Part shown: positions 1 to 64,000 of the stretch, piece by piece | How positions within the stretch are numbered: position 1 is the first letter of the stretch | How the letters are laid out: the number at the start of each line of letters is the position of its first letter | NCBI GenBank assembly: GCA_947493255.1 | Contig: CANLQK010000002.1 | Span: 124,001 to 188,000 of the forward strand | From: an uncultured Paracoccaceae bacterium | Lineage (GTDB): Bacteria > Pseudomonadota > Alphaproteobacteria > Rhodobacterales > Rhodobacteraceae | DNA length: 64,000 bases | Direction: 5' to 3' | Program-made: the position numbers and the translations under genes | The notes under the pieces: model-generated | What the model saw: the letters and a program-made list of their open reading frames with translations, nothing else | Told to the model about the DNA's origin: nothing | Databases searched by the model: none

Positions 1-470
1 AAGCCGCTAATGGAAAGGTTGAATTCAAGGCGCCACTGGTTGTGACTGCCCCGACCTACAACATCATCAACGAGCTGAAAGAAGAGGGCGATTGGGAAAT
101 CCTGCAGAAATACGCAGGGTTCGAATTCGACGATAACGCGCCAAAAGAAAAGGCACGTACCGAGTACGACAACATCCTTTACCTCGAACGTCCGGGCTGT
201 AACCTGTGTATGGGTAACCAAGAAAAAGCCGCCAAAGGCGACGTTGTATTGGCGACGTCCACACGCCTATTCCAAGGCCGTGTTGTGGCTGACCTTCCTG
301 AAAAGAAAGGTGAATCCCTGCTCGGGTCCACACCGGTTGTTGTTCTGTCTGCAATTCTTGGCCGCACACCAACATTGGACGAATACAAAACAGCAGTCGA
401 AGGCATCGACCTGACCAAGTTTGCTCCACCAAAGCAAACGCCAATTGGTGCGAAGTCTATGCACTTCTAA
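1..470 (+). CDS. acnB: Aconitate hydratase B, C-terminal end (partial)
   Basis: The reading frame is open from the left edge of the window (first full codon at base 3) and ends at TAA 468-470, so only about the last 155 residues are seen. The stretch YLERPGCNLCMGNQ carries the cysteines CNLC of the [4Fe-4S] cluster region and matches the AcnB end domain (RPGCsLCMGNQ), followed by STRLFQGR. AcnB interconverts citrate and isocitrate in the TCA cycle in the cytoplasm. It is followed directly by a strong terminator, so it is the last gene of its transcript. Assignment to AcnB rather than AcnA is by the CxxC motif lying near the C-terminus. Confidence 0.93.
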   Translation, partial: AANGKVEFKAPLVVTAPTYNIINELKEEGDWEILQKYAGFEFDDNAPKEKARTEYDNILYLERPGCNLCMGNQEKAAKGDVVLATSTRLFQGRVVADLPEKKGESLLGSTPVVVLSAILGRTPTLDEYKTAVEGIDLTKFAPPKQTPIGAKSMHF

Positions 471-494
471 ATCGGTCTACATCCTAGATATACG

Positions 495-524
495 CGGGCG
501 TCCCATTGGGGCGCCCGTTTTTAT
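495..524 (+). terminator. Rho-independent terminator of acnB
   Basis: The arms CGGGCG (495-500) and CGCCCG (512-517) pair around an 11-base loop and are followed by a run of five T. It lies 25 bases after the acnB stop codon. Confidence 0.85.
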
Positions 525-790
525 TCGTTAACGTACATATGACTGATGGGTAGGTTCTAGATCGGCCTAAAGGCCACTGTGAAGACTTTGCTGACGTTCA
601 CTTCAAAGGCGCTAATCGCCGCTTGCTACGTAGAACTTCGTTTAGGTCAAATCAAACCGCTGTCAAAATTCAGGGCAAACAACCGTAACGCAATCTATGT
701 GTGCTGTATTCCAAAAGGGCATATTACCGATAAAGAAGCTTTTACTATTCTGCCTCAATCTGAACGCGTCATTTGATTGGACGCATGTTT
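525..790. other. Intergenic gap with no convincing gene
   Basis: The gap lies between the acnB terminator and the convergent aldolase gene. A GTG-initiated 65-codon frame at 579-776 (+) exists, but it has no clear ribosome binding site, no recognisable domain and unusual cysteine-rich content, so I do not call it. Nothing else is seen here. Confidence 0.4.
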
Positions 791-1828
791 CTAGAAATAA
801 GATTTTGCCATTTCGGGTAACCCTTGTGGCTTAATATGACTACCACGATCCGCCGCACCAAAGCTTTCGTAGCGCTGTTCACAAACTGACTGCATGGCAG
901 AGATAGAGGGCGCCAGATACTTACGTGGGTCAAATTCCGCTGGGTTGTCTGTGAAAACCTTACGGATCGCACCTGTCATTGCCATGCGCAAATCCGTATC
1001 CACGTTGACCTTTCGCACGCCGTATTTGATCCCTTTTTGAATCTCTTCAACCGGCACCCCCCAAGTCGGCTTTATTTCACCACCATGGGCATTGATAATT
1101 TCCTGTAAGTCGTCCGGAACCGATGACGCCCCATGCATCACGAGGGGAACGTTCGGAATGCGGTTATGGATTTCCTTGAGCCGATCAATTGCAAGGATAT
1201 CCCCATCCGGTTTGCGTGTGAATTTGTAAGCCCCATGCGATGTCCCGATGGCAACGGCCAATGCATCCACCTTCGTCAGTTCAACAAACTGGGCGGCCTC
1301 GTCCGGGTCGGTCAGCAACATGTCTTTTGAAAGGACACCATCAAACCCATGGCCGTCCTCGGCTTCACCGCGTCCTGTTTCAAGGCTGCCAAGATGCCCG
1401 ATTTCACCCTCGACGGACACACCAACGAGATGCGCCATCTCGACGACTTTGGAAGTGACCGAAACGTTTTGTTCGAATGTTGTCGGCGTTGCACCGTCCT
1501 CGGACAAGGAGCCATCCATCATCACCGAGCTGAAGCCGTTCGCGATGGCGGACATACAGGTTGCTGGCGAATTGCCGTGATCTTGGTGCATGCAGACAGG
1601 AACGTGCGGGTAAAGTTCAATCGCAGCTTTGATCAGGTGCGACAGGACGATGTCATTGGCAAATGCCCGCGCCCCACGACTGGCCTGCATGATCACCGGG
1701 CTGTTCGTTGCATCCGCCGCCCCCATAATGGCGAGCATCTGTTCCATGTTATTGACGTTGAATGCGGGGATGGCATAGCCGTGCAAACAGGCGTCATCCA
1801 TCAATTGCTTGAGCGAAACGAGGGCCAT
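791..1828 (-). CDS. fba: Class II fructose-1,6-bisphosphate aldolase, Calvin-cycle subtype
   Basis: 345 residues, the usual length of the CbbA-type class II aldolases. MHQDHG (zinc ligand His and catalytic Asp region), [19 protein letters not shown] and MHGASS are the zinc and phosphate binding motifs, and NVDTDLRMA follows. The enzyme cleaves fructose-1,6-bisphosphate to glyceraldehyde-3-phosphate and dihydroxyacetone phosphate (DHAP), or runs in reverse in gluconeogenesis. It is the last gene of the minus-strand operon after dihydroxyacetone kinase, so DHAP made by the kinase can enter central metabolism here. The upstream neighbour, a fructose bisphosphatase, is a wreck. Start at ATG 1828 with GGA upstream. 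Confidence 0.95.
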
Positions 1829-1834
1829 TTTGGG

Positions 1835-2071
1835 TGTCCAATTCTTGATCAGGAAGAGTTGGCGCGGGGGAAGTCAAACTTTTCACGCGCACTAAGGATA
1901 ACGAAGGTTCTTTGATGGGGGCGTCACTGGTCAGCTGCGACACAGTGACGATCGATCCGACAGACAGATCAACGTCCAAATTTGAGGACCCATCCAGCGG
2001 ATCATAGGCCGAAACTAAGCGCCTTTGGCCGCATGGCGGGCTAGGTAGGCGCTTAGTTCCATTGTAGGCAT
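1835..2071 (-). pseudogene. fbp: Remnant of fructose-1,6-bisphosphatase gene
   Basis: Between dihydroxyacetone kinase and aldolase, the minus strand holds two disconnected pieces. From ATG 2071 (or 2062) the frame reads MPTMELSAYLARHAAKGA and stops at 2015-2017; this looks like an FBPase N-terminal helix. Shortly after, in another frame, comes LVSAYDPLDGSSNLDVDLSVGS (about 2014-1945). It contains DPLDGSSN, the metal and substrate binding signature of FBPases, which normally lies around residue 100 or later. The catalytic region between the pieces and the whole C-terminal half are missing. An inverted repeat (2011-2024 and 2047-2060, 13 of 14 bases) spans the junction. The N-terminal match is by resemblance only; the signature motif is firm. 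Confidence 0.72.
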
Positions 2072-2072
2072 A

Positions 2073-3692
2073 TCAGCTGGCCAGATGTTCAAACAAACGG
2101 GCTACAGCCTCTGCTCCCGGGTCGATATGACCATCAAGCTGTTCAGCGTTGATGTAGCTGGCGCGCCCTGCATTGGCCGACGTCAGTGTTGCCGTATATG
2201 TCGCGCCATTGCGTGCGGCTTTGGCAGCGGCGGGCAGCCCGTCATCCAACGCCTCAAGTGCTGGCAAGAGCGCGTCAACCATGGTGCGGTCTCCAGGATT
2301 GGCACCACCAATCTGGCGCATCCGGTCAAGGCCTGCGATCAAAGCATCCCGCATGGCCATACCGGAAGATGATGCATCCCCAGCTGCCGCAAAGAAGATC
2401 GCCAGTAGCACGCCGGACGACCCGCCCATCGTTTGGCTGAGTTCCAGTCCAATGGCACGGTAAAGCTGCGTATGGTCCGCTAAAGGCAGGGTATCCATCG
2501 CTTCGATCAAGGCGCGCGCAGCACCTGCGAGCGTCGACCCCGTATCACCATCACCCGATTTGGCGTCGAGCAAGTTCAGGTCATCTTCGGCGGCAATCAG
2601 AACGTCACAACAATCTGTCAGGAACGCCTTTGTCGCCGCATGCTCGGACGCTGGCGCACGAATTGGCGTCAGACCATCCGGTAGAGGCAAAACCGTTGGG
2701 GTTTCGACTTTATTACACCCTGGCCAAGCAGACACCTTTGCGTTTTCTGTCAGGAATGCTTCGTCACCGTCGGCCAGTTCGCACACGGAGATCGAAAACC
2801 CGTGCATGTCCAATGCTGTCATCATAGCGCTTGGTCCAACAACAAGGCGGATGTTCTTGCCAAAATCGGACGACAATAGACTGTCCGTCAGAATTGCCAT
2901 TTCAAGGCAAGATGCCCCGCCGAGGTTATTGATCAGCGCGACATGGGGCGTGTTTGGCATCTCCGCGCTCAATTTTTCGGTCATCTTGCTGATCGCATCA
3001 ACGGCCCCGGCTGATGCAACCTGTTCCACCCCCGCTTCACCATGAATGCCAAGGCCAAGTTCTGCCATTCCTGGTGGAATACGGTCTTCTTTCAGCGATC
3101 CGGGAACCGAACAGGTGTCCAACGACAGACCAATGCTGCGTGTAGACGCAATTACGCGTTCAGCTGCAATTGTGCAGGCTTCTAAATTGGCACCGTTTTG
3201 CGCCATAGCACCTGCGATTTTATGCACGAACAACGTCCCTGCAAGGCCGCGTGCCTGTGGCAAGTCAGGTAGCGCGACATCATCGTCAACAATCACCACG
3301 CTAACCTTATGACCAAAGGCGCGCGCGCGTTCCGCTGCCAACCCGAAATTCAATCGATCACCGGTGTAATTTTTCACAATCAGCAAACAACCTGCGGGGC
3401 CTGTAACCGCAAGAATTGCTGCAAGCACAGCGTCCACCGATGGCGAAGCAAATACGTCACCACAAACTGCTGCCGTCAGCATGCCTTCGCCAACGAAACC
3501 CGCATGGGCCGGTTCATGCCCAGACCCGCCGCCAGATACCAGCGCGACCTTAGACTTGTCCCAATCCGATCGTACAACCACACGGATATGGGGGTAACCA
3601 TCCAGCCGTGTCAGCGAACCACCTGATGCGGCAATCGTGCCGTCAATCGCTTCGGTCACCATGTCCTGTTTGGAATTGATAAACTGTTTCAT
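2073..3692 (-). CDS. dhaK: ATP-dependent dihydroxyacetone kinase (DhaK-DhaL fusion)
   Basis: 539 residues. The N-terminal DhaK domain (about 1-330) has SGGGSGHEPAHAGF, KNYTGDRLNFG and GLGIHGEAG, whose His is the residue that binds dihydroxyacetone covalently as a hemiaminal. The C-terminal DhaL domain (about 350-539) has KSGDGDTGSTLAGAA, where the Asp residues bind Mg-ATP, and TMGGSSGVL. The two-domain fusion marks the ATP-using type rather than the PTS-linked DhaKLM type. It phosphorylates dihydroxyacetone (or glyceraldehyde-like trioses) to DHAP. The gene follows the transporter ATPase by 10 bases and feeds the downstream aldolase, which suggests that the imported substrate yields a triose. 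Confidence 0.93.
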   Translation of the reverse strand: MKQFINSKQDMVTEAIDGTIAASGGSLTRLDGYPHIRVVVRSDWDKSKVALVSGGGSGHEPAHAGFVGEGMLTAAVCGDVFASPSVDAVLAAILAVTGPAGCLLIVKNYTGDRLNFGLAAERARAFGHKVSVVIVDDDVALPDLPQARGLAGTLFVHKIAGAMAQNGANLEACTIAAERVIASTRSIGLSLDTCSVPGSLKEDRIPPGMAELGLGIHGEAGVEQVASAGAVDAISKMTEKLSAEMPNTPHVALINNLGGASCLEMAILTDSLLSSDFGKNIRLVVGPSAMMTALDMHGFSISVCELADGDEAFLTENAKVSAWPGCNKVETPTVLPLPDGLTPIRAPASEHAATKAFLTDCCDVLIAAEDDLNLLDAKSGDGDTGSTLAGAARALIEAMDTLPLADHTQLYRAIGLELSQTMGGSSGVLLAIFFAAAGDASSSGMAMRDALIAGLDRMRQIGGANPGDRTMVDALLPALEALDDGLPAAAKAARNGATYTATLTSANAGRASYINAEQLDGHIDPGAEAVARLFEHLAS

Positions 3693-3702
3693 GGTGTGTC
3701 TC

Positions 3703-4698
3703 CTAAGAAATACGAGCGCCAGAGGCGTCGAAAAAGAATGGTTTGTCGGGGCGAATTTTGATGATGTCCCCTTCCTTAAGTGTCGTGTGCGCGTCCGTCA
3801 CCGTGATCAAATCGTGGGATTTGAATGACAGATGCAGGCGGGTCTGATCACCCAAATGTTCAACCCGTTGCACAAAACTGTCTTCGCCGTCGCCCTGCAT
3901 GATCTGCTCAGGACGCAGCCCGATATGAGTCGCCGCGCTGGGTGCGCCGCCAAAAACATCAGACGGCAACACGTTAATGCGCGGTTGCCCCAAACGGCTG
4001 GCCGCATAGATGCTCACCGGATCTTCATAAATCTCGCGCGGGCTGCCGAATTGAACCAGTTTACCGTCATCAAGCACACCAACGTGCGTGGCCATTGTCA
4101 TGGCTTCGGTTTGGTCGTGCGTAACGTAAAGCATCGTCGCACCTGAATCGGCCTGAATGCTTTTAAGTTCGATCCGCAGATCAGATCGCAACTTGGCGTC
4201 CAGCGAACTCAGCGGTTCGTCCATCAAATACACAGACGGTTCGCGCACCAATGCACGTCCAATCGACACGCGCTGCATTTCACCACCTGACAAGGCTGTC
4301 GCCTTGTTGTCGAGCTTATGGCTGATCTGCAAAACCTCGGCCACAGCTCCGACCTTGCGATCAATTTCATCCTGCGGGGTGTTCAGGATTGGCGACTTGA
4401 GTGGGAATTCAAGGTTTTGGCGCACGGTCAAATGCGGATAGAGCGAGTATTGTTGGAACACCATCGCCACATCGCGTTGCGCTGGCGTCAAGGATGCCAC
4501 GTCGCGTCCGCCAATAGAAACGCTGCCTGTGTCGGGCTTATCCAGCCCCGCCACCATCCGTAGTGTTGTCGTCTTGCCAGCACCAGTTGGCCCAAGCAGC
4601 ACAACGAATGCGCCATCGGGAATGGTCAGGCTGACGTCATCAAGAGCGATTTCATCGCCGTAAGATTTCGAAATTCCTGTAAGGGTCACTTCAGCCAT
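3703..4698 (-). CDS. ABC transporter ATPase, sugar/polyol type (first of two)
   Basis: 331 residues. Walker A GPTGAGKTT (about 36-44), Q-loop FQQYSLYPHL, signature LSGGEMQR, Walker B VYLMDEP and H-loop YVTHDQTEAM are all intact. The C-terminal third is the TOBE/MalK-like regulatory domain (IGLRPEQI). It energises import with the two permeases upstream. The start overlaps the end of the second ATPase gene by 8 bases. A pair of different MalK-type ATPases in one operon is also found in the rhizobial glycerol transporter (GlpST); this is family knowledge and does not settle the substrate here. Confidence 0.9.
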   Translation of the reverse strand: MAEVTLTGISKSYGDEIALDDVSLTIPDGAFVVLLGPTGAGKTTTLRMVAGLDKPDTGSVSIGGRDVASLTPAQRDVAMVFQQYSLYPHLTVRQNLEFPLKSPILNTPQDEIDRKVGAVAEVLQISHKLDNKATALSGGEMQRVSIGRALVREPSVYLMDEPLSSLDAKLRSDLRIELKSIQADSGATMLYVTHDQTEAMTMATHVGVLDDGKLVQFGSPREIYEDPVSIYAASRLGQPRINVLPSDVFGGAPSAATHIGLRPEQIMQGDGEDSFVQRVEHLGDQTRLHLSFKSHDLITVTDAHTTLKEGDIIKIRPDKPFFFDASGARIS

Positions 4699-5788
4699 GG
4701 ATCAGCACTCCTTCGTTGGCTTGCGAACGAAGCGCCGCGCCTGTGTCCGCGTCAAACAAGGTGATTGTGCGCGGGTCAAATGTTAGTCCTGTTTGATCCC
4801 CGACATTTACTTTGTCAGAACTGGCCACGCGGGCTTTGATATCACCGTTTGCAGTTTCAAGCGTCACGATCTGCGTCGTTCCCAGGTATTCTGTTGCCTT
4901 AACCCGACCACGATAGGCCGCACTGTCATCTAGACGTACATGTTCTGGTCGAATGCCGAACGACATCGCACCATTGGCGCCATCAATGCTTTGCGGAACA
5001 TTAAGCGCGATATCGTTCAATTGGACCTCAGTCCCGCCCTTGCCGATCATTCCTTGGAAATCGAGGAAGTTCATGGGCGGCGAGCCGATAAACTGAGCCA
5101 CGAATTTGGTCGCAGGCCAATCGTAGATGTCTTGCGGCACACCGAATTGTTCGACCACACCGTGGTTCATCACCACAATCTTGTCGCCCATCTGCATCGC
5201 CTCTAGCTGGTCATGAGTCACGTAGACTGTCGTGGCGTTCATGCGGTCATGCAGGGCGCGAAGTTCTTCGGACATATGTTCGCGAAATTCTGCATCAAGC
5301 GCACCCAGCGGTTCATCCATAAAGAATGCTTTGGGGTCGCGTACGATGGCACGGCCAAGGGCAACGCGCTGGCGATCCCCACCAGACAGCCCACCCACGG
5401 GTTTGTTCAGAATGTCGGTGATGCCAAGGATCTCGGCGATCTCATCGACCTTCTTTTTCACGGCTGCCTTGGGCATCCCTTGGGACCGCAACGGGTAGCT
5501 GATATTCTTGCCCACGTTCATATGTGGGTACAGCGCAAACATCTGGAACACGAAAGCAATATCGCGCTGGGATGCGGGCTTCATACCCACTTCCTCGCCG
5601 TCGATATAAATCTCGCCCGATGTGGGCAATTCGAGGCCCGCCATCATCCGAAGTGTCGTCGTTTTGCCGCAGCCAGACGGCCCCAGCAGCATAAAGAATT
5701 CGCCGTCCTCAATGGTGAACGTCGAAGATTTCACCGCGTTGAACGCCCCGAAATCTTTGCGCACGTTTTCAATACGTATTTGTGCCAT
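4691..5788 (-). CDS. ABC transporter ATPase, UgpC/MalK type (second of two)
   Basis: 365 residues. Walker A GPSGCGKTT, Q-loop FQMFALYPHM, signature LSGGDRQR, Walker B AFFMDEP and H-loop YVTHDQLEAM are followed by a TOBE domain with FGIRPEHV. It probably forms a heterodimer with the neighbouring ATPase, since both genes overlap and neither lacks a key motif. It lies 2 bases after a small membrane protein gene. Role inferred: ATP hydrolysis for uptake of the sugar or polyol bound by the protein encoded at 7997-9331. Confidence 0.9.
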   Translation of the reverse strand: MAQIRIENVRKDFGAFNAVKSSTFTIEDGEFFMLLGPSGCGKTTTLRMMAGLELPTSGEIYIDGEEVGMKPASQRDIAFVFQMFALYPHMNVGKNISYPLRSQGMPKAAVKKKVDEIAEILGITDILNKPVGGLSGGDRQRVALGRAIVRDPKAFFMDEPLGALDAEFREHMSEELRALHDRMNATTVYVTHDQLEAMQMGDKIVVMNHGVVEQFGVPQDIYDWPATKFVAQFIGSPPMNFLDFQGMIGKGGTEVQLNDIALNVPQSIDGANGAMSFGIRPEHVRLDDSAAYRGRVKATEYLGTTQIVTLETANGDIKARVASSDKVNVGDQTGLTFDPRTITLFDADTGAALRSQANEGVLIHG

Positions 5789-5790
5789 GA

Positions 5791-5979
5791 TTACTCCGGA
5801 AAATGGCTGACGATGATGAACATCACCGTGCCGACAAGGGTGACAATGAAGGAATAGCTATAAAGGCCGATCACGAAGGGCTGCATCAGCATGAACACCC
5901 CCAATGCGATCAAGATCGTCGCCAGCATTTCCCATGGACCACGGCGGAACCGCAGCAAACCGTTAAGTATATTCATCAT
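5791..5979 (-). CDS. Small two-helix membrane protein of the ABC operon
   Basis: 62 residues with two hydrophobic helices (about 19-36 and 41-58), a short basic N-terminus with RFRRG, and no enzyme motif. Its start overlaps the permease stop by 4 bases (ATGA type), and the ATPase gene begins 2 bases after it, so it is translationally embedded in the transporter operon. The rhizobial glycerol ABC operon has a small membrane protein (GlpU) in the same kind of position. I infer an accessory subunit of the permease complex but have no motif to prove it. Confidence 0.75.
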   Translation of the reverse strand: MMNILNGLLRFRRGPWEMLATILIALGVFMLMQPFVIGLYSYSFIVTLVGTVMFIIVSHFPE

Positions 5980-6914
5980 TTGCGGACTGCTCCGAATGTG
6001 ATCCCGCGCAGCAGGTGTTTGCGCAAAAGGATGGTGAAGACCATGACCGGCACGAGGAAGATCGTCGCGCCCGCCGCCACCGCAGGCCAGTCTTTCCCGC
6101 TGGTGCCGATGATTGTCGGGATAAAGGGTGGTGCCGTTTGCGCGGTGCCGGATGTAAGCAGAACCGCAAAGGCGTATTCATTCCAGGCAAAGATCAAACA
6201 GAAGATGGCTGTCGATGCGATGCCCGTAGCCGCCTGTGGCAAAACCACTTTGTAGAACGCCTGAAACCGTGTGTAGCCATCAATCAATGCCGCTTCTTCG
6301 TATTCGATCGGGATTTCGTCGATAAACCCTTTCAACAACCAAACCGACAGGGACAGGTTTACCGCCGTATACAGCAGGATCATCCCAAGGTGCGTGTCGT
6401 TCAGACCCAGATTACGGAACATCAGAAAGATCGGAATGGCGACAGCAATAGGCGGCATCATCCGCGTGGACAGGATGAAGAACAACAAATCGTCCTTAAG
6501 CGGAACCTTGAACCGGCTGAATGCGTAGGCGGCCATTGTGCCCAAAACCATACACAGGAACGTCGATCCAAAGCCAATGATGACCGAATTCAAGAACCTC
6601 TCACCGTACCGCGATGGGCCAGAAATAACGGTTCCGCGTTCCTGAACGATAGCATCATACCATGTGTCAGGTTCGCCTGCGGCCTCAAGCATGTCCGGCG
6701 TCGCACGGGTGCGTTCGGTGAACAGGTTCACATAGCCTTCAAGCGTTGGTTCGAACACGACCACTGGCGGATAGGCGATGGAATCTGCGGGGGATTTAAA
6801 CCCGGTCGCAATGATCCAAAGTAGGGGAACCAAGGTGATACAGGCATAGCCGATCACCAAAATTCCGGCGAACCATTTGGTGCCCTTTGTGGGCTCAGTG
6901 ACAGAAAAGCTCAT
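5976..6914 (-). CDS. ABC transporter inner-membrane permease (MalG-like)
   Basis: About 312 residues from ATG 6914 (MSFSVTEPTKGTKWF); an upstream in-frame ATG at 7016 would run deep into the preceding permease and is rejected. Six hydrophobic segments are visible. The EAA loop reads EYEEAALIDGYTRFQAFYKVVLP, the contact site for the ATPases. A periplasmic loop of about 100 residues follows the first helix. The start overlaps the upstream permease stop as ATGA, which indicates translational coupling. It belongs to the binding-protein-dependent sugar permease family. Confidence 0.9.
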   Translation of the reverse strand: MSFSVTEPTKGTKWFAGILVIGYACITLVPLLWIIATGFKSPADSIAYPPVVVFEPTLEGYVNLFTERTRATPDMLEAAGEPDTWYDAIVQERGTVISGPSRYGERFLNSVIIGFGSTFLCMVLGTMAAYAFSRFKVPLKDDLLFFILSTRMMPPIAVAIPIFLMFRNLGLNDTHLGMILLYTAVNLSLSVWLLKGFIDEIPIEYEEAALIDGYTRFQAFYKVVLPQAATGIASTAIFCLIFAWNEYAFAVLLTSGTAQTAPPFIPTIIGTSGKDWPAVAAGATIFLVPVMVFTILLRKHLLRGITFGAVRK

Positions 6915-7858
6915 CTTTCTTTTACCTTGTTCAGGGCTTTGACGTAGATTGACGCAAGGCCAAAGACGGTCACGAAGAGGATCACAGCGTAGGCGCTGGA
7001 ATAACCCGTACGCCATTTCTCGAATGCTTCGCGTTTGAGGTCGATTGAGGTCAGCGTGGTGGTGTTACCCGGCCCGCCGCCTGTCAGTTGCACGACCAAA
7101 TCGAACATCTTGAAGTTCTCGATCCCTCGGAACAACACGGCCAGCATTAGGAACGGCAGCGCCATAGGGATCGTGATTGTCCAAAACTGGCGCCACTTGG
7201 ATGCACGGTCACATTCGGCGGCCTCATAAATACTGTCGGGAATGGATCGCAGACCCGCCAGACAGATCAACATAACGAAGGGCGTCCACATCCATGTGTC
7301 GGCAATCACGATTGCCCAAGGAGCCAGATGCACATCGCCAATCATCGAAAAACTTGCCGGATCAGCGCCCGTAAAGAAGGCGACCACGTAGTTAAACAAA
7401 CCAATTTGCGGCTGATACAGGAACGTCCAGAAATTACCGACAACAGCGGGGGACAACATCATCGGAAAGACGATGATCGTCGTCCACATGTCGTTGCCCT
7501 TAAATTTCTTGTTGATCAGATAGGCGAGAGCGAAGCCGATCAGAACCTGCAACGCGATCGTCCAGATCAGGAAATGCGCGGTGGCCTGCATCGTGTTCCA
7601 AACATCAGGGTCGGTTAGGATGCGTTCGTAATTGCGCAGACCGACCCATTCGACATCGTTGTTGGGGCGGTTAACGCGAAAATTGGTAAAGCTCAGCCGG
7701 ATGGTCCAGATCAGCGGAAAGATATTCACGGCCAATAGCAGGAAAATCGTGGGTGCCACGAATATCCACGCGATTGTCCGGTCAGACAGCCCGCGAATAC
7801 GTTTGGCCATACTGTCGGGCGTTTTTGCTGCCGCTGTTTCCATGGGGGAAAGGGTCAT
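6911..7858 (-). CDS. ABC transporter inner-membrane permease (MalF-like)
   Basis: About 315 residues from ATG 7858 (MTLSPMETAAAKT), chosen because AGGA lies 9 bases upstream; the longer frame to 7912 has a non-typical basic leader. It has six membrane segments and the EAA loop YEAAECDRASKWRQFWTITIP. It pairs with the MalG-like permease that it overlaps. Two hairpins separate it from the binding protein gene upstream, which probably lowers permease relative to binding-protein expression. Confidence 0.9.
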   Translation of the reverse strand: MTLSPMETAAAKTPDSMAKRIRGLSDRTIAWIFVAPTIFLLLAVNIFPLIWTIRLSFTNFRVNRPNNDVEWVGLRNYERILTDPDVWNTMQATAHFLIWTIALQVLIGFALAYLINKKFKGNDMWTTIIVFPMMLSPAVVGNFWTFLYQPQIGLFNYVVAFFTGADPASFSMIGDVHLAPWAIVIADTWMWTPFVMLICLAGLRSIPDSIYEAAECDRASKWRQFWTITIPMALPFLMLAVLFRGIENFKMFDLVVQLTGGGPGNTTTLTSIDLKREAFEKWRTGYSSAYAVILFVTVFGLASIYVKALNKVKER

Positions 7859-7920
7859 GGTGTGTGTCCTTGTCGCGGGGCGTGCATCCCTCGCGCAAAC
7901 GTCAATGTTCAAAGAAGGGC

Positions 7921-7980
7921 GCTCTGGCCGACCAACCGGCCGGCCAGAGCAGTTATCTGACGCCCCCTTCAGGAGGGGCG
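7921..7980 (-). promoter_or_regulatory. Tandem hairpins between binding-protein and permease genes
   Basis: A perfect 10-bp stem pairs 7921-7930 with 7941-7950 (GCTCTGGCCG and its complement). A second stem pairs CGCCCC (7961-7966) with GGGGCG (7975-7980). Neither is followed by a long U-run on the minus strand. Such elements after binding-protein genes usually protect the 3' end of the upstream message or partly attenuate transcription. Confidence 0.6.
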
Positions 7981-7996
7981 CCCGATAGGGAGGAAG

Positions 7997-9331
7997 TTAG
8001 AGTTTGCCTTCGTCCTCAAACACTTCGATCCAATCGCGAACCAAACCGTCCAAGGCCTCTTGCGCTGTGCCTTCGCCAGCGATGACATAGTTGTGCATAC
8101 GTTCTTGTGTGGCGATCAGTAGATCCGCATAGGCAGGCTCGGCCCAAAAATCTTTCACGATCGCCATAGAGTCGAGGAACGTCTGTGCATAAGGCTGGCT
8201 TGTTGCGAAATCAGGTGCTTCGACAACGGCGCGCAGTGCAGATGCGCCACCCAGATCCCACCAGCGCTGCTGAATTTCAGGTTGGGCAAACCACTGGATG
8301 TATTCCAGCGCTGCGTCCTGCTTTTCAGAATAGGAAACAACCGAAATGCCCTGACCGCCAAGCTGGGCGAACTGTCCCGCTGGGCCTGCTGGGTTCGGGA
8401 AGTAACCGGAATTACCGCCGCCGACAGTTTCATCAGCTTCTACGCCGGGCCAAACAAACGCAAAGTTCATCTGCATCGCAACCTGACCGGACCGGTAGGC
8501 ATCGATGTTTTCACCCATGTACCAGTTGGACGAACCCGGAGGTGTGCCAACTTCGTAAAGTTCTTTGTAGAACTCAAGACCAGCAACGGCTTCTTCGGAG
8601 TTTACAAAACCATCAAGATCATAGGGTTGATCCGGGTTCTCGTACTCGAAACCAAAGTTATAAAGCGCATTTGTAACGCCCATTGTGATGCCTTCGGACC
8701 CGCGTTCTGTGTAGATCGCTGCGCCGTAAACCGTTGTGCCATCGATATCGCGGCCTTGGAAAAACTCAGCGATATCTTTGAGTTGGTCGAGCGTTTCAGG
8801 TGCCGCCAAGTCGTAGCCGTAGGTTTCAGAGAACTCGGCCTGAAGCTCGGGGCGTTCAAACCAGTCTTTGCGGTATGTCCAGCCGACAACGTCAGCGTAA
8901 GCAGGCAGTGCGTAATAGTTAGGCGTGTTCTTTGGCCATTCCGCGTAACCGGTTACAGTCGCAGGCAAGAAATCATCCATGCTGATGCCGTTCGCATCAA
9001 AGAAATCATTCAGTTTCACGTAGTGGCCGTTTTCTGCACCGCCACCGATCCACTGGCTGTCGCCGATCATCAGGTCGCACAATTGCCCGCCTGAGTTCAG
9101 CTCGTTCAGCATACGGTCCGCAAAGCTTGTCCATGGAACAAATTCGAAATTCATCGTGTGGCCAGATTGCGCTTCGAAATCCTTGCTCAACTCGATCAAA
9201 GAGTTTGCAGGGTCCCAAGCTGCCCAGCACAATGTCAGGTCGGTTGCATGGCCATCCGCCATTGCAGAAGTTGCCAAACCGGATGCGATAATCGCGCCCG
9301 TTGCGGCTGTGGTGAATAGGGTCTTTTTCAT
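7997..9331 (-). CDS. Extracellular sugar/polyol-binding protein (family 1)
   Basis: 444 residues with a Sec signal peptide (MKKTLFTTAATGAIIASGLATSAMA, cleavage after AMA). The mature part begins LTLCWAAWDPANSLIELSKDFE, typical of family 1 solute-binding proteins. It delivers substrate from the periplasm to the two permeases. It is the first gene of the minus-strand operon, with a strong ribosome site (GGGAGGAG), and starts 70 bases from the LacI-type operators. The kinase and aldolase downstream suggest a substrate metabolised through dihydroxyacetone or DHAP, but the exact ligand cannot be read from sequence. Confidence 0.88.
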   Translation of the reverse strand: MKKTLFTTAATGAIIASGLATSAMADGHATDLTLCWAAWDPANSLIELSKDFEAQSGHTMNFEFVPWTSFADRMLNELNSGGQLCDLMIGDSQWIGGGAENGHYVKLNDFFDANGISMDDFLPATVTGYAEWPKNTPNYYALPAYADVVGWTYRKDWFERPELQAEFSETYGYDLAAPETLDQLKDIAEFFQGRDIDGTTVYGAAIYTERGSEGITMGVTNALYNFGFEYENPDQPYDLDGFVNSEEAVAGLEFYKELYEVGTPPGSSNWYMGENIDAYRSGQVAMQMNFAFVWPGVEADETVGGGNSGYFPNPAGPAGQFAQLGGQGISVVSYSEKQDAALEYIQWFAQPEIQQRWWDLGGASALRAVVEAPDFATSQPYAQTFLDSMAIVKDFWAEPAYADLLIATQERMHNYVIAGEGTAQEALDGLVRDWIEVFEDEGKL

Positions 9332-9389
9332 TAGGGTAACTCCTCCCAGTTGCGGCGGACGCGGCTCCCCGCCACGAATCTCGCTCTCC

Positions 9390-9417
9390 TAGTTACTAGT
9401 TGAGGCACGTGCGTCAA
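9390..9417 (-). promoter_or_regulatory. Probable promoter of the sugar/polyol operon
   Basis: On the minus strand TTGACG (9417-9412) and TAACTA (9395-9390) are separated by 16 bases. The -35 box lies inside the first LacI-type operator, so repressor binding would block RNA polymerase. Confidence 0.5.
9400..9417. promoter_or_regulatory. LacI-type operator 1
   Basis: The 18-bp near-perfect palindrome TTGAGGCACGTGCGTCAA has a CACGTG core. It matches operator 2 at 16 of 18 positions and lies in the divergent region between the binding protein gene and the regulator gene. Confidence 0.75.
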
Positions 9418-9429
9418 AGCAAGATATTT

Positions 9430-9447
9430 TTGATGCACGTGCCTCAA
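9430..9447. promoter_or_regulatory. LacI-type operator 2, overlapping the regulator promoter
   Basis: TTGATGCACGTGCCTCAA is a second 18-bp palindrome, 30 bp centre to centre from operator 1 (about three helical turns, same face). Its TTGATG can serve as -35 for a plus-strand -10 CTATAT at 9454-9459 (18-bp spacer), so the regulator probably represses itself as well. Confidence 0.7.
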
Positions 9448-9543
9448 AACTATCTATATTCACTTACAGGGCTGCCTAAAACGGCCTTAAATGATGCAGT
9501 TGTGGCAATGCAAAGGTCTGATAAGATGGTGGAATCTGCAGCA

Positions 9544-10584
9544 ATGAACGTAAGAGATGTTATGTTGAGACCAACGACCAAAGACCTCGCCAAAGCGGCA
9601 GGTGTCAGCCGTGCGACGGTCGATCGTGTCCTCAATGGGCGTGACGGCGTGAAGAAGCACACCGTGGATCGCGTCAATGCTGCGATCCAAGAGCTTGGAT
9701 TTACGCGCAACATTCAAGCGGCCAACCTTGCAAGGTCGCAACGCTATCGGTTCGTGTTTGCATTGCCCCGATCCGGAGATCAGTTTTTAAGCGAAATCAT
9801 CCGCCACATTTCCGAAGCAAGCGAAACATTCGCCGCAGACCTCGTTTGGTGCGAAGTCAAACATATCGATGAAAACGACCCGCACAGTATATCTGCATTT
9901 CTTGCAACCCTAGACCCTGCTGAAACGACTGGCGTTGCCATCATGGCCCCGGAATCACCCCAAGTGCGCGATGCAATCTTTCGACTACAAGAGCGCGGCG
10001 TCGCTGCCCTGCCATTTATTTCAGATCAATCTAGTATGGAAGAACATTGGGTTGGCACAAATCACCATGCCGCAGGCGCAACGGCCGCGACGCTTCTGGG
10101 CCGGTTTTGCGACGCGAAAGAAGGTTCTGTTCTTGTCATCTCTGAAAGCATGAGGTCACGCGATAGTCTCGAACGACGGATCGGCTTTGATGCTGAGATG
10201 AACCAACGCTTCCCGGGGTTGCGCGCCCTACCTTCTTTGGAGACCTATGGCGACGAAGAACGGGCTGAACGTGTTGTCCATAGTGCGGTCGCAAACAATC
10301 CGGATCTTATTGGTGTCTATGTGCTGTCATCCGAAGCCCGCGTGCCGCTGACGATCCTGTACGATACAATGAACACTGACCACTTGATCAAGATCGCCCA
10401 TGAGCGAACTCCGTTTACGGAGGATGCGCTCCGGGAGGGGCGGTTGGATGGCGTCATTGCACAAGATCCCGGTCACCTCGTCCGAAGCGCGGTTAGAAAG
10501 CTAAAGGCAATCACGGACAAGCGTACCGCCAAAGGATCCCAAGAACGCATTAGGGTCGAGGTTCTGCTTCGAACGAATATATAA
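9544..10584 (+). CDS. LacI-family transcriptional regulator
   Basis: The N-terminal helix-turn-helix reads TTKDLAKAAGVSRATVDRVL and is followed by the LacI hinge region (VNAAIQELGF) and a periplasmic-binding-protein-like effector domain of about 270 residues. The open frame extends back to 9400, but that start would fall inside operator 1. ATG 9544 or 9559 put the HTH at the usual distance; ATG 9526 (AAAGG upstream) is also possible. It is transcribed away from the sugar operon, and the tandem palindromes between them are its probable operators. The effector is presumably the transported substrate or a derivative. Confidence 0.9.
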   Translation: MNVRDVMLRPTTKDLAKAAGVSRATVDRVLNGRDGVKKHTVDRVNAAIQELGFTRNIQAANLARSQRYRFVFALPRSGDQFLSEIIRHISEASETFAADLVWCEVKHIDENDPHSISAFLATLDPAETTGVAIMAPESPQVRDAIFRLQERGVAALPFISDQSSMEEHWVGTNHHAAGATAATLLGRFCDAKEGSVLVISESMRSRDSLERRIGFDAEMNQRFPGLRALPSLETYGDEERAERVVHSAVANNPDLIGVYVLSSEARVPLTILYDTMNTDHLIKIAHERTPFTEDALREGRLDGVIAQDPGHLVRSAVRKLKAITDKRTAKGSQERIRVEVLLRTNI

Positions 10585-10680
10585 AAAGCCTGCCAACTAA
10601 GTCTTTTGAGAATGCCGCCAACGCGGACTTTTGGTAACCTGTTGGAAACCTGCGCTATGGGTTCAAAATAGTCATTCGAA

Positions 10681-11667
10681 TTACTGCTTTCTTATTGTCC
10701 AACCGTTTTGTTCCAGCAAACGAAGCACTCCGTTCTCGCCGATAAGATGGGCGCCGCCAAAGGCAATAAAGATGTTGTCATCAGCTGCGGCCGCATCTTC
10801 GATGACGGGGATCCAGTTGCGGTTCCTGTCTGTCAGAAGCTGTTCTTCGGCGAGCGCGATTTGGTCGGCGTAGTCTTGGGCGGAAATGTTTGGCACAAAC
10901 CCGTGGAGGAATGCACTGAGGTGCCAGCCTAGTGCCATGTTGCCTTCAAAGTATGCGTCTACAACTGTGGTGAGGAGGGCATCGTGCACTTCAGGTGTGA
11001 GGGCGCTGACGCGCAATGCGTTCAATTGTTCGTCCTGAGTGCCCGATGTGAGGAGGGCGAACATATCTTCCCATGGTTCGAGTGGCGTAACTGGAATGCC
11101 CCGCGCCGAGGCGCGTTGCATGACCATGCTGTCCAATCCCAATTCACCCGACATCATCGCGCTCATTGCGCAAGGCGGGATCGACAGGGTCAGGGCCAAG
11201 AACCAAGGTTGCATTTTGGCTGCCATGAAACCGGGAATGCCGCGTGATTGTGCGGCGTCGCTAAGGACTTGCCACGTTGCATCGTCCAACATTTCGGGAA
11301 GGGTTGGGCCAGTATTGATTGTCATCAGGTCGGGATTGTTAGCCATGTAGATCTGCATATCCGTTTGGTCCTGCAAGGTGGCTTCGACAAGGACGCGGTC
11401 AGCACTGTCCAATTGGTTAATGGCACGGGCGAGAGTTTGGGAATGACGCGGATCGGGCAGGTGCATGGTGCCTAAGATGTTTATGACTTTTCCATCTTTC
11501 GTGGCCTGCCAATAAAGGCCATGTCCGAATTCGGTTGCGTCAACACGAGCCTGAAGCGCCGCGCGATCTCGTTCGGGAAGCCATGTGGTAATGTCGTCGC
11601 CCTGACATTGGGCCGATGCGCTGAGGGGCAAAAGGAAGCAAAACAAGGTAAGGATGAAACGGGTCAT
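10681..11667 (-). CDS. TraB/GumN family protein, exported
   Basis: 328 residues with a signal peptide (MTRFILTLFCFLLPLSASA). The family motifs are ILGTMHLPDPRH near residue 65 and FIAFGGAHLIGENGVL near the C-terminus; both His-containing motifs are thought to form a metal-dependent active site in the TIKI/TraB fold. The biological role in bacteria is not established. It is a single gene, convergent with the LacI regulator, with no obvious link to its neighbours. Confidence is in the family, not in a substrate. Confidence 0.85.
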   Translation of the reverse strand: MTRFILTLFCFLLPLSASAQCQGDDITTWLPERDRAALQARVDATEFGHGLYWQATKDGKVINILGTMHLPDPRHSQTLARAINQLDSADRVLVEATLQDQTDMQIYMANNPDLMTINTGPTLPEMLDDATWQVLSDAAQSRGIPGFMAAKMQPWFLALTLSIPPCAMSAMMSGELGLDSMVMQRASARGIPVTPLEPWEDMFALLTSGTQDEQLNALRVSALTPEVHDALLTTVVDAYFEGNMALGWHLSAFLHGFVPNISAQDYADQIALAEEQLLTDRNRNWIPVIEDAAAADDNIFIAFGGAHLIGENGVLRLLEQNGWTIRKQ

Positions 11668-11779
11668 TTGATGCTCGGGCTACGTTGCGTTGGCATGGAC
11701 CAGACCCCTTCGGCTTTGGGGATTCAAGGGGATTAAGGTCGGTTCAGGCCTGCATTCATAGAAACTTTGATGGATGTTG

Positions 11780-11808
11780 TTGACTCATCAGATTTGGGTG
11801 CCTAACTA
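11780..11808 (+). promoter_or_regulatory. Probable groES-groEL promoter
   Basis: TTGACT (11780-11785), a 17-base spacer and TAACTA (11803-11808) resemble a housekeeping sigma promoter. The expected start of transcription falls within the CIRCE-like element that follows. Confidence 0.65.
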
Positions 11809-11813
11809 TCCGC

Positions 11814-11844
11814 CGTTATCACTCGTCATTGATGAGTGATAACG
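11814..11844 (+). promoter_or_regulatory. CIRCE-type operator (HrcA) of groESL, variant arms
   Basis: The perfect inverted repeat CGTTATCACTC-N9-GAGTGATAACG corresponds to the CIRCE consensus TTAGCACTC-N9-GAGTGCTAA. G is changed to T in the left arm and the complementary base is changed in the right arm. The 9-base spacer, the position and the gene context fit HrcA repression relieved on heat shock. Confidence 0.88.
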
Positions 11845-11896
11845 GCCCACGAGGAGGGGCCGAAAACCGAAATTATTAAGCTAAGGAGCTACTGAC

Positions 11897-12184
11897 ATGG
11901 CTTTTACACCGCTTCACGACCGTGTGCTTGTTCGTCGCCTTGAGAGCGAAGAAAAGACTGCTGGTGGTCTGATCATTCCTGACACTGCAAAAGAAAAGCC
12001 TTCTGAAGGTGAAGTTGTATCTGTTGGCGAAGGTGCCCGCAAAGACAACGGCGAATTGATCGCGATGGCTGTTGCCGCTGGCGACAAGATCCTGTTCGGC
12101 AAATGGTCCGGCACAGAAGTAACTGTCGACGGCGAAGAGCTGTTGATCATGAAAGAGAGCGACATCATGGGCAAGCTGTCCTAA
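11897..12184 (+). CDS. groES: Co-chaperonin GroES
   Basis: 95 residues, full length. It begins [16 protein letters not shown] and contains the mobile loop ([11 protein letters not shown]), whose hydrophobic triplet contacts GroEL, and ends SDIMGKLS. It forms the heptameric lid of the GroEL folding chamber in the cytoplasm. The ribosome site AAGGAG lies 8 bases upstream. It is first in the operon behind a promoter and CIRCE element, and groEL follows after 51 bases. Confidence 0.98.
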
Positions 12185-12220
12185 TTGGACGCCCCCATTT
12201 TTCGTTAGAACAAGAATTGA

Positions 12221-13878
<1,658 letters not shown>

Positions 13879-13879
<1 letters not shown>

Positions 13880-13903
13880 TCACAAACGCAACGCGTTTGT
13901 GAT
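13879..13903 (+). terminator. Perfect hairpin at the end of groEL
   Basis: The 11-bp stem ATCACAAACGC / GCGTTTGTGAT with a 3-base loop begins at the last base of the stop codon. No T-run follows, so it more likely stabilises the 3' end than terminates; the true terminator lies about 80 bases further on. Confidence 0.6.
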
Positions 13904-13978
13904 CAGGGAGCAAAGTGGCAGGCGTTTGCTTGTAGATGCCGACAGCTTTGCACCCTAATTGCCAAAAGACATAGAGAA

Positions 13979-14010
13979 GGGCGGTCCCAAACGGGCCGCC
14001 CTTTTCTGTT
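13979..14010 (+). terminator. Rho-independent terminator of groESL
   Basis: GGGCGG (13979-13984) pairs with CCGCCC (13996-14001) and is followed by TTTTCTGTTT. Confidence 0.85.
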
Positions 14011-14050
14011 TAGAGCCGTTTCAAACTAATCCATCGTGTGTTGGCACACA

Positions 14051-14635
14051 TTATCTGCCTGCGAAGACGTCTCGCTGCATTTTAGCGAAAACAGGCCTAA
14101 GGTCGTCCATTGCGCCCCAAACAAGAGACGTCCCCTTGCGGCTACTGATGCGCAGTTGGATTTGTCCGTAGAGCGAGGTCATGTCGCGTGGGTCATCGGT
14201 CGAATTTGTTGTGTTCGACAACAGCTCTAGGTCGGAAATGCCGGAAAATGCAAAACTGCGCCGTTTGGTTTCGCGTCCGTCCTTGTCTAAGAATATTTGG
14301 TGGATTTTACGTTCTCTAGTGGACACTTCCGCGACCATTGTCGTGGTGTTGAAGAAGTTGAAATACAGTATTGGCAAAAAGATCAGCCAAGTCGCCCCCG
14401 ATACAATGAGCTTTAAAGTAAGCGGATTTCCGGAAAACGCGCTATCAGGAGCAAACCAAACAAAAACGCCCGCTGCAAGGAATGTGAGGCAAAACAAGAA
14501 TAGCGCCGCAGAACCAAGGCGCGCTGCTAACGATGTGCTTGGGACTGCCGTGACAGTGTAGCCGTTGTTGCTTGGCTTCACCAAAATGGTCGGATCCGCA
14601 GCACTGATTCCCACGTGTGTTGAAGTTTCAATCAT
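14051..14635 (-). CDS. Hypothetical membrane protein
   Basis: 194 residues, not recognised. Two hydrophobic helices lie at about residues 42-62 and 73-94, separated by a short loop. They are followed by a soluble C-terminal part of about 100 residues with alternating strands (TTMVAEVSTRERKIHQIFLD, LYGQIQLRISSRKG). A strong ribosome site (GGAGGG) lies 7 bases before ATG 14635. It stands alone between convergent groEL and the end of the TRAP operon. The overall form resembles small PH-like membrane-anchored proteins, but I see no diagnostic motif. Confidence 0.75.
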   Translation of the reverse strand: MIETSTHVGISAADPTILVKPSNNGYTVTAVPSTSLAARLGSAALFLFCLTFLAAGVFVWFAPDSAFSGNPLTLKLIVSGATWLIFLPILYFNFFNTTTMVAEVSTRERKIHQIFLDKDGRETKRRSFAFSGISDLELLSNTTNSTDDPRDMTSLYGQIQLRISSRKGTSLVWGAMDDLRPVFAKMQRDVFAGR

Positions 14636-14705
14636 TTCAAACCCTCCTTCAGGTTAATTCAAGCGCAGGGTGCTGTGTAAAACTGGCCGAAATAGGGCTT
14701 TTCAA

Positions 14706-14746
14706 AGCAAAAAACGCGGACACCTTTTGGGGTGCCCGCGTTTTTG
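14706..14746. terminator. Bidirectional terminator after the TRAP operon
   Basis: CGCGGACACC (14715-14724) pairs with GGTGCCCGCG (14731-14740) with one mismatch around a short loop. It is flanked by A-run and T-run, so it works on both strands; on the minus strand it ends the TRAP transporter operon. Confidence 0.75.
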
Positions 14747-14801
14747 TTGCTCGTTCTGATCTGTTGCCCGTCTTAGGAGGAACCGGACAGCTCGGTTTGT
14801 G

Positions 14802-16085
14802 TTAACCGGCGATCAAATTTGGCAATGTCAGCGAAATTGCTGGGATAAAGGTGATCATCATCAAGGCGACGAAGATCGCCATGTAGAACGGCCAGATCGT
14901 TTTAACGGCTTTTTCCATGGGCAGCTTACCCACTGCACAGCCGACAAACAGGCACGACCCCACGGGCGGCGTACACAAGCCCAAGCCAAGGTTCACCAGC
15001 AACACCATACCGAACTGCACAGGATCCATTCCCAGCGCCGCAGCGACCGGAAGGAAGATTGGTGTACAGATCAAGATCAGCGCCGCCATATCCATGATCA
15101 TGCCGAGCAGCAGCAGAACCGCGTTGATCATCAGCAAGATAAAGATCGGGTTGTCCGTGATGCCAGTCAGCAGATCGACCATTTTGGTCGGTACGCGGTA
15201 GTACGTTAGCATGTAGGCAAACGCCGCCGCACAGGCGATCAGGATCATCACCATCGATGTGGTCTTCACCGATTGCACGACGGCAATCTTGAAGTTTTCC
15301 CACGTGATGGATCGATAGATCAGCAGGGTAACCACAAAGGCATAGATCGCACCAAAGGCACCGGATTCAGTCACGGTAAAGATACCGGACAAAACACCAC
15401 CCACGATGATAACAGCCGTCAGCAGGCCAGGGATCGCCGCGATAAACGCATAGAACAATGCCGCGAAACCAGGGAACTTTTCAGCGGCGTAACCGCGTTT
15501 CACCGCAACCACATAGGCCGTCGCCGCCAAACACAGACACATCAAAATGCCCGGGACCACACCAGCAAGGAACAGTTTCTCGATTGAAACCGCGCCACCC
15601 GTGGCGATCGCGAAGATGATCATGTTGTGGCTGGGCGGAATGATGATGCCCGCAATCGATGACGTCACCGTCACGTTCACCGCATAGTCTGCGTCATACC
15701 CTTTGTCTTTCATGACCGGCACAAGGATAGACCCAAGTGCAGAGATGTCGGCAATCGCGGACCCAGAAATGCCACCAAACAGCATGGACGAGAACACGTT
15801 CACAATGCCAAGGCCACCGCGCACCGCGCCAACGGCGGCCTGTGCGAACTTGACCAAACGCATGGCGATCCCGCCATGGAACATCAATTCACCTGCAAAG
15901 ATGAAGAAGGGAATGGCCAACAGTGAAAACACGTTGATGCCTGAAATGATCCGCTGCACGCCGAGCGTCAGTGGTAAACCTTCGAAGAACATCGCGCTGA
16001 TTGCTGAAATACCCAATGCAAAGGCAACGGGCGTGCCGATGATAACGCAGAACGCAAAGACCGCGAGAAGTAGTAAGAGTCCCAT
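14802..16085 (-). CDS. TRAP transporter large permease, DctM family
   Basis: 427 residues, full length for DctM. It has about 12 hydrophobic segments and typical motifs such as FEGLPLTLGVQRIISGINVFSLLAIPFFIFAGE-type N-terminal text (18-50), SGSAIADISALG, IPPSHNMIIF and TPPVGSCLF. It is the ion-coupled membrane channel that takes substrate from the DctP protein. It follows the small permease gene by 9 bases. The closest specific motifs suggest an organic acid such as a hexuronate, but this is a guess from family flavour and the GntR regulator. Confidence 0.93.
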   Translation of the reverse strand: MGLLLLLAVFAFCVIIGTPVAFALGISAISAMFFEGLPLTLGVQRIISGINVFSLLAIPFFIFAGELMFHGGIAMRLVKFAQAAVGAVRGGLGIVNVFSSMLFGGISGSAIADISALGSILVPVMKDKGYDADYAVNVTVTSSIAGIIIPPSHNMIIFAIATGGAVSIEKLFLAGVVPGILMCLCLAATAYVVAVKRGYAAEKFPGFAALFYAFIAAIPGLLTAVIIVGGVLSGIFTVTESGAFGAIYAFVVTLLIYRSITWENFKIAVVQSVKTTSMVMILIACAAAFAYMLTYYRVPTKMVDLLTGITDNPIFILLMINAVLLLLGMIMDMAALILICTPIFLPVAAALGMDPVQFGMVLLVNLGLGLCTPPVGSCLFVGCAVGKLPMEKAVKTIWPFYMAIFVALMMITFIPAISLTLPNLIAG

Positions 16086-16094
16086 GATCGTTCC

Positions 16095-16622
16095 TTATTC
16101 GATACTGTCGACGCGGTGGTCGCGTCCAAGAAATACCCGTGCCATATGACCGAGCGAGAATAGCAAAATCATTCCACCGCAAATGGTCAACGGCAGGGAA
16201 CGAAGCCCTTCGGACCAACCGATAAGTGGAATTTGTGTGTTCCATTTGAACTGGGTCAACGCCCAACCGTACCAAAGCATAGTGGCCCCGAAAGCCGCCA
16301 TAATGGCGTCCGTGATAACAACCATGACCGTACGGACCTTGGGAGGAACTATGTTTCTGAAGACCGCAACAGATAGGTGCGTATGGTCTTGTACGCCCAC
16401 CGCTGCCCCCAAAAAGGCGATCAGCATGATCATCAGCAATGACAATGGGTCAACCCATGTTGGTGTATCGTTCAACACGTACCGGCCGAAAACCTGATAG
16501 CCGAGCAGTACAGTCAATGACACCAAAGCCGTACCTGTCAAAACGCGGCAGATCCAAACGATCTTACCGTAAATCTTATCCATGAAATTCAGGCCCGCGT
16601 GAGGCTCTTTCATATCGTCCAT
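16095..16622 (-). CDS. TRAP transporter small permease, DctQ family
   Basis: 175 residues with four hydrophobic helices. The family text FGRYVLNDTPTWVDPLSLLMIMLIAFLGAA lies around helix 2, and HLSVAVFRN follows. It is the partner of the large permease encoded just downstream. It is preceded by a hairpin that separates it from the binding-protein gene. Confidence 0.9.
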   Translation of the reverse strand: MDDMKEPHAGLNFMDKIYGKIVWICRVLTGTALVSLTVLLGYQVFGRYVLNDTPTWVDPLSLLMIMLIAFLGAAVGVQDHTHLSVAVFRNIVPPKVRTVMVVITDAIMAAFGATMLWYGWALTQFKWNTQIPLIGWSEGLRSLPLTICGGMILLFSLGHMARVFLGRDHRVDSIE

Positions 16623-16633
16623 TTTCTCTTCCC

Positions 16634-16665
16634 CAAAAAAGTGCGCCCGACCAATGGCCGGGCGC
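16634..16665 (-). terminator. Attenuating hairpin after the TRAP binding-protein gene
   Basis: A 10-bp stem (GCGCCCGACC 16643-16652 with GGCCGGGCGC 16656-16665, one mismatch) is followed on the minus strand by six T. It should partly terminate transcription so that the binding protein is made in excess over the membrane subunits. Confidence 0.65.
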
Positions 16666-16687
16666 GCCGTTACCTATTTAGGTTAGC

Positions 16688-17671
16688 TTACTCTGTTTCT
16701 TGAGCAGCTGTAATCAATGCTTCCATGTCTGGGTTCGCAGCGATGTAGTCAGCGTAAACAGGTGCCATAGCAGCCTGGAACGGACCTTTGTCCGCGATGG
16801 AGTTGATCTGAACGCCAGCAGCTGTAACCGCAGTGCGGCTTGCTTCTGTCTGCTCAGCCCACAGCGCGTGCTGGAATGTAGACGCATCTTCAGCAGCGGA
16901 ACGAACAGCAGCCTGCATTTCGTCAGACAATGCTTCGAACTTAGCTGTGTTTACACAGATACATTCAGGAATGATCAGGTGCTCGGACAGTGAGTAGAAG
17001 CCAGCAACTTCGAAGTGACCAACGGATTCGAAGGATGGCAGGTTGTTTTCTGCGCCATCTACAACACCTGTGGACAAGGACTGGTAAACTTCGGCGAATG
17101 CCATTGGTGTACCGTTGCCGCCCATTGCGTTGACCATACCTGTGAACAGGTCGTTGTTCATAACGCGGATTTTCATGCCTGCAACATCGTCAGGTGAATT
17201 GATTGGGCCTGTGTTGTTGTAGAAAGAACGTGCACCAGCGTCGAACCAACCGATTGGCAGGATGCCTGCTTCAGCCATAGCAGCGGACACTGTGTCGCCT
17301 GCTGGGCCTTCAAGAACGCGGAACATGTGTGGCACGTCGCGGAAGATGAATGGCAAGGAAACGAGGTTGGCTTCTTTTACGATTGGACCGATTGGACCAA
17401 GGTTAAAGTTACCAGCGTCGATCGCGCCCAGCTGAACCTGCTCCAACGCGTCAGGCTGTGAACCCAATACGCCGCCGTGGAACACTTCCATGTTCACTTC
17501 GCCACCGGTGCGCGCGTTAACGAGCTCGGCAAACAAATCCATGGCTGCAGTGTTTGGGTGGCCATCGCTGTGGATGTTCCAAGCACGCCAGTCTTCTGCG
17601 ACTGCGCTTGTCGCCAGCAAGGCAACTGCGGTGCTTGCACCGAGGATGGTTTTTGTCAGTTTCTGAAACAT
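16688..17671 (-). CDS. TRAP transporter substrate-binding protein, DctP family
   Basis: 327 residues with a signal peptide ending ATSAVA. The family hallmarks are AWNIHSDGHPNTAAMDLFAELVNARTGGE at the N-terminus, the GMKIRVMNN strand whose Arg normally pairs with the ligand carboxylate, and GVVDGAENNLPSF. It is periplasmic and brings an organic acid to DctQM. It is the first gene of the operon, with ribosome site GGGAG before ATG 17671. The ligand is not determined; the divergent GntR gene probably controls it. Confidence 0.92.
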   Translation of the reverse strand: MFQKLTKTILGASTAVALLATSAVAEDWRAWNIHSDGHPNTAAMDLFAELVNARTGGEVNMEVFHGGVLGSQPDALEQVQLGAIDAGNFNLGPIGPIVKEANLVSLPFIFRDVPHMFRVLEGPAGDTVSAAMAEAGILPIGWFDAGARSFYNNTGPINSPDDVAGMKIRVMNNDLFTGMVNAMGGNGTPMAFAEVYQSLSTGVVDGAENNLPSFESVGHFEVAGFYSLSEHLIIPECICVNTAKFEALSDEMQAAVRSAAEDASTFQHALWAEQTEASRTAVTAAGVQINSIADKGPFQAAMAPVYADYIAANPDMEALITAAQETE

Positions 17672-18065
17672 AGTGTTCTCCCTTTAGTGGTCTTTTCAGA
17701 GTGCGTGAAATTGGTCAGGCCAAATAAGATGCACAGTCAGTGTTGTCGTATGCAGCTTAGATGCTTGCTTCGTTGTACGACCGAAATCGTAATTTGAAGG
17801 CCTCCCCCTTTTCAGCGTTTGGCCACATCGCTCCTCAACGATGTGACGCTGGTTTTCTTTAGACCTACGTTTCCCAGATTCGGGATTTGTAGGCACAAGT
17901 TGGATTGGAGACTAGTATCCCAGTCTTGTCAAGCGTGAAAGATTTATGCATGATTGAATCAGAGATATACGCCGGAAACGGGCATCCGAAGTGTGAATGC
18001 AACCGCATTTCTAATGTTCAAATCACCTCGGGAGGGGGGTGCGGTTAGGGAGGTAAGACGTTAAA
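17672..18065. promoter_or_regulatory. Divergent control region of the TRAP and GntR genes
   Basis: No gene is seen. The imperfect palindrome GACTAGTATCCCAGTC (17910-17925, 12 of 16 symmetric positions) resembles operators of FadR-type GntR regulators and is the best candidate operator. The rest is AT-rich and presumably holds both promoters. Confidence 0.4.
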
Positions 18066-18749
18066 ATGATAGAGAAAATAATCGACGCTGATACACCCAA
18101 GTCGACGACAGATTTGGTTTTCGACCACCTATATGAAGAGATTGTGAGTCTTGAAATATTGCCTGGTTCAAAAATGTCTGAAGTCGAGGTCAGCAAGCGA
18201 TTTGGTGTGTCTCGCCAACCGGTTCGGGACGCATTCAAGCGACTTGGAAGCCTTGAACTGCTAGAAATTCGCCCACAACGTGCAACAGCTGTTCGCCTCT
18301 TTTCGATGCGCGAAATCGAGAACACACGATTCTTACGTCTGGCGGTCGAACTGGAACTCGTCGAACTTGCTTGTGCCAATTGGAACACGGACAACGCAGA
18401 AAAGATGCAAACAAACATCTTGGCCCAAGCCGCGGCGGTTCAAACAGGCGACGCTGAAACGCTTCACCGGTTGGACTACGAATTTCACCGGTTGTTTTGC
18501 GAGGTGAGTGGGCGGCCCATGGCCGTCGATACGATTGAAGAATGTAAACGAAAAGTTGATAGGCTTTGCATGCTAAGCTTATCGCATGACGAAGGTGGGC
18601 CTGCTATCTTGGAGGACCACAAATCAATCGTAGAGGCGGTTGGCCGCGGCGAAGTATCCGAGGCACGAGCGCTTATTCGTCACCATCTTAACCGTCTCAA
18701 CGAAACAATTGCCGAAATCTATGAAACCCACACGCACTACTTTGTGTAG
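18066..18749 (+). CDS. GntR-family regulator, FadR/FCD subfamily
   Basis: 227 residues. The winged helix-turn-helix at about residues 15-75 contains MSEVEVSKRFGVSRQPVRDAFKRL. The C-terminal FCD helical domain carries metal or ligand-binding histidines (EFHRLF, DHKSIVEAV, HHLNRL). Such regulators respond to sugar acids or other small organic acids. It lies divergent from the TRAP operon and only 24 bases before a thiol-redox gene, with which it may be co-transcribed. Confidence 0.9.
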   Translation: MIEKIIDADTPKSTTDLVFDHLYEEIVSLEILPGSKMSEVEVSKRFGVSRQPVRDAFKRLGSLELLEIRPQRATAVRLFSMREIENTRFLRLAVELELVELACANWNTDNAEKMQTNILAQAAAVQTGDAETLHRLDYEFHRLFCEVSGRPMAVDTIEECKRKVDRLCMLSLSHDEGGPAILEDHKSIVEAVGRGEVSEARALIRHHLNRLNETIAEIYETHTHYFV

Positions 18750-18773
18750 TGCCTTTCCAACGAAGAGCAAAAT

Positions 18774-19289
18774 ATGAGTACTCCTAAACCCAACGTCGGC
18801 GAAGTTATCGGCGAAATGACATTTCAATCACTGGCAAATGGCCCCGTTTCCATCGGCCAACCTAAAGACCGTTGGACAATGTTGTTCGTGTATCGCGGAA
18901 AGCACTGCCCGCGGTGCAAACGGTTCTTGAACAAGCTGAACGCAGTTTTGCCAAGCTGGACAGAACATATGGATATCGTCGTCGTATCCGGTGACACCAA
19001 AGAAAAGGCCGAAGCCGACATGGCCGAATTCGGTTGGGACTTCGACCTAAGCTACGGCATGACCGTTGATCAGATGCGCGCGCTTGGTCTGTATGTGTCC
19101 GAACCGTTGTCCGAAGCAGAAACAACCAGCCTGTTCGCCGAACCTGGCGCATTCGGCATCCGTCCAGATGGATCCATGATGTTGGTGGATATTTCTAACG
19201 GCCCTGCGGCGCGTCCGGATCTTGAAGAATTGTTGGATGGCATGATCTTTAACATCACCAACGATCGCCCTGTGCGCGGCACCGCCTAA
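18774..19289 (+). CDS. Peroxiredoxin-like / AhpC-TSA family redox protein
   Basis: 171 residues with a thioredoxin fold. YRGKHCPRCKRFLNKL (about 41-56) contains CPRC in the place of the active site of redoxin-family proteins, and VVVSGDTKEKAEADMAEF and FGIRPDGSMMLVDI follow. No signal peptide is seen, so it is cytoplasmic. A reductase or peroxidase role is likely, but the substrate is unknown. It follows the GntR gene closely, although nothing in the sequence ties it to uptake. A terminator follows at 19344. Confidence 0.8.
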   Translation: MSTPKPNVGEVIGEMTFQSLANGPVSIGQPKDRWTMLFVYRGKHCPRCKRFLNKLNAVLPSWTEHMDIVVVSGDTKEKAEADMAEFGWDFDLSYGMTVDQMRALGLYVSEPLSEAETTSLFAEPGAFGIRPDGSMMLVDISNGPAARPDLEELLDGMIFNITNDRPVRGTA

Positions 19290-19343
19290 GGCGATCCGTT
19301 CCCACGCTGACTGTTAATCAAACAACTATGCTTAATTTTTATG

Positions 19344-19367
19344 CGGCGCCCAATCGGGCGCCGTTTT
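19344..19367 (+). terminator. Rho-independent terminator
   Basis: CGGCGCCC (19344-19351) and GGGCGCCG (19356-19363) form a perfect 8-bp stem with loop AATC, followed by TTTT. It ends the GntR/redoxin transcript ahead of nasT. Confidence 0.85.
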
Positions 19368-19416
19368 CCGTTCGGTTCGGCATTGCCGCTTCGGGCGCCG
19401 TCGGAAAGACAGCAAT

Positions 19417-20001
19417 ATGGATAAGAACCTTTCCATTGTTGTTGTAGAGCCAGACCAAGACCGGGCGCGTGAAATCGCCGAAGGCCTGACCGTGATCGGA
19501 TACCGCGACATCCTGGTCATCGGCGACACTGCGAAATTGTCGTCACGCGTGGTTGCAGCGCAGGCCGATGTTGTCTTGATCGACGTTGCGAACCCATCGC
19601 GTGACATCCTCGAAGAGCTCGCCGTTGTGTCGGACCCCTTGAACCGCCCCGTGGCGTTGTTTGTTGATGAAGATAAAGAAGGGCTGGCCAAAGCAGCCAT
19701 CGAAAGCGGTATTTCTGCCTATGTGGTCAATGGGCTGAGCGCAGACAGGTTGCGTCCCGTGTTGGATACCGCAATTGCGCGGTTCAATATGGTTGGACGA
19801 ATGCGTACCGAACTGACCCAAGCAAAGCGCGCGTTGGAAGAACGCAAAGTCATTGACCGTGCGAAGGGCCTTTTGATGAAGGCACGCGGCATTGATGAAG
19901 AAGCCGCCTATGCCCTGTTGCGCCGCACCGCGATGGATCAGGGGCGTAAAGTGGTGGATGTGGCGCAAGCCCTTGTGACCGCGGCGGACCTGTTGTCATG
20001 A
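19417..20001 (+). CDS. nasT: NasT, ANTAR-domain antitermination regulator
   Basis: 194 residues. The N-terminal receiver-like domain (about 1-120) has VVVEPDQDRA and a central VVLIDVANPS, where the phosphorylation Asp may be D52. The C-terminal ANTAR RNA-binding domain (about 130-190) reads ALEERKVIDRAKGLLMKARGIDEEAAYALLRR. NasT binds paired hexaloop hairpins in the leader of nitrate genes and prevents termination, and NasS holds it inactive without nitrate. The gene overlaps nasS as ATGA, and a matching leader RNA lies at 21274-21378. Confidence 0.93.
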   Translation: MDKNLSIVVVEPDQDRAREIAEGLTVIGYRDILVIGDTAKLSSRVVAAQADVVLIDVANPSRDILEELAVVSDPLNRPVALFVDEDKEGLAKAAIESGISAYVVNGLSADRLRPVLDTAIARFNMVGRMRTELTQAKRALEERKVIDRAKGLLMKARGIDEEAAYALLRRTAMDQGRKVVDVAQALVTAADLLS

Positions 20002-21161
20002 GTGTGTTGAACGTTGGATTTGTCCCGCTATTGGATGCGGCCCCGATCATCATCGCCGCCGAAATGGGCTTTGCCGCCGAAGAAGGGCTGGCGTTAAACC
20101 TGAAACCGGCCGCGTCATGGTCTTTGGTCCGTGATATGTTGGCATTTGGCGCGGTAGACGCGGCGCATATGTTGGCACCCGTACCGGTAGCCAGCGCCTT
20201 GGCCTTAGGGGGCGGCGCAAATGTGTCGCTTAGCGCGGGCGCCGTATTGTCCATGAACGGAACGGTTATCGGTGTCAGCGAACCAACGGCGATGCGGATG
20301 CGGGACACGGGTTTCGGTTTTGACTTCGCCGATCCAATTGGCGCTCGCGAGGCCTTGTTGGCCGTTGCGCCAAAACCATTGCGTTTGGGCGTGCCGTTTC
20401 CGTTTTCCATGCACTATGAATTGGTGACCTATTGGCTTGGGGCGGCAGGGCAGGACGCCGTTGAAATCCGCACTGTGCCCCCGTCCTTGATGGCGGATGC
20501 CATCGCCAATGATGAAATTGATGCCTTCTGCGTAGGGGAACCTTGGGGATCATTGGTTGTGGAACAGACTGCGGGCACTTTGATTTTGCCCGGCACTTCG
20601 ATCTGGAGCCAAGCCCCCGAAAAGGTACTGGCCATGCGCACGGATTGGGGCACTGAAAACGCTGGCAGCCGCAATGCGTTGATCCGCGCCTCTGTCAAAG
20701 CTGCCCGTTGGTTGGGGAACCCTGACTCCGCAACGATTGCTGCCGAAATCCTGTCGGCCTCTGAATTCCTCGACCTGCCTGCAGAAGTGTTGGACAGGGG
20801 GCTGTCTGGCCAGTTGACCATTTCATCCCGCGGTGAAAACCGGCGGGTCGGTGCTTTTGTTAGTTTCTTCGAGGGGGCTGCGAACTTCCCGTGGCGCTCA
20901 CAGGCGGAATGGATTGGGGCGCAATTGGCCGCGCGCGCAGGTCTGGATCAGACGGAAGCACGCACTGCCGCCGCCAGTGTTTTTCGAAGCGATTGGTACC
21001 GCGACGCGATGGAAGGCACCGGCCTCGATGTGCCGGGCGCGTCGTCAAAAATTGAAGGCGCAAACGCAGAAGCGATTCCCGTTGCATCGGCCTTTGGGCG
21101 GCTTTCTCTGATGCCGAACCAATTTTATGATTGCCGCGTTTTTGATCCCGATCAGACTTAG
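19998..21161 (+). CDS. nasS: NasS, nitrate/nitrite sensor (NrtA-like, cytoplasmic)
   Basis: 387 residues of the NrtA/CmpA-type binding-protein fold but without any signal peptide, as expected for the cytoplasmic sensor NasS. Text such as VGFVPLLDAAPIIIAAEMGFAAEEGL and HMLAPVPVASAL is shared with NrtA family members. By known function in Paracoccus and Azotobacter, NasS sequesters NasT and releases it when nitrate or nitrite binds. Its start codon overlaps the nasT stop, which favours equal synthesis of the two partners. Confidence 0.92.
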   Translation: MSVLNVGFVPLLDAAPIIIAAEMGFAAEEGLALNLKPAASWSLVRDMLAFGAVDAAHMLAPVPVASALALGGGANVSLSAGAVLSMNGTVIGVSEPTAMRMRDTGFGFDFADPIGAREALLAVAPKPLRLGVPFPFSMHYELVTYWLGAAGQDAVEIRTVPPSLMADAIANDEIDAFCVGEPWGSLVVEQTAGTLILPGTSIWSQAPEKVLAMRTDWGTENAGSRNALIRASVKAARWLGNPDSATIAAEILSASEFLDLPAEVLDRGLSGQLTISSRGENRRVGAFVSFFEGAANFPWRSQAEWIGAQLAARAGLDQTEARTAAASVFRSDWYRDAMEGTGLDVPGASSKIEGANAEAIPVASAFGRLSLMPNQFYDCRVFDPDQT

Positions 21162-21273
21162 TGGTCAAAAAATAGGCAGAACGGCTGACGTATTTGCTGC
21201 GGTGCAGAGAATGTGCTGATTTTTTGACCCATCGACTTGAAACCACCCGCGCTTAACGTCTCAATAACCCCAA

Positions 21274-21380
21274 GACAGGCACTGGCGTCTGTCGGCGAAT
21301 ACCCCAAAATTTGGGATCCATGAGCAAAGCCGCTCGACCTTTCATGCCTCCCCGCATGGATGAGTCTGCGGCTTATTTAC
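21274..21380 (+). promoter_or_regulatory. Nitrate-responsive leader: two ANTAR-target hairpins and a terminator
   Basis: Hairpin P1 is GACAGGC (21274-21280), loop ACTGGC, GTCTGTC (21287-21293). Hairpin P2 is GAGC (21322-21325), loop AAAGCC (21326-21331), GCTC (21332-21335). Both are hexaloops with A at position 1 and G at position 4, the established ANTAR recognition pattern. AAGCCGC (21327-21333), which runs from the P2 loop into its 3' arm, is also complementary to GCGGCTT (21368-21374), making a terminator stem followed by ATTTACGTTT. P2 and the terminator therefore exclude each other. This fits NasT-dependent antitermination 46 bases before nrtA. Confidence 0.85.
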
Positions 21381-21425
21381 GTTTGTCCAATCCTCCCTTG
21401 GACGCCCTGAAAAGGAACTATGAGA

Positions 21426-22787
21426 ATGAAAAAACTCCTGATGACCTTGGCTGCTACGTCTGCATTGTGCAGCCCAGCGTTTGCCCAAGACCTTGAAATT
21501 GACGAACTGACATTCGGCTTCATCAAGCTGACAGATATGGCGCCTTTGGCTGTTGCCTACGAACAAGGTTATTTCTTTGACGAAGGTCTGTTTGTCACAC
21601 TCGAAGCACAAGCAAACTGGAAAGTTCTCTTGGACGGCGTGATCGGCGGTCAGTTGGACGGCGCGCACATGTTGGCCGGTCAGCCATTGGCAGCGACAAT
21701 CGGCTACGGTACCGAAGCCCACATCGTCACACCATTCTCTATGGACCTGAACGGTAACGGCATCACAGTTTCCAACGAAGTTTGGGACATGATGCGCCCT
21801 CACGTTCCATCCATGGATGACGGTCGCCCACAGCACCCAATTTCTGCTGAAGCACTGGTTCCTGTGATCGAAGACTTTGCTGAAAACGGCAAACCATTCA
21901 ACATGGGTCAGGTTTTCCCTGTTTCTACACACAACTACGAACTGCGTTACTGGTTGGCAGCTGGCGGCATCGAGCCAGGCTACTACAGCCCTGAAAACAT
22001 CACCGGCCAGATCGGCGCAGATGTATTCTTGTCCGTAACTCCTCCACCACAAATGCCAGCAACGCTGGAAGCGGGTACAATCAACGGTTACGCCGTGGGT
22101 GAGCCTTGGAACCAACAGGCTGTTGCCAAAGGCATCGGTGTTCCTGTGATCACTGACTACGAACTGTGGCGCAACAACCCTGAAAAAGTCTTCGGCCTGA
22201 CAGACGAATTCGTCACCGAGAACCCGAACACAACGAAAGCCATCGTACGCGCCCTGATCCGCGCTGCAATGTGGCTCGACGAAAACGACAACGCAAACCG
22301 TGAAGCGGCTGTGGAAATCTTGTCCCGCCCTGAATATGTGGGCGCCGACTACGATGTCATCGCGGCCTCTATGACAGGTACTTTTGAATACGAAAGCGGC
22401 GACGTTCGCGAAGTCCCAGATTTCAACGTGTTCTTCCGCTACAACGCGACGTACCCGTTCTACTCTGATGCAATCTGGTATCTCACACAGATGCGCCGTT
22501 GGGGCCAAATCGCCGAACCACAGTCCGACGAATGGTTCATGGAAGTTGCCGAAAGCGTTTACCGCCCAGACCTCTACCTCGAAGCTGCTCAGTCACTGGT
22601 TGACGAAGGCCTTGCAGACGCCGCTGACTTCCCATTCGACAGCGACGGCTACAAAGAGCCAACACCAGCAGCCGACATCATCGATGGCATTCCTTACGAC
22701 GGTCGCACACCTAACGCGTACCTCGAAAGCCTGCCAATCGGCCTGAAAGGCGCGCAAATCGTCGTCGGCGAAGAAATCCAAGGCTAA
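21426..22787 (+). CDS. nrtA: Nitrate ABC transporter substrate-binding protein
   Basis: About 453 residues with a Sec signal peptide ([20 protein letters not shown]). ATG 21426 is preferred over ATG 21420 because AGGA is then 9 rather than 3 bases away. Family text includes [52 protein letters not shown] and [11 protein letters not shown], as in NrtA/CmpA proteins. It is periplasmic and hands nitrate to NrtB. It is the first gene after the nas leader, so the whole operon is under antitermination control. A 9-bp hairpin follows it. Confidence 0.94.
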
Positions 22788-22806
22788 CCAAAATCACTGA
22801 TCGATA

Positions 22807-22841
22807 GGGGCGGGCGCTCCTCCCACAATATTGCCCGCCCC
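22807..22841 (+). promoter_or_regulatory. Hairpin between nrtA and nrtB
   Basis: GGGGCGGGC (22807-22815) and GCCCGCCCC (22833-22841) form a perfect 9-bp stem without a following T-run. It probably protects the 3' end of the nrtA message or partly attenuates the operon. Confidence 0.6.
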
Positions 22842-22883
22842 CGTCGTTGTTAACTTCCCAGCTACCCGTCAGGAGACAGGTCA

Positions 22884-23966
22884 ATGACCACCGTAGACCC
22901 CAATTTTGAAGCAGACGCCGAACGTGAAGCGCGTCGAGAGCGTCGTTTTACGCAGATCAATAAAGCGGACAAATGGTTCCAAGTCCTAGGTCTGTCTTGG
23001 ATGACACCGATCTTGAAAACCCTTGCTGGCGATAACCCACGCGCGCAAGGTAAAGAAATCTGGCGCCTTCTGGGCGTACCTGTTTTGGCAATCGCTATCT
23101 TCATCGGCCTTTGGGCGACATTGGCGCCAACCGTACAAACATCGTTGGGTGCGGTTCCTGGTCCGGCACAAGTTTGGGCCGAAGCCGTCAACCTGCACGA
23201 AGACGCACAGGCCAAAAACGCGCGCGCCGCGCAGTTCCAAGAACGGGTTGAGGCCCGAAATGAACAACTCATCGCCAATGGCCGCGCTGATGAAGTGAAA
23301 GACATCGCCTACACCGGCGCCCCGACCTATTACCAACAAATTTGGGTTTCGATCAAAACAGTATTCTTCGGCTTCTTGATCGCGACTGTTATTGCCGTGC
23401 CTTTGGGTATCGTCGCAGGGCTGTCACCGGTTGCCAACGCGGCCATCAACCCGATTGTTCAAATCTTCAAACCCGTTTCACCTTTGGCGTGGTTGCCCAT
23501 CGTAACCATGATCGTTTCCGCAGTGTACGTCACCAACGACGGCCTGTTTGAAAAGTCTTTCCTCGTTTCTGCAATCACCGTGACCCTATGTTCGCTCTGG
23601 CCAACACTGATCAACACATCCTTGGGCGTGGCCAGCATCGACAAAGACCTCGTGTCTGTGTCCAAAGTTCTGAAAATGGGCACGTGGACTAAGATCACCA
23701 AATTGGTTCTGCCATCCGCACTGCCATTGATCTTTACAGGTTTGCGTTTGTCCTTGGGTGTGGGCTGGATGGTTCTGATTGCCGCCGAAATGTTGGCGCA
23801 AAACCCTGGCTTGGGCAAATTCGTCTGGGATGAATTCCAGAACGGTAGCTCCTCATCACTCGCGAAAATCATGGTTGCTGTGTTCACCATCGGTATCATC
23901 GGCTTCATGCTCGACCGTGTGATGTACGCTCTGCAGTCCCTGTTCACATTCTCCAATAACCGGTGA
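22884..23966 (+). CDS. nrtB: Nitrate ABC transporter permease
   Basis: 360 residues, longer than typical NrtB (about 275). A charged cytoplasmic N-terminus (1-60) precedes helix 1 (about 62-82). GPAQVW is then followed by an extra charged helical segment of roughly 45 residues (about 103-148, rich in Glu, Arg and Ala) before the core helices. The EAA-type loop VSKVLKMGTWTKITKLVLPSALP contacts the ATPase. Ribosome site AGGAG is 8 bases before ATG 22884. It acts with NrtA and the fused ATPase. Confidence 0.92.
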   Translation: MTTVDPNFEADAEREARRERRFTQINKADKWFQVLGLSWMTPILKTLAGDNPRAQGKEIWRLLGVPVLAIAIFIGLWATLAPTVQTSLGAVPGPAQVWAEAVNLHEDAQAKNARAAQFQERVEARNEQLIANGRADEVKDIAYTGAPTYYQQIWVSIKTVFFGFLIATVIAVPLGIVAGLSPVANAAINPIVQIFKPVSPLAWLPIVTMIVSAVYVTNDGLFEKSFLVSAITVTLCSLWPTLINTSLGVASIDKDLVSVSKVLKMGTWTKITKLVLPSALPLIFTGLRLSLGVGWMVLIAAEMLAQNPGLGKFVWDEFQNGSSSSLAKIMVAVFTIGIIGFMLDRVMYALQSLFTFSNNR

Positions 23967-25651
23967 TCAATATGGACTTCATGAAACTCGACAACGTGTC
24001 TGTGTCCTTCGGTGAAGGCACAAACCGCACCGATGTTCTCAAAGACATCGACCTGACAATCGAGCAAGGCGAGTTCCTCGTCTTCCTCGGCTTCTCCGGC
24101 ACCGGTAAGACAACCTTGATCAACCTGATGGCGGGCCTTCAAGCGCCCACCAAAGGTGAGGTCACGTTCAAAGGCAAAGCTGTCAAAGAACCGGGCCCTG
24201 AACGCGGTGTGATTTTCCAAAGTTACAGCTTGATGCCGTGGCTGACTGTCGCCGGTAACGTGCGATTGGCTGTGGACACTGTGTTCCCGAAAATGCCGGC
24301 GAAGGAAAAAGAAGAAAAGGTTGATTACTACGTTAAAATGGTTGGCCTTGGTCACGCGGCCTCTCGCCGTCCGGCGGAACTATCGGGCGGTATGCGCCAA
24401 CGTGTAAACGTGGCCCGCGCCTTGGCGATGTCGCCTGAAATGTTGCTGTTGGACGAACCATTGTCCGCGCTTGACGCGTTGACACGTGCTAACCTTGCCG
24501 ACGAAATCGAAGACATCTGGCAGACTGAGAAAAAGACCTGTGTTCTCATCACCAACGACGTGGACGAAGCCATCCTTTTGGCCGACCGTATCATCACCCT
24601 AAACCCAGACGGGACATTGGGCGAAGAATTCAAAGTTGGCCTTGATCGCCCGCGCGACCGCATCGAAATGAACAACAACGACACGTTCAAGAAACTGCGC
24701 GCCGACGTCACCAAATACCTGATGGACGTTGGTATCGAAGCCAAAGTCGAAGGCAGCCGCAACTTGCCAGACGTGACACCAATCCACGGTGTTCCAAAGG
24801 CTGTTGCCGAAGCCCAAGAAGGCATGATCGACAACCGCTTCCTCGACTTCTCTCAGCTTCACAAAATCTACCCAACACCAAAGGGTCCTTTGACAGTTGT
24901 TGAAGACTTCGACCTTAAAATTGACCGCGGTGAATTCATCTCGCTTATCGGCCACTCTGGTTGCGGTAAATCCACGGTTCTGACCATGGCCGCTGGCCTG
25001 AATGAGATCTCCAAAGGCGCAATCCGCCTTGATGGGTTCCACGTCGAAGGCGCAGACCCTGAACGGGCCGTTGTCTTTCAGTCCCCAAACCTCTTCCCTT
25101 GGCTGACTGCACGCGAAAACTGCGCCATCGGCGTGGATAAGGTTTACCCAAAGGCGTCACAGGCCGAACGCCAAGACGTTGTGGAATATTATCTTGAACG
25201 TGTGGGCCTTGCCGACGCGATGGATAAATCCGCATCCGAAATGTCCAACGGTATGAAGCAACGTGTGGGCATCGCCCGTGCGTTCTCTCTCTCGCCTAAA
25301 TTGCTGTTGCTGGATGAACCTTTCGGCATGCTCGACTCCCTCACACGGTGGGAACTGCAAGAAGTGCTGATGGAGGTCTGGGAACGGACCAAGGTGACCG
25401 CAATCTGTGTGACCCACGACGTGGACGAAGCCATCCTTTTGGCGGACCGCGTGGTGATGATGACCAACGGCCCACAGGCGACAATCGGCAAAATCGTCGA
25501 CGTTGACCTGCCACGCCCGAGGTCGCGCAAAGCGCTTCTGGAACATCCTGATTACTACAAATACCGCCAAGACGTGCTCGACTTCCTTGAAGAATACGAA
25601 CACGGCGCAAAGCCAAAACCCAAAGCCAAACCTGCCATCGCTGCGGAGTAA
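23963..25651 (+). CDS. nrtD: Nitrate ABC transporter, two ATPase domains fused in one chain
   Basis: 562 residues from GTG 23963 (ATG 23972 is an alternative) with two complete ATP-binding domains. Domain 1 (about 7-235) has Walker A GFSGTGKT (43-50), signature LSGGM (140-144) and LLLDEP. Domain 2 (about 295-540) has GHSGCGKST (330-338), MSNGM (427-431) and LLLDEP. Domain 1 carries Asn198 (ITNDVDEA) where the H-loop His is expected; domain 2 has His485. Domain 2's signature is altered. It replaces the separate NrtC and NrtD ATPases, and no solute-binding regulatory domain like that of cyanobacterial NrtC is present. It overlaps nrtB by 4 bases. Confidence 0.92.
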   Translation: MINMDFMKLDNVSVSFGEGTNRTDVLKDIDLTIEQGEFLVFLGFSGTGKTTLINLMAGLQAPTKGEVTFKGKAVKEPGPERGVIFQSYSLMPWLTVAGNVRLAVDTVFPKMPAKEKEEKVDYYVKMVGLGHAASRRPAELSGGMRQRVNVARALAMSPEMLLLDEPLSALDALTRANLADEIEDIWQTEKKTCVLITNDVDEAILLADRIITLNPDGTLGEEFKVGLDRPRDRIEMNNNDTFKKLRADVTKYLMDVGIEAKVEGSRNLPDVTPIHGVPKAVAEAQEGMIDNRFLDFSQLHKIYPTPKGPLTVVEDFDLKIDRGEFISLIGHSGCGKSTVLTMAAGLNEISKGAIRLDGFHVEGADPERAVVFQSPNLFPWLTARENCAIGVDKVYPKASQAERQDVVEYYLERVGLADAMDKSASEMSNGMKQRVGIARAFSLSPKLLLLDEPFGMLDSLTRWELQEVLMEVWERTKVTAICVTHDVDEAILLADRVVMMTNGPQATIGKIVDVDLPRPRSRKALLEHPDYYKYRQDVLDFLEEYEHGAKPKPKAKPAIAAE

Positions 25652-25656
25652 GCCAA

Positions 25657-26070
25657 ATGAATGACGCCGACATTACACTGATCCAAAACAGTTTCGCCAA
25701 AGTCGTCCCAATCAAAGACGCGGCGGCTGAAATTTTCTACGGTGACCTGTTCGAAACAGCGCCAGAGGTGAAACCTTATTTCGCAAAAACGGATATGTCC
25801 GAACAGGGCAGCAAACTGATGGCGACCCTCGGGGTTGTTGTGAATGGGCTGCGTGACATGGATAAAATCCTCCCCGTTGCGGCGGAACTGGCAAAAGGCC
25901 ACGTGGATTACGGCGTTAAAGCAGAAGATTACGAAAAGGTGGGCGCGTCCCTTATCCGGACCCTTGAAAAGGGGCTGGGTGATGATTTTGACGCACCAAC
26001 GCGCGACGCATGGATCGGGGCCTATGGTGCCTTGTCTGGTGCGATGATCACGGCCGCCTACGGAGAATAA
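25657..26070 (+). CDS. Single-domain bacterial globin
   Basis: 137 residues of globin fold resembling Vitreoscilla haemoglobin. The probable proximal haem ligand is His in LAKGHVDYGVKAEDY (F8), EQGSKLMATLG covers the distal E7 region with Gln as in VHb, and DAWIGAYGALSGAMI is the final H helix. It lacks the FAD/NAD reductase domain of flavohaemoglobins. It sits 6 bases after the nitrate ATPase and 6 before nirB, so it is made with nitrite reductase. A role in handling nitric oxide formed during nitrite reduction is a reasonable inference. Confidence 0.88.
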   Translation: MNDADITLIQNSFAKVVPIKDAAAEIFYGDLFETAPEVKPYFAKTDMSEQGSKLMATLGVVVNGLRDMDKILPVAAELAKGHVDYGVKAEDYEKVGASLIRTLEKGLGDDFDAPTRDAWIGAYGALSGAMITAAYGE

Positions 26071-26075
26071 GAAAA

Positions 26076-28514
26076 ATGACCAAACAAAAAATCGTCGTTA
26101 TCGGCGCGGGTATGGCCTCTGGCCGTGTGCTCGAAAACCTGACCGATGCGGCGCCCGACCAGTTCGACATCACCCTGTTCAACGCCGAACCACGCGGAAA
26201 CTATAACCGCATCATGCTGTCCCCTGTTTTGGCAGGCGATCAAACCTACGAAGATATCGTGACCCATGACGACGCATGGTATGCTGATCGAGGCATCACC
26301 TGTCGATTTGGTGAAAAAGTCACCAACATCGACACGGCCGCGAAAATCGTTACCGGCCCGAACGGCGATGTGGCCTATGACAAACTCATCTTTGGTACGG
26401 GGTCTGAACCTTTCATCATCCCGTTGCCCGGTCACGATCTGGACGGTGTGATTGCCTACCGCGATCTCGAAGACACCGAACGCATGATGTCCATGGGTGA
26501 AGGCAACAAGGTTGTCGTCATCGGTGGTGGTCTGCTGGGCCTTGAAGCCGCCGCAGGCATGGCCGCGCGTGGCGTTGAGGTGACAGTGGTTCACATCATG
26601 GGCCACCTGATGGAACGCCAACTGGATGAGGCCGCTGGATACCTTTTGCGCAAGTCGCTCGAAGGCAAAGGCATCGACATCAAACTGCAAGCGAACTCCA
26701 AGGAAATCGTGGGTGAGGATGGCAAGGTAAAGGCCTTGATGCTGGACGACGGCACCGAATTGCCCTGTGATCTGTTGGTCATGGCCGTCGGCATCCGCCC
26801 AAGCATCGCGCTGGGCAAAGAGGCCGGCCTCGCTGTGGGTCGCGGCATCCACGTGGATGACCAAATGCTCACCTCCGTCGAAGATGTCTACGCTGTCGGC
26901 GAATGTGTGGAACATGACGGCGCGGTCTTCGGGCTTGTCGCCCCCCTTTACGACCAAGCCAAAGTTCTGGCGCAAACCCTGCTCGGAGAAGAGGCTGCAT
27001 TCGTGCAGAAAACCCTCTCCACAAAACTTAAAGTCACCGGCTGTGACCTCTTTTCCGCAGGCGATTTTGCCGAAGGCGAAGGCCGCGAAGACATTGTATT
27101 CCGCGACCCATCCCGCGGCGTCTACAAACGCCTCGTGATCGAGGGCAACAAATTGGTCGGCGCCGTGATGTACGGCGATGTGGCTGACGGAAACTGGTTC
27201 TTCCAACTGATCAAAGACGAAACCGACATCGACGAGATGCGCGAAATGCTGATCTTCGGCCCAGCCTACCAAGGCGGAGAAGCCTCGGACCCGCTCTCAG
27301 CCGTTGCAGCATTGCCGCCTGAGGCGGAAATCTGCGGTTGCAACGGCATTTGCAAAGGAACAATCGTCGACGCTATCGCAGGTGGCGCAACCGATCTGGC
27401 CGCGATCAAGGCCACCACAAAGGCCTCCGCATCTTGCGGTACATGTACGGGCCTCGTGGAACAGGTTTTGCAGGTTACGCTGGGGGATGAGTTCGAAATG
27501 CCCGCCGCCGCGTCGATCTGTGGCTGCACCGATCACACCCACGAAGACGTGCGTCGTTTGATCAAATCCATGCCGCTGCAGTCGCAAGAAGCCGTTTGGC
27601 AGGAACTGGGTTGGAAATCGCGCAACGGCTGTCACGTATGCCGCCCTGCGATCAACTATTACCTGCTGTCGGATTGGCCGATCGAATACCAAGACGATCC
27701 ACAGTCGCGCTTTGTGAACGAACGCAAACACGCCAACATCCAGAAAGACGGTACATATTCTGTTGTGCCACGGATGTGGGGTGGTATCACCACACCGTCC
27801 GAACTGCGCGCCATCGCCGATGCGGCTGATAAATACGATGTGCCAACCGTCAAAGTGACGGGTGGCCAACGGATCGACCTTCTGGGTGTCAAAGGCGAAG
27901 ACCTTCCCAACATCTGGGATGATCTGAACAAGGCCGGCATGGTCTCTGGTTACGCCTATTCCAAAGGTCTACGCACGGTCAAAACCTGCGTCGGTACAGA
28001 TCACTGCCGTTTTGGTACACAGGACAGCACGGGCCTTGGAATCAAGCTGGAGAAAATCCTGCACGGCGCTTGGACCCCGCACAAATTGAAGCTTGGGGTG
28101 TCTGGCTGCCCGCGCAACTGCGCTGAAGCGACCTGTAAAGACATCGGTATTGTTTGCGTCGACTCTGGCTATCAGATCAGCATCGGCGGTGCGGCTGGTA
28201 TGGACGTGAAAGAAACCGAACTCATGTGTTCTGTGCCAACCGAAGAAGACGCAATGGAAGTCGTTCTGGCCGTTACGCAGCTTTACCGTGAAGGCGCGAA
28301 ATACCTCGACCGTATCTACAAATGGTTGGGCAAGGTCGGCATGGATTGGGTGAAAGAACAGGTCGTTGATGACCTTGAAAACCGCAAAGCCTTGGCCGCT
28401 CGGTTCGAGCTGTCACAGACAATCTATAACCACGACCCATGGGCGGATCACGTCAAAGCGAAAGCCGACAAATACGCCCCTATGGCAGACCTGACCTTGG
28501 AGGCCGCAGAATGA
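26076..28514 (+). CDS. nirB: Assimilatory nitrite reductase [NAD(P)H], large subunit
   Basis: 812 residues from ATG 26076 (GGAG 10 bases upstream; the frame upstream belongs to the globin end). Domains in order: FAD/NAD-binding (VVIGAGMASGRVLENL, and VVIGGGLLGLEAAAGMAARG), a BFD-like [2Fe-2S] domain with CGCNGICKG and CGTC, then sulfite/nitrite reductase domains. CVGTDHC and SGCPRNC supply the four Cys for the [4Fe-4S]-siroheme centre. It reduces nitrite to ammonium with six electrons in the cytoplasm. nirD overlaps its end. Confidence 0.96.
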   Translation: MTKQKIVVIGAGMASGRVLENLTDAAPDQFDITLFNAEPRGNYNRIMLSPVLAGDQTYEDIVTHDDAWYADRGITCRFGEKVTNIDTAAKIVTGPNGDVAYDKLIFGTGSEPFIIPLPGHDLDGVIAYRDLEDTERMMSMGEGNKVVVIGGGLLGLEAAAGMAARGVEVTVVHIMGHLMERQLDEAAGYLLRKSLEGKGIDIKLQANSKEIVGEDGKVKALMLDDGTELPCDLLVMAVGIRPSIALGKEAGLAVGRGIHVDDQMLTSVEDVYAVGECVEHDGAVFGLVAPLYDQAKVLAQTLLGEEAAFVQKTLSTKLKVTGCDLFSAGDFAEGEGREDIVFRDPSRGVYKRLVIEGNKLVGAVMYGDVADGNWFFQLIKDETDIDEMREMLIFGPAYQGGEASDPLSAVAALPPEAEICGCNGICKGTIVDAIAGGATDLAAIKATTKASASCGTCTGLVEQVLQVTLGDEFEMPAAASICGCTDHTHEDVRRLIKSMPLQSQEAVWQELGWKSRNGCHVCRPAINYYLLSDWPIEYQDDPQSRFVNERKHANIQKDGTYSVVPRMWGGITTPSELRAIADAADKYDVPTVKVTGGQRIDLLGVKGEDLPNIWDDLNKAGMVSGYAYSKGLRTVKTCVGTDHCRFGTQDSTGLGIKLEKILHGAWTPHKLKLGVSGCPRNCAEATCKDIGIVCVDSGYQISIGGAAGMDVKETELMCSVPTEEDAMEVVLAVTQLYREGAKYLDRIYKWLGKVGMDWVKEQVVDDLENRKALAARFELSQTIYNHDPWADHVKAKADKYAPMADLTLEAAE

Positions 28515-28843
28515 GCTGGATCGATATCGGTGACATCAACGACATCCCTTTGCGCGGCGCGCGGATCGTGAAAACCCAAGTGGGCTGCATCGCAGTGTTC
28601 CGCACCGCACCGGATGAAGTGTTCGCAGTGTCCGACACATGCCCCCACAAACAGGGCCCACTTTCTGAGGGCATCGTGCATGGCCAATCCGTGACATGCC
28701 CGCTGCACAATTGGGTGTTCGACCTCAACACAGGCCAAGCCCAAGGTGCCGACGAAGGGTCCATCCCGACCTATCCTGTCCGCGTCGAAGGTGCGCGCAT
28801 TTTGCTGGATGCTGAATCCGTGTCGCGCCGGACTGCCGCATAA
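28511..28843 (+). CDS. nirD: Nitrite reductase small subunit, Rieske type
   Basis: 110 residues from ATG 28511, overlapping the nirB stop as ATGA. The Rieske ligand pattern is complete: TCPHKQGPL (Cys-X-His) and CPLHNWVFDL (Cys-X2-His). Many enterobacterial NirD proteins have lost these ligands, so this one probably binds a [2Fe-2S] cluster. It is the partner of NirB. nasA begins with the last base of its stop codon (TAATG). Confidence 0.93.
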   Translation: MSWIDIGDINDIPLRGARIVKTQVGCIAVFRTAPDEVFAVSDTCPHKQGPLSEGIVHGQSVTCPLHNWVFDLNTGQAQGADEGSIPTYPVRVEGARILLDAESVSRRTAA

Positions 28844-31476
28844 TGAAAGACACGGCCCTTTCCCCGACGATCCGATCAACTTGCCCCTATTGCGGGGTGG
28901 GCTGCGGGGTCTTGTTGCAAGACAACGGGCAGGGGGGGCTGACTGTTTCGGGTGATCCCGATCATCCGGCGAACTACGGCAAACTGTGTTCCAAAGGGTC
29001 TGCTTTGGGCGAAACGATGGGCGTCGAGACCCGTCTGGCATCTCCGCGTGCTTTTGGAATGGGCGTGTCATGGGATGACGCGCTTGATCTGGTGGCGGGG
29101 CGTTTTGCCCAAACCATCAAAGACCACGGTCCTGACAGCGTGGCGTTTTACGTCTCCGGCCAATTGCTGACCGAAGATTACTATATCGCCAACAAGTTGA
29201 TGAAAGGGTTCATCGGCTCTGCCAATATCGACACCAATTCGCGTCTTTGTATGGCCTCCTCCGTGGCGGGCCATAAACGTGCGTTCGGCACCGATACTGT
29301 TCCAGGCACATACGAAGACCTAGAAGAGGCCGACCTGATCGTGCTCACCGGCTCCAACCTCGCATGGTGCCACCCGATCCTGTTCCAACGTATCGTGAAG
29401 GCGCGCGAAGAACGCGGCACCAAGATCATCGTGATCGACCCGCGCCGCACCGCCACCTGCGACATTGCCGATCTGCATCTGCCTATCGCACCGGGTGCAG
29501 ACGTGCCTCTTTTCAACCGCCTGTTGGCAGAAATCGCTACCCGTGGCGCGGTGAACCAAGACTTCTTGGCCAACACCAACGGTTTCGACGCGGCCCTTGC
29601 CGCCGCGCAATCCGATGACGCGCCCACCGGCCTGTCGGACGACGACATCAAAACCTTCTGCGATATGTGGATCAACACGGACCGTGTTGTCACGATCTAT
29701 TCCCAAGGCGTGAACCAATCCACATCCGGCGCGGATAAGGTCAATTCGATCCTGAACTGTCACCTTGCCACCGGTCGCATTGGCACGCCGGGGTGTGGCC
29801 CGTTTTCCGTCACTGGACAGCCCAACGCCATGGGTGGGCGCGAAGTGGGCGGTTTGGCCAACATGCTGGCCTGTCACCTTGATCTGGAAAACGAAAACCA
29901 CCGCGCAGCCGTCAAAACCTATTGGAACGCCCCCGCTGTCATTCCTGATGCCGCAGGCCTCAAGGCTGTTGATATGTTCAACGCCGTGGCAGATGGCACC
30001 ATCAAAGCGCTCTGGGTGATGCACACGAACCCAGCCGTCACATTGCCCGAAGCCGATCACGTCCGCGACGCCATTCAGAACTGCCCCTTCGTTGTGGTTA
30101 GCGACATCACCGATCAAACAGATACCGCGCGCATCGCTGATGTGGTGTTGCCTGCGTCGGGCTGGGCCGAAAAAGACGGCACCGTCACCAACACAGACCG
30201 CACCATCAGCCGCCAACGCCGCGTGTTGCCCGCCTTTGGTCAAGCGCGCCCGGACTGGTGGCATTTGGCCGAAGTTGGCAAGCGCATGGGGTGGAAAGAC
30301 GCGTTCTCATACGATGGCCCCGCCGACATCTTCCGCGAATACGCGGCCCTGTCCCAAATCGCCGGCGATTTTGGCAAAGACTTCGACATCTCCGCTCTCA
30401 AAGATATCGACACCGAAACTTACGACGCGATGGACCCGACCCGCTGGCCCATCACCGAAACCCGTCAGGGCGGCCGGTTCTTTGCCGACGGTAAATTCTT
30501 TCACGCGGACGGTAAGGCGAAACTTCTGCCTGTCACCCACCGCGCGCCCGCAGCACAACCCACCAAAGACGCGCCGTTTATCCTCAACACAGGCCGCAAC
30601 CGCGACCAGTGGCACACGATGACACGCACCGCCTTGTCGCCGCGATTGTCCGCGCATTTGGCGGAACCCTACCTAGATATCCACCCATCAGATGCCGCTG
30701 ACCTTGGCATTGCAGCGGCTGACCTGATCAACGTGTCCAGCGACAAAGGACACTCCATCCTGCGGGCGCGCATCACCGATGCCGTCGCAAGGGGTCAGGT
30801 GTTCGCACCCATCCACTGGACAGGTGAAACTGCCCCCTCAGGTCGCATCGACGCCGTCATCGCAGGCCACGTCGATCCTGTGTCGGGCCAGCCAGAAACC
30901 AAAGCCATGCCTGTCGCCGTCCAACGGTTTGACGCCGCATGGTACGGATTTGCGGTCAGCCAAAAACCAATCCGCCCCGATCTGCCCTATTGGGCACTGG
31001 CCCGCACCACTGCCGGCGTGCGCATGGAATTGGCCGGAACCACACAGGTCGCCGATTGGGAAACCTACGCGCGCGCATTGTTTGACCTTCCCGATGCCGA
31101 TGTAAGTTCGGTGATCGATCCAAATCGTGGCGGTGCGCGCATCGTTCTTTCTATAGACGGACAGTGCCTTGCGGCGCTGTTTACATCACGCAGCCCCATC
31201 GCGGTGTCGCGTGACTATCTGGCAACGACGCTGGGAACAGCACCGCTGCCAATTTTAACGGGCAGACCACCTGTGGACCAACCTGATCCTGGCCCAACGG
31301 TCTGCTCCTGCTTCAACGTTGGCCTGAACACCATCCTGTCGGCTATCGAAAAACAGAACCTTTTGACCGTCGACGCACTGGGTGTGGCTTTACAAGCGGG
31401 CACAAACTGCGGATCCTGTCGCCCTGAGCTGACAGACATCCTGCGCAGCGCGAACGTGAAAGAGGCCGCCGAATGA
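28843..31476 (+). CDS. nasA: Assimilatory nitrate reductase, molybdenum catalytic subunit
   Basis: 877 residues. The N-terminal CPYCGVGCGV ... LCSKG motif binds a [4Fe-4S] cluster. The bis-MGD molybdopterin domains follow (DTNSRLCMAS, with Cys at the expected Mo-ligand place, VTGQPNAMGGREVGG, and the C-terminal molydopterin-binding domain with NTGRNRDQWHTMTRT). A final BFD-like domain, VCSCFNVGLN ... TNCGSCRPEL, should hold an extra [2Fe-2S] cluster. It reduces nitrate to nitrite in the cytoplasm. No separate NADH-dependent electron-transfer subunit (NasB) is encoded nearby, so the electron donor is unresolved. Confidence 0.95.
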   Translation: MKDTALSPTIRSTCPYCGVGCGVLLQDNGQGGLTVSGDPDHPANYGKLCSKGSALGETMGVETRLASPRAFGMGVSWDDALDLVAGRFAQTIKDHGPDSVAFYVSGQLLTEDYYIANKLMKGFIGSANIDTNSRLCMASSVAGHKRAFGTDTVPGTYEDLEEADLIVLTGSNLAWCHPILFQRIVKAREERGTKIIVIDPRRTATCDIADLHLPIAPGADVPLFNRLLAEIATRGAVNQDFLANTNGFDAALAAAQSDDAPTGLSDDDIKTFCDMWINTDRVVTIYSQGVNQSTSGADKVNSILNCHLATGRIGTPGCGPFSVTGQPNAMGGREVGGLANMLACHLDLENENHRAAVKTYWNAPAVIPDAAGLKAVDMFNAVADGTIKALWVMHTNPAVTLPEADHVRDAIQNCPFVVVSDITDQTDTARIADVVLPASGWAEKDGTVTNTDRTISRQRRVLPAFGQARPDWWHLAEVGKRMGWKDAFSYDGPADIFREYAALSQIAGDFGKDFDISALKDIDTETYDAMDPTRWPITETRQGGRFFADGKFFHADGKAKLLPVTHRAPAAQPTKDAPFILNTGRNRDQWHTMTRTALSPRLSAHLAEPYLDIHPSDAADLGIAAADLINVSSDKGHSILRARITDAVARGQVFAPIHWTGETAPSGRIDAVIAGHVDPVSGQPETKAMPVAVQRFDAAWYGFAVSQKPIRPDLPYWALARTTAGVRMELAGTTQVADWETYARALFDLPDADVSSVIDPNRGGARIVLSIDGQCLAALFTSRSPIAVSRDYLATTLGTAPLPILTGRPPVDQPDPGPTVCSCFNVGLNTILSAIEKQNLLTVDALGVALQAGTNCGSCRPELTDILRSANVKEAAE

Positions 31477-32366
31477 AACTTGCTGAAACTGTACGCATCT
31501 TGGCACGCGGACAGGGCAGGGCACGTTCCCTCACACAGCAAGAAGCCTTCGACGCAATGGAGCTGATGCTGACCGGCACCGCCGATCCCGAAGCCATCGG
31601 CGCGGTGCTGATGTTGATGCGCATGAAAGGCGAAATCGCAGAAGAAATCGCAGGGTTTGTGCAGGCCGCACAGGCCGCGCTTCCGACAGACCCTATCGCC
31701 GATCTCGACTGGTCCGCTTATGCCGCTGGCCGCACCCGTGGGTCCGCATGGTTCCTCCATTCGGCCAAAGCCGTCGCCGCCAAAGGCCACCGCGTCTTGT
31801 TGCACGGCTGGAACGGCACCGACACCGCGATCCGTGACGGCGTCGCACAATTGGGCATTCCGGTCTGCGAAACATTGGCCGATGCGAAAACCAAACTGGA
31901 TGCGGGCAACATCGCCTATCTTCCGCTCGAAGTCTTCCATCCCGCGCTATTCGACCTTCTTACCTTGCGTGAAAAACTGGGCCTGCGGTCCTGTGTGAAT
32001 ACGGTTTGCCGTATGCTCAACCCGGGCCGTGCCCGCGCATCTGTTCAAGGGGTGTTCCACCCATCTTACCGTTTGCTGCAATCAGATGCGGCGCAGCTCA
32101 TGGGCTGGGATGCGCTGTCCGTGATCAAGGGCGGCGGCGGTGAATTCGAACGTCACCCCGGCAAAGCCATCGAAGCCTTTGGCCTGAACGCCGGCACCCC
32201 TTGGCAAGATACGTTGCCTGCCCTAATCGATGATCAATCTCGCCTTGTGGATCACGCGGGCGATGTCACCGATACATCCGCCCCCTTCGTGCAGGCCATG
32301 ATCGACGGAACAACCGCACTTGCTCTTGAAACGCTCAGCCACCGCACCAATTCCCAAGCCGCCTGA
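31473..32366 (+). CDS. TrpD2-like glycosyltransferase family 3 protein
   Basis: 297 residues with the fold of anthranilate phosphoribosyltransferase. The N-terminal helical domain reads LTQQEAFDAMELMLTGTADPEAIGAVLMLMRMKGE, followed by HGWNGTDT and GLRSCVNTVCRMLNPGRA. The catalytic GTGGD loop of true TrpD is absent, which places it with the TrpD2/YbiB-like proteins rather than tryptophan synthesis. It is translationally coupled to nasA (ATGA) and followed by cysG. Its role is unknown; a part in cofactor supply or RNA/DNA binding is possible, and neither is shown. Confidence 0.82.
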   Translation: MKLAETVRILARGQGRARSLTQQEAFDAMELMLTGTADPEAIGAVLMLMRMKGEIAEEIAGFVQAAQAALPTDPIADLDWSAYAAGRTRGSAWFLHSAKAVAAKGHRVLLHGWNGTDTAIRDGVAQLGIPVCETLADAKTKLDAGNIAYLPLEVFHPALFDLLTLREKLGLRSCVNTVCRMLNPGRARASVQGVFHPSYRLLQSDAAQLMGWDALSVIKGGGGEFERHPGKAIEAFGLNAGTPWQDTLPALIDDQSRLVDHAGDVTDTSAPFVQAMIDGTTALALETLSHRTNSQAA

Positions 32367-32383
32367 CACGAAAGGCACGCCAC

Positions 32384-33787
32384 ATGAAAAGTTTTCCAAT
32401 GTTCATCCGCACCACGGGCCGCCGCGTTGTCGTGGCCGGTGGCTGGGAACAAGCCGCGCAAAAAACGCGGCTGTTGTTGAAAACCGATGCGCAGATCGAA
32501 GTGCTCGCACCTGACCTCGACGATGAACTCGCGGCGCTGGCCGCCGAAGGTAAGATCACCCATGTTACGGGCCCCATCACCGCTGATAGTTTCGCGGGCG
32601 CGGCCATGGGGTTCATCGCCACTGGTTGCCCCGGTCTTGATGCGTCCCTGCACGCCATCGCCAAGGAGGCTGGTATCGCCGTCAACGTGGTCGATCAACC
32701 TGACCTGTGCGATCTGACGACCCCGTCCATCGTGGACCGCGACCCTGTTGTTGTCGCCATCGGCACCGAAGGCACAGCACCCGTGTTGGCCCGCCGTATC
32801 AAAACAGAAATGGAACAGGCGCTTTCGCCTAGCTTGGGCAACTTCGCTGCGCTGGCAGGTCGTTTGCGCCCTGCCGTTGCGGGGCGTGTCCCGCAGGAAG
32901 GCCGCCGCGCTTTCTGGGCATGGGCATTCAAAGGCGCACCGTGGGAAGCCCACAAACGCGGCGCCGAACGCGAAGGCGCAAAGCTTCTTAAAGACGCCAT
33001 CGAAATGGGCGGCGCCCCGAAAACAGATACCAAAGGCTCTATCGCCCTAGTTGGCGCAGGCCCCGGTGCCCGTGATCTGCTGACCCTGCGCGCCGTCGAA
33101 CGCCTGCAAGAAGCGGACGTAATTTTCTACGACCGCCTTGTTGACCCGCAGGTCCTTGAACTCGCGCGCCGCGACGCTGAACGTGTCTTCGTTGGTAAAG
33201 TCGTAGGTGCCCACGCTTGGCCCCAAGACCGCATCAGCGAAGTGATTGTTGCCGCCGCCAAACAGGGCCAAAAAGTCGTGCGGCTCAAATCCGGCGACCC
33301 GATGATCTTTGGCCGTGCCGCCGAAGAAATCGAGGCCGCAAAAGCAGCTGACGTTGCAATCGAAATTGTCCCCGGTGTCACCGCCGCCATCGCAGCCTCT
33401 GCGATGCTGCAAACCCCGCTTACTGAACGGGGCGAGGCAGATGCCCTTACGCTGTGCACGGGCCACACCAAAGACGGGGCTGTGAACACAGACTGGGTGC
33501 GCAATGCCACACCGGGCGCGAAACTGGTGATCTATATGGGCATGGGCGAAGCCGCGAATATCGCACAACACCTGATAAACGACGGCCTTCCTGCAAATCT
33601 GCCTGTTACCATCGCAGTGGATGTCTCCAAATCAGACCAACAAGCATTTGATACGGACCTCAAACGCATGGCCGCTGCTATCAAAGACACCTCCGTCACG
33701 GGCTGCGGTCTGATCATGCTGACTGTTCCAAAGGACCACGTATCGTCCAGGCAGTCCGAATTGCTAAGGTCTACAAGCGCCGGCTAA
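32384..33787 (+). CDS. cysG: Siroheme synthase CysG (dehydrogenase/chelatase plus methyltransferase)
   Basis: 467 residues. The N-terminal half (about 1-205) is the precorrin-2 dehydrogenase/ferrochelatase, with NVVDQPDLCDLTTPSIVDRD including the catalytic Asp region. The C-terminal half (about 215-460) is uroporphyrinogen-III methyltransferase, with VGAGPGARDLLTLRAVERLQEADV, RLKSGDPMIFGR and VPGVTAAIAASA. It makes siroheme, the cofactor of NirB, from uroporphyrinogen III. The dinucleotide loop reads AGGWEQAAQK, with Trp where a third Gly is usual. It is the last gene of the nitrate operon. Confidence 0.93.
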   Translation: MKSFPMFIRTTGRRVVVAGGWEQAAQKTRLLLKTDAQIEVLAPDLDDELAALAAEGKITHVTGPITADSFAGAAMGFIATGCPGLDASLHAIAKEAGIAVNVVDQPDLCDLTTPSIVDRDPVVVAIGTEGTAPVLARRIKTEMEQALSPSLGNFAALAGRLRPAVAGRVPQEGRRAFWAWAFKGAPWEAHKRGAEREGAKLLKDAIEMGGAPKTDTKGSIALVGAGPGARDLLTLRAVERLQEADVIFYDRLVDPQVLELARRDAERVFVGKVVGAHAWPQDRISEVIVAAAKQGQKVVRLKSGDPMIFGRAAEEIEAAKAADVAIEIVPGVTAAIAASAMLQTPLTERGEADALTLCTGHTKDGAVNTDWVRNATPGAKLVIYMGMGEAANIAQHLINDGLPANLPVTIAVDVSKSDQQAFDTDLKRMAAAIKDTSVTGCGLIMLTVPKDHVSSRQSELLRSTSAG

Positions 33788-33850
33788 TTTGCGCCTGCCC
33801 AAACGGGTGCAATTTTCGCCAACCCTTTCATGCAGTACCTCACAAACAAA

Positions 33851-33879
33851 AAGGCCAGAGCAACGCTCTGGCCTTTTCT
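33851..33879. terminator. Bidirectional terminator between cysG and tauC
   Basis: AAGGCCAGAGC and GCTCTGGCCTT form a perfect 11-bp stem with a short loop. It has A-run before and TTTT after, so it serves the nitrate operon and the convergent taurine operon. Confidence 0.88.
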
Positions 33880-33899
33880 AGTTTCTATTGCGGGCTGGA

Positions 33900-35429
33900 T
33901 CAGCCTTTGCCTTTCCACGGCACCAATTTGCGTTCGGCCATGCGCATCAGCATATCGATGCCAAAACCGACAACGCCAATGATGATCACACCCAGCAGGA
34001 TGATGTCCGTGCTTTGGAACTTGGACGCGGTGGTGATCATTTTACCGATCCCTTCTTCCGCGGCGACCAGTTCGGCGGCCACAACCGTGCCCCAACACAC
34101 ACCCATCGCAACACGCGCACCGGTGAAGATTTCCGGCAAGCTGTTCGGGATGATCACGTGACGCAGGATCTGCCATTTCGATGCACCCAGCGAATAGGCC
34201 GCATGAACCTTGGTAATCCGTACGCCCGACACACCGGACCGTGCCGCGATGGCCATGATCCAAAGCGCGGCAAGGAACAGCAGGAAGATTTTACCGACCT
34301 CACCAATGCCGAACCAAATGATCACAAGCGGGATCAACGCAAGAGGCGGAACAGGGCGCATGAATTCGACGATAGGGTCGAACCAGCCCCTGAACCAGTT
34401 GGACAGGCCCATAGCGTAGCCCAGCGGTATACCCACCGCCGCGCCCAGCAAGAACCCGACAACAACACGGAACAACGAGAACCCAAGGTGAACCGTCAGA
34501 TAAACGTTCTGGTACCCGTATTTTGCAATCTCGATGAAACGGTTCCAAACCACTTCTGGCGCTGGCAAATAAAGCGGCTGCATCTGCCAACCGGCGTCAG
34601 GCGATACGTTGATGGTACCACGTTCGGTAATTGCTACACGTGCCCAACCCAGTTCGAAAGAGGGCGGTGTTCCGTTGTTTTCGGCAGAGGCGTCGAAATC
34701 GAACTCTTCGCCATTGATTGCAACAATACGTGCGCCGTCATCGCGGCGGTTTACCCCATCGTTGCGGTCCCATGTGACGATCTCGCTGCGGTAAACCGTA
34801 ACATCTGTTGTGTCGTTCTTTGCGAAACCATCGCCTTCGGCAACTTCGATCTCGTCAGGGTCTGCACCGGCTTCAAATACCCGCACAAAGACGTCTGCAT
34901 CGTCGCGGTTACCTTCAGCATCTTCGACGGTGTAGGTGAACTTGTTTTCCCCAGTGAACGGCGCCGGTAAGTGCAAGAAAGACGGCACCAAAGCGGACCC
35001 TGTGAAGGACCCCCAGATCAAAAAGATAAACACAATCGAAATGATCGACGCCGGGAATTCTGACCGTACTGCGCTTTCATCCCCAAAGGTCACCGTCTTC
35101 AACGATGTAAAATCGCGTTTCGGTGTCAGGAACGATTTCACTGCCCGCCATGCGAACATGCAGATTAAAATGATCAGAACATACCCGATGAATGACGGAA
35201 TGGCGCCAACCGCCGCAAACAGGACATTGCCGGTTTCCGTCCATAATTCGGACCCGAGCGTGCCAAACTGCCCAGAAAATACTTCCCATCCGGATGCAAG
35301 TTCGCATCCCTCAGGCGGTGTGTAGTTTTCGCCGACGACCTGACCTTCGGGAACGGGCGATGCCTGCAATGTTGTTTGTTCTTCGCCAAGCCGTTGGCGA
35401 GTACACATGAGGTTAACTGTATCTACCAT
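33900..35429 (-). CDS. tauC: Taurine-type ABC transporter permease with large periplasmic insertion
   Basis: 509 residues against about 275 for ordinary TauC. Residues 65-93 add an extra membrane helix. Helix 127-150 is followed by a soluble periplasmic segment (about 155-285) with FTYTVEDAEGNRDDADVFV, which resembles a cadherin- or Ig-like strand pair. The normal permease core resumes at LYLPAPEVVWNRF (287 on) and carries the EAA loop AAYSLGASKWQILRHVIIP. LPAP occurs on both sides of the insertion (154-157 and 288-291). The gene begins 3 bases from the tauB stop with GGAG as ribosome site, so it is part of the operon and not a chance fusion. Confidence 0.88.
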   Translation of the reverse strand: MVDTVNLMCTRQRLGEEQTTLQASPVPEGQVVGENYTPPEGCELASGWEVFSGQFGTLGSELWTETGNVLFAAVGAIPSFIGYVLIILICMFAWRAVKSFLTPKRDFTSLKTVTFGDESAVRSEFPASIISIVFIFLIWGSFTGSALVPSFLHLPAPFTGENKFTYTVEDAEGNRDDADVFVRVFEAGADPDEIEVAEGDGFAKNDTTDVTVYRSEIVTWDRNDGVNRRDDGARIVAINGEEFDFDASAENNGTPPSFELGWARVAITERGTINVSPDAGWQMQPLYLPAPEVVWNRFIEIAKYGYQNVYLTVHLGFSLFRVVVGFLLGAAVGIPLGYAMGLSNWFRGWFDPIVEFMRPVPPLALIPLVIIWFGIGEVGKIFLLFLAALWIMAIAARSGVSGVRITKVHAAYSLGASKWQILRHVIIPNSLPEIFTGARVAMGVCWGTVVAAELVAAEEGIGKMITTASKFQSTDIILLGVIIIGVVGFGIDMLMRMAERKLVPWKGKG

Positions 35430-35431
35430 TG

Positions 35432-36238
35432 TTATGCTCCCGCCTCGGTTCTGCCCATGATCTCTTCTTCCATATTCCAGATCATCGTCAAAATCTCTTC
35501 TCGGGTCGGTGCGTAGTCAGGGTGCTCCTTGACCTCTCGCAAATCAGCATCCACGCCCATTTCCGCAAACGGCAAACGGTATTCTTTGTGAATGCGGCCC
35601 GGACGGGGCGCCATGACCAGCACCCGTTCCCCCAGCAACAGCGCTTCGTCAATCGAGTGGGTGATTAGAATAATTGTCTTACCCGTCTCTTTCCAAAGCT
35701 TCAGCACAAGGCTCTGCATTTTCTCACGGGTCAGCGCATCCAGCGCCCCCAGTGGTTCGTCCATCAGAATGACATCGGGGTCATTGGCAAGGCAACGGGC
35801 CAAGGCCACACGCTGCTGCATCCCGCCGGACAGCTCGTACACCATCTTTTCTTTGAAATCCTGTAGGCCAACAACATCCAATAGGTGGTCTACATTCCCC
35901 ATGTAATCAGCTTTTTTCTTACCGGCCATTCGGGGGCCAAAGCTGACGTTGTCACGTACAGACATCCATTCAAAAAGCGCACCCTGCTGGAACACCATTC
36001 CGCGTTCGGCATCAGGGCCTTCCACGACGTGCCCGTTGACGCGCGTTTCGCCGCCCGTCGGGGCCAGAAAACCTGCAACGATGTTAAGTAGTGTGGTTTT
36101 ACCACAGCCCGATGGTCCTAGAACGCTAAGCAACTCTCCCTGTTTTAGGTCAAGTGTCACGTCTTGAAGAGCTTGCACATGACTGCCGTTGGGCAAGTCA
36201 AAACGCATGGAAATATTGTCGATGGCCAAGCCTGACAT
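35432..36238 (-). CDS. tauB: Taurine-type ABC transporter ATPase
   Basis: 268 residues. Walker A GPSGCGKTT, Q-loop FQQGALFEWM, signature LSGGMQQR, Walker B VILMDEP and H-loop ITHSIDEA are all intact. It belongs to the NitT/TauT ATPase family, and the order tauA-tauB-tauC on the minus strand supports TauB. It lies about 100 bases after tauA, behind a hairpin. Confidence 0.9.
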   Translation of the reverse strand: MSGLAIDNISMRFDLPNGSHVQALQDVTLDLKQGELLSVLGPSGCGKTTLLNIVAGFLAPTGGETRVNGHVVEGPDAERGMVFQQGALFEWMSVRDNVSFGPRMAGKKKADYMGNVDHLLDVVGLQDFKEKMVYELSGGMQQRVALARCLANDPDVILMDEPLGALDALTREKMQSLVLKLWKETGKTIILITHSIDEALLLGERVLVMAPRPGRIHKEYRLPFAEMGVDADLREVKEHPDYAPTREEILTMIWNMEEEIMGRTEAGA

Positions 36239-36305
36239 TTGTACCTCGTGGTTTTTTCGGAATGCTGAAAAAGGGTGCCTTGAAATAAGACGGGGTCGTT
36301 ATGTG

Positions 36306-36333
36306 AAAGAGGCCGCTTCGCAGCGGCCTCTTT
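36306..36333 (-). terminator. Hairpin between tauA and tauB
   Basis: AAAGAGGCCGC (36306-36316) and GCGGCCTCTTT (36323-36333) form a perfect 11-bp stem with a short T-run on either strand. It probably acts as a partial terminator favouring tauA expression. Confidence 0.65.
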
Positions 36334-36341
36334 GCTAGTCG

Positions 36342-37337
36342 TTACTGCGCAGCAGCAAGTGGGCCTGTGTTGATAGCGTCTTCGTAGCTATCCAGTGCAC
36401 CGTCGATGGAACCTGCATCAACGAACACCTGTGCAACACCGGACAAGAAGGATGGTGCAGCAGCGCCGAGCCATGCATCGCCCAGCTGCTCTTCAACAGA
36501 TGGGAACACGAATGTTGCCAGTGTTTCAGCAGTCGCGTCGACGTCCATACCGGCGTCTTGTGCGATGATTGGCAACATTTCGTCTGTGTGGTCACCAGAG
36601 TTCCACATTGCGTTTGCTTCAGCTGTTACAGCCAAGAACTTTGCAACAGTGTCTTCGTTTTCTGCGATCCAGTCTGTTGGGCCAGATGTCACGTCAAACA
36701 CAAGAATACCAAGCTCGGTTTTCTCGTCGCCTGTCAGCAATGTGTTACCGTGCTCAAGCGCACGACGCAGGGAACCACCCCAACCACACATCATGTCGAT
36801 AGAACCCTGTGCAATCGCAGCAGCGGAATCTGGTGGTGACATGTCAACAACTTCCAAGGAAGCAACGTCTACGCCAAAGTGGTCCATCTGACGCAAGAAG
36901 CCGTAGTGCGCAGCCGTACCGAGAGGAACCGCAACGCGGGACCCTGCCAGATCGCCAGCTGTGGACGCGTCGATTTCCAGATCAGAACGAACAACACAGT
37001 TGTCATTGTCAGCGTAAGACACGGCAACGTCGAGCATCTGAAGGTCTTGACCAGCGGATGTTGCTACGACGAACGGTGGAACACCTTGGGAAACGGACAG
37101 CTGAACGTCGCCGGATGCCATGGCAGCGGACATCGCTGTACCAGTGTCAAAGGAAACCCAGTTGATTTCCATTCCGAGCGCTTCTTCGTAAGAGCCCTGA
37201 ACTTTTGCGTATTGGAACGGCATTGGCCATTCGAGGAAGTAGCCAACTGTGATGGAGTGGCCGTCGGCCATTGCAGTTGTGCCGCTAAGTGCTGCAACGG
37301 CGCCAAGGGCGAGTGCAGAAGCTGTTTTTTTGATCAT
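36342..37337 (-). CDS. tauA: Taurine-binding periplasmic protein
   Basis: 331 residues with a signal peptide ending GTTAMA. Text such as ITVGYFLEWPMPFQYAKVQG and SVSQGVPPFVVATSAG is characteristic of the TauA group of NitT/TauT binding proteins found in rhodobacteria. It binds taurine (or a close sulfonate) and feeds TauBC. No taurine catabolic gene (tpa, xsc) and no regulator gene is present in the window, so these must be elsewhere. Confidence 0.88.
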   Translation of the reverse strand: MIKKTASALALGAVAALSGTTAMADGHSITVGYFLEWPMPFQYAKVQGSYEEALGMEINWVSFDTGTAMSAAMASGDVQLSVSQGVPPFVVATSAGQDLQMLDVAVSYADNDNCVVRSDLEIDASTAGDLAGSRVAVPLGTAAHYGFLRQMDHFGVDVASLEVVDMSPPDSAAAIAQGSIDMMCGWGGSLRRALEHGNTLLTGDEKTELGILVFDVTSGPTDWIAENEDTVAKFLAVTAEANAMWNSGDHTDEMLPIIAQDAGMDVDATAETLATFVFPSVEEQLGDAWLGAAAPSFLSGVAQVFVDAGSIDGALDSYEDAINTGPLAAAQ

Positions 37338-37626
37338 TTTGATCCCCTGTTAGTTTTTACCGTTGCTGAACAACGTTTTCAGGTTCCTTAAACTGGAACC
37401 GCTTTAAGCGTAGTCAGCGTAGGTAGCAAAACGACGGTCAGTCAAATCATTTGTGTTTTCTGGACCTATCACCGGCGAAATTCTGGCACTAATGGTGCGT
37501 TAAGCCATTGTTTTCGGGTCGATAAATTTGCCAATATACTGAAAGTAAGGCACATTTTTGTGCAAACCCTAGGTCAATCGCCTGTATTTGCTGTCTTCGC
37601 GGAGCAGTTTGACGTCCGTTAAGCCC
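37338..37626. promoter_or_regulatory. tauA upstream region with two TauR-like direct repeats
   Basis: CTGGACCTAT (37460-37469) and CTGGCACTAA (37483-37492) are direct repeats 23 bp apart resembling CTGGACYTAA, the motif described for the MocR-type activator TauR of Rhodobacter. They lie 120-155 bases upstream of tauA. No other feature is seen in this gap. Confidence 0.45.
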
Positions 37627-38631
37627 TTAATCCTCTGGTAAATGTCCATGGATAAGGTTTTCCCGCATTAGGCGTTCTTCCAAAGAACCACGGATGACAT
37701 TCAGTGTTTCCAAATACTCTATTTGGTTTTGGGCCGCGTTTCTGGCGATTTTTATGGCCTCTTCCGGCAGAATCGCAGTGAAGCTAACAGGGTCACCAGC
37801 GCGGAATTGTGTAAGCCGATCGGTGTCGCAGGCCAAAACAGTTGCTATTTTGGGGTAGCCGCCAGTTGATTGATGATCCGCCAACAAAACCGTCGGCACA
37901 CCATTGCCCGCCACCTGCACCGCGCCCCGTAAAACAGGTTCAGACGGAATAGACAGCGCGCCCAAAAGATCCAATGTCTCGCCGTCCAACCGCATGCCCA
38001 TGCGGTCATAGGCCGGTGCGACTTTGTAGTGCGACCCAAGAAATGTCTCGACAGAGGTTGGATTGAAATGGTGGTCTTGCGGCCCCATCACTACCCGTAC
38101 GTTGTCATTCGTATCTTGGACAGGCGGCGCCAAATTACCGATACGGTTGCTCCTTACCTGCGCATCATCAATGGTTATCGTTGTCCCTGACGCAATTGCA
38201 TCCGCCCCAAGGTGGGTCATCGAATGATGTGCCGTACTTCCCATCCACGTCTTGGCTGCAATCTCTCCGGCGACGGCGACATAGGCCCAGCTGCCCGTTG
38301 CACCGGCCCGTATCGTCAGCCGGTCGTTCGGGAGCAATGTCATCACCTGCCAACTGCCAGAGGTGACCCCGTTTAGATCAACGACAAAATCGCCACCCGT
38401 AATCGCAAGCGTCACAGGCGCGTCCGCACAAGTAACCGAAAGCCCACCGAGGGAAACCTCTATCGCCGTACCGCCCGCAGGGTTGCCCAACGCAGCATGT
38501 GCAGCAGCAAACGCCAAACGGTCCATCGGGCCAGACGGCGAAACCCCGTACCGCAACCCGCCTGCGCGCCCTGCGTCTTGCAGGCTGACCAACGGGCCAG
38601 CAAACGTTACCTTTAACCCCGCCTGCGTCAT
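37627..38631 (-). CDS. pxpC: 5-oxoprolinase subunit C
   Basis: 334 residues of the KipA/PxpC (biotin-dependent carboxyltransferase-like) family. Typical are SLQDAGRAGGLRYGVSPSGPMDR at the N-terminus and LADHQSTGGYPKIATV. With PxpA and PxpB it forms the bacterial ATP-dependent 5-oxoprolinase that opens pyroglutamate to glutamate. Its start overlaps the pxpB stop by 4 bases. Confidence 0.93.
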   Translation of the reverse strand: MTQAGLKVTFAGPLVSLQDAGRAGGLRYGVSPSGPMDRLAFAAAHAALGNPAGGTAIEVSLGGLSVTCADAPVTLAITGGDFVVDLNGVTSGSWQVMTLLPNDRLTIRAGATGSWAYVAVAGEIAAKTWMGSTAHHSMTHLGADAIASGTTITIDDAQVRSNRIGNLAPPVQDTNDNVRVVMGPQDHHFNPTSVETFLGSHYKVAPAYDRMGMRLDGETLDLLGALSIPSEPVLRGAVQVAGNGVPTVLLADHQSTGGYPKIATVLACDTDRLTQFRAGDPVSFTAILPEEAIKIARNAAQNQIEYLETLNVIRGSLEERLMRENLIHGHLPED

Positions 38632-39317
38632 TGGGTTCCCCCACGCGCCAACCGGTCATACTCCGCCGCGGAAATCCGGTTGAACCGGACGTTGTCCCCA
38701 ACCTTGAACAAAATCGGTGCCGTTTCGTTTTGGGTTAAGACCGGCGTCGGCGACCGCCCGATCACGGTCCAGCCGGTTGGCATTTTCAACGTTGTGATCA
38801 AACACTGCGGCCCCGCAATCATCACGCTGCCCGCTGGCACGTTTGGTACAGCCGCTGTCTTGCGCGGCACCTGAATGGCGTCCGCGACCCCGCCCAAATA
38901 CCCGTACCCTGGTGCGAACCCGAACATCAAAACGCGGTAATCCCCACCCAAATGCGCATTGATAACCGCCTCCTGCGACAACCCTGTCGCTTGCGCAGCG
39001 CTGTCCAGATCTGGGGCAAACGGCGTTTCGTAACACACATCAACGGTGTGACTTTCAGCAGCGGCGCTCTTGTGCAGCAGGTTCCCTAGCCGTTCCTCAA
39101 CGGCCCGCTGCACGGCCACATGGTCTGTTTGGATGGGGTCGAAAATAACCATGAGGTTCACCAAGGCTGGCACCAATTCGGTTACCCCATTTGGCATGTC
39201 TGCCGACAACGTGCGGTCCAACGCCAAAACGGCCTCATGCGCGGCGTCTGACAACGCATCGGCGAACACGACCAACAGCCCGCTATCGGCAACCGGTTTG
39301 AACGAAACTTGTGTCAC
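38628..39317 (-). CDS. pxpB: 5-oxoprolinase subunit B
   Basis: About 229 residues of the KipI/PxpB family. MFGFAPGYGYLGG and PRKTAAVPNVPAGSVMIAG are the family hallmarks. I choose GTG 39317, one base after the pxpA stop with AGG 6 bases upstream (MTQVSFKPVADSG); the ATG at 39353 would overlap pxpA by 35 bases. It works as a complex with PxpC. Confidence 0.92.
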   Translation of the reverse strand: MTQVSFKPVADSGLLVVFADALSDAAHEAVLALDRTLSADMPNGVTELVPALVNLMVIFDPIQTDHVAVQRAVEERLGNLLHKSAAAESHTVDVCYETPFAPDLDSAAQATGLSQEAVINAHLGGDYRVLMFGFAPGYGYLGGVADAIQVPRKTAAVPNVPAGSVMIAGPQCLITTLKMPTGWTVIGRSPTPVLTQNETAPILFKVGDNVRFNRISAAEYDRLARGGTQ

Positions 39318-39318
39318 G

Positions 39319-40080
39319 TTAACCTGCGATAAAAGGGCGAATGGCAACGCCATTGCCCGCTAACCCAGCCCGAACCGCCTGCGCCATGGCAACGGCTGCC
39401 GGCCCATCTCCATGTACGCAAATAGACGCCGCATTCAACGCAATCGGGTCACCATCAATCACAGGCATCAGCCCGCTTTCAAGGAACGCCAATAAACGGT
39501 CCGTGGCTTGCACAGGGTCATGGATCATCGCACCGTCCTGCCCACGTGGCACCAACTGCCCGTTCGACAAATATCCCCGATCGGCAAAAATCTCTGAATA
39601 CACAGGACTGCCAGCCGCGCGTGCTGCATCCTCGCCCGCCGTTCCCGAAATCGCCAACACGGCCAAGTCAGGGTCAAACGAGCGAACGGCTTGCACAATT
39701 GCATCCGCCACCGCGCGATCCCGCGCTGCCAAATTCGCCAGTGCACCGTGGGGCTTCACATAGCGAACAGGGTGCCCAACTTGCGCGGCCACTCCCTGTA
39801 ACGCGCCAATCTGTGCGGCACACATCCGTCCAATCTCGGCAGGGCTCATCGGGATCAACCGCCGCCCAAACCCCTCGCGGTCATTGAAACCGGGGTGGGC
39901 CCCCACAACCACGTCATTCGCCTTAGCCAGTTCCAACGTTGCAAACATCGTTTCGGGGTCGCTGGCATGCCCGCCACAGGCCACGTTGGCCGACGTCACA
40001 ACGCCCATCATCGTGGCGTCATCCCCCATCGACCAAGGGCCAAATCCTTCGCCCAGATCGGCATTCAAATCAATCTGCAT
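39319..40080 (-). CDS. pxpA: 5-oxoprolinase subunit A (LamB/YcsF family)
   Basis: 253 residues from ATG 40080 (MQIDLNADLGEGFGPW), the invariant family start; GGGGGAG lies just upstream. Further motifs are SANVACGGHASDP and VGAHPGFNDREGFGRR. It begins 8 bases after the methylglyoxal synthase stop, so mgsA and pxpABC form one operon. It opens the lactam ring together with PxpBC. Confidence 0.94.
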   Translation of the reverse strand: MQIDLNADLGEGFGPWSMGDDATMMGVVTSANVACGGHASDPETMFATLELAKANDVVVGAHPGFNDREGFGRRLIPMSPAEIGRMCAAQIGALQGVAAQVGHPVRYVKPHGALANLAARDRAVADAIVQAVRSFDPDLAVLAISGTAGEDAARAAGSPVYSEIFADRGYLSNGQLVPRGQDGAMIHDPVQATDRLLAFLESGLMPVIDGDPIALNAASICVHGDGPAAVAMAQAVRAGLAGNGVAIRPFIAG

Positions 40081-40088
40081 GGCTCCCC

Positions 40089-40463
40089 CTAATCGGCGCA
40101 CAAATTGTGAAGGATCGCATCCGCCGATGCCTCATTCACGGCCAAGGGTGTGTCATACAAAATCGCCAACCGCAGCAGCGATTTTACATCCACATCGTGG
40201 GGCACTGCCGTCATGGGATCGATGAAAAAGATCAACCCATCAAGGTCGCGTTCCGCAATCATCGCCCCCAATTGCGCATCCCCACCCAAGGGGCCGCTCA
40301 ACAAGCGTGTAATTTCCAATCCGGCCCCATCCATCAGCCGCCCACCGGTCGTGCCCGTGGCGAACAACGTGAAACCACCCAAGGCCTGTGCGTGTTTCGT
40401 GGACCAAGCCAACAAATCATCTTTCTTGGCATCATGGGCCACAAGGGCAAGACGTTTGGGCAT
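40089..40463 (-). CDS. mgsA: Methylglyoxal synthase
   Basis: 124 residues. [38 protein letters not shown] (with the catalytic Asp) and [15 protein letters not shown] match MgsA throughout. It converts DHAP to methylglyoxal and phosphate, a bypass used when triose phosphates accumulate. It is first in the operon with pxpABC, an unexpected partner. The C-terminus is shorter than in E. coli MgsA by about 25 residues, which occurs in other members. Confidence 0.93.
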
Positions 40464-40735
40464 TGGGTTTCCTTGGGTTCGATCGCAGTTGCCTCATTAT
40501 CCGCTATCCCCCCAAACAATAAAAGAGACCAAATTCGGAATAGGTCGACCCGCCTGCCGTTTATAGCTGTGTAGTGAAATTGAAGGCCAACAGTTGGGCC
40601 TTCGTAACGCTGATGCACAGGGCCGACCGTAAGTTGCTGCCCGCCGTTCATCAATTCCCAGTATTGCTATTGGAGCGGGAGCCGCTACGGTCAACGCAGC
40701 TTAAAGTTGATATCGCTGCAGCGTCAGGACCAAAT

Positions 40736-41395
40736 ATGTTTCGATCTTTCATAGCAATTCTTGCGCTACTTTCCGCAGCATCCTGCACAACCAAGCTAAG
40801 CATCGACGATCTCCCACCCGAAGGCCGCCGAACTGGCACGGTAGATGCCCATCAGCTTGTCGAAATCTTCAATGATACCTGTATGGCCCACTATCCCAAT
40901 GATCTGGAAGTCGCGCGGGAATTTCTACGAAATGGCTTTGAGCAAACACGTGGCCCCGATCTGAATGTTGAGGCTGAGATTGATGAATTGCGGGTTTTTT
41001 CTTTGCCCAATACAGATATTTCAGCGCGAGTTGGAACGAGCGTTATTCATTGGACGGGAGTGAACACTGGCGGTGTTGATATTCACAAATCTTGCACGCT
41101 TTCAGCTGATCTTGCTAAGCCAGCGGAAATGGAGGCAGCGCTAGGCGGTATCTTGTCGCCGTCAGGAGAATCGATAGAGTTTCTCATCAATGACACCGTG
41201 GGTGAAAATTTTGTGGTAATTCGAAGAGAGGCAATTATTATGTCTTCCTCAGGGTTGCCGCTCGAAGTGAGTTACGCCCAGACACTACGGCTTTTGGAAA
41301 TAAGAGATGGCGCGCCGAGTGAACGTTGCAATGGATTGGATCGCTGCGTCGTATGGCAAAGAGCAAACCTTACGATTGGTTTCCCCAAACCTTAA
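40736..41395 (+). CDS. Hypothetical lipoprotein
   Basis: 219 residues from ATG 40736 (AGGA 6 bases upstream); the longer frame from 40574 lacks a ribosome site and would bury the signal sequence. MFRSFIAILALLSAASC is a lipoprotein signal with lipobox SAAS-C. The mature part is not recognised: it has an N-terminal helical portion (VEIFNDTCMAHYPNDLEVAREFLRNGFEQT) and later strands, with four further cysteines. The base composition is lower in GC than its neighbours. Its stop codon is the edge of a dispersed repeat. It is a monocistronic gene convergent with the gdh remnant. Confidence 0.7.
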   Translation: MFRSFIAILALLSAASCTTKLSIDDLPPEGRRTGTVDAHQLVEIFNDTCMAHYPNDLEVAREFLRNGFEQTRGPDLNVEAEIDELRVFSLPNTDISARVGTSVIHWTGVNTGGVDIHKSCTLSADLAKPAEMEAALGGILSPSGESIEFLINDTVGENFVVIRREAIIMSSSGLPLEVSYAQTLRLLEIRDGAPSERCNGLDRCVVWQRANLTIGFPKP

Positions 41396-41519
41396 CAAAC
41401 CCCACCGTTCGTTGCGTTAACCCCCCAATACCCATGCTCAAAGCAATACCAGACCCATACTCACCCCATACCGGTTCCATATCGCTCAAATCCAACAAAG
41501 CAACGCGTTAACTATAGTT
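41392..41519. repeat. Dispersed intergenic repeat, copy 1
   Basis: About 125 bp beginning at the stop codon of the lipoprotein gene is roughly 85-90% identical by eye to 54066-54193. A block of 39 bases with a single gap-free match (CTCAAAGCAATACCAGACCC onward, about 41438-41476) is perfectly conserved. In this copy the left-end palindrome of copy 2 is damaged. It is not a known insertion sequence to me and carries no gene. Confidence 0.8.
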
Positions 41520-41554
41520 TCGCGAAGCCTCTCTCAGCCAACCGAAAATCCGCG

Positions 41555-41719
41555 TTAACCATTGCCCACAAAGAACCGTCCCCGCAGGCGAACACCAAAG
41601 CGGGTGACATAGGTTGCATTGCAGGCCTTGATTTTATCAGACAGGCCGTCTGGCATATCCGCATTTACGGCTGCACGCTCGTACATTGCTTCGACGGCAG
41701 CTAGGAAACCGGCACTCAT
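41555..41719 (-). pseudogene. gdhA: Truncated N-terminus of Glu/Leu/Phe/Val dehydrogenase
   Basis: A 54-codon frame starting in ATGA overlap with the oxoprolinase stop reads [17 protein letters not shown] and then MPDGLSDKIKACNATYVT and RFGVRLRG. This matches the first 50 residues of NAD(P)-glutamate/leucine dehydrogenases (DLPDGL..KI..CN..Y.VRFGVRLRG). It stops at TAA 41555-41557, exactly where the family continues into its first core strand and the glutamate-binding KGG loop. No dehydrogenase sequence remains downstream. Copy 1 of the dispersed repeat begins about 35 bases away. It is a remnant or, less likely, a kept small protein. Confidence 0.75.
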
Positions 41720-44700
41720 GACCCTGCCTTTCCATAGCCACCGCCACCCGGGGACTTGAGGACAAACACGTCCCCGACATTCATCGGTGCCGCGTCATTG
41801 CCTTGCATCGCGACCTCGGTTCCATCCGCACGGATGACAGAGTTTTCACCAGTCGCACCTGGAGACCCGCCATTGGCCCCATGAGGCGCAATTTTGCGGT
41901 GCGATGTTAGAACCGTAACTGTCATCGGCTCCATGAACCGCAGCTTACGAATGATTCCATCGCCTCCGTTGAATGCACCGCCACCACCCGAACCACGCCG
42001 GATCGAAAACTCATCCACGCGGACAGGAAAACGGGTTTCTAGTACTTCTGGATCGGTCATGCGGGTATTTGTCATATGGCTGTGAACCGCGCTTGCCCCA
42101 TCAAACCCGTCACCAGCACCGGTGCCCCCACAGATGGTTTCGTAGTTTTGGACTTTGTCGTTGCCATAAACAAAATTATTCATTGTACCTTGACTGCCAG
42201 CGACGACACCAAGCGCGCCGTACAGGGTATCGGCAATCGCTTGGCTGACTTCGGTATTACCGGAAATAACCGCAGCAGGTGCGTCGGGGTTAATCATGGA
42301 TCCTTGCGGAACCGTCAAATGCAGTGGCTTCATGCAGCCCTCGTTCATCGGGATGTTGGAGCCAACCAATGTGCGGAAGACATACAACACCACCGCGCGG
42401 CAGATCGATAAAGGTGCATTGTAATTCAGGTCGTCTTGTTTGGATGTGCCGGTAAAATCAATGTCGGCAGTTCGGGTCTTTTTATCGACTGATATTTGCA
42501 CTTTGATCTCAGCACCGCTGTCTAATGGATAGGTGAACTGGCAGTCATGCAGCACATCCAAAACACGGCGTACGCTTTCTTCGGCATTGTCTTGCACATG
42601 TCCCATATAGGCATGCACAACATCCAACCCGAATTGCCGTGTGATTTTCTGCAATTCACGTTCGCCCGTGGCGTTAGCAGCGATTTGGGCAGCAAGGTCA
42701 GCCATGTTCTGATCGATATTGCGGCACGGATACTTAGCCGAGGACAACAGTTCACGGGTCTGCTTGTCCTGCAATACCCCTTGCTTGACCAGCAAGAAGT
42801 TGTCGATCAACACGCCCTCTTCGTCGATATGGCTGCTGTCTGGCGGGGCAGAACCCGGCGTGGTGCCGCCAATGTCGGCATGATGACCGCGTGATGCTAC
42901 GGTGTAGATGATCTTGGTCCCAGTGTCATCGAAGACTGGGGTAATCACTGTTACATCCGGCAAGTGAGTTCCGCCATTAAACGGGTTGTTCATCATGAAC
43001 ACATCACCAGGGCGGATCATGCCTGCGTTTTGATGCAAGATCGAACGGACACTGCCCGACATTGACCCCAAGTGCACAGGTACATGCGGCGCGTTGGCGA
43101 CGAGATCGCCGTTATGGTCAAAGATCGCGCAGGAGAAATCGAGCCGTTCTTTGATGTTCACCGAATAGGCGGTGTTTGCCAACGTCGCGCCCATTTGCTC
43201 GGCGATGGACATGTATAGATTGTTGAAAACCTCAAGCATCACAGGATCAACAGATGTGCCGACGGCCTCAACGCGTTCCAGCGGTACAATGCGGCGCAGC
43301 ACAAGATTTCCGCCGTCCACACATTCCGCTTGCCAACCGTTTTCAATGATATTGGTGCCGGTCGGTTCGGTCAAAATAGCCGGTCCCGTCACTGTTGCGC
43401 CTCCCGCAAGGCTGGCACGATTGACCAATGGCACGTCATTCCATGATCCATGAGAATACATTTTGGCGGTTTTCGCACCTTCATCAATCTGGACTGTATT
43501 GGGCAAGGTCACAGTTTCGCCGGTGGAACCAATGGCCTCTGCGGTAAGCAAATCGATGATCAGCTTAGCGTTCTCAGGCACGAACCCAAAGCGGGTCTTA
43601 TGCGCTAAGTTGAAGTTTTCAGCCATCTCGCTTGGACTACCGAAAGGCACTTCCAATGTTTGATGCGCACCACCAGTGCGAATATGCGCGGCAACAACCG
43701 TCGAGATATCTTTGTCGTCAATACCTTGGGCGCGTACGTCCGCTTGGGCCGCTTCAATTAATGCACCAACGGCGCGTTCAGCCTGCGTTGTGTCACCGAT
43801 AGGTCCGGCAAATTGATGTTCATGAATGGATCTTACATCTGCCAACCCCATACCGAAGGCGGACAACACGCCCGCAAACGGATGGATAAAGATGCTTTCC
43901 ATTCCCAATGTGTCCGCAACTAGACAGGCATGCTGCCCACCTGCGCCACCAAAGCAGTTCATGGTGTACTTGGTCACATCATAGCCGCGTTGAACGCTGA
44001 TTTGCTTGATCGCGTTTGACATGTTCTCGACAGCAATCCGCAAGAAACCTTCGGCTATTTCTTCAACGGATTTATCGGTTCCAATGTCCTTCTTTAGGGC
44101 TTCGAATTTTTCACGAACAATACCTGCATCAAGTGGCTGATCCGCATCCGGTCCAAAAACCGAAGGAAACTGGCTGGGCTGCAGTTTGCCGAGCAACACA
44201 TTGCAATCAGTAACCGTCAAAGGGCCGCCGCGACGGTAAGCTGCGGGGCCGGGATTAGCGCCTGCACTTTCGGGGCCAACTTGCATGCGCCCATCACGGT
44301 AGGACAAGATTGATCCGCCGCCAGCGGCGACTGTATGGATCGACATCATCGGCGCACGCATCCGCACCCCAGCCACTTCGGTCTCGAACGAACGTTCAAA
44401 TTCACCGGCGTAGTGACATACATCTGTGGATGTGCCGCCCATGTCGAACCCGATGAGGCGGTCAAATCCAAGGTCTGCTGCAGTGCGCACCATGCCAACG
44501 ACGCCACCTGCCGGGCCAGACAGAATGGCGTCTTTGCCTTGAAAACGCCGCGCATCAGTCAGCCCGCCGTTGGATTGCATGAACATCAAACTGTCACAGC
44601 CGCCGCCCTTGGCATTCAATGCGGTGGCAACCTGATCAATATAGCGGCGCAAAATCGGGGAAAGGTAGGCGTCTACAACGGCCGTATCGCCGCGCGAGAC

Positions 44701-45318
44701 CAGCTTGATGAGCGGGCTCGCCTCATGGCTCAGCGAGACTTGGCTGAAACCTGACTGCCGTGCCATTTCGCCCAATTTTTTCTCGTGGTCGGTGTATTTA
44801 TATCCATGCATCAATGCGATTGCGACGGAACGGTAGCCATCGCCGTATGCGCGCGACAGCGCCTCGCGGGCCTTTGTCGTATCAAGGGGAGTGACGATTT
44901 CTCCCTCAGCCGTTACGCGTTCGTCGATCTCAATCACATCTTCATAAAGCAACTCAGGCAACTTGATATTAAGTGCAAAAAGATCTGGGCGGTTTTGATA
45001 CCCAATCCGCAACAAGTCTCTGAAGCCTTTCGTAATCAGCAAAACTGTACGTTCCCCTTTGCGTTCTAGCAAAGCATTGGTCGCAACGGTTGTTCCCATC
45101 TTAACGGCAGCAATCTGACCAGGCGCAATGTCATCGCTCGGCGCGACGCCAAGTATAGACTTTATTCCGTGTACGGCGGCATCGGGGTAAACCTCCGGAT
45201 TCTCAGACAAAAGTTTGTGCGTCTGCAAGGTGCCATCGGGATTGCGCGCAACAATGTCAGTAAAGGTGCCACCACGGTCGACCCAAAATTGCCATTTCTT
45301 TTTATCTACGTGATCCAC
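41716..45318 (-). CDS. Hydantoinase/5-oxoprolinase, HyuA-HyuB fusion (OPLAH type)
   Basis: 1200 residues from GTG 45318 (GGGAGAG upstream). The N-terminal HyuA half (about 1-690) has [30 protein letters not shown] and [16 protein letters not shown], the actin-like ATP-binding motifs. The HyuB half (about 700-1200) has [27 protein letters not shown] and the [11 protein letters not shown] end. It is the ATP-dependent cyclic-amide hydrolase family: 5-oxoproline is the known substrate of the fused type, and hydantoin-like rings are the alternative. It is divergent from a TRAP transporter that probably imports its substrate. Confidence 0.92.
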
Positions 45319-45431
45319 AACGCTCTCCCAGAATCAATTTGTTGTTGCTTTATGGATATAACGCTGGCAAATTGTCAACGTAATGGATTCGAATTAATTC
45401 GGACCATCTTGTTTTGATAGGGAGAGACTAA
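45319..45431. promoter_or_regulatory. Divergent promoter region with perfect palindrome
   Basis: CGAATTAATTCG (45390-45401) is a perfect 12-bp palindrome between the hydrolase and the TRAP binding-protein genes. It is a plausible operator for the MarR-type regulator encoded at 48285-48806. Confidence 0.45.
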
Positions 45432-46391
45432 ATGAAACACTTAATTCTTGGTGCAGCCGCGCTCGCCTGCGCAACCGTGGCCAATGCCCAAAGCTGGGAC
45501 ATGCCAACACCATATGGTGACAGCACGTTCCACACCCAAAACATCGCACAATTCGCAGATGACGTTCGCGCAGCGACAGACGGTGCGCTGGATATTACGC
45601 TTCATTCCGCAGGGTCGCTTTTCCCACACGCGGAAATCAAAGGGGCCGTGCGCAATCGTTCCGTTCCACTGGGCGAGTTTTTTCTATCACGCCTATCGAA
45701 CGAAGATCTGGCATTCGGAGTAGACAGCCAGCCGTTCGTCGCGACCAGCTATGACGATGCTGCACGCCTTTGGGCTGCCCAAGAACCCGTCATCACTGAG
45801 TTGTTGGCTGAACAAGGCCTGATCCCGCTGTTTTCCGTGCCATGGCCAGCACAGGGCCTTTACACCAATGGTGAAATTGCGACTGTTGATGACCTGAACG
45901 GTCTGCGCTTCCGCGCCTATAATGCTGCGTTGGAAGAATTTGCAACTCTGGCCGGTGCTGCACCAGTTCAAATCGAGGCCTCTAACATTCCACAGGCTTT
46001 TGCGACGGGCCAAGTTGAAGCGATGATCACGTCCCCCTCAACTGGTGTGAACTCGACAGCGTGGGATTTTGTAACCCATTACACGCCGATCAACGCTTGG
46101 GTGCCAAAGAACATCGTGGTTGTGAACCAACGTATGTTTGACGGTCTTGATGCTGAAACTCAGGCCGCTGTTTTGGCCGCTGCTGATGCAGCTGAAACAC
46201 GCGGTTGGGAAATGTCTGCGGCAGAAGCCGAAAGCATGACGGCCGCACTCGCTGAAAACGGGATCTCAGTATACGAACCAAGTGCAGCGTTGATCGAAGG
46301 CTTGCAAGGCATCGGCGAAACGATGTTGGGCACATGGGATGCTGCGGCGTCTGATGGCGCGCGCGCCGTGTTGAACGCTTACAACAACTAA
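45432..46391 (+). CDS. TRAP transporter substrate-binding protein, DctP family (second system)
   Basis: 319 residues with a signal peptide ending ATVANA. The family core is recognised in FTLHSAGSLFPHAEIKGAVRNRSV-like text, LNGLRFRAYNAALEEF (the ligand-anchoring Arg strand) and GQVEAMITSPSTGVNSTAWDF. It shares little with the first DctP. The divergent HyuAB hydrolase suggests a cyclic amide or its acid as ligand; this is inference. Ribosome site GGGAGAG lies 6 bases before ATG 45432. Confidence 0.9.
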   Translation: MKHLILGAAALACATVANAQSWDMPTPYGDSTFHTQNIAQFADDVRAATDGALDITLHSAGSLFPHAEIKGAVRNRSVPLGEFFLSRLSNEDLAFGVDSQPFVATSYDDAARLWAAQEPVITELLAEQGLIPLFSVPWPAQGLYTNGEIATVDDLNGLRFRAYNAALEEFATLAGAAPVQIEASNIPQAFATGQVEAMITSPSTGVNSTAWDFVTHYTPINAWVPKNIVVVNQRMFDGLDAETQAAVLAAADAAETRGWEMSAAEAESMTAALAENGISVYEPSAALIEGLQGIGETMLGTWDAAASDGARAVLNAYNN

Positions 46392-46404
46392 TCTCTCCCT
46401 AAAT

Positions 46405-46443
46405 TGGCCGGTGGTGTGTAAACTGCCGGCCAGTTTCTTTTTC
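46405..46443 (+). terminator. Attenuator between TRAP binding protein and small permease
   Basis: TGGCCGG (46405-46411) pairs with CCGGCCA (46426-46432), followed by GTTTCTTTTTC. It is expected to reduce transcription into dctQM. Confidence 0.7.
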
Positions 46444-46459
46444 AAAGGACGGCTGTGCG

Positions 46460-46984
46460 ATGTCTCGCTTGCTTCAAAAACTATATGACTTATGTGGTGT
46501 GATCGCGGGCGGTTTGATCCTGTGCATCTGCCTTCTGATTTCTGCACAGATTTGCCTCAATGCCTTTGGGCGCTTTGCTCCAGGTATTTTACCCTCGACC
46601 ATTCCATCTTACGCTGATTTCTCAGGCTTCATGCTTGCAGGGGCGACGTTTCTTGCGATGGCACATACGTTGCGCGCCGGAGGTCATATTCGGGTCAACC
46701 TTGTGGTGTCCCGAATTCCACTGAAAGGCCAGTTTTTCGCTGAAATGTTTGTGCTGATCGTCGCCACTGGCTTGATCGGATATGCCACCTACTTCATGGG
46801 CTCTCTCGTTGCTGAAAGCATTCACTACGGGGATGTATCGAATGGAATTATCCCAGTTCCGCTTTGGATTCCGCAAAGCGTCGCGGCCTTCGGTATTGGG
46901 CTGTTACTAGTCGCGGTCGTCCACACATTTGTCGATCTGTTGTTGGCACGCGTGCCTATCCTTTCCAGCCCGGGGGAGGTGTAA
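46460..46984 (+). CDS. TRAP transporter small permease, DctQ family (second system)
   Basis: 174 residues with four hydrophobic helices. PSYADFSGFMLAGATFLAMAHTLRAGGHIRVNL is the family signature around helices 2-3. It lies 2 bases ahead of the large permease gene, which has its own ribosome site within the end of this gene (GGGGGAGG). Confidence 0.9.
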   Translation: MSRLLQKLYDLCGVIAGGLILCICLLISAQICLNAFGRFAPGILPSTIPSYADFSGFMLAGATFLAMAHTLRAGGHIRVNLVVSRIPLKGQFFAEMFVLIVATGLIGYATYFMGSLVAESIHYGDVSNGIIPVPLWIPQSVAAFGIGLLLVAVVHTFVDLLLARVPILSSPGEV

Positions 46985-46986
46985 CA

Positions 46987-48288
46987 ATGTCTGATCCATT
47001 GATTGGCCTCGTTCTTCTTGGGCTCCTTATGGCGCTGCTTGCCAGTGGAGTTTGGGTAGCCATCTCATTGTCTCTTGTCGGGCTAACGGGCCTCGTCTTC
47101 TTTTCTAACGCGCCGTCAGGGTTGGTTTTGGCCTCTACGTTTTGGGGCCATTCACACAGTTGGGCCCTTACAGCGTTGCCCCTGTTTATCCTTATGGGGG
47201 AAATTCTACTTCGGTCCCGCATGAGCGATGATATGTTCACAGGCCTCGTTCCATGGCTGAACCGAGCGCCGGGCAGGCTGCTACATGTGAACGTTTTTGG
47301 TTGCGCAATCTTCGCGGCTGTATCCGGATCATCTGCCGCAACAGCGGCCACCATCGGCCGCATGTCGGTGCCAGAATTGACCAAACGCGGCTATCCCGAA
47401 AGCCTAATCTTGGGCACATTGGCAGGCTCTGCCACGCTCGGCCTTCTCATCCCGCCTTCCATCATCTTGATCGTCTACGGTGTTGCGACCGAACAATCCA
47501 TTGCACGCTTGTTCATTGCGGCAATCATTCCCGGCATCATGCTCATGACATTGTTCGCAAGCTACGTCGCAGTGCGCGCATGGATGAACCCGGGACTGAT
47601 CCCCGAAATCGACGAGACCTTTTCATTGCGTGAAAAATTTCGCGCCTCGCGTCGGTTGATACCGGTTGCCCTGCTGATTGGAGGCGTCATCGGTTCAATC
47701 TACGGCGGCCTTGCTTCACCAACTGATGCGGCGGCACTTGGGGTGGTCTTGGCGACGATGCTTGCATGGACTTCGGGATCGTTCACTTGGAAACTGTTTG
47801 GCGAAGCGGTCATGTCGGCGACCCGAACGTCCTGTATGATCGCACTCATCCTTCTTGGCGCGGCGTTCTTGTCGGTTTCTATGGGGTTCACGGGCCTTCC
47901 ACGGAACCTCGCCGCATGGATTTCCGACATGAACCTGTCGATCCCTGCATTGCTTTTGGCTTTGACGATCTTCTTCATCATCCTTGGATGTTTCCTAGAC
48001 GGGATTTCTGTCATCGTGCTGACGACGTCGATCATCATGCCTATGGTCAGCGCCGTTGGCATCGATCCGATCTGGTTCGGCATCTATCTTGTGATCGTCG
48101 TTGAGATGAGCCAGATCACCCCGCCTGTCGGCTTCAATCTATTCGTCATTCAAGGACTGACAGGTATCGATATCCTGAGGATCGCCAAAGCGGCGTTCCC
48201 GTTCTTCTTGTTGCTCCTGTTGGGGGTTTTGTTGATCTGCTTGTTTCCTCAGATCGTTACGTTCCTCCCAACTTATATGGCAAGCTAA
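46987..48288 (+). CDS. TRAP transporter large permease, DctM family (second system)
   Basis: 433 residues from ATG 46987 (the frame upstream overlaps the small permease and is rejected). Characteristic are SGSSAATAATIGRMSVPELTKRGY, GSATLGLLIPPSIILIVYG and TPPVGFNLFVIQG. It forms the import channel with DctQ. Its stop codon overlaps the convergent marR stop by 4 bases. Confidence 0.93.
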   Translation: MSDPLIGLVLLGLLMALLASGVWVAISLSLVGLTGLVFFSNAPSGLVLASTFWGHSHSWALTALPLFILMGEILLRSRMSDDMFTGLVPWLNRAPGRLLHVNVFGCAIFAAVSGSSAATAATIGRMSVPELTKRGYPESLILGTLAGSATLGLLIPPSIILIVYGVATEQSIARLFIAAIIPGIMLMTLFASYVAVRAWMNPGLIPEIDETFSLREKFRASRRLIPVALLIGGVIGSIYGGLASPTDAAALGVVLATMLAWTSGSFTWKLFGEAVMSATRTSCMIALILLGAAFLSVSMGFTGLPRNLAAWISDMNLSIPALLLALTIFFIILGCFLDGISVIVLTTSIIMPMVSAVGIDPIWFGIYLVIVVEMSQITPPVGFNLFVIQGLTGIDILRIAKAAFPFFLLLLLGVLLICLFPQIVTFLPTYMAS

Positions 48289-48806
48289 AGCGACGCTGCC
48301 GCCCTGCTGGCTTGGTCATATTGGCCGGACAGGGCGCGCAGACTTGCTGCGATCTCGCGCATTTCTTCGCCCGTCATATCCAAACGTGTCAAACCGTCCA
48401 AGAAACAGCGGTCTCGCATCTCACGGTAAGCGTCACAAAGCGTTTCACCCTTAGGCGACGTACTGTAAAAGACTTCTTTGCCCCGTTTTTCGGACTTAAG
48501 AAGTTCCATCTTCATCAGTTTGCGTAGCGCATAGTTCACAGTGTGCGTATCTTCGATGTTAAGAAGGAAGCAAATGTCCGTCAGCCGCTTATCCCGACCG
48601 CGATGATTGGTGTTGTGCAGGACAAGGATTTCGAGCGGGGTAAGGTCGGTATTGCCCGCCGCAGACATGCAGCGTGTCATCCATCTTGAAAACGCATTGT
48701 AGGCAATGATCATGCCATACTCGATCTCTGATGCTTCCCAGTTTTCGCCATCTGCCAAATGGCGGGACGAGACGATCCGTCTTTTCTGGAAATCTTGCTC
48801 GCTCAT
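48285..48806 (-). CDS. MarR-type winged-helix regulator
   Basis: 173 residues. LTPLEILVLHNTNHRGRDKRLTDICFLLNIEDTHTVNYALRKLMKMELL is the winged helix-turn-helix, followed by the wing SEKRGKEVFYSTSPKGE. Ribosome site GAGGAG lies 8 bases before ATG 48806. It is convergent with and touching the TRAP operon, and is the only regulator near the TRAP/HyuAB cassette, so it probably controls it. An inverted repeat GGCTCGG ... CCGAGCC lies just upstream of the gene (about 48857-48884) and may be its own operator. Confidence 0.85.
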   Translation of the reverse strand: MSEQDFQKRRIVSSRHLADGENWEASEIEYGMIIAYNAFSRWMTRCMSAAGNTDLTPLEILVLHNTNHRGRDKRLTDICFLLNIEDTHTVNYALRKLMKMELLKSEKRGKEVFYSTSPKGETLCDAYREMRDRCFLDGLTRLDMTGEEMREIAASLRALSGQYDQASRAAASL

Positions 48807-49048
48807 ATCCGCAACTCCTCAACGTTTTACCTGCGTTTAACTTATATTTCACAGGCTCGGAATTCAATTTCTCTTTCCCGAGCCAGTCCGCACGTACAAA
48901 AAGGTGGGTTCAGCTTCGAACGCAGTCAGGTATCCAAGTCGCTGCGCCGCGCAAAATTAGCTCAGACCTGCCGTTTTCCGCTGCGTATCATACCCTCAAA
49001 AAAAGGTCTCAGTCTCAACGCTCCACGAGCCGCGATTCATTCCCATCG

Positions 49049-52000
49049 TCAATTTGGTGCAGCCTGGACTGATGCCTTCCGGAAAAACGCAAAGTAGAAA
49101 ACCGGTGCCGCGATCAAGGTCAAGATCGATGCAAAAGCAAGCCCACCCATGATTGTTACAGCCATCGATTGGAAGAAAGCGTCCCAAATCAACGGTATCA
49201 TCCCCAAGATCGTTGTTGCCGCCGCCAAAATGACCGGCCGCAGACGTGAGGTCGAGGCGGTAACGATCGCTTCATTGAGGCTCTCTTGCGGATTTTCACG
49301 GCGCACAATGTCGATTTCTTCGACCAAAACGATCCCGTTCTTGATCAGCATACCAGACAGTGAAAGCAGGCCGAGCAATGCGGTGAACGTAAACGGCAAA
49401 CCTGTTCCGACAAGGGCAAGGCTGACACCATTCACTGACATTGGCACAAGCAACCAGATGATCAATGGTTGACGTAAGGCATTGAACAAAAGGATCGAGA
49501 TCAGCACCATGATGATCAAACTAAGCGGTAGTTGTCCGGCAAGGCTGGCCTGCGCATCCCGCGAACTTTCGTATTCGCCGCCCCATTCCATTTGATAGCC
49601 CACGGGCAGGGGCATCGTGTCCATGGCTTGTTGCACCTCGGCCTGCACCTCAGCTGCAGTTCGATCCAGCGAAACATCAGCGCCCACTGTAATGGTGAGT
49701 TTCCGGTCCCGTCGCATCACGAGGGTATTCTGTGCTTCAAAGACAAAGCCATCAATGACTTGTTCAAATGAAACAAAGGTCTGACCGGTATCGGTGTAGA
49801 TTACATGGTCTGTCAAAGCCAAGTTTGCATCTTGATCGGCACGCATGACAATCGGGATTTGGCGATCGCCTTCGCGATAAACACCCGCTGTGACGCCCTC
49901 TGTCGCAAAAAGCATTGTTTCCGCAATTTCATCTCGGGAAATCCCAGCCTGTTGCGCGCGGTCAGTCGCATAGATGGGGCGCAAGACCTGTTCCATTTCG
50001 CGCCAATCGGTGCGGGGCGCGATGATGTCGGAAGACGCCTCTGTCAATCTGCCGATTGCAATCTCAGACAGCTCCCGCAATACCGACGGATCGGGACCGG
50101 AAAAACGCACCTGAATAGGGTCTCCACCTCCGGGGCCGAACGACAAACGCTTTGCGCGGAATTCACCTTGCGGCAAGTTTTCAAAGGAAAACTGTGTCAT
50201 CTCAGCGATGAGCGGCGCGATTTCATTGATCGTCTCTGTTCGAACAATGATGTGCCCATAACTTGGGTTTGGATCTTCGGCTTGATAGGTCAGCATAAAC
50301 CGCGCCGCACCTTGCCCCGCGTAGGATGTAAAGGCGACGACATCTTCCTGTTCGGACAGCCAGTCTTCCATGATGCCTAAGTCACGTGACACTTCGTGGA
50401 TCGAGGCGCCTTGCGCGAGCTTATAATGCACAAAGAAGAGCGGCGTATTACTATCAGGGAAGAACTGTTGTTTCACCTGTCCAAACAGCGCAAAGCAGGC
50501 GACCGTCACTACAAGAAGCGCCGGGATGACCAACCACCACAGTTTCAGGCACAACCGCAGCAGTCCCTGGTAGGCTCGGAAAAGCAACCCTCCATAGGCG
50601 TCAATGTCGCTCGCCTGACCTTGCTTGAAAAAGTAATGGCCCAACAAAGGCGTCACTGTCAGCGCAAGAACCCATGACAAGCCAAGCGAGATCGCGATAA
50701 CCGCAAAAAGAGAGAACAGAAACTCACCTGTCGCGTCAGGGCTTAGCCCGATCCCCGCAAAAGCCATGATCCCAATGATCGTCGCACCAAGAAGGGGAAT
50801 TTGCGTTTTGCTGGCGGCGTCCTCCGCAGCTTCACGTGATGTCTTTCCGCGTGCCATCGAAATCTGCATGCCTTCAGCCACGACGATGGCATTATCAACA
50901 AGCATCCCCATCGCGATGATCAGCGCACCAAGCGAGATACGTTCCATTTCGATCGAGAAGATCCCCATGAATAACAAGGTGCCAACAACCGTCAGCAACA
51001 GCGTGGTGCCAACGACGACCGCCGCACGCGGCCCCATAAAGAGCGCGAGAACCGCAACCACGATCCCAACAGACATCGCCAGGTTCACCAAGAAGGAGTT
51101 GGATGCTTCTTCTACGATAACATGCTGTTGGTAAATCGGCGTCAGCTCGATCCCCAACGGGATTTGAGGCGCAAGTTCTGCAAGTTTGGCATCGGTACGT
51201 TCTCCGACCGTGACGATGTTTTCACTAGCAAGTCCTGCGACGCCAATGGTGAAGGCCTCAACGCCATCATGGCGTAGGATCAAATTTGGGTTCTGTTCGC
51301 GTGCCCGGGTGACTGTCGAAAAATCGAATAGGTTCAAGATCTCGCCCCCGACGCCAACAGTCAGGCCCGCAATATCTTGCACGGTATCTTCGCCCTCTGG
51401 ACCTTGAAGCAGGACACGCCCATCGGTCGACTGAATCGACCCAGCATCGGATACGGGATTGGCGCTTGCGATTGCGGCCTGTATCGCTGCGGGGGGGACG
51501 TTTTGGTTTACGGTCAGGCTCAAGTTAGGCTCGACATAGACTACTTCGTTTGGAACGCCAGACAGGCTGACGTCGGCCACACCTTCCACGGAAAGAAGCT
51601 CGCGGCGCAGGAACGTTGAAAGCTCATAGATTTCCGCATCAGAATATCCCGGAGCCGTAACCGCATAATAAATGCCGTACACGTCCCCGAACCCGTCATT
51701 CACGAAAGGGACGGACGTGCCGCTCGGCAAGCTGGCATTGCCCACTCTATTGCGGAGCTTGGTCCAGATTTCTGGCAATTCCGAGCCGTCATACTGATCC
51801 TTCATGTCAACGGTGATCCACGACAGCCCCGGTTGGTTCATCGAGCGTACTTCTTTCACTTCGCCCATTTTCTGAATTTCAGATTCTAGCGGCTCTGAAA
51901 CTTCCCGCGCGACCTGCTCTGCATCCGCGCCGGGGTATTGTGTGACGATCACAGCTGTCTTGATTGTGAAGGCAGGGTCTTCTAAGCGCCCCAAAGAGGA

Positions 52001-52087
52001 GAACGCCCAGATCCCACCAAGCAAGCAGCCCAGCATGATTAACCACGTAATAATAGGGCGTTCGATAGAACCGCGTGCGATATTCAT
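49049..52087 (-). CDS. RND-type efflux pump, inner-membrane subunit
   Basis: 1012 residues from ATG 52087 (AAGGAA upstream); the longer frame lies in the adaptor gene. It is an AcrB/HAE1-type transporter: helix 1 (WLIMLGCLLGGIWAF) is followed by periplasmic porter domains. The central helices contain GMLVDNAIVVAEGMQ with the paired Asp of the proton relay, and a second half repeats the layout (LSGMLIKNGIVLVEEID). It exports drugs or other amphiphiles with the adaptor encoded 10 bases upstream. No outer-membrane TolC gene is nearby. Confidence 0.93.
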   Translation of the reverse strand: MNIARGSIERPIITWLIMLGCLLGGIWAFSSLGRLEDPAFTIKTAVIVTQYPGADAEQVAREVSEPLESEIQKMGEVKEVRSMNQPGLSWITVDMKDQYDGSELPEIWTKLRNRVGNASLPSGTSVPFVNDGFGDVYGIYYAVTAPGYSDAEIYELSTFLRRELLSVEGVADVSLSGVPNEVVYVEPNLSLTVNQNVPPAAIQAAIASANPVSDAGSIQSTDGRVLLQGPEGEDTVQDIAGLTVGVGGEILNLFDFSTVTRAREQNPNLILRHDGVEAFTIGVAGLASENIVTVGERTDAKLAELAPQIPLGIELTPIYQQHVIVEEASNSFLVNLAMSVGIVVAVLALFMGPRAAVVVGTTLLLTVVGTLLFMGIFSIEMERISLGALIIAMGMLVDNAIVVAEGMQISMARGKTSREAAEDAASKTQIPLLGATIIGIMAFAGIGLSPDATGEFLFSLFAVIAISLGLSWVLALTVTPLLGHYFFKQGQASDIDAYGGLLFRAYQGLLRLCLKLWWLVIPALLVVTVACFALFGQVKQQFFPDSNTPLFFVHYKLAQGASIHEVSRDLGIMEDWLSEQEDVVAFTSYAGQGAARFMLTYQAEDPNPSYGHIIVRTETINEIAPLIAEMTQFSFENLPQGEFRAKRLSFGPGGGDPIQVRFSGPDPSVLRELSEIAIGRLTEASSDIIAPRTDWREMEQVLRPIYATDRAQQAGISRDEIAETMLFATEGVTAGVYREGDRQIPIVMRADQDANLALTDHVIYTDTGQTFVSFEQVIDGFVFEAQNTLVMRRDRKLTITVGADVSLDRTAAEVQAEVQQAMDTMPLPVGYQMEWGGEYESSRDAQASLAGQLPLSLIIMVLISILLFNALRQPLIIWLLVPMSVNGVSLALVGTGLPFTFTALLGLLSLSGMLIKNGIVLVEEIDIVRRENPQESLNEAIVTASTSRLRPVILAAATTILGMIPLIWDAFFQSMAVTIMGGLAFASILTLIAAPVFYFAFFRKASVQAAPN

Positions 52088-52097
52088 GATGCGTTCC

Positions 52098-53150
52098 TTA
52101 GTTCGCGAAGCCAGCAAAACGGCGCACTGGGTCGCCGTCGGACAAAAGGTTCGCACCACTCGCGACAATCTCTGATCCGTCTTCCAAGCCCGAAACCACA
52201 ATCACCTCGCCATGGTTGCCCGGTGTGATTTCCACAGGCACCGCGTTAACTGTTCCAGTATCTTCGCCGGTTGCTGTAAAGACCATGACTTCGGTCGCCC
52301 CGTTTGCCGCGTTAACGACGGCCGACAGTGGTATGATTTTCTCTGGCTCAAGATCGTTTTGTGTCGCAAAGACGGTGACAGAAGACCCCGGTAGCACGAC
52401 CAAACCTTCAGGCGGGGTCATTCCAAGCGTAATTTGAAACGTTTGGCCTACTTGAGATGTTTCCGCGTTGAACTCTCTGACCTGCAGCGGAAACATTTGG
52501 TCGCTTGCAGGAAATTGCGCTGAAAGTGAGATGTTCGGATTTTCGCCTGCTTGCTGAAACAGGACCTCTGGCACGTCAATTTCGATCCGTAAATCCGACA
52601 TGTCATGAAGGCGCACGATGGGTGTTCCAGCGTTTATTGTAGTGAAATTCGCAACATTGCGGGACGCTATCAACGCATCAAATGGTGCGGTGAGTTGCGC
52701 ATTGCGCAATGCGCGCTCGGCATCTCTTACCGCAATTTCAGACAGCTCTAACTGAGTTTCGGCATCGTCTACGCTAACCTGACTAACCGCACCGCCCTGC
52801 AGCTGTTGTAATCGTTCGAACGTACGTGTCGACTGTGTTCTTTGTACCTCTGCCTGATCCAAGGCCAGCTCAAACGGTTCAAGATCTAGGACCGCGATAA
52901 CGTCGCCAGCAGCGATCGTCTCGCCTTCGGTAATTGGCAGCGAAACAATTTGGCCACCAACCTGAAAGGCGAGGTCGACCGTTTCTTTTGCCACGACATG
53001 CCCAAAGAACTGTCGTTCAGCTGCCGAGACGTCAGAGGAAATTGTTATCGTTTTGACAAGCCTTGGCGCGGTGTCTTGCGCATCGGATACCGATGCGACC
53101 ACCAAAAAGGATAGAGCAATTGTGAGCTGGCAAATGAGACGCATGGGCAT
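52098..53150 (-). CDS. RND efflux periplasmic adaptor (membrane fusion protein)
   Basis: 350 residues with a signal peptide (MPMRLICQLTIALSFLVVASVSDA). The lipoyl-like half-motifs are FGHVVAKETVDLAFQVGGQI and GDVIAVLDLEPFEL, between which a helical hairpin (about 95-140) reaches toward the outer-membrane channel. LTAPFDALIASRNV and a C-terminal beta-barrel follow. The start ATG 53150 has AGGA 7 bases upstream. It bridges the pump and an outer-membrane protein. Confidence 0.92.
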   Translation of the reverse strand: MPMRLICQLTIALSFLVVASVSDAQDTAPRLVKTITISSDVSAAERQFFGHVVAKETVDLAFQVGGQIVSLPITEGETIAAGDVIAVLDLEPFELALDQAEVQRTQSTRTFERLQQLQGGAVSQVSVDDAETQLELSEIAVRDAERALRNAQLTAPFDALIASRNVANFTTINAGTPIVRLHDMSDLRIEIDVPEVLFQQAGENPNISLSAQFPASDQMFPLQVREFNAETSQVGQTFQITLGMTPPEGLVVLPGSSVTVFATQNDLEPEKIIPLSAVVNAANGATEVMVFTATGEDTGTVNAVPVEITPGNHGEVIVVSGLEDGSEIVASGANLLSDGDPVRRFAGFAN

Positions 53151-53249
53151 TTCAATTTCCTGTCTTGTGAATGAGGTTTATACTGGTAGCTGAACGGGTC
53201 GCATTAACTTGGCTATTCAGTGGATGACGAATGAGCAGAACTGTTCTTG

Positions 53250-53795
53250 TCATGGCATCACACTTGCATTCACCAAGAACTGGCTCATCGTTTGCGCATC
53301 GGGGGCACACCCAGCGTCAATCCATTCCAAAAGCACCGCGACGAGGGCGCCCGCGTGAATAGGGGCAACAAAGCGCTGAAGCTCTGGTGCGGTAGCCTCA
53401 AATTGGTTGTGAGGTGCCATTCTATGCAGTGTGATGATTTGGTCGTGAAAGTTTGTCAGCGCATTGGGCCCAGCTTCACCGCAAAGGATTGTACGCGCGA
53501 TAAGGGGCTCGGCAGCAACGCGTTCGAACGCAAAACGATGTATCGCAAGCCTCCAATCTTCGCCATCTTCCAGACTTTTCTTTGCGATTGATAGCTGCTC
53601 TTCCTTACTTTGCTGAAAACGAACTTCCAACATGTCACCAATGCTTTCGAAGTGACGATAGAAGGTTTGGCGCCCAATTCCGGCCTTTCGCGATAGATCA
53701 CTTACAGTGATCTCGAAGAATGGCTTTTCAGTCAAAAGATCACCCAAAGCGTCAAACAGGGCCGCTTGTGTTTTCTCGATACGTAGGTCGGTCAA
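53250..53795 (-). CDS. TetR-family repressor of the RND pump
   Basis: The TetR helix-turn-helix reads FEITVSDLSRKAGIGRQTFYRHFESIGDML. I favour TTG 53795 (MTDLRIEKTQAALFDAL, GGGGG upstream), because the frame back to ATG 53891 adds an untypical 32-residue hydrophobic leader; the true start is uncertain. The C-terminal ligand domain is about 120 residues. It is first in line with adaptor and pump genes on the same strand, separated by about 100 bases in which a promoter and operator may lie. Confidence 0.82.
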   Translation of the reverse strand: MTDLRIEKTQAALFDALGDLLTEKPFFEITVSDLSRKAGIGRQTFYRHFESIGDMLEVRFQQSKEEQLSIAKKSLEDGEDWRLAIHRFAFERVAAEPLIARTILCGEAGPNALTNFHDQIITLHRMAPHNQFEATAPELQRFVAPIHAGALVAVLLEWIDAGCAPDAQTMSQFLVNASVMP

Positions 53796-53899
53796 CTTTA
53801 CCCCCAAAGGCGCTTCCAAGAGTGAAGATATGGAACAGGTGATCCATAAAGTCAAGTTGGCGAAAGTCAACCGCGGGCATTTCTCGATCAACGCGGTGT

Positions 53900-54065
53900 C
53901 GACTACCGACTAATCACCAAAGGGAATATCCGCTTTACAGATGGCACAATACGATAACGCTATAGCAGCGACAGTTGGCTTCCCGTCCGAAGTCGTCATC
54001 TTGGCCTGATGCAGCATTTGACACTCGGGGCTCTAAGCCGCCATTCGCTTCAAGCACTCGTTTTC
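53900..54065. other. Intergenic DNA without recognisable gene
   Basis: No gene with a ribosome site is seen. A 22-codon frame at about 53939 exists, but is too short to support. It may hold the tetR promoter. Confidence 0.35.
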
Positions 54066-54193
54066 TTAACAAACCCCACCGCGCGGTGGGTTAACCACGT
54101 AAAACCCACTCTCAAAGCAATACCAGACCCATACTCACCCCATACCGGTCCCATATCGCTCAAACCCAACAAAACAACGCGTTAGCAATAGAG
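54066..54193. repeat. Dispersed intergenic repeat, copy 2
   Basis: This is the second copy of the repeat at 41392-41519, in the same orientation. Here the left end carries the perfect palindrome CCCACCGCGCGGTGGG (about 54075-54090), and the right end has AACGCGTTAG. Both copies lie between genes, downstream of a plus-strand gene end in one case and upstream of tetR in the other. Confidence 0.8.
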
Positions 54194-54242
54194 GCGCCCG
54201 CCGAGCTCGGTGCAGCCCAGAAACCGTTAACCTTTGCGCACG

Positions 54243-54275
54243 AAAAAGCCCGCCCGCGCAAATGCACGGACGGGC
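54243..54275 (-). terminator. Rho-independent terminator of the pyrimidine operon
   Basis: On the minus strand GCCCGTCCGTGC pairs with GCGCGGGCGGGC (with G-U pairs) around ATTT, followed by five T. It lies 20 bases after the binding-protein stop. Confidence 0.85.
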
Positions 54276-54294
54276 CAATCTCGATTGTTCAATT

Positions 54295-55281
54295 TTACTC
54301 GAACGCAGCGTCTGTGATGGCCGTTGTATAGGCGCCCTCAGGCGCAGCAGTGATCACCGGATCAGAACCACCGGCCAACAATGTCGCCACTGTGCGCTCG
54401 TAGGCTTCGATGTCCAACGCACCTGTGCTGCCCTGTGTCAGCTTGGCGATTTCACCCATCATGCGGGCCTGTGCCGCTTCGGACTGCGCACCGGTTTCAT
54501 CATACTCGATGATGATCGCCGCGGCCTCGTCAACGTTGGCTTCTGCATAGCGCCAGCCTTCCATGGACGCGCGCACGAAGCGGGTCATTTTGTCCACGAA
54601 TTCTGGGTCTTCTAGGTTTTCTTCCAGCGCGTAAATACCGTCTTCTAACGTCGCAACACCCTGATCTTCGTACTTGAATGTGATCAACTCTTCAGGGTCC
54701 ACACCCGCATCCAGCACCTGACCATATTCGTTGTAAGTCATGGTCGAAATACAGTCGGCTTCGCGGTTCAACAGTGGGTCAACGTTAAAGCCCTGCTTCA
54801 ACACGGTTACACCATCTTCGCCACCTTCCGTGGAAATGCCAACTTGGCTCATCCAGCTTAGGAAGGGGTATTCGTTGCCAAAGAACCAAACGCCGATTGT
54901 TTTGCCGGCGAAGTCTTCAACGCTTTCGATCCCCGTGTCTTTCCAACAGGTTAGCATCAAACCGGATGATACGAACGGCTGTGCAATGTTTACCACCGGT
55001 AGGCCCTTTTCGCGCGCCGCCAATGCGGATGGCATCCAGTTCAACATGATGTCCGCGCCGCCACCGGCCAACACCTGTGGGGGGGCAATGTCTGGGCCAC
55101 CGGGCAGGATCGTCACGTCCAGATCTTCGGCTTCATAGAAACCCTTTTCCAAAGCCACGTAGTAGCCTGCGAATTGGGCCTGTGTGACCCACTGCAGTTG
55201 CAATGTAACTTCGTCTGCCGCCATGGCTGTGGTGCCCATCAGGCCCGCGGCAAGTGCTGTTGTTTTCATCAACGTTTTCAT
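54295..55281 (-). CDS. ABC transporter substrate-binding protein (NMT1/THI5-like), probably pyrimidine
   Basis: 328 residues from ATG 55281 (GGAGG 8 bases upstream; an ATG at 55296 is less well placed), with a signal peptide ending GTTAMA. VTLQLQWVTQAQFAGYYVALEKGFYEAEDLDV is the hallmark of the NMT1/THI5-like binding proteins, a group including thiamine-precursor, riboflavin and pyrimidine binders. It is last in an operon with dihydropyrimidinase and carbamoylase, so pyrimidine bases or hydantoins are the likely cargo. Confidence 0.85.
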   Translation of the reverse strand: MKTLMKTTALAAGLMGTTAMAADEVTLQLQWVTQAQFAGYYVALEKGFYEAEDLDVTILPGGPDIAPPQVLAGGGADIMLNWMPSALAAREKGLPVVNIAQPFVSSGLMLTCWKDTGIESVEDFAGKTIGVWFFGNEYPFLSWMSQVGISTEGGEDGVTVLKQGFNVDPLLNREADCISTMTYNEYGQVLDAGVDPEELITFKYEDQGVATLEDGIYALEENLEDPEFVDKMTRFVRASMEGWRYAEANVDEAAAIIIEYDETGAQSEAAQARMMGEIAKLTQGSTGALDIEAYERTVATLLAGGSDPVITAAPEGAYTTAITDAAFE

Positions 55282-55329
55282 AGTTTTGACCTCCAAGTCA
55301 GGTTACGATTCTGCACAGTTCTCTGCGTC

Positions 55330-56172
55330 TTATCGTTGGGACGGGTGCCAGAAGGTCACCCGTTTTTCGATCAGGGCCATCGCCCCATAAAAAGCCGAAC
55401 CCGCAAGGGCCGCGACCACAATTTCAGCCCAGACCATGTCCATGGCAAGCTGACCAACGGATGTAGATATCCGAAAGCCCATGCCCACAGTGGGGGAGCC
55501 GAAAAATTCAGCGACAATGGCGCCAATCAAGGCAAGTGTTGTCGCAATTTTCAAACCGTTAAAGATAAACGGAAGCGCAGCAGGAAGGCGCAGTTTCAAC
55601 AGGTTAGGCCAGTATCCCGCGCCATAGGTACGCATCAAATCTCGCTGCATCGCTGTTGTGTCTTTCAGGCCCGCAACCGTGTTCACAAGGATCGGAAAAA
55701 ACACCATCACGGCCACGACGGCAGATTTTGATTGCCAATCGCTGCCCAACCATTTGACGAAAATTGGAGCCGTACCAACGATGGGCAAGGCGGCCATAAA
55801 CGCGCCCACAGGCAGGATGCCACGGGTCAAAAATTCGGATCGATCGGCAAGGATTGCAACAGCGAATGCTGCAATCATCCCAATGACATAACCTGTCATC
55901 GCACCCTTCACGATGGTTTGGTTGAAATCCGCCATCAACGTCGGGATCGACGTAGCAAACCGCGTTGCTATGTCTGATGGGGCTGGCAAAATGATGGGGC
56001 TCACCTCAAGCATCACGACCAAAACCTGCCACATCGCGATCAGCGTAATCCCAAAAATCGCGGGGATCGCCAGCGATACCAGCCGGTTGTCTGCGTTAGG
56101 TCCATGTGCCAGTCGCGTATTGATCCACCAGCCTGTGGCCCAAATGAAAAGAGCAATTACATATGCCATCAT
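55330..56172 (-). CDS. ABC transporter permease, NitT/TauT-like (first)
   Basis: 280 residues with six membrane segments. DLMRTYGAGYWPNLLKLRLPAALPFIFNGLKIA is the EAA-type loop that contacts the ATPase. Its start overlaps the upstream permease stop (ATGA). Two different permease genes indicate a heterodimeric channel. Role: uptake of the pyrimidine-type substrate. Confidence 0.9.
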   Translation of the reverse strand: MMAYVIALFIWATGWWINTRLAHGPNADNRLVSLAIPAIFGITLIAMWQVLVVMLEVSPIILPAPSDIATRFATSIPTLMADFNQTIVKGAMTGYVIGMIAAFAVAILADRSEFLTRGILPVGAFMAALPIVGTAPIFVKWLGSDWQSKSAVVAVMVFFPILVNTVAGLKDTTAMQRDLMRTYGAGYWPNLLKLRLPAALPFIFNGLKIATTLALIGAIVAEFFGSPTVGMGFRISTSVGQLAMDMVWAEIVVAALAGSAFYGAMALIEKRVTFWHPSQR

Positions 56173-57089
56173 GCCGCCCCCATGCCCATGCGGCTCAACG
56201 TACGCCGCTCAATGAAACTTAGGATCGCAACCAACAGCGCGGCCGTAATGGCAGCACCAAACAGTGCGGCCCATGTGACAATCGGTTGGCCGTATTGATC
56301 GCCCACCAACATGCGTGCCCCAAATCCGGCGCGCGCACCCGTCGGCAATTCGCCAACAATCGCGCCGACCAAGGATGCGGAAATGCCTATTTTTAACGAC
56401 GCAAACAGGTACGGCATCGATGACGGCAATCGCAGCTTCCAAAATCCTTGGTTGCCGCTGGCGTGGTATGTTTTCAACAGGTCTAATTGCATCCCATCAG
56501 GGCTGCGCAACCCTTTGACCATGCCCACAACGACAGGGAAAAACGACAGATAGGCCGAGATGATCGATTTGGGCAAAAGCCCCTGAATGCCGATAGACCC
56601 CAGCATCACAATCACCATTGGTGCCAGCGCCAAAATCGGGATCGTTTGAGACGTGATCGCCCAAGGCATCACCGACTTATCCATGGTTCGGTTGTACACG
56701 ATCCCAACGGCCAATAGGATGCCCGCCACGGACCCAATCGCGAACCCCAGAAGGGTGGCCGACAACGTGACCCAAGCATGGTGGATCAGGCTGCGGCGCG
56801 AAGTTGGCGCAACGGTGAACACGGTCTTGTACAGCTCGGCCGCGACCTGATGGGGCGATGGTAGGCGTGGCCGTTCCAATGAATAGGTCATGCCCCAAAT
56901 TGACGTGTTCCTAAGGGCCAGCGACATCCCTGAAAGCTCTTTTCGTTCGGCAGGTGTTTCAGGTGCGACAACGACGTCTTCGCGTGCGGCCTGATCCGCC
57001 GTCAGGTGAATATTCATGGGCACCACCGCCGCCGTCCAAATGGCGAAAATTACGGCGATCACCGTGAGGATGGGGAAGGCGGATTTCAT
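56169..57089 (-). CDS. ABC transporter permease, NitT/TauT-like (second)
   Basis: 306 residues. The N-terminal helix is followed by a periplasmic loop of about 75 residues, then the permease core with EAA-type loop DLLKTYHASGNQGFWKLRLPSSMPYLFASLKI. It overlaps the ATPase stop by 4 bases. It pairs with the first permease, to which it is clearly related. Confidence 0.9.
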   Translation of the reverse strand: MKSAFPILTVIAVIFAIWTAAVVPMNIHLTADQAAREDVVVAPETPAERKELSGMSLALRNTSIWGMTYSLERPRLPSPHQVAAELYKTVFTVAPTSRRSLIHHAWVTLSATLLGFAIGSVAGILLAVGIVYNRTMDKSVMPWAITSQTIPILALAPMVIVMLGSIGIQGLLPKSIISAYLSFFPVVVGMVKGLRSPDGMQLDLLKTYHASGNQGFWKLRLPSSMPYLFASLKIGISASLVGAIVGELPTGARAGFGARMLVGDQYGQPIVTWAALFGAAITAALLVAILSFIERRTLSRMGMGAA

Positions 57090-57859
57090 TCGGTATGTCC
57101 CGCGCGCAGCCCATCGCGGACACGGTGCGCGATCTCGATAAACTCTGGACTGTCACGAATATCTAAGGGGCGTTCTTTGGGTAGGGGGCTTTCGATCACA
57201 TCTGTGATCCTGCCGGGGCGCGGCGACATTACGACGATCTTGGTCGACAGATACACCGCCTCGGGGATCGAGTGTGTCACGAACCCAATGGTCTTTTCCG
57301 TCCGTGCCCAAAGCTGCAAAAGCTGCTCGTTCAAATGGTCCCGTACGATTTCATCAAGCGCGCCGAACGGTTCATCCATCAATAGAATATCGGCATCAAA
57401 CGCCAAGGCCCGCGCAATAGAGGCACGTTGTTGCATGCCCCCCGACAGCTGCCATGGGAATTTCTTTTCGAACCCGTTCAGGTCCACCAGATCAAGCACA
57501 CGTTTCACACGTTCCGCCTGATCCGTTTTGTCAAACCCCATGATCTCAAGTGGAAGCCTAATGTTGCCTCCAATCGTGCGCCACGGGTATAGGCCTGCGG
57601 CCTGAAACACATAGCCATAGGCACGCGCCCTGCGCGCCTCATCCGCCGTCATTCCGTTGACTGAAAGATCGCCCGCTGTCGGTGTCTCCAAACCTGCTAT
57701 GCAGCGCAAAAACGTTGTCTTGCCGCAGCCGGATGGCCCGATAAACGACACGAAATCCCCCTTGTTGATTTCAAGGTTCACGTCCTTTAGCGCGTGGACA
57801 GGTCCATCGTTGGTTTGGAACGTCAGATCAAGCGAATTAGCTGCTATAACAGGCGTCAA
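57086..57859 (-). CDS. ABC transporter ATPase of the pyrimidine transporter
   Basis: About 257 residues. Walker A GPSGCGKTT, signature LSGGMQQR, Walker B ILLMDEP and H-loop FVTHSIPEA are intact. No ATG fits: I choose TTG 57859 (MTPVIAANSLDLTF) with AAGGAA 9 bases upstream; TTG 57877, directly after the preceding stop, is the alternative. It energises the two permeases downstream. Confidence 0.88.
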   Translation of the reverse strand: MTPVIAANSLDLTFQTNDGPVHALKDVNLEINKGDFVSFIGPSGCGKTTFLRCIAGLETPTAGDLSVNGMTADEARRARAYGYVFQAAGLYPWRTIGGNIRLPLEIMGFDKTDQAERVKRVLDLVDLNGFEKKFPWQLSGGMQQRASIARALAFDADILLMDEPFGALDEIVRDHLNEQLLQLWARTEKTIGFVTHSIPEAVYLSTKIVVMSPRPGRITDVIESPLPKERPLDIRDSPEFIEIAHRVRDGLRAGHTE

Positions 57860-57877
57860 TTTTGCATTTCCTTCCAA

Positions 57878-58228
57878 TTACCTGCCAGTCCGAGAGACGA
57901 TGAATGTTATTGGTGCACCCGCAATCTCACCGTCACCAGTTGCTCTAAATCCAGAGGTGGCAAACGTAACGTTCCCTGATCTACCGTCAGAACATTCAAA
58001 CATGCCGAAGCCTGATCTGTCTGCGTTGTGTCCATAGGTCCCGACACATGTGGCGCCTTTGTCTGATTGCAAAGACAACACTCCATTGCCGTATGCTTGA
58101 CCATGGGTTGTTCCACGGAAGACTTCTGACCCGTCCTTGAGGCTCGCTGTCGCGTATAATTTTATGTCATGGATAGGTGCGCAAGCGGCCAGAGAACAGC
58201 CAATTGCAGCAATCATGAATTTCCGCAC
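57878..58228 (-). CDS. Hypothetical small lipoprotein in the pyrimidine operon
   Basis: 116 residues. MRKFMIAAIGCSLAAC is a lipoprotein signal with lipobox SLAA-C. The mature 100 residues are rich in Gly, Ser and Thr with strand-like spacing (TASLKDGSEVFRGTTHG, GNGVLSLQSDKGATCVG, DGRSGNVTFATSG) and contain two cysteines. I do not recognise a family. It is 1 base downstream of dihydropyrimidinase and just ahead of the transporter ATPase, so it is co-transcribed with them. Confidence 0.75.
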   Translation of the reverse strand: MRKFMIAAIGCSLAACAPIHDIKLYATASLKDGSEVFRGTTHGQAYGNGVLSLQSDKGATCVGTYGHNADRSGFGMFECSDGRSGNVTFATSGFRATGDGEIAGAPITFIVSRTGR

Positions 58229-58229
58229 T

Positions 58230-59684
58230 TTAGACCCCCGTCGCCGGAATGCCGGTGCGCTCGACAGGGCGGGGCGCGGTGAGGTCTTTCCATGTGCTCA
58301 AGGCTTGGTTGGTCACGCCGTTACCCGCGCGGCTGACGAACTTGCCGTGGCCTTCTTGGGTGCGGACTTCGCCATCGTAAATCGCGACATGACCCCGTGT
58401 GAGGGTAAAGCGCGGTAGGCCTTTGACTTTGTGGCCCTCAAACACGTTGTAATCGATCGCGGATTGCTGCGATTTTGCTGTGATCGTCTTTTCCTTTTCA
58501 GGGTCCAGCACGACGATATCGGCGTCTGCCCCAACCATGATCGCACCCTTCTTGGGGTAACAGTTCAGGATTTTCGCGATGTTGGTTGATGTCACGGCTA
58601 CAAATTCATTGGGCGTTAAACGCCCTGTGGCAACTCCGTTGGTCCACAACATTGGAATGCGGTCTTCTAACCCACCAGTACCGTTCGGGATCTTGGTGAA
58701 ATCGCCAACGCCGAACCGTTTCTGTTCGGTTGAAAACGCGCAGTGGTCCGTGGCCACAACTGATAACGACCCAGACTGTAGGCCAGCCCAAAGGCTGTCT
58801 TGGTGTTTCTTATCGCGGAAAGGGGGCGACATCACGCGGCGTGCTGCATGGTCCCAATCGGGGTTGAAATACTCTGATTCATCCAGCGTTAGGTGTTGGA
58901 TCAACGGCTCACCCCAAACACGTTTACCCTGTTGGCGGGCGCGGCGGATGGCCTCGTGGGATTCCTCGCAAGACGTGTGCACCACATAGAGCGGAACACC
59001 CGCCATGTCGGCGATCATGATCGCACGGTTGGTGGCTTCGCCCTCGACTTGGCTGGGGCGCGAATAGGCGTGTGCCTCCGGCCCTGTGTTGCCTTCGGCC
59101 AAAAGCTTCGCGGACAGCTCGGCCACGATATCGCCGTTTTCGGCGTGGACCATTGCGATGCCGCCCAGTTCAGAAAGACGGTTAAATGAGGCGAACAATT
59201 CGTCATCATTCACCATCAACGCGCCTTTGTACGCAAGGAAGTGTTTGAACGTGTTGATACCGCGCTCTTCGATCACGGTTTTCATGTCGTTGAACACCTG
59301 TTCGCCCCACCACGTCACGGCCATGTGGAACGAATAATCGCAATTCGCGCGGGTCGATTTGTTGTCCCAGCGTTTGATCGCGTCCATCAGGCTTTCGCCT
59401 TGGTTGGGAAGGCAAAAGTCCACAACCATCGTGGTGCCACCCGCAAGCGCGGCGCGCGTACCACTTTCAAAATCATCCGACGAATAGGTGCCCATGAACG
59501 GCATTTCCAGATGCACGTGGGGGTCAATACCACCGGGCATGACGTAACAACCCGTTGCGTCCAGTTCTTCATCGCCATTCAGGTTCGGCCCGATCTCGAC
59601 GATGGTGCCGCCCTCTATCAACACATCCGCTTTGTATGTCAGATCGTGGGTTACGATGGTGCCGTTTTTGATGACTTTTGACAT
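58230..59684 (-). CDS. hydA: Dihydropyrimidinase (D-hydantoinase)
   Basis: 484 residues of the cyclic amidohydrolase family. GGIDPHVHLEMPF supplies two zinc ligands, FLAYKGALM carries the Lys that becomes carbamylated to bridge the metals, and VHAENGD, YVVHTSC and VATDHCAFS give the remaining ligands and the catalytic Asp. It opens dihydrouracil or dihydrothymine to the N-carbamoyl-beta-amino acid. It is the second enzyme of the reductive pathway, with PreTA and the carbamoylase encoded nearby. Confidence 0.95.
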   Translation of the reverse strand: MSKVIKNGTIVTHDLTYKADVLIEGGTIVEIGPNLNGDEELDATGCYVMPGGIDPHVHLEMPFMGTYSSDDFESGTRAALAGGTTMVVDFCLPNQGESLMDAIKRWDNKSTRANCDYSFHMAVTWWGEQVFNDMKTVIEERGINTFKHFLAYKGALMVNDDELFASFNRLSELGGIAMVHAENGDIVAELSAKLLAEGNTGPEAHAYSRPSQVEGEATNRAIMIADMAGVPLYVVHTSCEESHEAIRRARQQGKRVWGEPLIQHLTLDESEYFNPDWDHAARRVMSPPFRDKKHQDSLWAGLQSGSLSVVATDHCAFSTEQKRFGVGDFTKIPNGTGGLEDRIPMLWTNGVATGRLTPNEFVAVTSTNIAKILNCYPKKGAIMVGADADIVVLDPEKEKTITAKSQQSAIDYNVFEGHKVKGLPRFTLTRGHVAIYDGEVRTQEGHGKFVSRAGNGVTNQALSTWKDLTAPRPVERTGIPATGV

Positions 59685-59687
59685 GGT

Positions 59688-59909
59688 TTACTCTCCTTCA
59701 GGCAGGCAAATTGGTTCGCCATTGTCGTCTTGCACGATGAACAAGTCTGCAGCGTAGGTGTAGAAATAACACCCATCTTGATCGCGGCTGATCTCCGATC
59801 TGTCCACATCGCTCGGTATCGCGGCGTCCACCTCGGCCGGAAACTCGAGCGGATCGACCGTCGGTAGAGCGCAACCGCCCAATGCAATGAACGCAACAAT
59901 TGGTCTCAA
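59688..59909 (-). CDS. Very small putative lipoprotein, TTG start
   Basis: 73 residues from TTG 59909, which overlaps the carbamoylase stop (TTGA) and has GAGG 7 bases upstream. The product begins MRPIVAFIALGGCALP, a short lipoprotein-like signal with a Cys at 13. The mature part is acidic, with CYFYTYAADLFIVQDDNGEPIC containing two cysteines. The longer frame to 60026 overlaps the carbamoylase out of frame and is rejected. No family is recognised. Its position between carbamoylase and dihydropyrimidinase, 3 bases before hydA, supports a real gene. Confidence 0.65.
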   Translation of the reverse strand: MRPIVAFIALGGCALPTVDPLEFPAEVDAAIPSDVDRSEISRDQDGCYFYTYAADLFIVQDDNGEPICLPEGE

Positions 59910-61156
59910 GACACGACCTCGGCCGTTTCCAGAACCGCATGTAACAAAACATCCGTACCCGCAGCCGCCCATTCCAGGCTGATTTCTTCGGCTTCGTGAT
60001 GCGATAGCCCATCCACGCAAGGGCACATGATCATCGCCGTTGGGTACAAATCGTTGATCCAGCAGGCATCGTGGCCCGCACCGGAAATGATATCCATATG
60101 CGAATAGCCCAGCGTTTCGGCCGCGTTGCGCACGGCGCTGACGCAGCCTTCATCAAACGCGGGCGGGTCGAATTGGCCGACGATTTCGCAGGAGAAGTCT
60201 ACGCCGATATCTTCGCACAGGCCCGGCGCGCGGGCGTTGAACTCGTCCACCATCCCGTTCAGTTTATCCAACAGGTGCGTTCGCATATCGACCGTGAACA
60301 CCACCTTACCAGGGATCACGTTGCGCGAATTTGGGTAAACGTCGATGTGCCCAATCGCGCCGACCGCATTGGGTTGATTTTTCATCGCTATTTCGTGGAC
60401 CAATTCCGTAATCAGCGCCAAGCCACGTCCAGCGTTTTTGCGCATGTGCATCGGGGTTGACCCTGTGTGGCTTTCTTTGCCGGTCACGGTGCATTCGATC
60501 CAACGCAACCCTTGGCCGTGGGTCACGACGCCAATGTCTTTGCCTTCCGCTTCCAAGATCGGGCCTTGTTCGATGTGCAATTCGAACATCGCATGCATCT
60601 TGCGGTCGCCGACCTTTTCGTCGCCTTTCCATCCGATGCGTTCTAATTCGTCTCCGAATTTTTTACCCTCTGCATCCACACGGTCACGGGCCCATTCCAA
60701 TGTATGTTTGCCAGCAAATACCCCCGAGGCAAGCATGGCAGGGGCGTAGCGTGTGCCTTCTTCGTTCGTCCAGTTCGTTACGACGATCGGGTGTTTTGTT
60801 TTGACGTCCAAATCATTCATCGTGCGGATGATTTCTAACCCGCCGAGCACGCCTAAAACGCCGTCGTATTTGCCGCCTGTCGGCTGGGTGTCCAAATGAC
60901 TGCCCACGTAGACGGGTAGGGCGTCTGGGTCGGTGCCTTCGCGACGGGCAAACATATTGCCGATTTCGTCAACACCCATGGTCATTCCTGCGTCTTCACA
61001 CCATTTCTGAAACAGGTGGCGACCCTCGCTGTCTTCGTCCGTTAGGGTCTGGCGGTTGTTGCCACCTGCAACGCCGGGGCCTATCTTCGCCATATCCATC
61101 AGGCTATCCCAAAGGCGGGCCCCATTGATACGAAGGTTTTCTCCGGCTGCTGGCAT
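59906..61156 (-). CDS. N-carbamoyl-beta-alanine amidohydrolase (Zn-dependent)
   Basis: 416 residues from ATG 61156 (MPAAGENLRINGARLW; GGGGA 5 bases upstream). This is an M20-type dimetal amidohydrolase: VGSHLDTQPTGGKYDGVLGVLGGLE, NEEGTRYAPAMLAS, LHIEQGPILE and GAGHDACWI carry the metal ligands. It cleaves N-carbamoyl-beta-alanine to beta-alanine, ammonia and CO2, the last step of reductive pyrimidine breakdown. It is the first gene of the minus-strand operon, 27 bases downstream of the RutR operator. Confidence 0.94.
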   Translation of the reverse strand: MPAAGENLRINGARLWDSLMDMAKIGPGVAGGNNRQTLTDEDSEGRHLFQKWCEDAGMTMGVDEIGNMFARREGTDPDALPVYVGSHLDTQPTGGKYDGVLGVLGGLEIIRTMNDLDVKTKHPIVVTNWTNEEGTRYAPAMLASGVFAGKHTLEWARDRVDAEGKKFGDELERIGWKGDEKVGDRKMHAMFELHIEQGPILEAEGKDIGVVTHGQGLRWIECTVTGKESHTGSTPMHMRKNAGRGLALITELVHEIAMKNQPNAVGAIGHIDVYPNSRNVIPGKVVFTVDMRTHLLDKLNGMVDEFNARAPGLCEDIGVDFSCEIVGQFDPPAFDEGCVSAVRNAAETLGYSHMDIISGAGHDACWINDLYPTAMIMCPCVDGLSHHEAEEISLEWAAAGTDVLLHAVLETAEVVS

Positions 61157-61182
61157 GACAATCCCCTGTCTGGCGTGCAATA

Positions 61183-61200
61183 TTTGACCAACTGGTCAAA
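61183..61200. promoter_or_regulatory. RutR operator
   Basis: TTTGACCA-AC-TGGTCAAA is a perfect palindrome and contains the exact known RutR consensus TTGACCANNTGGTCAA. It lies between the carbamoylase gene and rutR, where it can control the catabolic operon and possibly rutR itself. Confidence 0.92.
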
Positions 61201-61323
61201 GCCACGCTACCAGAGAGTTAATGGCAGTCAAGGAATTTGCTTAACCCTTGTGCGATGTGCCGTTAAAGGTTGCGACTATCGCGGGCAAATGCCCAAAACA
61301 TAACCAGTCTAGAAAGTAACTCC

Positions 61324-61926
61324 ATGGCCAAGTCTGGCACCCGAATTCAAAAGAAAAACCAAGCCGCGATTCTTAAGGCGGGTTTGGACGTTTTTTCACA
61401 GTTCGGGTTTCGTGGGTCCACGATTGATCAGGTGGCGGCAAAGGCGGGGCTGTCCAAGCCCAATTTGCTGTATTACTTCCCCTCAAAAGAAGCGATTTAT
61501 ACAGCCCTTTTGGCGCAGCTTCTTGAAGACTGGTTAGAGCCATTGAAGGCACTGGATCAAGACGGTGATCCCATCGAAGAACTGATGGCCTACGCGAAAT
61601 TAAAGCTGCGGATGAGCCGCGACTACCCGCGCGAAAGCCGCTTGTTTGCAAATGAAATCATTCAAGGTGCACCGCGAATTTCCGATGTCATCACTGGCGA
61701 TCTGAAATCGCTGGTCGACGAAAAGGTTCAAATTATTCAGGCATGGCAAGCAGACGGAAAACTTGCTGATGTTCACCCGTACCACCTGATCTTTTCGATC
61801 TGGTCATTGACCCAGCATTATGCAGATTTTGATGTTCAGGTCCGCGCGATCCTACCTGAAAACGACCCCTTCCCAGAGGCCGAAAAGCATCTGGAAAGGA
61901 TGTTGCGCGCAACGTTAGCGGTTTAG
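61324..61926 (+). CDS. rutR: RutR-type TetR regulator of pyrimidine degradation
   Basis: 200 residues from ATG 61324 (MAKSGTRIQKKNQAAIL). The TetR helix-turn-helix is RGSTIDQVAAKAGLSKPNLLYYFPSKEAIY. The C-terminal YcdC-type domain (RESRLFANEIIQGAP, WSLTQHYADFDVQV) matches RutR, which senses uracil or thymine. It is divergent from the carbamoylase operon, and a consensus RutR operator lies 124 bases upstream. It is convergent with preA. Confidence 0.92.
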   Translation: MAKSGTRIQKKNQAAILKAGLDVFSQFGFRGSTIDQVAAKAGLSKPNLLYYFPSKEAIYTALLAQLLEDWLEPLKALDQDGDPIEELMAYAKLKLRMSRDYPRESRLFANEIIQGAPRISDVITGDLKSLVDEKVQIIQAWQADGKLADVHPYHLIFSIWSLTQHYADFDVQVRAILPENDPFPEAEKHLERMLRATLAV

Positions 61927-61947
61927 GGCCGCGCCCGCGCTTCTGCG

Positions 61948-63252
61948 TTATTCGGCGGCCACGGCGCCTGGATTGTTGGGGTGTGTGGTCCAGTTGGCGT
62001 AGTCTTTTTCGACAGTTTTACCGGTGCGCGGGTCCACGGTGCCTGGTTCAAGAGCAACCATCGAGATGCAGCTTTCAACGGGGCACACATCGACACACAG
62101 GTTACAGGCCACGCATTCTTCATCGATAACGGTGAACGTGCGGTCATCTGACATTGCGATGGCTTGGTGTGACGTGTCTTCGCACGCCGCATAACAGCGT
62201 CCACACGAAATACAGGCATCTTGGTCGATCTTGGCCTTCGCTACGTAATTTAGGTTCAGGTACTGCCAATCGGTGGTGTTTGGCACGGCTGCGCCCATGA
62301 AATCCTGAATGCTTGTGTGGCCCTTCTCGTCCATCCATTGGGACAACCCGCTGATCATTTCTTGAACGATCTTAAAGCCATAGGTCATTGCTGCAGTGCA
62401 AACCTGCACGTTGCCGCAGCCCAATGTGATAAATTCCGCCGCATCGCGCCATGTTGTGACGCCGCCGATGCCCGAAATTGGTAGGCCGTGGGTGTCCGGG
62501 TCTCGTGCAATTTCAGACACCATAGACATGGCAATCGGTTTCACAGCTGGGCCGCAATATCCGCCATGTGTTCCTTTGCCGTCGATGGACGGTTCGGGCG
62601 ACATTGTGTCGAGGTTTACAGACGTGATCGAGTTGATCGTGTTGATCAAGCTGACAGCGTCCGCACCGCCGCGTTTTGCCGCGGCCGCAGGTTTACGTAC
62701 GTCGGTGATATTGGGCGTCAGTTTTACGATCACCGGTTTGGAATAATATTGTTTGCACCAGCGAGTGACCATTTCGATGTATTCGGGCACCTGCCCAACA
62801 GCAGCACCCATGCCCCGTTCAGACATACCGTGTGGGCAGCCAAAGTTCAGCTCGATCCCGTCCGCGCCGGTGTCTTCGACAAGCGGTAAAATAGCTTTCC
62901 AGGCCTCTTCTTCGCAGGGCACCATGATCGACACGATGACGGCGCGGTCAGGGTAGTCTGCCTTGACGCGCTTGATCTCTTCAAGGTTGGTGTACAGGTC
63001 GCGGTCAGTGATCAATTCGATGTTGTTGATCCCCAGAACGCGTCGGTCAGCACCGTAAATGACGCCATAGCGCGGGCCGTTTACATTGACGACTGGCGGG
63101 CCTTCAGACCCTAGCGTTTTCCACACAACGCCGCCCCATCCTGCCTCGAATGCACGACGGACATTGTATTCCTTGTCCGTTGGCGGGGCGGAGGCCAACC
63201 AGAACGGGTTAGGGCTTTTGATGCCAAGAAAGTCAGTTGTTAAGTCAGCCAT
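61948..63252 (-). CDS. preA: Dihydropyrimidine dehydrogenase subunit PreA
   Basis: 434 residues. The FMN-binding dihydroorotate-dehydrogenase-like barrel (about 1-330) contains NFGCPHGMSERGMGAAVGQ with the catalytic Cys region. It is followed by a ferredoxin domain with two [4Fe-4S] motifs, CISCGRCYAACEDTSH and CVACNLCVDVCPVESC. It reduces uracil and thymine to the dihydro forms, taking electrons from PreT. It starts directly after the preT stop and ends convergent to rutR. Confidence 0.95.
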   Translation of the reverse strand: MADLTTDFLGIKSPNPFWLASAPPTDKEYNVRRAFEAGWGGVVWKTLGSEGPPVVNVNGPRYGVIYGADRRVLGINNIELITDRDLYTNLEEIKRVKADYPDRAVIVSIMVPCEEEAWKAILPLVEDTGADGIELNFGCPHGMSERGMGAAVGQVPEYIEMVTRWCKQYYSKPVIVKLTPNITDVRKPAAAAKRGGADAVSLINTINSITSVNLDTMSPEPSIDGKGTHGGYCGPAVKPIAMSMVSEIARDPDTHGLPISGIGGVTTWRDAAEFITLGCGNVQVCTAAMTYGFKIVQEMISGLSQWMDEKGHTSIQDFMGAAVPNTTDWQYLNLNYVAKAKIDQDACISCGRCYAACEDTSHQAIAMSDDRTFTVIDEECVACNLCVDVCPVESCISMVALEPGTVDPRTGKTVEKDYANWTTHPNNPGAVAAE

Positions 63253-64000
63253 TTACGCGCCCTCCATCAGGGTTGCATGAATATCCATTGCCGCATCCCG
63301 GCCTTCCGCCACCGCAGTGACAGTCAAATCGTCGCCACCAGCGGCGCAATCCCCGCCGGCCCAAACGCCAGCGCGACTGGTCTTGCCGGTTTCCGATACG
63401 GCGATCTTTCGGCCATCCAGCTTTAGGCCGCCATCGGTTGTTAATGTCTGGCCAATGGCACGGAACACCTGATCGGCGGGCAGGCGAATCTTTTCACCTG
63501 TTCCTGTCAGTGATCCGCCTTTGGTTTGGGTGTATTCCAGTTCGATTTCGGCAGATGCGCCGTTGCCGTGAATTTCGACGGGGCGCACGTTAAACAGCAA
63601 CTTTACACCATGCGAAGCGGCAAGGTCCTGTTCGTACCGGCTGGCTGACATTGCATCCCGACCACGGCGGTACGCAATGGTGACATTGTCAGCACCCAGC
63701 AATTTGGATTGGACGGCCGCATCAACTGCCGTCATCCCGCCGCCGATCACAACAACGTTGCGACCGACGGGGAGGGAAGACAGTTCACTGGCTTGGCGCA
63801 GGTCTTCGATGAACGACACCGCGTCATCAACACCATCCTTGTCATCACCGTCGATAGACAAGGCGTTTACGCCGCCCAGACCGACCGACAAGAAGACGGC
63901 GGGGAAGCACCCGACTAAATCGTCTATCTTCAATTCGGCACCAAGTGACATGCCGGTTTTGATTTCGATACCGCCGATGGAGCACAGCCATTCGACTTCC
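63253..64000 (-). CDS. preT: Dihydropyrimidine dehydrogenase subunit PreT (partial)
   Basis: The C-terminal 249 codons are in the window; the frame runs off the right edge. VVVIGGGMTAVDAAVQSKLLGA is the NAD(P)H-binding motif of the glutamate-synthase-small-subunit-like reductases, and GVWAGGDCAAGGDDLTVTAVAEGRDAA is the C-terminal FAD motif. It passes electrons from NAD(P)H through FAD and FeS centres to PreA. The stop codon abuts the preA ATG. The N-terminal FeS domain is outside the window. Confidence 0.92.
   Translation of the reverse strand, partial: EVEWLCSIGGIEIKTGMSLGAELKIDDLVGCFPAVFLSVGLGGVNALSIDGDDKDGVDDAVSFIEDLRQASELSSLPVGRNVVVIGGGMTAVDAAVQSKLLGADNVTIAYRRGRDAMSASRYEQDLAASHGVKLLFNVRPVEIHGNGASAEIELEYTQTKGGSLTGTGEKIRLPADQVFRAIGQTLTTDGGLKLDGRKIAVSETGKTSRAGVWAGGDCAAGGDDLTVTAVAEGRDAAMDIHATLMEGA

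Follow-up and report, generated by a model that had tools for sequence, protein, structure and literature searches.

Nitrate assimilation leaders of Rhodobacterales: a probable NasS-NasT attenuator with a conserved third hairpin

The leader at positions 21274-21380 of a 64-kb stretch of DNA (hereafter the window) is very probably a nitrate-responsive NasS-NasT attenuator of the nas operon, in the three-hairpin form of Rhodobacterales, with a first hairpin (P1), a middle one (M) and a last one (P2) that competes with a transcription terminator. Attenuators of this kind are already known; what is new is the presence of three tandem hairpins instead of two. Judged by comparison of related leaders, P1, M and the overlap of P2 with the terminator are conserved RNA structures, while NasT binding, read-through, the start of transcription and the role of M are what we infer for the window. 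The original prediction for this DNA, a nas leader with a mutually exclusive ANTAR hairpin and terminator, is upheld by the covariation of P1, the changes in the P2 and terminator stems, the nasT-nasS synteny and the published work on NasT of Paracoccus denitrificans.

The window belongs to the 3.36-Mb genome of a marine bacterium (G000, contig C2), and the nearest relatives of its NrtA in the genome collection are from Rhodobacteraceae, Yoonia litorea (88%) being the nearest named one. NasT and NasS had been expected to be encoded just upstream of the leader, and the Pfam matches of both proteins agree (Table 1). The N-terminal part of NasT exhibits a weak match to CheY, below the cut-off, and NasT, encoded beside the leader, is the sole ANTAR match of the 3.36-Mb genome at E <= 0.001. 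Membership in the NasS-NasT group is indicated by the neighborhood of an ANTAR protein and an NrtA-like NasS, and the gene order, nasT followed by nasS, matches the published system. The genes of the nas run would be co-transcribed, judging from their spacing. The run includes a single-domain globin gene between nrtCD and nirB (positions 25657-26070; Pfam Globin, 57.9 bits), possibly involved in NO protection, and, at 31473-32366, a gene of a TrpD-like glycosyl transferase family flanked by those for nitrate reductase and cysG. Shortly 3' of nasS, at 21200-21228, we observed a terminator-like hairpin (21200-21218 in the scan) with a T run, of which 0.4 would be expected by chance; the nasTS transcript may stop there, in which case only ~45 bp remain to accommodate the promoter of the nas genes.

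Table 1. Features of the nas leader and its surroundings (positions in the window)
Feature	Positions	Strand	Description
nasT	19417..20001	+	receiver-like + ANTAR RNA-binding antiterminator, 194 aa; Pfam ANTAR 4.3e-23, 81.3 bits
nasS	19998..21161	+	NrtA-like nitrate/nitrite sensor, 387 aa; overlaps nasT by 4 bases; Pfam NMT1_2 184.8 bits
possible promoter	21237..21265	+	TTGAAA 21237-21242, 17 nt, CTCAAT 21260-21265; start near 21272
P1	21274..21293	+	GACAGGC[ACTGGC]GTCTGTC; 7 pairs including one G-U; hexaloop 21281-21286; putative first NasT recognition hairpin
M hairpin in P1-P2 linker	21303..21315	+	CCCAA[AAT]TTGGG; stem kept, ANTAR loop G absent
P2 antiterminator hairpin	21322..21335	+	GAGC[AAAGCC]GCTC
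intrinsic terminator	21327..21379	+	AAGCCGC 21327-21333 with GCGGCTT 21368-21374; inner hairpin 21341-21360; weak U tract 21373-21379; excludes P2
nrtA	21420..22787	+	nitrate ABC-transporter substrate-binding protein; Pfam NMT1_2 301 bits; first controlled gene
remaining nas run	22884..33787	+	nrtB, nrtCD fusion, globin, nirB, nirD, nitrate reductase catalytic subunit, TrpD-like glycosyl transferase family gene, cysG siroheme synthase

The main alignment comprises a 79-nt core of the window and of 79 relatives (from the best 80 of 252 nrtA relatives) and is anchored on P2; one leader with no strict P2 (L051) was left out, and was later found at 26.7 bits by R1, a model trained on these 80 leaders. 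In the window, P1 (-10.3 kcal/mol, z -2.24 against shuffles) carries the hexaloop ACTGGC, which obeys the A1/G4 rule as predicted, and this loop core is invariant, with A1 and G4 in 80/80 leaders of a plain MAFFT alignment anchored on P2 and not on P1. The loop-closing pair C22-G29 is kept in all 79 distinct rows, and six of the seven pairs exhibit compensatory changes on both sides. G-U pairs are frequent (25/79 at one pair), as expected of RNA. Over three helices, 193 double-changed cells were observed versus 59 +/- 8 in shuffles (0/500 reaching the true value; 80 leaders, 79 distinct), and sliding the partner by 1-3 columns lowers the share of paired cells from 88% to at most 42%. Covariation of the stems among relatives, proposed as a check of the prediction, is strong for P1. 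Since P1 covaries as an RNA, transcription should start upstream of 21274 and not downstream of 21335. The 80 leaders share a weakly conserved T at -45/-44 and A/T at -20/-18 from the P1 loop (the TT of the window lies one base nearer to P1), and this sequence conservation suggests the promoter listed in Table 1, with a start just before P1. A simple sigma-70 scan returned no promoter.

P2 (-5.5 kcal/mol, z -2.25 against shuffles) has the predicted hexaloop AAAGCC, likewise with A1/G4, and overlaps, as had been claimed, the 5' arm of a 7-bp terminator stem (AAGCCGC/GCGGCTT): its loop and 3' arm double as the 5' arm of the terminator, with bases 21327-21333 in common. The inner hairpin of the terminator was absent from that account. 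Folding of the leader, another proposed check, gave structures more stable than expected by chance, both for 180 nt (z -3.4) and for the terminator alone (-25.0 kcal/mol, z -4.2 (-4.19), 0/200 shuffles). When the transcript is folded short of the 3' terminator arm, P1, the middle stem and P2 are all predicted to form; with the 3' arm present, the free optimum is the terminator (-42.7 kcal/mol), and a fold in which P2 is forced reaches -36.6 kcal/mol, a penalty of ~6 kcal/mol. The U tract of the window, CTTATTTA, is weak and interrupted, while the nearest relative (L001) has an unbroken TTTTTT. A simple terminator scan did not list the 21327-21379 terminator.

Of the best 80 among 252 nrtA relatives, 79 have a P2 of the window type, and so do 82 (77 by rule, 5 by eye) of 90 nrtA-upstream regions added from genomes of the order and the class; since the searches required the A/G1-G4 loop pattern and pairs, the frequency of this loop in P2 is no independent evidence. 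The 80 aligned leaders and these 82 make up a set of 162, which includes same-species repeats from two collections (the non-redundant sets hold 60 and 105). The eight regions without P2 by rule or eye are L232, L266-L269 and L272-L274, of which L232 was later seen to have three hairpins. P2 is nearly invariant within Rhodobacterales (80-leader set), because it is loop, antiterminator and terminator arm at once, and covariation there says little about it. Among the 162 leaders, its stem exhibits compensating changes at pair 3 (AT 149, GC 9) and pair 4 (GC 142, AT 7, CG 3, TA 2), and the terminator stem, scored in 157/162, has changed pairs, e.g. pair 1 with AT 114, GC 23 and CG 12; the 3' terminator arm was picked as the best-pairing one, so these counts show variety of the stems and are not a free test. 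The remaining five leaders fall below the terminator score cut, and their sequences still show a likely arm. The P2/terminator overlap was found by rule in 77/90 of the further upstream regions, and in other alphaproteobacterial families it is kept, by rule, with different stems; in the leaders viewed, the terminator is followed by T's throughout. As a side observation, the terminator loops of the relatives are rich in CCTCC, the commonest 5-mer (63/157, compared to 3/157 for GGAGG), and the window has the loops CTCCCC and TCCTCCC at 21341-21360 and 21385-21403. Such loops recall the 'cuckoo' RNAs of alphaproteobacteria, which bear anti-Shine-Dalgarno loops, and a small-RNA function of the terminated leader is conceivable.

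The linker between P1 and P2 was correctly given as 28 nt in the original prediction, but it is not unusually long, since 27-40 nt (5-95%, median 32) is the norm in 155 leaders, i.e. the 162 less seven without a far P1 (L260-L264, L270 and L271). The stem postulated within the linker does exist, but it is CCCAAAATTTGGG at 21303-21315 and not CCCAAATTTGGG. By comparison of sequences, this hairpin, M, is a conserved third hairpin of Rhodobacterales leaders, often with an ANTAR loop signature. Its usual stem is CCC/GGG, extended outward by a T-A or G-C pair, and divergent stems include GCCTGAT/ATCAGGC (L023) and nine pairs around ACCGCG (L080). In a permutation test in which the 3' linker halves were swapped among leaders, so that alignment of the stem was unnecessary, the mean stem score was 13.3 for the true linkers versus 11.9 +/- 0.22 (0/500), and 13.5 versus 11.8 +/- 0.27 (0/500) for 60 non-redundant leaders. 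The linkers also fold better than their dinucleotide shuffles (mean z -1.14; -0.29 for the 30 nt before P1). RNAfold draws some hairpin in 155/155 linkers, which alone is not evidence. The RNAalifold consensus of the 80-leader alignment did not draw M, presumably because MAFFT misplaces its arms where the length differs; in that alignment 78.2% of the M cells are paired and double changes are few, so the case for M rests on the permutation and loop tests and not on pair counts.

The loops of M were tallied for 94 of the 155 linker hairpins, those with loops of 5-7 nt, leaving out 61 of other sizes. Among 27 predicted heptaloops A is first in 25 and G fourth in 25; among 37 hexaloops A or G is first in 34 and G fourth in 29; and 29 of 30 pentaloops, in which one extra pair is drawn closed, have G at the equivalent place. 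An alternative drawing, which takes the longest C-G-closed hexa- or heptaloop hairpin, gives lower shares, with G fourth in 65/84 heptaloops and 20/35 hexaloops. A strict search for the ANTAR pattern, which demanded three or more pairs and a hexa- or heptaloop that is closed by C-G, begins with A or G and has G at the fourth position, found such a hairpin in 81/155 linkers versus 4.5 in dinucleotide shuffles (maximum 10 in 100), and in 51/105 non-redundant linkers versus 3.9 (maximum 9); counts for M include shared descent, for which the non-redundant sets are the only adjustment. Exact hexaloops at most 32 nt from P2 occur in 32/162 leaders versus 1.6 (maximum 6 of 200 base shuffles), and ten of the 22 non-redundant linkers that a simple rule classes as having an M stem other than the CCC type pass the strict search. 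The M hairpin of the window itself is no more stable than shuffles (-5.2 kcal/mol, z -0.46), and its loop lacks G in either drawing, as do those of L001 and L008. The reverse was seen in two leaders from one other genus (L193 in G223 and L225 in G289), in which the far hairpin has the loop GCTGCC without A1 and M has a perfect hexaloop, AATGAC or AATGAT. Another leader (L185 in G288) has a linker of ~61 nt from P1 to P2 that holds two hairpins, each with a hexaloop in which G is first and fourth, and is perhaps a four-hairpin leader.

Leaders of named genomes were studied at 18 loci around nasS from a plasmid collection, of which 17 were scanned (all but L297). Three strict hexaloop hairpins, 20-30 nt apart, are present in 7 of the 17, that is in 7/11 of those from Rhodobacterales. 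The triple of P. denitrificans HAMBI_2443 has the loops AACGGC, AATGAT and GACGAT with steps of 25 and 23 nt, the same steps as in P. pantotrophus and P. ferrooxidans; the steps are 30 and 26 nt in P. marcusii and Paracoccus sp. Arc7-R13, 27 and 23 nt in Rhodobacter sp. CZR27, and 28 and 20 nt in Haematobacter massiliensis. By the strict hexaloop rule, P. yeei and P. alcaliphilus have the first two hairpins only, and Leisingera and Sulfitobacter D7 have P1 and P2. In Paracoccus sp. AK26, outside the scan, nasS is followed by a gene on the opposite strand. Perfect triples were also found in two further Rhodobacterales leaders, L278 (steps 29, 24) and L232 (22, 23). Among Rhizobiales, 3/4 (Sinorhizobium, Ensifer and Methylocella) have two hairpins 19-21 nt apart and Peteryoungia has two at 47 nt; Novosphingobium has two at 49 nt, and Sphingomonas three with wider steps (38, 56). 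As far as these sequences indicate, one step of a triple leader resembles a whole leader of the commoner double type, and P1 to P2 equals two steps. In P. denitrificans HAMBI_2443 we saw no terminator with a U tract overlapping the third hairpin, whose loop and 3' arm can pair with the bases just before the nasA start.

Database searches covered several scopes. The Rfam search for ANTAR targets, which the prediction had recommended, gave no support, with 0 matches at the gathering thresholds over the 64 kb (Rfam 15), and the 258-nt leader searched at E up to 10 gave one irrelevant match (E 1.4). A BLAST search with the 126-nt leader matched 111 of 198 genomes of the family at E <= 1, mostly with short and weak alignments that were kept out of the main alignment. 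That R1 recovers the 80 leaders it was trained on follows from its construction, and its E-values are approximate. Of 149 genomes in the order, 71 bear NrtA, and R1 finds a match at some place in 69 of these 71. Six genomes match R1 and have no NrtA that reaches the cut-off; one of them (G205) holds the perfect triple L278, and the matches in the other five look like chance. In the class, 47/289 genomes have matches at E up to 0.05, mostly weak; four were opened (L189-L192), of which L189 and L192 precede nrtA and L190 and L191 look like chance. In the window's own genome R1 gave seven further matches, with E from 1.9 to 9.4, none significant. Three other genomes have a leader with P1, M, P2 and terminator in front of siroheme genes, more than 200 kb from the nas leader or on another contig: it precedes the uroporphyrinogen-III methyltransferase gene in G088 (L178), its counterpart by resemblance in G247 (L177), and cysG in G092 (L179). 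In the window, the siroheme synthase gene lies inside the nas run. These sequences suggest a wider NasT regulon, and a leader before siroheme genes fits the need for siroheme when nitrite reductase is made. Among other second matches in the order, L182 is close to a NirB-like frame and its terminator is doubtful, and L181, L183, L184 and L186 look like chance.

The attenuator would work as follows. Transcription would start just before P1, and P1, then M, then P2 are predicted to fold ahead of the synthesis of the 3' terminator arm. Without nitrate, NasS would hold NasT, P2 would yield to the much stronger terminator, and transcription would stop near 21380. With nitrate or nitrite, NasS would release NasT, as has been shown in P. 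denitrificans; NasT would engage P1 and then P2, and P2 held closed would block the terminator, so that the nrt-nir-nas genes would be read. In P. denitrificans, nitrate or nitrite is described to free NasT from NasS, upon which NasT binds the nasA leader (PMC3795266). That leader resembles the one in the window in the nasT-nasS-leader order and in the order of bacteria (PMC3795266, PMC5424462), whereas its first gene encodes an MFS transporter-like protein and not NrtA, and its M is canonical (AATGAT) whereas that of the window lacks the loop G. The published text describes two hairpins, tested by mutation, while the HAMBI_2443 sequence has three hairpins with A/G1-G4 hexaloops. As reported there, nas expression drops strongly and growth on nitrate is lost when hairpin HI is mutated, and mutation of HII hardly affects induction, with a two-fold effect under ammonium (PMC5424462). 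Mapped on HAMBI_2443, the published position -137 falls between the first and the second hairpin and -91 just after the third, i.e. outside the hairpins; if HII is the last one, its small effect is a poor fit with a simple need for the last hairpin.

Other ANTAR systems are related to various degrees. According to the published descriptions, the Enterococcus faecalis eutP leader with EutV shares A1/G4 hexaloops, a conserved closing pair, the overlap of P2 with a terminator and an ANTAR protein with a receiver domain, but it has two hairpins with a linker of 5-12 nt and phosphorylation instead of release from NasS (PMC3369931, PMC8934654). Shortening of the eut linker to 3 nt or its extension to 14 nt is reported to lower induction strongly (PMC3369931), and 20 additional nt in the eutP linker to abolish antitermination by EutV in vitro (PMC8934654). 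From a crystal structure of EutV with RNA, the authors of the latter report argue that the dimer cannot hold both hairpins and propose a transfer from P1 to P2 (PMC8934654). Klebsiella oxytoca nasF is likewise an assimilatory nas operon under nitrate-controlled ANTAR antitermination, but its NasR is described as a one-component NIT-ANTAR sensor acting at two hairpins; SELEX with NasR yielded the C-G closing pair and A1/G4 (PMC7496416). In Bradyrhizobium diazoefficiens, an alphaproteobacterial NasT is described as acting by antitermination at leader hairpins of nosR, but the genes controlled are those of denitrification (PMC6759348). The leaders of Sinorhizobium (L288), Ensifer (L291) and Methylocella (L300) have, like the window, nasT-nasS followed by tandem hexaloop hairpins, 19-21 nt from loop to loop, but unlike it no far P1 by the strict scan. 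Close upstream of two of them (L288, L291) lies a TGGCAC..TGC element, which by eye we take to be sigma-54-like. Of the features expected of ANTAR targets, the window has the A1/G4 hexaloops, the C-G loop-closing pair in both P1 and P2, and a second hairpin exclusive with a terminator, the U tract being weak. Its 28-nt linker exceeds the 5-12 nt of eut leaders and the 2-25 nt of the actinobacterial definition, and becomes short only if M is counted, which leaves 9 nt and 5 nt on either side. The conserved M of the relatives departs from a target of exactly two hairpins; whether the window by itself does so depends on how a hairpin of the set is defined.

What M does can be explained in more than one way. 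We tentatively propose, as a reading that could well prove right or wrong, that the ANTAR target of Rhodobacterales is a three-hairpin relay, in which NasT dimers pass from P1 to M to P2 in loop-to-loop steps of ~20-30 nt. Placed midway, a third hairpin agrees with the proposed stepwise transfer (PMC8934654) as a stepping stone, and would equally fit a larger NasT oligomer or a spacer; NasT reportedly assembles into a large oligomer after its release and may hold the three hairpins together. That M is a structural spacer, which folds away the linker and brings P1 and P2 near enough for NasT without being contacted itself, is possible though somewhat doubtful. The hairpin persists while the sequence of its stem changes, the window, L001 and L008 keep the stem without the loop G, other M loops are aberrant (TCTTCT in L194; 13-15 nt in L239 and L240), and insertion of 20 nt into the eutP linker is reported to abolish antitermination by EutV (PMC8934654). 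A pure spacer, however, has no need of loop identity, and G prevails at the fourth position of M hexa- and heptaloops in both drawings, with the strict ANTAR pattern far more frequent than in shuffles, although shared descent explains a part of this; moreover, the effective linker is no tighter than the full one (sd 5.4 versus 4.5 in 155 leaders). For relatives with an ANTAR loop, M is probably an intermediate site or a compacting element. In the window, where the stem is kept and the loop G is lost, it probably only shortens the distance from P1 to P2; that the stem persists while the loop has no signature argues for M being no more than a spacer in this lineage.

It is improbable that the leader is an ordinary two-hairpin ANTAR target in which M is fortuitous: the known model has two hairpins, NasR is reported to bind a two-hairpin RNA fully (PMC7496416), and P1 and P2 of the window obey the loop rule by themselves, but M covaries and is conserved, and the 27-40 nt linkers of the 155 leaders exceed both short-linker ranges given above. 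We consider control at the level of translation, or attenuation by a leader peptide, very unlikely. An ATG at 21320 opens a frame of 58 codons through the terminator, and the predicted fold has a 3-pair hairpin over the Shine-Dalgarno region of nrtA; against this, the base before TGAGC varies among the leaders (column 81: C 46, A 16, T 15, G 3), the leader parts differ in length by single bases, and the leaders viewed share the terminator followed by T's. The start codon is not a family feature, and the peptide from 21320 was rejected. Hardly credible at all is the idea that P1 and M serve as dyads at the DNA level, bound by a regulator such as NtrC, which according to the published text controls nas genes in Paracoccus (PMC5424462), since an invariant loop core with freely compensating arms, including the frequent G-U pairs of P1, is the mark of RNA.

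The mode in which one ANTAR protein acts on two hairpins is unsettled, and the triple leaders could separate simultaneous holding, stepping and mere spacing, with the lineages that have lost a canonical loop as natural test cases. We found no account of a third leader hairpin in the literature searched, mostly open-access text without figures or supplements, and one may exist elsewhere; the published Paracoccus leader may be only partly described. The siroheme-gene leaders show how a covariance search could widen the NasT regulon. If the relay from P1 through M to P2 is true, NasT would gain time or copies near the polymerase, the gap of ~30 nt between P1 and P2 would be explained as working where EutV fails with a linker 20 nt longer, and the lineage of the window would represent a natural loss variant, in which the stem of M is kept and the contact base is lost.
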